Assembly: GCA_001828295.1 (NCBI GenBank)
Contig: MHYI01000060.1
Coordinates: 1-17,789 of the forward strand
Source: Planctomycetes bacterium RBG_16_41_13
GTDB lineage: Bacteria; Planctomycetota; Brocadiia; Brocadiales; Brocadiaceae
Length of the DNA: 17,789 bases
Direction: 5' to 3'
Both the position numbers and the translations under genes were made by a program. Shown here one piece after another: positions 1 to 17,789 of this stretch (positions are counted from its first letter, which is position 1; every line of letters starts with the position of its first letter). Below the pieces are notes generated by a model that did not search any database, had not been told where the DNA came from, and saw nothing but the letters and a program-made list of their open reading frames with translations.

Positions 1-1
1 T

Positions 2-385
2 GAGCAAAGAAGGCTTGAGTATTCAAAGGCTGTTTCAACACTTCAGAACAATTCAGATGTAGTTACAACAGAGGTTAAAGAGAGGATACGTCTTGCCAAT
101 AGGGCCTACGAAGAGATGCATGTGCAGAAAGAAGCGGCTGATGCCGCAGAGATTTATTTACAGGCGCTTGAAGACCTGGAGGTTATCAGAGAAAAACTTA
201 CGCCTGAGTTTCTGCTTGTAAAACTGCAGGCGCAGGAATCCCTTGCAGAGGCCCGCCGGGCAGAGGTCAAGGGTATCATTGAGTATAATATAGCATTAGC
301 CCGTGTAGCCCAGTCAGCAGGTACGGTGCTTGACCTTGCTTACGTTCAGACCCCGTTTAAAGCTGTTTCCAGTCCAGGTGAGTAA
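2..385 (+). CDS. TolC-family outer-membrane efflux/secretion channel, C-terminal part
   Basis: Only the last 127 codons are in the window. The frame is open from position 2 and stops at TAA 383-385. The peptide is Ala/Glu/Leu-rich and helical throughout, as in the periplasmic helical barrel of TolC-like proteins. The stretch from LTPEFLLVKLQAQESL through EARRAEVKGIIEYNIALARV to AQSAGTVLD matches the usual end of the family: a last long helix with an N-Y-N-I-A-L-A-type segment, then a short G-T-x-L tail. TolC proteins are outer-membrane trimers that let inner-membrane ABC or RND transporters export substrates across both membranes. The next gene, 423 bases downstream on the same strand, encodes a giant surface-type protein, so a type I secretion role is plausible but inferred. 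An efflux role cannot be excluded because upstream partners are off the window. No intrinsic terminator was seen directly after the stop. Confidence 0.85.
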   Translation, partial: EQRRLEYSKAVSTLQNNSDVVTTEVKERIRLANRAYEEMHVQKEAADAAEIYLQALEDLEVIREKLTPEFLLVKLQAQESLAEARRAEVKGIIEYNIALARVAQSAGTVLDLAYVQTPFKAVSSPGE

Positions 386-407
386 ACTATTTCCTGTTTT
401 TCCTTGT

Positions 408-431
408 AGTGACAAAAAAGTTGACAGTTGA
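408..431 (+). repeat. Direct repeat copy 1, TTGACA-containing, possible activator site
   Basis: This 24-base element starts AGTGACAAAA and ends TTGACAGTTGA. It matches the copy at 519-542 at 22 of 24 positions. Within it GTTGACA is followed directly by GTTGAC, so there is also a small tandem repeat. It lies about 250 bases before the start predicted from the sigma-54-like element. I read it as a possible enhancer site; the regulator is unknown. Confidence 0.6.
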
Positions 432-518
432 CTTATTTTTATAACTACTTGAATTGATGATATAAATTGGCTCAAAACTAATATTCGGACAGATTCTAAT
501 CCTTAAAATCCCGCTAAA

Positions 519-542
519 AGTGACAAAATATTTGACAGTTGA
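519..542 (+). repeat. Direct repeat copy 2, TTGACA-containing, possible activator site
   Basis: This is the second copy of the 24-base element, 111 bases after the first. It differs only at two internal positions (530 region: ATA-T against AAAG). Similarity fades after the GTTGA end. Its centre is about 140 bases before the predicted transcription start, within the usual range for sigma-54 activator sites. The TTGACA hexamer could also be a sigma-70 -35 box, but no good -10 box follows at 16-18 bases. Confidence 0.6.
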
Positions 543-643
543 TCTGTTTGAATAATAGCACATGTCATAAATGAATAAAGAATTCTGAAAAATTATTCAT
601 ATTAACAGTGAGTTATAAATGATCGCAATGCCTCACCTTAGAC

Positions 644-659
644 TGGTCTGAAATTTGCA
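644..659 (+). promoter_or_regulatory. Candidate sigma-54 (RpoN) -24/-12 promoter
   Basis: TGGTCTG, then four bases, then TTGCA matches the consensus TGGCACG-N4-TTGCW with exact spacing: GG at 645-646 and GC at 657-658, ten bases apart. TGG, the seventh-position G and all of TTGCA agree; three bases of the CAC part differ. The predicted start would be near 670, giving a leader of about 139 bases before the TTG start at 809. A match of this quality can arise by chance, but the direct repeats upstream fit activator-dependent control. Confidence 0.5.
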
Positions 660-683
660 ATATCGGTTCAATGGAGTAACTTC

Positions 684-701
684 ATGAATTCTCAACAGTA
701 A
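684..701 (+). other. Possible five-codon leader ORF (MNSQQ)
   Basis: ATG at 684 is preceded by GGAG (673-676) with a seven-base gap, ideal ribosome-binding geometry. The frame reads M-N-S-Q-Q and stops at TAA 699-701, just before the overlapping hairpins. It lies just after the predicted transcription start. It could be a leader peptide or a chance match; its shortness makes either possible. Confidence 0.2.
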
Positions 702-708
702 ATCGTAA

Positions 709-724
709 GACCAAAATGTTGGTC
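709..724 (+). promoter_or_regulatory. Small hairpin in the leader (alternative to 721-760)
   Basis: GACCAA (709-714) and TTGGTC (719-724) form a perfect 6-bp stem with a 4-base loop. The 3' arm shares GGTC (721-724) with the 5' arm of the larger hairpin at 721-760, so the two cannot form together. Confidence 0.4.
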
Positions 725-760
725 CAGTCAGTATACCCTTTGATTCATCCTGACTGGACC
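721..760 (+). promoter_or_regulatory. Perfect 11-bp inverted repeat in the leader of the giant gene
   Basis: GGTCCAGTCAG (721-731) is the exact reverse complement of CTGACTGGACC (750-760), with an 18-base loop. In RNA this is a stable hairpin 48 bases before the start codon; in DNA it could be an operator. A run of seven T follows at 780-786, but 19 bases lie between stem and T-run, so it is not a normal intrinsic terminator. Confidence 0.55.
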
Positions 761-796
761 CTGGCAACAAGAAATGTCCTTTTTTTATCAGGTTAG

Positions 797-811
797 TGAG
801 GTCGCACATTG
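797..811 (+). promoter_or_regulatory. Ribosome binding site and TTG start of the giant gene
   Basis: TGAGGT at 797-802 contains GAGG (798-801), with seven bases before TTG at 809. In this frame TAG (794) and TGA (797) close the frame just upstream, so no earlier start is possible. The next alternative, GTG at 869, has no comparable Shine-Dalgarno and would leave only eight codons before the LEPR motif. TTG is therefore the best start. Confidence 0.7.
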
Positions 812-3800
812 GGGATAGTTAAGAGGATAATAGACTGGACAGAATCTTCCGGTGCTGATTCCGGTGACGTGCGGCCTATAGTAATTGAGGCCCTCGAGCC
901 ACGGATATTGCTCTCTGCAGAGGGACTGATCGGCGCAGTTATAGTTGACCCACTTAAGTACTCACTGGTGGATAGCGCACAGCCTGCAGTTCTGCATGCT
1001 GAAGTGTTAGAAACTGTTGAAGAAACCGAACTCTGCAAACCTATATATACCTTTTCCCTGAATGAAACAGAGCCATCAGAAAGCGAATCGTCGTTAGAGA
1101 TTCTGAATCAAGTTCAGAATGACAGTTCATCTGTAATCGAAAAAGAGGTAATTATTGATAATCCTGATGTTGCAATCACGGACGACAGCCAGCCATATTA
1201 TGTAAACGACTCAGACACAATCATTGAGTCAGAGAGAGAATCAACTGACATACGGGGCCCTCCGCCTATCGCCGGCATTTACTATGCTGATTCCTCCCCT
1301 GAGGTTCTTAGCCGTCAGAATGACTACTGTAGTTTTATTGTTGAGGAAGACATAACCAGCGCTGTGGATTCTGGTAATCAATTCAGTGCGGTTGATCAGG
1401 AGAATGTCAATCCGCCGTATTGTTTTGTCTTCAATTCGGAGCCTCGAAATAATGATATAACCCTCAGACTTAATACCGAAGATCCAACAGTCCTTGAACT
1501 GTTCGATAATGTGGATGATCTTGTGCTCCTAAGTCACCCACTTACAGAGGTGAGTGGTGTCTCCATTTTTGGCACCGATCTTGGTGACGACCTTCTTACA
1601 ATTGATTTTTCACTACCATTCTGGCTCGAAGATGGTATTGAGTATCATGGTGGTGACGGATGGTTTGATAGCCTCGTGTTGGAAGGTAACGGATCCATAA
1701 ACAGCAGATACGCTCCTGTTGGAAACGATTCAGGTGTATTTGAACTCTCCTACGAATCCTTTAATACTGAAGTTTATTTCACAGGCCTTGAACCGGTATG
1801 GGTACATGACACAGCGAGTTTCACCTTTTCCACATCTGACTATGGACCAGGTCTGGATGCCCTGATAATAGGTGTAGACCCGGGAGGAGGGGGAGCGCCT
1901 GCTGATATGCCTGCGTCGAATAACCGTATCGGCGGCACTGTGGGTGGGGCAGTTTTTGAGACAGTTACCTTTTATAATATACCCGCAGTTACTATTAATA
2001 CAGCAATAAATGATACTGTTGCCATTAGAAATGATGTCATAACTATTGGTGCTTCCGGATTCATTGCCTCTGGACTGCAGAACTTAATCATTAATACAGG
2101 TGACGGTGATGACCTTATAGATATCGAAACCCCAACTCTTAGCCTGCCAACCCCAGGAGGGGCGATAACTATCAACGATACAGATCAGTTTAATATGATT
2201 GCCGGAGCCATCAATATTAATACGGCTCTCGTACTGACTGGAAATACTTCAATAACAAGCTCAGCAGGTGTTAACTTAAATAGTCCAATTACTACCCATG
2301 GTAAGAGGGTCAGCATAACTGCGGCTACCACGATAAACAGTAATGCTGCAGGTTCAATTAATACCTCAGGGGATAACGGCAATCCTGGGGGAAATGGTGG
2401 TGAGCTTTTTCTGCATTCTACGGGTGCTGGTGCAATTGCTCTGCTGGGAGACATAACAGCAAATGGTGGAAGAGGGTTGGCAAACGGAACCAACGGGGGG
2501 AGCGGGGGTATTATCACCATATTGAATGCCAATGGTCCGATTAGTGTTGACGACATATTCAGCACCGGAGGTGCCGGCGGGATAGGAGGCTCTGCCGGTG
2601 TTGCAGGTACGGTACAAATATCAGCTACAACAAATATTACACAGGAGGGTGGCACGGGAATCAGATCCGGAAATATGAAGCTGGTTACCACAGGGGGAAA
2701 TGTTTCCCTCGACAGTCAGGTAAACAACGTTGCGATACTGGCTGCAAGCTTAAGCGGGGCATCGGGTCTTAATTTCAAAAACACCGGCAGCCTCATGATA
2801 GGTACGGTAGCAGTAAGCGCTACCGGTTCTGCTAACCTGGCTCAGGTAATTGGGGTGACATCCGCCGGAGCAGGACAACCGATTACAGTTGTTACGACCA
2901 GCGGGAGTTTTACTATCAATAGGCCGGTTACGGCAAGTGGCGCCGGCAATATAGTTCTGAGGGCAGAGGGTCTGGGTCAGGATGTAATCGTCAATGCAGC
3001 CATCTCCTCTGGTTCCGGAAATATTACCCTGGTTGCATCCGGAGTAGTGATTCAATCGGTACTTGGCAGTACTACGACAACCGGAACGGTTGATATCCAG
3101 AGTCAGGGTAACCTGCCTCCTGACCTTGCATTTGATTTGTTTGAACAATTTGATTGGACTGACCAGGGTCCTGAAGAAACTTCCAGAGGGCAGGTTATGG
3201 GCCTGGATCCACAAGGTAATCCTGTAGCGGCGGCTATTCAGTCGTTTTTCTTTGAACCTGGCAATCCCAATATAGCCTATGCTGGAACGGTAAATGGCGG
3301 TATCTGGAAGACTGAGAATATTAATGCTACCAGGAAGGTAGAGCCTTACTCGCCAACTAAGGTTGATGCACCGTTAGTGAACGATCCCGCTCTGGGAAAT
3401 ATCAGATCAGCGGTGATTGTTCTTGCAAATATCGGTAACGGTACTTATTCAGCATCTTCTTTTACTAATGTAACAGGAGGAGGAGAAGATGGTTTAAGGT
3501 CGGTTGGGGTTGTTGATCCCGCAGGGGCTGGTAATGCATTTGTTTTACAGGCTGTTAATACCGGCGCTGGCTTTAATGGTCTTGAGGTTGTTTTCGCTAA
3601 CACCCTTCCTGCAGCGGGTTCAGAAACAGCAATCTATGACGCGGTAAACAAGAGGCTTACCATTAATATACGGGCCGGGGCCTCCACAGGCAACCAGGTT
3701 GTAACTGCAGTGAATGGTGGGGGAGTGTTTACTGCCAGGTTATATAAGGGCGGACTGACGCTTGGAGGAGTTTACCGGTACAAGATCGTCTTTGAAGATT

Positions 3801-6800
3801 CCACGGGCGCCCAAAGCAATGCATCGGTTGCATTTCCAACCGCTGGTATAGCGCTTAATTTTACTGCGGATGAAAATAAGATTCAGTTAACGAACTTACC
3901 GGTCGGCCCTCAGGGAACTGTAAAGAGACTCATTTATCGTCATATTATCGGTGAAGAGACTTACCGGTTTGTTGGGGAAGTAACCAATAACAATCCGCTC
4001 CAGTTCTTTGATGATACCATCTCAGATTTTGATTTGAAGGCTGTACCTGAACGTGAGATTGAGGTTCCATTTCCTGTGTGGGTGCCGCTGACTGATGAAT
4101 ACCCATCCCTTGCTGTTGGAGCTATGGCATTTGATCCAACTAATCCAAACATCCTGTATGCCGGAACAGGCAGTGCGAGCAGCAGCGAGTCAGGCGGCCG
4201 GTCTATCGGGATACTCAAGACCACAGACGGTGGTGACTCATTTGCTATAATCGGAGCCGATCAGTTTAACGATCTTAAGGTCAGGGATATCATTACACAC
4301 AATATTAACCCCGCTGGTGTTACAGTACGTTTCGATAACCAGGGTGGCAAGAGGCGGCTGACGATCTTCTTACAGCCGGATAATGCCGGTTCCAATGCAA
4401 CACAGGTCATAAACGCAGTAACTGCTGAGGCATCCTCTCCTTTTAATGTTTCGTTGTTTCAGCAAAACAATGATGGAACCGGAACATATTCCGCTGACCA
4501 GACATTTAATGGTGTGACTACAGGTGGATCTCCTGCTCTCCAGGCAACAGGCGCTATTTTTCCACCTGGCAGCAATAATTCACTTGTTTTAACGGCTGTT
4601 TCAAACGGGACCCAATATAATAACCTGACTGTGATACTTACAGGTGGCGGGACAAAGGGTTCTGAAGCCGCTTTATATAATCCCGGTACAAATACCCTTA
4701 CAATCTCTATTCAGACCGGTGCAGGTGGTTCTACTGCAACCGAAGTTATTGCCGCAATCAATAGCCAGGGGACGTTTAATGCGACCTTAGCTGAAAATGA
4801 CGGGACAGGGACATACCACGATTCATTCCAGGGTGTGAGTTCCGGTGGGGCTGCTGGAACCGCCGCTACGGTGATTATGAATCCGACCGGCATTAATAAT
4901 GCACTGATCTTCACTTCAAAAAATCCTGCTCTGGGACTCAATGATAATAATATAGAGGTAGTATTCCGTACCAGGATTCAGCAAGTGCTGGTAGCGACTG
5001 ACCGTGTGGGGGTCCGGGGAGGTCTTTTCCTTAGTCAGGATGGAGGTGACTTCTGGCGATTGATCTCCGGTACCGGCGGCCTGGCCCATGGGACAATGAC
5101 TGACCTCGCAATTGCCAATGATGGGACGGCTGCTAACGGCAGGTCATATTTTATGGCGCTGGTCGGAGGAGGAACCGGGGTATACCTTGATATTAATACC
5201 ATGGGGCAGCGCCTATCTGATGATCAGCAAAATGTCCAGATAGATGTCAGTTCCACCACTCCTGCGGATTGGGTCGCGCTTACCAATACCAGGAGTTTCA
5301 GTATAACCATTGGTGGTGTGCAGCGCCAAATCAATCCGGACTTTACCGCAGTTGCTTCAATGGCTGATGTAGCCACTGAAATCGCGGCGCGCATTAACGC
5401 GCCGGCGGCATTTGGCCCCAATACGGTATCAGCTAATATTAATGGGAATCGCCTGTTTATTGTAAACGCGTCTGATCGTTACACATTAGTAGGACAATTA
5501 AATGATCCTGCGGCCGGTGTCTCTCTTCTGGGTCCTCAGACCCCGGGTATATACAAAAGTACAGACAACGGCATTACCTGGACACAGTCAACTGGCCTTC
5601 CGGTAGGAGCCATGAAGGCATTTCGCACAGCAGGGCGGATAGAAATGGCGGTTGACGAAGCCGGCGGCAGACTTTACGCGGCCACCCTTCAGGGAGTAAG
5701 GACCAGTAATCAAAATGGCAGAGGAGGCCGGTTAGGCGGAATCTTCCGCTCTAATCTTGGAGTTGGCTGGCAGTTTATTATGGATTCTCCCCAATCAAGA
5801 GAATTAAGTACTTCCGGCACTGATGTCAACTTACGATCTGCAGCAGTGGACAGGGCTGTTGTAACTGTGACAGCAGGCGGCAATTTTAACACATTTGCCG
5901 GTCCGACCGGCTGGCAGTCACTCGGCAATACTACTACCTTTACAGCCCGTATTGACAACTTACCCCCGGTGACGGTGACACCTCAGTTGGCGGCTGTCAA
6001 TAATATAAATGATGTTGTTGCGGCTATTCAGACTGCCATTAACCAGGCAGCAGGAGCTGTAGCCCCTCTGACACCGGCACTGGATGCAAATGCAGTGACC
6101 GTTTCATGGGATGCTATACATAACCGTTTTGTTTTTGCGAGTAACACGCTGCTTCCTTTGACTATAAGTTCCGGCGGTGGCAATCCAATTTTCAACAATG
6201 CATTAGGGGTATTTTTTAATCAGGTTCAGGATATTCGTGATGCAAACCTGGTTGCACAGGCGTCGGTTACCGTTGACGGTCCTGCCAATATGACGGCAAC
6301 GCCTGCTTCATGGATAGCGTTAGGCGATAACAGGATATTCCGGTTAACATGGGGAAACCTGGGCCGTATGATAAACCCTCAGTTTGGCGCCATCCCGGCG
6401 GTGCCGGTTCCGAACATGGCAACTGTTGCGACAGCTATTCAAAATGCAATAAACACCGCTTTTGTCGGAGTCGTAGCATTTCCTGCAAATAGCGTTACGG
6501 TAACATGGAATGGAGCCAATAACATATTCTTATTTCAAAGTGCAGATGGTACAACACCTCTGAGAGTGGCAGAGGTGGCTGAGTTCATTGCTTATCCAAA
6601 CCAATTCTCCCTCTTTAATCAGCTTGAGAATAATAATGTCGGTTTTGGATATGCCAGTAATGGCGCCGACTACAATCGCCGCATTGAGGCTATAATTACA
6701 CCAGGAGGGGCAGGAATTTCAAACCCATTACAATGGCGGTCACTGGGAAATAGCAGGGTCTTTCGCGCCTATATAGGAGAGCAGACAGCCTTTGTAACTC

Positions 6801-9800
6801 CGCTATTCCTGACTATTCCAGATGATGGTACAGCAACAATGTTACATGTTGAGACCGCACTGCAGAATGCATTTAATTCCCAGTTCGGGGCCGGTATTAT
6901 CACAGTTATATGGGATACAAACAATAATGTGTTCCGGTTGAATACGGTAAACTCACGACTTATGATTCAGGAAATAAGCGGACGGAGTATGCCTGTTCCA
7001 GCCAATTCGTTGTTTAACAATGCCCTTGCAGTATATTTTGTTTCTGTTGCTATACAGAATGATTTCGACACATTGAAGGGTTTGGTTCCTCAGGCTTCCA
7101 TTCAGGTCAGCCATCCCAACGCAGCGCTTTGGGCAGCTCTGGGCAATACACGGAGTTTTTCTATCACTGTGGACGGAATACCTTACGATATCCCCCACAA
7201 TTTCGGCGATGCGCCTGCGATCAACAACATGCATGATGTGGCCACCCATTTTCAAAATGCAATCAATAATATCGCAGGGGCAGGTGCGGTAACTGTCACT
7301 TATAATCCGTTTTCCAGCCGTCTGATCTTTCAAAGCAACAATGTAAATCCTGATATAAGAGGTGTTGCCCTTATAAACCGCCCACGGGCCGATCTTCCAT
7401 CTCTTGTACAAGCTGACAGGCCGCATTTAGTCACAGACAGTGTTGTCCTGGTTAATCCGACAACAATCAGGGTTATTGCCGGGTCAACCAATCCTGCAGT
7501 ATGGGCTGCGTTAACCAACAATAGGTTATTCAGTCTCACGCAGGGGGCCAATACACGGGACATACAGCCTGATTTTTCCGGCGATTTAACAATGAACGAT
7601 GTTGCCGGAAGTATTCAGATAGGGTTAAGAGCCCAGTTCGGCGCCACTATTACAGTTAATTACAGTGCCGCGACACAGGAGTTCATCATTAATAGTACCG
7701 GCGGCAATATATTGAATCTGACTGATCCAACTGCCGGAGTCCGGTCTTTGATGGGTACTGATGTGACCTACCTCGTTGCACAGTCTCTGTTGCAGTCTGA
7801 AATCTACACTAATCTTCATCCTGGCAGTCAGGCTGGCAAGCACTTTGCGGTTAATATAGACCCTGCAAATCCTGACTTCATTTACATCAGTGGGGATGTA
7901 CAGGTTTCACTTTATAATCCATACCGGCTCGTTGATAATGCCGTAGAGGCCAGAGAGTGGGTAGGGAGAATCTTCCGGGTACATTCAATACCAGGAGCCA
8001 ATCCATCCGCTCAGGAACAAATCGTAGGAACAGGCGCCTTAATTCCGGTAAATGACCCGGAACTTGATAACCGCAGGGCTGTGCCTACAGCACCCCATGC
8101 CGATTCCCGCTTTATAACCTTTGCCAATGACGGTACACTCATTGAAGCCGATGATGGTGGAATATACCGACTTAATCATCCAAACGGTACGGGAGGCAAC
8201 AGGTTCTGGGAGTCGCTGAATGGCACCCTCAGGGTCACTGAGTTCAGCCACATAGCATATGATCCTATTAACGAAGTTTTCATTGGGGGTACACAGGATG
8301 TCGGAAATCAGGCACAGAGGAACACCAACCAGTTGACATGGGATTCTATATCAACCGGGGATGGGAATGTCAATCTTACCGCCGTTATTCCTGCCGGAGC
8401 CAATGCCGGAAACGTTAATCATTTAAGCATAGGTAATTCTCTTTCCACTGCCATAATAAATCAGTATGATCAGGCAAATCAATTAACAGGTACTTCGTGG
8501 GCAACTTTAAATTTCTGGGGGGTATTGAATGACTCTACCGCAGGATCCGGGACATGGTCAGATTTTTTAGACGACCAGACTGGTGGGTTTATCCAGGTTC
8601 AGGGTGCAGTAAGTCCGCTTCAAAACAATCAGTTTGCCATAGGCCGTACAGGGATTTATGAAACTACTGATAATGGAAACAGCTACAATAACATTGCACC
8701 TTCTGCCGATGGATTCTTCCGCCGTAATGGGGGGGTAGAGGCTGCCCTTGTTACTGCCCTTTCCTATGGTATTGATCCTGCCGCCGGAAATAACCAGCCT
8801 CTATATGTCGGACTGGAGTTTCACAACGATAATACCTATACCAATACTACGAATATGATCTATGTTCGGGATGCAGGCGGGACTTTCCCTGTTGCCCGTC
8901 AGTTCAATCTTGGCGCAGCAAATGGAACAATCCTTGATATTACAGTAGATCCCGGAAACTGGCGGGTGGCATATGCAGTCACATCAGCTAACAGAGTTTT
9001 TGCTACAGTAAACGGCGGGCAAAACTGGACACGTATAACCGGTCCTGCCGGTACTGAGATTGGCGCCCTGCCTCAGGGCATTGCCATTACCTCTGTGGAA
9101 CTTGTCCAAGTGCCTGAGCCGGACATCAAGATTACTGATCGCCGTGGAAACTCTGTTTTCATTAACCTTGATGGCGCAATAACCCTGACTGATGTAAAGA
9201 ACCTGATAGAGAGACAGGCTACCCGTGCTTCACTGAATATCACAGTGACTATTGATACTGCTACTGCAAATGGGCGACTGGTACTCACAGATAACAGCGC
9301 CGGTGGTACAGGTCACTTCAAATCTGAGGCTGTACCAGGGTCGCAGGCAGCCGGCGATCTTGGCCTTGCAGGTCATGATGTGAATGTTGCTGCCATCAAC
9401 GGTGCTGACTTTACAGCAGCAATCAATGCCGGAACCGCTATAACTGCAGCAATACGCAATGGACATGGGATTCGCATTAATACCGGTGTCCGCGATATCC
9501 TGCTGGTTGGTTCTGACGAGGGGATTTATCAGACATTTAATCCTGTTAATAAATCTAATCCGGCGGTGCCGGTACTTAGACTTAATACTAAGGGAAATGC
9601 CAATGTAACTTCATCCGGTGCCAACAACGATATACAATTCCGTACTAAACAAAACACATCATACTTCAATGGTGCGGTTGTCAGATTTACCCATCATGCA
9701 CCTATAGGAGCAGGCCTTCCAACAGTATCGTGGGATCCATTGAATCGTGTTCTCGAATTCAGGATAAATGTGGGAACCACAACTGCTAATCAGGTTAAAC

Positions 9801-12800
9801 AGGTGTTGGATGGGAACAATATCACTAAGGAGTTCTTCACGGCTACTGTTGAAGGTACTGGAAGCGGCGTAGTTGCTGCAGGCTCCGCAACCTTTAATAA
9901 TGGCGCCTATCCTTTCCTGCCCTTTGTTAAACTCGGAAACATATTGCCCAATGCCCAGGTAATTGATATTGAGTACATTCCGGCTGTTCTTAATACAGCA
10001 GGAGCAGTGCGGGGTGATGACCTTGTAGTTGGTACACGTGGACGCGGCGCATGGAAGGTACAGGACTTTTCCCTGTTATATTATATTGAAGAGATGCCTG
10101 AGTTGAAGATCATCCTGGCAGGGGGTAGTGAAGAGATGATCTCTCTTAAGCTCGACGAGACCAGGGATTGGATCGTACATGTTTACAAAGGTGATGTACT
10201 CAAACAGAGCTTTTCTGTCCGCAACATTTATCGCATTGTGATACAGGGTAGTGACGGGAACGACACACTTCAGGTGGATGCCCGCATCAAGGTTCCCGGT
10301 GGTATTATTTTTGATGCCGGCAATACTTCAGTGAACAGTACACTGAACGTATTTGGTGATGGGTCGCACTCTGTTTTTAAACAGACTCCTCCCCCCGGCT
10401 CAGGAAATGGTTTCGTAATCATAAATGAGGCAGGTGGAAAAAGTCTTACCATTGAATATAACTATGTTCAGAGCCGGAACATCAATTTAAATGCCAATCA
10501 ATTAAGCCGATTCCGTCAGGGATTGGAACGGTTGGTGACCATGGATGAGGTCAACGATGTATTTAGTCGTAATACCATACCGTTTATAGGACAATCCCTG
10601 GCAGATGCAATGGTAGGTAATCCTCCCTCGGCTCCCCAGCCGATTGGATTCCCTGCCATATTTGATGATGCAACTAATGCCCTTATTGCTGATTTGACTC
10701 CTCAGGGTTTGTCTCTGAATGACCTTGAAGGACATTATACAATCCTCAGCCGTCTAATTGAAACCGGCCCGGATGGATTCCAACTGTCCGCAATTGGTGA
10801 AACCATTACAGATCTCGCATCACTGAGGGATGCACTTGACAACCTCGACGAGATTGACGGCAATGTTACGTACACCGAAACTGCTGATTCAGTTACGTTT
10901 GACGTGAATATCAAAAGGAAATTTGCCGGTGAGGGGCAGATAGACGTTGCTGCATTTGGAGATGCTCTACATCTGAATGGTGATGTAGTTTATGGTTTTG
11001 ACATTGACCTTCATCTCGTATTTGGTGTTGACGAGTTTGGTTTCTTTATTAATACAGAGGCTGTCACCGGCCCCATGATAAAGGTCAGTAACATTGATTT
11101 GTTTGGTGAAGTAAATGCCCTGGGTAATATTGGTTTTATTGATGTAAACCTCACTGACGGAATACTGGAGGTTAACGACCAGGCCGGTGTTGTCGTAAAC
11201 ATCCATGATCCTTCTGCAGATGAGATAACAGGAGAAAGTCCCGGCCGATTCAGACTCCATGAGTTCAGCTTTTCTGATATTACAGATATATTTACCGAGG
11301 AATTGCTGGGAAATGCGGCTGCAGACGACATCGTCTTTTCCGGTGACTTCAGTTTATCAGGTAATGTCCCGGGTATCAGTAATCTGCTGCCTGCCAGCGG
11401 GAATGCCGGCCTGATCTTTACATGGACGGATATCACTGACCCACTGAGTGTGACTGTCGAGGGCAAGTCCGACAGTCCTGCAGGCCAGGCCATGGCGCAA
11501 TACCTCAACTTCGGATTTAACAATCTTAGTATCGCAGACCAGATTAAGGCTAAGCTGGAGGCCCTGCGTGATAACTGGCTGGCGGAACTTAAACAGTCGG
11601 ATAGTTTTAACCTTGCCATACCCTTTGTGGACAGCTCTCTGGCAGATACACTTGATTTTGCCGCGGCCTTTGATGCTGCAGTCCTTGCTAAGATAGACTT
11701 TGAAAAGATCGCGACTTTCCAGGATTTTGTGGCTGCTGTAAATCAGGCCGGACTCGTCCCTGATGGCGAGGAGGTCACCTATGATTCCGCCACACAGGCG
11801 TTTACAATCCCCCTTGAATTTAATGTTGACCTTCACAAGTTGGGTCTGCGTGACCTCAATGTTATTGGCAGGATCAACCTGCAGATGCTGGCTAATGAGG
11901 GGTTGATTCAGATTGGCGACTATGTTGATCCCAATGACCTCCTCAATGGGGGGTATGTGACCCTCGCCCAGTTGGTCAATCTGGGACTAATTGAGGCAGA
12001 GCTGATCGTTGACTGGAGTCAGATAGATGAGAATGCGGTCATCAATTCCGGCATCATCGGTCAGAATCTGCTCGATGCTGAAGGTCTGGTCGGCGGCGGC
12101 AATCTGGTCAATATGGACGAGCTTGTTGACGGCGGTTTTGTAACCCTCGGTGATCTGGCAGATGCCGAGTTTGTGACGACGGGAACAATCGTTGGCAATC
12201 TCGGTTTTGTACGGGATATCAATCTGATGGCAACGAACATCGCAGACCTGGGGCTCGACGCATCCAGCCTGATTCAATCTGTTGACCTTGTAGATATTAC
12301 AGATCTCCTAACCAGCGGCCTTACTTCATTAGAGGACCTATTTGACACGACGCTGCTTGACCTTGGTGATGTCGGCATCAACACCATGCCGATTTCTGAT
12401 CTCCTGACCTCAGGGCTTGTTACACTTCAGGATCTTGTAGATCAGGGGCTGGTTGCGGCTAACGATTTTATGTCTGATGCACTCGTAAATATTCAGGATC
12501 TCCTTACGGACACTGCAGTTGGCCTCGATGACCTCATTGCCGGAGCATTACTCGATGCATCTGATTTTGATCCATCTGCATTGATTAACAGGGCAGCCGT
12601 ATTTTCTAACAATATTGCCACCCTATCTGAACTGATTGACAATGCACTGGTTACTGTGGGTGATTTTGCTGATATTGCATTGAGTTCGCTCAGCCTCGTC
12701 TCTTCGGGCCTCGCCACACAGTTTGAGCTTAACTATAACCATTTAATTGACGGGTCTGGAAATGTCTCATTGCACAGTCTTGTAAATTCCGGTGTGATAA

Positions 12801-15800
12801 CATTGCACGAGCTTGCCGGACATAGTCTTATATCCCCATCTAACCTTACTGTAAGCAATTTTTCGCTCGCTAACCTCCTGAATTCAGGGATTACCAATGT
12901 GGCAGAGCTGGTGAGTGTAAACATGTTGCAGGTTGAAGACCTGTTAACGGATACGCTTGACCTCCAGGGTCTTCTTGATTCTGCGCTGCTGGACCTTTCC
13001 GATTTAGTGACCAATGGATTGGTTGGGTTTGCTGAAATGATCCTCGATGAGATTGATATAGCCGGTCTCATAGATACGGCTCTCGTTGATCTCGGTGACC
13101 TTGCGCGTGAAAACCTGCTTCTGCCGGCACAGATAGCGATTGATGAGCTGCTCTCATCAGAGATAAGCGCTAAAGCCAATTCATTATTTAACAGTATTGT
13201 TACTGCCGGAGGACTTATCGGACCGGGCTCTATCATTGACATTGATCAGCTTCTTGCGAACAGCCCGATCAAATTGAGCCACCTTATTTCCTTTGGGATT
13301 ATTGACCATAATGATATCCGTCCGCTCGGTGATGTGGATAAGAGCGCCCTTCTCGCATCGCATATTATAGACCGGAGCATGATCGAGAGAAACAAGATGC
13401 CGGAGATTATACAAAAAGGCTACCTGACTATTTCAGACCTCTTTGACCTTGGTCAGATCAGTGAGGGTAACCTGGCAGACTTGCCTGCTGTCCAGCTTAG
13501 CCTGTTTGGCTTCTCCCGTGAGACGATGGAAACGTTAAACGGCCTTGGCCTGATAGCCTATGGAGATGCTATTCCCCTCAATCTACTTCTGGCCAATACA
13601 GATGTTACTCTGAGCGGCCTCCTTCAGTTCGGCCTCATATCCATTGGAGACCTGAATAGTAATCTTTCCAACGTTCTTCTCGATAACGTTTTTGTTCAGG
13701 GGAATGTTGACAGGAATAACCTGCTTGATTCAGACCTCATTGAGATGGATGTCCTGACAGGTCTGATCTCTCAGGATGGAAGTGGTAATGACATTGTTGC
13801 GATTGCAGATATTATTGACAACAGCCTTGCAACCCTTGCTGACCTTGTGCGTGCTGGTCTGATTACCCCGTCACACTTTAATCTGGGCAATGTGACGATC
13901 TCTGAAAATAACCTGCTTGCATCGGGTCTTGTATCCCAGAACAAACTGGATGATAACTACCTCGTGCGGGATGATAGTCCTGATTTTGTTGAGGTTGCCC
14001 CTCTGCTTTCTCTTCAGTTTGTGACCCTCTATGACCTTGCTCTCCACGGTTTCATCAGCGAGGCAAATCTTAATATAGATAACCTTGGGCTTATTGCTGT
14101 GCTGGAATCTGATGTCATTGGTGAAAACGCACTGACAGCAGCCGGTCTTGGTGGCGCTGATACTGTTGATATGGAAGAACTCCTTGCCTCAGGGCTGGTT
14201 ACAGAAGAAGACCTTATTCTGAATGGGTTGGCATTCCCCGGCGATTTCTATGAAGATAGTGTGGTTACTCTAAGTACGCTGATTACTGAAGGACTGGTTG
14301 ATGAGACTGATCTGGCGGCAAATGGGCGGCTCCCGCTTGATGAACTCCTCGATTCAGGTGTCGTTGGACGCAAGTATATAGAGGATAATGGTCTTGCCAA
14401 TATAGATAAAGATGCCCTGGTTGATTCTGGATTAGTGACAGAAAGTGAACTCGTTGCGGCTGGTCTATTAGGATACCACATTAATCTCGCGGAATTGCTT
14501 GCATCGGGACTGGTTACCATTGATCAGTTGAAAGATGTGGGATTGGCAGATGGATTTATCCTGATCGAGGACCTTTTAAGTGACAGCCACCTGACATTTG
14601 CAAGTCTGGTTACTTCTGCTGTCCTTACCAGGGATGACTTCAGAAACAAGATCTTTGAGCAGGATCAGCTTGAAGCTACGGAGCACAGCAATGTTCCGGT
14701 GTTTCTAAACGGACAGTTCGACGGCATTGTACACCTCGGGACTGTTGGTATAGATACCCTGCTTAATTCGATCCTTTTTGATGTTACCCTTTTTGACTTT
14801 GTTCAGCATGAGTTCGTTGACATCTTTGATTTTGACAATATTGATCTTACTGAGTCTGAGATCGCTGACAGTGGCCTGGCAGATGTCGTTCTCAATGCTA
14901 TCGAGACAGCCTTTTCAATAGATTTCGAAGATGTCATTGACGATACCATAGGCATTTACAGTCTTGTGGCAATGGATATCCCGGGCGCCTCCCTCCTGAA
15001 TCTTATTACTGTGAGGATCTTGGACGCCGCTGACCTTACTGATCCCGGCATGGGACTTGACATAGTTGACCTGGAGAGGTCCCCGCTGTTTGAGAATGGG
15101 GACTTAAACAACTATATCAGCGCCCATCAGGTCTATCTCTACGACATACTTGAGACCATATACCTCGGCAATCTCGTGACATGGGGATTGGTCAATGTGA
15201 ATGACCTGATCATACGGAATCCAGGCAGCCTTGCCTCATTTGTCGGGGACGGTCTGCTGGATAAAATGGATTTTATAAACAAGACACTCAGTGCATCAGC
15301 CCTGAATGCCTCTGCTGTTGTTTCTACCGCTGCCTTGAACACCCATAACCTGATTACAGCAGGCAATGTCTCGCTTCACAGTCTCATAGATTCAGGCCTC
15401 GTTTCGCTCTCTATGCTTATTGATGAAGGGTTTGTCAATGCGACTGACCTTTCATCAACTGTTATCGGGCGTGATCAGCAGGATGTACTTGACTCTGATG
15501 TCATTGACAGGGCGCTAATCGTGGCGAACTCGCTCATTACAGGTGTGGATAATGATCAGGTTATTCTTAACGGGGGCGGGAGCCTCCTCAGTTCAGGTAT
15601 CGCCTCGCTGTTAGAGCTTGCAAGAAGCGGCGTGGTTGACCCGTCATACATGGATAATGCAGCCACTATTGACAAAGACGATCTTGTTGACAACGGCCTT
15701 GCAACTCTTTCCAGCCTCATTGATGCCGGATTAATCGGTACGGCGGATCTTTCCATCACCTCTATTGACCTTGAGAGGATATTGACGACCGGCGTGCTCG

Positions 15801-17789
15801 ACCCGGGTGCCTTGAATAACCTTGATCAGCTCATTGCCCTGGGTCTGTTGACCACAGCAGAGGTTGACGGGTTTGGAGCTATTGATAAAGGTACACTGGT
15901 TACTTCAGGCCTGGTTACAAATAATGAGCTTGTTTCAGCCGGTCTGCTGGGTACGCATGTAGACCTTGTTGCATTGCTTGCATCCGGTCTTGTTACCATT
16001 GATCAGTTGAAAGACGAGGGACTGGATGACCGGAGTGGAAGGGTAGAGCTCGCAGGGCTACTTGCTGCTACGCCAACACTGGTCACCCTCTCACAACTTG
16101 AAGGTGCAGGTCTTGTGACGACGGAGATTAACCTTTCTGACCTGCTCAAGTCCGGGCTTGTTGACCTGATTGACCTTGTTGATGACAGCATAAACAAGGC
16201 GGCGCTACTTGCGGCAGTCTTTCCTGTAAGCGGACCGGTTACGGAAGGCGAGCTTATTACAGCCGGTCTGTTTGACCCATCTGTAAATATCTCTGGTCTG
16301 ATTGCATCAGGTCTGGTTACTGTACAGAACCTTGTTGATGCCACTCTGATCAGTACCAGCATTCAATCCTCAGAGCTTCTTGCACTGAATCTTGTTACTG
16401 GTCAGCAACTGGTCAGCACAGGACTGATTACTCAGGGTCAGCTTGACAGTCAAACCTTTCCTGCGATCAGTATCGTCAGTCTCTTGAATGCGCTGCTTGT
16501 TCCATTGGACAGCAGCACACATCTGATAACCATCGCTGACCTCTCTGCCCACGGGTTACTATCTGCGACAACTGTAGACAAGAACGACCTTATCGCCCCT
16601 GCATTTATAGCAGCAACCGGGGTGACTATTACGGAGAACCAGCTCGTAGAGGCCGGTCTCCTCCCGGGAACGATCAAACTTGACGGTATCGTGTCCGAAG
16701 GTCTCGTAACATTAACTGAGCTTAACAATGCAGGTCTGACACGCGCACCGCCAATAACCCGCAGTGATTTAGATGACCTCCCGTCAGTTGATTACGACGT
16801 CCTCGGCCTCTCGCCGGTTCAGCTTGCTCAACTGCTTGCATCCGGCATCGTAGCGCCCGGTGATGACCGGGTTGACCTCGATGACCTGCTTGATACCAAT
16901 ATCGGCCCGTCTCCCCTGTTTGACCTTGCAGACCTCGTCCGCCTCGGTCTGGTGGATGAGACTGATCTGGATGGCCATGACCTTCTCCTGTTTGGTCTCA
17001 ATGATAGAGTAGTTTCATTAGCTGGAAACTATGGCCTTCGTCTGACAGGCCTTGTTACAGAGGCCATTGCAGATATGAAGGCGACTGTTTCAGCAGGGTT
17101 TGACCTCATTGTTGACCTAAATGGTGAGCCTGCAACCCTGACAGAAGGTATGCTCACCTGGTTTGTTGAGGATGCCTCTGTTACCGGTTCAGTATCATTT
17201 GATGTGACTGACATTGATGCAGCCGGAAGGCTCGGATTTGTCGGCGTCACCCTTGCTGATGTCTCAGGCCTCGACAGCCTCATTCACGTGGATGTCACGA
17301 GGACTGCTGTACTGGATACAGATCATAGTTCCCTTACCACAAATGACCGCAGATTCAATCTTGATGCAATAGCAGGCGCAGTTGCAGCCGGTTCCCTTTA
17401 TACAGGGCTGACCGGTTCGGCAAATGCAGTCCTGAGGGGCATAAAGGTCAACACAGGTATCGGCGGCATCCCTGTTGCCAATGGCGCAGAGATTCAATTC
17501 AATGTAGAGGACCTTACAAGGAAGAAGACAGCAGACAACTACATTACACTGGATCTGACAAACCTTCCGGGTATATTCCGCATTGCAGAATATTTACGCC
17601 TGGATGATATCATGTCTGCGGTACTCAGGGCTCGCGACTATATGAATAAGGCGCTTGATAAACTCCCATTCTTCTCAACAGATCCAAACTCGCCGGATTA
17701 TGAAAGTACAATGGATTCGGTAATTCCGGTTATCAACAAGACCCCGAGGGAGTTGTTGAGCCTCCTTGTTGAGATTGACAATGCTGTTG
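809..17789 (+). CDS. Giant LEPR-XLL multidomain surface/adhesin-like protein, 3' end beyond window
   Basis: The frame from TTG 809 stays open for 5,660 codons plus one base to the window edge, so the protein exceeds 5,660 residues. The N-terminus carries the LEPR-XLL motif (LEPRILLSA, codons 29-37), typical of very large exported repetitive proteins. Then come an acidic linker, a haemagglutinin-like beta-helix region (about 369-770), an Asp-box beta-propeller split by inserted modules (about 800-3089), a GSDGNDTL beta segment (about 3147), a 347-residue module in tandem, and a 1,700-residue array of 11-residue repeats inside the second module copy. No Sec signal peptide or membrane segment is apparent. 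I found only three cysteines (76, 174, 205), which fits an extracellular protein. The adjacent TolC-family gene makes type I secretion plausible. Function is inferred: adhesion or a cell-surface filament. No catalytic site is identified. The C-terminus is not visible. Confidence 0.93.
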   Translation, partial: MGIVKRIIDWTESSGADSGDVRPIVIEALEPRILLSAEGLIGAVIVDPLKYSLVDSAQPAVLHAEVLETVEETELCKPIYTFSLNETEPSESESSLEILNQVQNDSSSVIEKEVIIDNPDVAITDDSQPYYVNDSDTIIESERESTDIRGPPPIAGIYYADSSPEVLSRQNDYCSFIVEEDITSAVDSGNQFSAVDQENVNPPYCFVFNSEPRNNDITLRLNTEDPTVLELFDNVDDLVLLSHPLTEVSGVSIFGTDLGDDLLTIDFSLPFWLEDGIEYHGGDGWFDSLVLEGNGSINSRYAPVGNDSGVFELSYESFNTEVYFTGLEPVWVHDTASFTFSTSDYGPGLDALIIGVDPGGGGAPADMPASNNRIGGTVGGAVFETVTFYNIPAVTINTAINDTVAIRNDVITIGASGFIASGLQNLIINTGDGDDLIDIETPTLSLPTPGGAITINDTDQFNMIAGAININTALVLTGNTSITSSAGVNLNSPITTHGKRVSITAATTINSNAAGSINTSGDNGNPGGNGGELFLHSTGAGAIALLGDITANGGRGLANGTNGGSGGIITILNANGPISVDDIFSTGGAGGIGGSAGVAGTVQISATTNITQEGGTGIRSGNMKLVTTGGNVSLDSQVNNVAILAASLSGASGLNFKNTGSLMIGTVAVSATGSANLAQVIGVTSAGAGQPITVVTTSGSFTINRPVTASGAGNIVLRAEGLGQDVIVNAAISSGSGNITLVASGVVIQSVLGSTTTTGTVDIQSQGNLPPDLAFDLFEQFDWTDQGPEETSRGQVMGLDPQGNPVAAAIQSFFFEPGNPNIAYAGTVNGGIWKTENINATRKVEPYSPTKVDAPLVNDPALGNIRSAVIVLANIGNGTYSASSFTNVTGGGEDGLRSVGVVDPAGAGNAFVLQAVNTGAGFNGLEVVFANTLPAAGSETAIYDAVNKRLTINIRAGASTGNQVVTAVNGGGVFTARLYKGGLTLGGVYRYKIVFEDSTGAQSNASVAFPTAGIALNFTADENKIQLTNLPVGPQGTVKRLIYRHIIGEETYRFVGEVTNNNPLQFFDDTISDFDLKAVPEREIEVPFPVWVPLTDEYPSLAVGAMAFDPTNPNILYAGTGSASSSESGGRSIGILKTTDGGDSFAIIGADQFNDLKVRDIITHNINPAGVTVRFDNQGGKRRLTIFLQPDNAGSNATQVINAVTAEASSPFNVSLFQQNNDGTGTYSADQTFNGVTTGGSPALQATGAIFPPGSNNSLVLTAVSNGTQYNNLTVILTGGGTKGSEAALYNPGTNTLTISIQTGAGGSTATEVIAAINSQGTFNATLAENDGTGTYHDSFQGVSSGGAAGTAATVIMNPTGINNALIFTSKNPALGLNDNNIEVVFRTRIQQVLVATDRVGVRGGLFLSQDGGDFWRLISGTGGLAHGTMTDLAIANDGTAANGRSYFMALVGGGTGVYLDINTMGQRLSDDQQNVQIDVSSTTPADWVALTNTRSFSITIGGVQRQINPDFTAVASMADVATEIAARINAPAAFGPNTVSANINGNRLFIVNASDRYTLVGQLNDPAAGVSLLGPQTPGIYKSTDNGITWTQSTGLPVGAMKAFRTAGRIEMAVDEAGGRLYAATLQGVRTSNQNGRGGRLGGIFRSNLGVGWQFIMDSPQSRELSTSGTDVNLRSAAVDRAVVTVTAGGNFNTFAGPTGWQSLGNTTTFTARIDNLPPVTVTPQLAAVNNINDVVAAIQTAINQAAGAVAPLTPALDANAVTVSWDAIHNRFVFASNTLLPLTISSGGGNPIFNNALGVFFNQVQDIRDANLVAQASVTVDGPANMTATPASWIALGDNRIFRLTWGNLGRMINPQFGAIPAVPVPNMATVATAIQNAINTAFVGVVAFPANSVTVTWNGANNIFLFQSADGTTPLRVAEVAEFIAYPNQFSLFNQLENNNVGFGYASNGADYNRRIEAIITPGGAGISNPLQWRSLGNSRVFRAYIGEQTAFVTPLFLTIPDDGTATMLHVETALQNAFNSQFGAGIITVIWDTNNNVFRLNTVNSRLMIQEISGRSMPVPANSLFNNALAVYFVSVAIQNDFDTLKGLVPQASIQVSHPNAALWAALGNTRSFSITVDGIPYDIPHNFGDAPAINNMHDVATHFQNAINNIAGAGAVTVTYNPFSSRLIFQSNNVNPDIRGVALINRPRADLPSLVQADRPHLVTDSVVLVNPTTIRVIAGSTNPAVWAALTNNRLFSLTQGANTRDIQPDFSGDLTMNDVAGSIQIGLRAQFGATITVNYSAATQEFIINSTGGNILNLTDPTAGVRSLMGTDVTYLVAQSLLQSEIYTNLHPGSQAGKHFAVNIDPANPDFIYISGDVQVSLYNPYRLVDNAVEAREWVGRIFRVHSIPGANPSAQEQIVGTGALIPVNDPELDNRRAVPTAPHADSRFITFANDGTLIEADDGGIYRLNHPNGTGGNRFWESLNGTLRVTEFSHIAYDPINEVFIGGTQDVGNQAQRNTNQLTWDSISTGDGNVNLTAVIPAGANAGNVNHLSIGNSLSTAIINQYDQANQLTGTSWATLNFWGVLNDSTAGSGTWSDFLDDQTGGFIQVQGAVSPLQNNQFAIGRTGIYETTDNGNSYNNIAPSADGFFRRNGGVEAALVTALSYGIDPAAGNNQPLYVGLEFHNDNTYTNTTNMIYVRDAGGTFPVARQFNLGAANGTILDITVDPGNWRVAYAVTSANRVFATVNGGQNWTRITGPAGTEIGALPQGIAITSVELVQVPEPDIKITDRRGNSVFINLDGAITLTDVKNLIERQATRASLNITVTIDTATANGRLVLTDNSAGGTGHFKSEAVPGSQAAGDLGLAGHDVNVAAINGADFTAAINAGTAITAAIRNGHGIRINTGVRDILLVGSDEGIYQTFNPVNKSNPAVPVLRLNTKGNANVTSSGANNDIQFRTKQNTSYFNGAVVRFTHHAPIGAGLPTVSWDPLNRVLEFRINVGTTTANQVKQVLDGNNITKEFFTATVEGTGSGVVAAGSATFNNGAYPFLPFVKLGNILPNAQVIDIEYIPAVLNTAGAVRGDDLVVGTRGRGAWKVQDFSLLYYIEEMPELKIILAGGSEEMISLKLDETRDWIVHVYKGDVLKQSFSVRNIYRIVIQGSDGNDTLQVDARIKVPGGIIFDAGNTSVNSTLNVFGDGSHSVFKQTPPPGSGNGFVIINEAGGKSLTIEYNYVQSRNINLNANQLSRFRQGLERLVTMDEVNDVFSRNTIPFIGQSLADAMVGNPPSAPQPIGFPAIFDDATNALIADLTPQGLSLNDLEGHYTILSRLIETGPDGFQLSAIGETITDLASLRDALDNLDEIDGNVTYTETADSVTFDVNIKRKFAGEGQIDVAAFGDALHLNGDVVYGFDIDLHLVFGVDEFGFFINTEAVTGPMIKVSNIDLFGEVNALGNIGFIDVNLTDGILEVNDQAGVVVNIHDPSADEITGESPGRFRLHEFSFSDITDIFTEELLGNAAADDIVFSGDFSLSGNVPGISNLLPASGNAGLIFTWTDITDPLSVTVEGKSDSPAGQAMAQYLNFGFNNLSIADQIKAKLEALRDNWLAELKQSDSFNLAIPFVDSSLADTLDFAAAFDAAVLAKIDFEKIATFQDFVAAVNQAGLVPDGEEVTYDSATQAFTIPLEFNVDLHKLGLRDLNVIGRINLQMLANEGLIQIGDYVDPNDLLNGGYVTLAQLVNLGLIEAELIVDWSQIDENAVINSGIIGQNLLDAEGLVGGGNLVNMDELVDGGFVTLGDLADAEFVTTGTIVGNLGFVRDINLMATNIADLGLDASSLIQSVDLVDITDLLTSGLTSLEDLFDTTLLDLGDVGINTMPISDLLTSGLVTLQDLVDQGLVAANDFMSDALVNIQDLLTDTAVGLDDLIAGALLDASDFDPSALINRAAVFSNNIATLSELIDNALVTVGDFADIALSSLSLVSSGLATQFELNYNHLIDGSGNVSLHSLVNSGVITLHELAGHSLISPSNLTVSNFSLANLLNSGITNVAELVSVNMLQVEDLLTDTLDLQGLLDSALLDLSDLVTNGLVGFAEMILDEIDIAGLIDTALVDLGDLARENLLLPAQIAIDELLSSEISAKANSLFNSIVTAGGLIGPGSIIDIDQLLANSPIKLSHLISFGIIDHNDIRPLGDVDKSALLASHIIDRSMIERNKMPEIIQKGYLTISDLFDLGQISEGNLADLPAVQLSLFGFSRETMETLNGLGLIAYGDAIPLNLLLANTDVTLSGLLQFGLISIGDLNSNLSNVLLDNVFVQGNVDRNNLLDSDLIEMDVLTGLISQDGSGNDIVAIADIIDNSLATLADLVRAGLITPSHFNLGNVTISENNLLASGLVSQNKLDDNYLVRDDSPDFVEVAPLLSLQFVTLYDLALHGFISEANLNIDNLGLIAVLESDVIGENALTAAGLGGADTVDMEELLASGLVTEEDLILNGLAFPGDFYEDSVVTLSTLITEGLVDETDLAANGRLPLDELLDSGVVGRKYIEDNGLANIDKDALVDSGLVTESELVAAGLLGYHINLAELLASGLVTIDQLKDVGLADGFILIEDLLSDSHLTFASLVTSAVLTRDDFRNKIFEQDQLEATEHSNVPVFLNGQFDGIVHLGTVGIDTLLNSILFDVTLFDFVQHEFVDIFDFDNIDLTESEIADSGLADVVLNAIETAFSIDFEDVIDDTIGIYSLVAMDIPGASLLNLITVRILDAADLTDPGMGLDIVDLERSPLFENGDLNNYISAHQVYLYDILETIYLGNLVTWGLVNVNDLIIRNPGSLASFVGDGLLDKMDFINKTLSASALNASAVVSTAALNTHNLITAGNVSLHSLIDSGLVSLSMLIDEGFVNATDLSSTVIGRDQQDVLDSDVIDRALIVANSLITGVDNDQVILNGGGSLLSSGIASLLELARSGVVDPSYMDNAATIDKDDLVDNGLATLSSLIDAGLIGTADLSITSIDLERILTTGVLDPGALNNLDQLIALGLLTTAEVDGFGAIDKGTLVTSGLVTNNELVSAGLLGTHVDLVALLASGLVTIDQLKDEGLDDRSGRVELAGLLAATPTLVTLSQLEGAGLVTTEINLSDLLKSGLVDLIDLVDDSINKAALLAAVFPVSGPVTEGELITAGLFDPSVNISGLIASGLVTVQNLVDATLISTSIQSSELLALNLVTGQQLVSTGLITQGQLDSQTFPAISIVSLLNALLVPLDSSTHLITIADLSAHGLLSATTVDKNDLIAPAFIAATGVTITENQLVEAGLLPGTIKLDGIVSEGLVTLTELNNAGLTRAPPITRSDLDDLPSVDYDVLGLSPVQLAQLLASGIVAPGDDRVDLDDLLDTNIGPSPLFDLADLVRLGLVDETDLDGHDLLLFGLNDRVVSLAGNYGLRLTGLVTEAIADMKATVSAGFDLIVDLNGEPATLTEGMLTWFVEDASVTGSVSFDVTDIDAAGRLGFVGVTLADVSGLDSLIHVDVTRTAVLDTDHSSLTTNDRRFNLDAIAGAVAAGSLYTGLTGSANAVLRGIKVNTGIGGIPVANGAEIQFNVEDLTRKKTADNYITLDLTNLPGIFRIAEYLRLDDIMSAVLRARDYMNKALDKLPFFSTDPNSPDYESTMDSVIPVINKTPRELLSLLVEIDNAV
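884..931 (+). other. LEPR-XLL N-terminal motif of the giant protein
   Basis: Codons 26-41 read I-E-A then LEPRILLSA then E-G-L-I. The core L-E-P-R-x-L-L-S-A is the defining pattern of the LEPR-XLL domain, known near the N-terminus of very large, repetitive, probably exported bacterial proteins. Its position close to the start supports the TTG start. The exact role of the domain is not established to my knowledge. Confidence 0.9.
932..1909 (+). other. Acidic N-terminal linker and beta-rich segment
   Basis: Codons 42 to about 250 are rich in Glu, Asp and Ser with little repetition and look unstructured. All three cysteines I found in the protein lie here (76, 174, 205). From about codon 255 (GTDLGDDLLTIDFSLPFW) the sequence becomes beta-rich, with a GDDLLTID turn. 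A Gly/Pro-rich hinge (DPGGGGAPADMP) sits near codon 357. I recognise no named domain here. Confidence 0.6.
1910..3118 (+). other. Filamentous-haemagglutinin-like beta-helix region
   Basis: Codons about 369-770 alternate short Val/Ile/Thr strands with Gly/Asn turns, for example NININTALVLTGNTSITSS-type runs and a Gly-rich stretch around 2380-2600 with NGGRGLANGTNGGSGG and STGGAGGIGGSAG. The pattern T-I-N-x-A-x-x-x-G-x-I matches right-handed beta-helix adhesins of the FHA type. The two-partner-secretion N-terminal domain is absent, so only the fold is suggested. Likely an extended stalk. Confidence 0.6.
3743..4039 (+). other. FN3-like inserted domain in the propeller
   Basis: Codons 979-1077 run GGLTLGGVYRYKIVFEDSTG, then NASVAFP, then IQLTNLPVGPQGTVKRLIYR, then YRFVGEVTNNNPLQFFDD. 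This is the common pattern G-x-L-x-x-G-x-Y-x-Y-K-x-x-x-x-D-x-x-G, N-L-P-V-G-P-x-G-x-x-x-R-x-I-Y-R, Y-x-x-V-G-x-x-x-x-N found in FN3-like domains of phage and surface proteins. It sits between blades 1 and 2. Confidence 0.65.
4262..4978 (+). repeat. Flagellin-IN-like inserted modules between blades 2 and 3
   Basis: Two related units follow each other. Each has a strand pair (RRLTIFLQPDNAGSNATQV; NTLTISIQTGAGGSTATEV), a short helix ending VINAV or VIAAIN, a strand FNVSL or FNATL, and a closing DGTGTYSADQTFNGVTTGG or DGTGTYHDSFQGVSSGG. A third relative lies at about 3509-3742 (RLTINIRAGASTGNQVVTAV). The strand-helix-strand pattern with I-N or A-V-N resembles flagellin/FliD IN repeats. Homology is suggested, not proven. 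Confidence 0.5.
5222..5545 (+). repeat. Trp-anchored module R1
   Basis: This is the first copy of a repeat with the signature W-x-A-L-x-N-T-R-x-F-S-I-T-x-x-G, then I-N-P-x-F, then M-x-D-V-A-T-x-I, then a terminal strand N-R-L-F-I-V. The anchor Trp is codon 1488 (5270). It lies between the third and fourth Asp boxes. The later copies R2-R6 are in tandem. Confidence 0.6.
5840..7795 (+). repeat. Five tandem Trp-anchored modules R2-R6
   Basis: Anchor Trp codons lie at 5912, 6311, 6734, 7130 and 7502, spaced 133, 141, 132 and 124 residues. Each copy reads W-x-x-L-G-N-x-R-x-F, then I-x-P-x-F, then M-x-x-V-x-x-x-x-Q-x-A-x-N, then T-V-x-W or T-V-T-Y, then a strand such as NRFVFAS or SRLIFQSN. The copies are well diverged in protein and DNA, so the array is old. 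The pattern resembles strand-helix-strand IN or DUF3383-like modules of phage and flagellar proteins. The array is a single large insertion between propeller blades. Confidence 0.65.
9122..9382 (+). other. Flagellin-IN-like module near the propeller end
   Basis: Codons 2772-2858 run DIKITDRRGNSVFINLDGA, TLTDVKNLIER, LNITVTID, GRLVLTDNSAGGTGHF and AAGDLGLAG. This closely follows the flagellar hook IN motif: a strand, an acidic-Gly turn, a helix with V-x-x-x-I, a strand, L-V-L-T-D-x-S-x-G-G-T-G, and a final A-x-D-L-G-L-x-G. It is the clearest copy of this type in the window. It sits between a late Asp box and the closing blade. Confidence 0.6.
10076..10489 (+). other. Beta segment with one GSDGNDTL turn
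   Basis: After the closing propeller strand comes a beta-rich segment of about 138 residues. Its core is VIQGSDGNDTLQVDARI (codon 3145 on), followed by GGIIFDAGN and STLNVFGDG. Such I-x-G-x-x-G-N-D-T-L-x-V-D turns are frequent in giant LEPR-XLL proteins and resemble a single calcium-binding beta-roll turn. There is only one such turn, so it is not an RTX array. Confidence 0.5.
10490..11497 (+). repeat. Recurrent 347-residue module, copy 1
   Basis: The module starts with a helical part (QLSRFRQGLERLVTMDEV) followed by IPFIGQSLADAM (Ile at codon 3257). It continues with a helix-strand pair (TDLASLRDALDNLDEIDGNV) and a beta-sheet part containing GNIGFIDVNLTDG (codon 3439), GRFRLHEFSFSDIT and LIFTWTDITDPLSV. 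The next copy's IPFVDSSLADTL begins at codon 3604, so the period is 347 residues. No Pfam name comes to mind, but this helix plus I/L-P-x-x-x-x-S-L-x-D-x-L pattern is frequent in giant LEPR-XLL proteins. Confidence 0.6.
14390..14554 (+). repeat. Segmental duplication inside the array, copy 1
   Basis: This 55-codon segment covers five successive 11-residue units (ending LLASGLVTIDQLKDVGLADG). Aligned without gaps to 15869-16033, 38 of 55 residues are identical by hand count. The higher similarity than between adjacent units suggests duplication of blocks of units. Confidence 0.65.
15869..16033 (+). repeat. Segmental duplication inside the array, copy 2
   Basis: This 55-codon segment (ending LLASGLVTIDQLKDEGLDDR) matches 14390-14554, 493 codons upstream. 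The DNA is nearly identical around ttaccattgatcagttgaaa but diverged elsewhere. A weaker third relative precedes it at about 15616-15750 (SGVVDPSYMDNAATIDKDDL against SGVVGRKYIEDNGLANIDKD of copy 1). Confidence 0.65.
17573..17789 (+). repeat. Recurrent module, copy 3, start only
   Basis: The helical start (YLRLDDIMSAVLRARDYMNK, ALDKLPFF) is followed by VIPVINKTPRELLSLL (Ile at codon 5639), matching the IPFIGQSLADAM and IPFVDSSLADTL landmarks of copies 1 and 2. From the GRLGFVG landmark to this point is 166 residues; the same interval between copies 1 and 2 is 165. The window ends inside this copy, so the tandem modules continue. Confidence 0.55.

Follow-up and report, generated by a model that had tools for sequence, protein, structure and literature searches.

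An array of 11-residue repeats between two conserved domains of a giant, probably secreted LEPR-XLL protein

According to PMC11573180, huge proteins are encoded more frequently in Planctomycetota than in most bacteria. Some of them contain Big_9, cadherin, HemolysinCabind and dockerin domains, types of domain that we also find in a 14,875-residue relative of the protein studied here (the G001 relative); the main text of that paper makes no mention of "11-residue," "solenoid," "tandem repeat," or "LEPR." Huge Planctomycetota proteins of the extracellular type are already known, and the repeat described below is unnamed in the libraries searched and was not found in the literature searched. Among described families, the LEPR-XLL proteins (NF012209, LEPR-8K) share with our protein the LEPR-XLL element near its N terminus, but the NF012209 model is 24 positions long and silent on the array. 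Pfam PF07595 (Planctomycete extracellular domain) is matched by two of the seven members of an alignment of six relatives and a piece of the window (alignment A4; best E value, 4.6e-5), but it has no match in the window's own array piece.

The window, that is, the whole stretch of 17,789 nucleotides analyzed here, is mostly taken up by one open frame on the plus strand, which starts with TTG, with GAGG 7 bases upstream (read from the sequence). Its LEPR-XLL match scores 26.2 bits against a cut-off of 17 and is thus above the curated threshold. N-terminal to the array, matches to BNR/Asp-box and Sortilin-Vps10 models are weak and under the Pfam cut-offs, and an NCBIfam glycosylhydrolase model gives a short match in the window that is also under its cut-off. 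The features of the frame are as follows.

809..17788, plus strand: open frame of at least 5,660 amino acids, carrying the array and still open at the window end
881..937, plus strand: LEPR-XLL domain, residues 25-43 (NCBIfam NF012209, E value of 4e-6)
11576..11878, plus strand: conserved domain directly before the array, residues 3590-3690 (profile from alignment A1)
11879..17050, plus strand: interflank stretch holding the array, residues 3691-5414, 1,724 amino acids (position matrix and flank profiles)
11879..14629, plus strand: first half of the array, with 46 units that frequently form adjacent pairs (position matrix)
14408..14542, plus strand: duplicated segment, copy 1 (71% nucleotide identity to 15887-16021 over 135 bases)
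14630..15292, plus strand: divergent middle, residues 4608-4828, 6 units recognized (position matrix)
15293..16990, plus strand: second half of the array, 34 units, with predicted strand-helix-helix super-units (matrix and model)
15887..16021, plus strand: duplicated segment, copy 2 (partner of 14408-14542)
16199..16738, plus strand: best modeled stretch, residues 5131-5310, 180 residues (ten-residue blocks at pLDDT 71-90)
17051..17548, plus strand: conserved strand-rich domain directly after the array, residues 5415-5580 (profile and model)

An initial annotation of this DNA had pointed to an open coding stretch at 11873-17002 with an 11-residue periodicity, and this much stands: the stretch is in frame and open (residues 3689-5398), and residue autocorrelation over lags 1-39 tops at lag 11 (0.156), with a runner-up of 0.124 at lag 32. 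Its count and its uniform period do not. Starting from a seed pattern, we refined a position matrix that recognizes 86 units in residues 3691-5414, and the figure of about 150 given earlier is reached by counting every 11-residue slot. Among the 85 unit spacings, 28 are exactly 11, 19 lie at 15-18, 17 at 21-23, and 21 elsewhere, the largest being 70, and the divergent middle holds no more than its 6 units. The consensus of the unit is L-x-[DE]-L-[VLI]-[DA]-[SA]-G-L-[VI]-[TDS], in which Leu4 is the most conserved position (76 of 86 units), followed by Gly8 and Leu9 (58 each) and the acidic residue at position 3 (42). When the whole procedure was refitted on shuffled sequence, 200 shuffles yielded a mean of 58 and a maximum of 78 pseudo-units, with at most 8 of them adjacent, whereas with the matrix held fixed, shuffles gave a mean of 17 and a maximum of 27 units. 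Since refitting finds so many pseudo-units, the unit count alone is weak evidence; the adjacency (28 versus a maximum of 8) is not. In a held-out test, the 46 units that precede residue 4600 served to train a matrix, which was then scored on residues 4641-5398; it found 34 units there, with 11 adjacencies at exactly 11, compared to a mean of 3.2 and a maximum of 9 units, with a maximum adjacency of 1, in 200 shuffles. The 11-residue array is real.

In line with the initial annotation, which could name no family for the repeat, the array remained unnamed in searches of Pfam, NCBIfam, PDB sequences and predicted folds. Across window positions 11801-17788, Pfam lists no family at E values up to 1, the RTX nonapeptide family PF00353 included; a PF00353 match is present elsewhere in the G001 relative. 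No family was listed for the relatives P0003 and P0011 at E values up to 0.1, and for alignment A4, at E values up to 5, the sole matches were Planc_extracel, RAMA, and AF1548-like_C, with RAMA at an E value of 1.6 and 9.2 bits against a cut-off of 35.2. Leucine-rich repeats, TPR, ankyrin, HEAT, plakin, SHOCT, and other Pfam repeats likewise gave no match above cut-off in the array searches, in which the HMMER filters drop most weak matches, so that distant kin of short repeats can escape. We take LRV, plakin, and SHOCT repeats to resemble the array unit in their short helices, glycine-hydrophobic turns, and capping residue; the array unit is set apart by its length of 11 residues, and none of the three is listed for the array piece (E values up to 1) or for A4 (E values up to 5).

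Relatives of the array exist. With residues 3690-5400 as the query, 11 proteins were found at E values up to 0.001 (973 scored candidates), and these long relatives (P0001-P0011) show 31-50% identity across 78-100% of the query. A 549-residue query (7,996 scored) added 6 further proteins of 381-956 amino acids, which cover 23-60% of the query at 39-78% identity, and a profile search returned 5 proteins, one of them new (P0018; 1,058 scored). The main match to the window starts at residue 3552-3582 in 9 of the 11 long relatives (3383 in P0006 and 3777 in P0002) and reaches the window's last residue in 9 of the 11; in P0009 and P0010 it stops at 5022 and is followed by a second match. The window-trained matrix finds 54-89 units, background included, in each of P0001-P0011 and in the G001 frame, compared to 12-16 units in five shuffles of the 14,875-residue G001 frame. 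The source names of the relatives include Phycisphaerae SM23_30 and Planctomycetes, Desulfuromonadales, and Limisphaerales metagenome-assembled genomes (MAGs), whose names can be wrong. An insensitive pattern search of genomes found 2 loci, both in Phycisphaerae MAGs; in the phylum sample (392 genomes) and in the family of G002 (13 genomes), the seed itself was the one positive, and the class sample (397 genomes) had 2, the seed and G546. The array module is rare in the genome samples searched.

From alignment A1, which comprises the window and P0001-P0011, we derived profiles of the two flanking domains and ran them against 21 proteins, some of them short fragments. The pre-array profile has a first-copy match in 16 of the 21, training proteins among them; given that training set of 12, matches there are expected, and those in the G001 and G546 relatives are the independent ones. 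Both first-copy flanks are present in 13 proteins, with interflank distances of 1,719, 1,718, 1,669, 1,668, 1,766, 1,697, 1,721, 1,293, 1,299, 1,824, 1,724 (the window), 1,716, and 1,716 amino acids. The distance is therefore 1,716-1,724 in 6 of the 13 and outside these values in the other 7, two of them at 1,293 and 1,299, with an overall range of 1,293-1,824. We found no direct support for the filament that the initial annotation had considered; an array placed between two conserved domains and measuring 1,716-1,724 residues in 6 of 13 proteins suits a fixed spacer or scaffold better than a polymerizing filament. A paralogous second flank-array-flank copy lies further along in 8 proteins, where the array measures 298-307 (6 proteins) or 361-363 amino acids (2 proteins) and holds 6-11 strict units. 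In P0018, residues 4040-4315 contain parts of both flanks, 112 amino acids apart and with no unit between them, and a matrix scan of the protein found no array of at least 4 units anywhere. These 112 residues, as read from the sequence, are mostly the following domain plus an unrelated insert, and the array-free site corresponds to the second, short copy of the G001 relative, not to its long array. The site may reflect an insertion in the other proteins or a loss in P0018, the data fitting either.

The G001 relative is a single frame of 14,875 amino acids (L015-L018) and the G546 relative a single frame of 13,515 amino acids (L027-L029) on a genome that is one 3.49-Mb contig. The two frames match in order over about 13,000 residues, in four consecutive matches with short gaps (G001 residues 754-14200; 27-47% identity), and both have a LEPR-like motif near their start. 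The G001 frame has Pfam matches above cut-off to RTX, FG-GAP, Big_9, cadherin, Big_5, and dockerin and a subthreshold match to C-type lectin. Six neighboring frames scanned in G001 comprise two dockerin proteins, Peptidase_C39, a polysaccharide export protein, an ABC ATPase, and one frame with no match, and three scanned in G546 comprise an aminotransferase, a family-31 glycosidase, and one frame with no match. Across these nine frames and the window's upstream frame (2-385), there was no confident secretion partner beside the gene.

On balance, and with moderate confidence, we read the array as a solenoid-type spacer whose length is nearly fixed and whose carrier is a giant LEPR-XLL protein, probably secreted, from Planctomycetota-type bacteria. 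The units, their unit-by-unit conservation, the similar length, the array-free site in one relative, and the extracellular-type domains in another are observed; from these we infer the three-dimensional shape of the array, its rigidity, secretion, host, and role. In the proposed arrangement, a capping T/D/S at position 11 would precede a two-turn helix at positions 1-6 of the next unit, followed by a glycine turn (position 8) and a few hydrophobic residues in extended form (L-V/I), and in the second half, pairs of units together with a short strand would form the strand-helix-helix super-units. Held between two conserved domains, the array would act as a rigid spacer that sets the distance from the N-terminal part to the downstream domains. 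Taken together, the similar length, the conservation of individual units, and the position between two conserved domains favor a fixed three-dimensional structure over a stalk that grows freely. The repeat, unnamed in the libraries searched, keeps both its individual units and a similar length across a large sequence distance, and so offers a handle on how huge proteins are constructed.

The main rival to the spacer is a binding scaffold, in which each unit would be conserved for binding a partner (a polysaccharide, a protein, or the flanking domains) and the similar length would be a by-product; we consider this rather unlikely, though both could be true. It draws on the same observation as the spacer, namely, that units aligned between the window and its relatives are 52% identical (830 pairs, after exclusion of those with more than one gap), compared to 28% for the 3,655 unit pairs within the window protein, so that the units are conserved individually across relatives. 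Position-specific motifs are also kept in the array, such as IDHND[VI]RP, a conserved pattern picked by the locus search. However, neither Pfam nor NCBIfam finds a binding or catalytic domain in the array, and packing within an old, irregular solenoid would conserve units individually as well.

AlphaFold2 models bear on the solenoid that the spacer reading presumes. The initial annotation had suggested a regular solenoid or superhelix. The predicted secondary structure is locally regular: in model 1 (residues 3560-4360, 16 sequences), 33 of 33 units are helical at positions 1-6, and in model 2 (residues 4761-5660, 12 sequences), 83-97% of the 36 units are, depending on the position. A regular superhelix is not established, because the overall confidence of both models is weak (mean pLDDT of 53.9 and pTM of 0.30 in model 1; 58.1 and 0.32 in model 2). 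The same low values are what could be expected of a largely disordered or collapsed linker that is periodic by chance, with 348 of 801 residues (43%) in model 1 and 352 of 900 (39%) in model 2 below pLDDT 50; yet the alignment holds over about 1,700 residues at 31-50% identity, and one stretch combines good local confidence with regular helices, which makes such a linker quite improbable. In this stretch (residues 5131-5310), 15 of the 18 ten-residue blocks have pLDDT values of 80-90 and a strand-helix-loop-helix pattern is repeated, and over residues 5024-5354 model 2 has 11 super-unit spacings of 21-38 residues, five of them 26-28. The model thus suggests a larger unit in the second half, made of a strand and two helices.

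Unit statistics from the relatives agree in part with these models. Among 1,150 pooled units, position 11 is T/D/S/N in 69% and position 3 is D/E in 61%, which presumably amounts to a helix-capping box. Proline occurs twice at positions 3-7 and 30, 14, 11, and 23 times at positions 1, 2, 8, and 11, a count that is partly circular, since the matrix that picks the units disfavors proline at conserved positions. Insertions fall after positions 9 and 10 in 23 of 35 cases, whereas deletion starts show no loop preference (17 of 32 lie at positions 2-6, with position 4 accounting for 11 of these); all indels pooled, 46 are in the loop and 21 in the helix. Foldseek searches with the weak, long models gave no match at E values up to 0.001 and no clear fold relative, and most of the matches listed by the VIA fold search fall on the strand-rich domain and not on the array. 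A null fold search with such models is no proof of a new fold. We put forward tentatively the possibility that a new class of solenoid has its first member here, built from a single two-turn 11-residue helix paired into strand-helix-helix super-units; the array would then be a ruler about 1,720 residues long in a family of bacterial surface proteins that reach 15,000 residues. An array piece of 200-300 residues would be a small, testable target for a possibly new repeat fold.

It is very improbable that the array consists of degenerate half loops of the EF-hand or dockerin type (G-x-[IV]-[TDS]-x-x-[DE]-L) in series, with calcium bound at least in places. In several relatives, the 14408-14542 site of the 45-residue duplicated segment is instead occupied by a loop that is rich in Asp and partly EF-like; across the recognized units, complete EF-hand/dockerin calcium-ligand loops number 2 in 1,237, compared to 3.8 expected (a biased count), and neither the array piece nor A4 has an EF-hand or dockerin match in Pfam. 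Least probable is a continuous right-handed coiled coil with an 11-residue (hendecad) period that forms a fiber, which would fit the period and the hydrophobic residues common at positions 1, 4, 5, 9, and 10, but not the prevalent Gly8, the frequent linkers of 4-6 residues, or the helix break after position 6 in both (weak) models.

Some minor observations concern the surroundings of the array. The domain at 17051-17548 has no Pfam name, and its low-Z resemblance to outer-membrane barrels, BPI-like chains, and Vps13 chains is within noise. The partial upstream frame at 2-385, which has no PDB match at E values up to 1, resembles the C-terminal part of a TolC-type outer membrane efflux protein (OEP; E value of 0.77, under the Pfam cut-off). 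Finally, window positions 5200-7800 (residues about 1465-2330) contain six copies of a divergent motif, missed by self-BLAST at an E value of 1e-4, that are spaced 124-214 residues apart and follow the regular expression W-x-x-L-[GT]-[ND]-x-[RT]-x-F ... P-x-F ... V-x-x-x-[IL]-x-x-x-[IL]-N.
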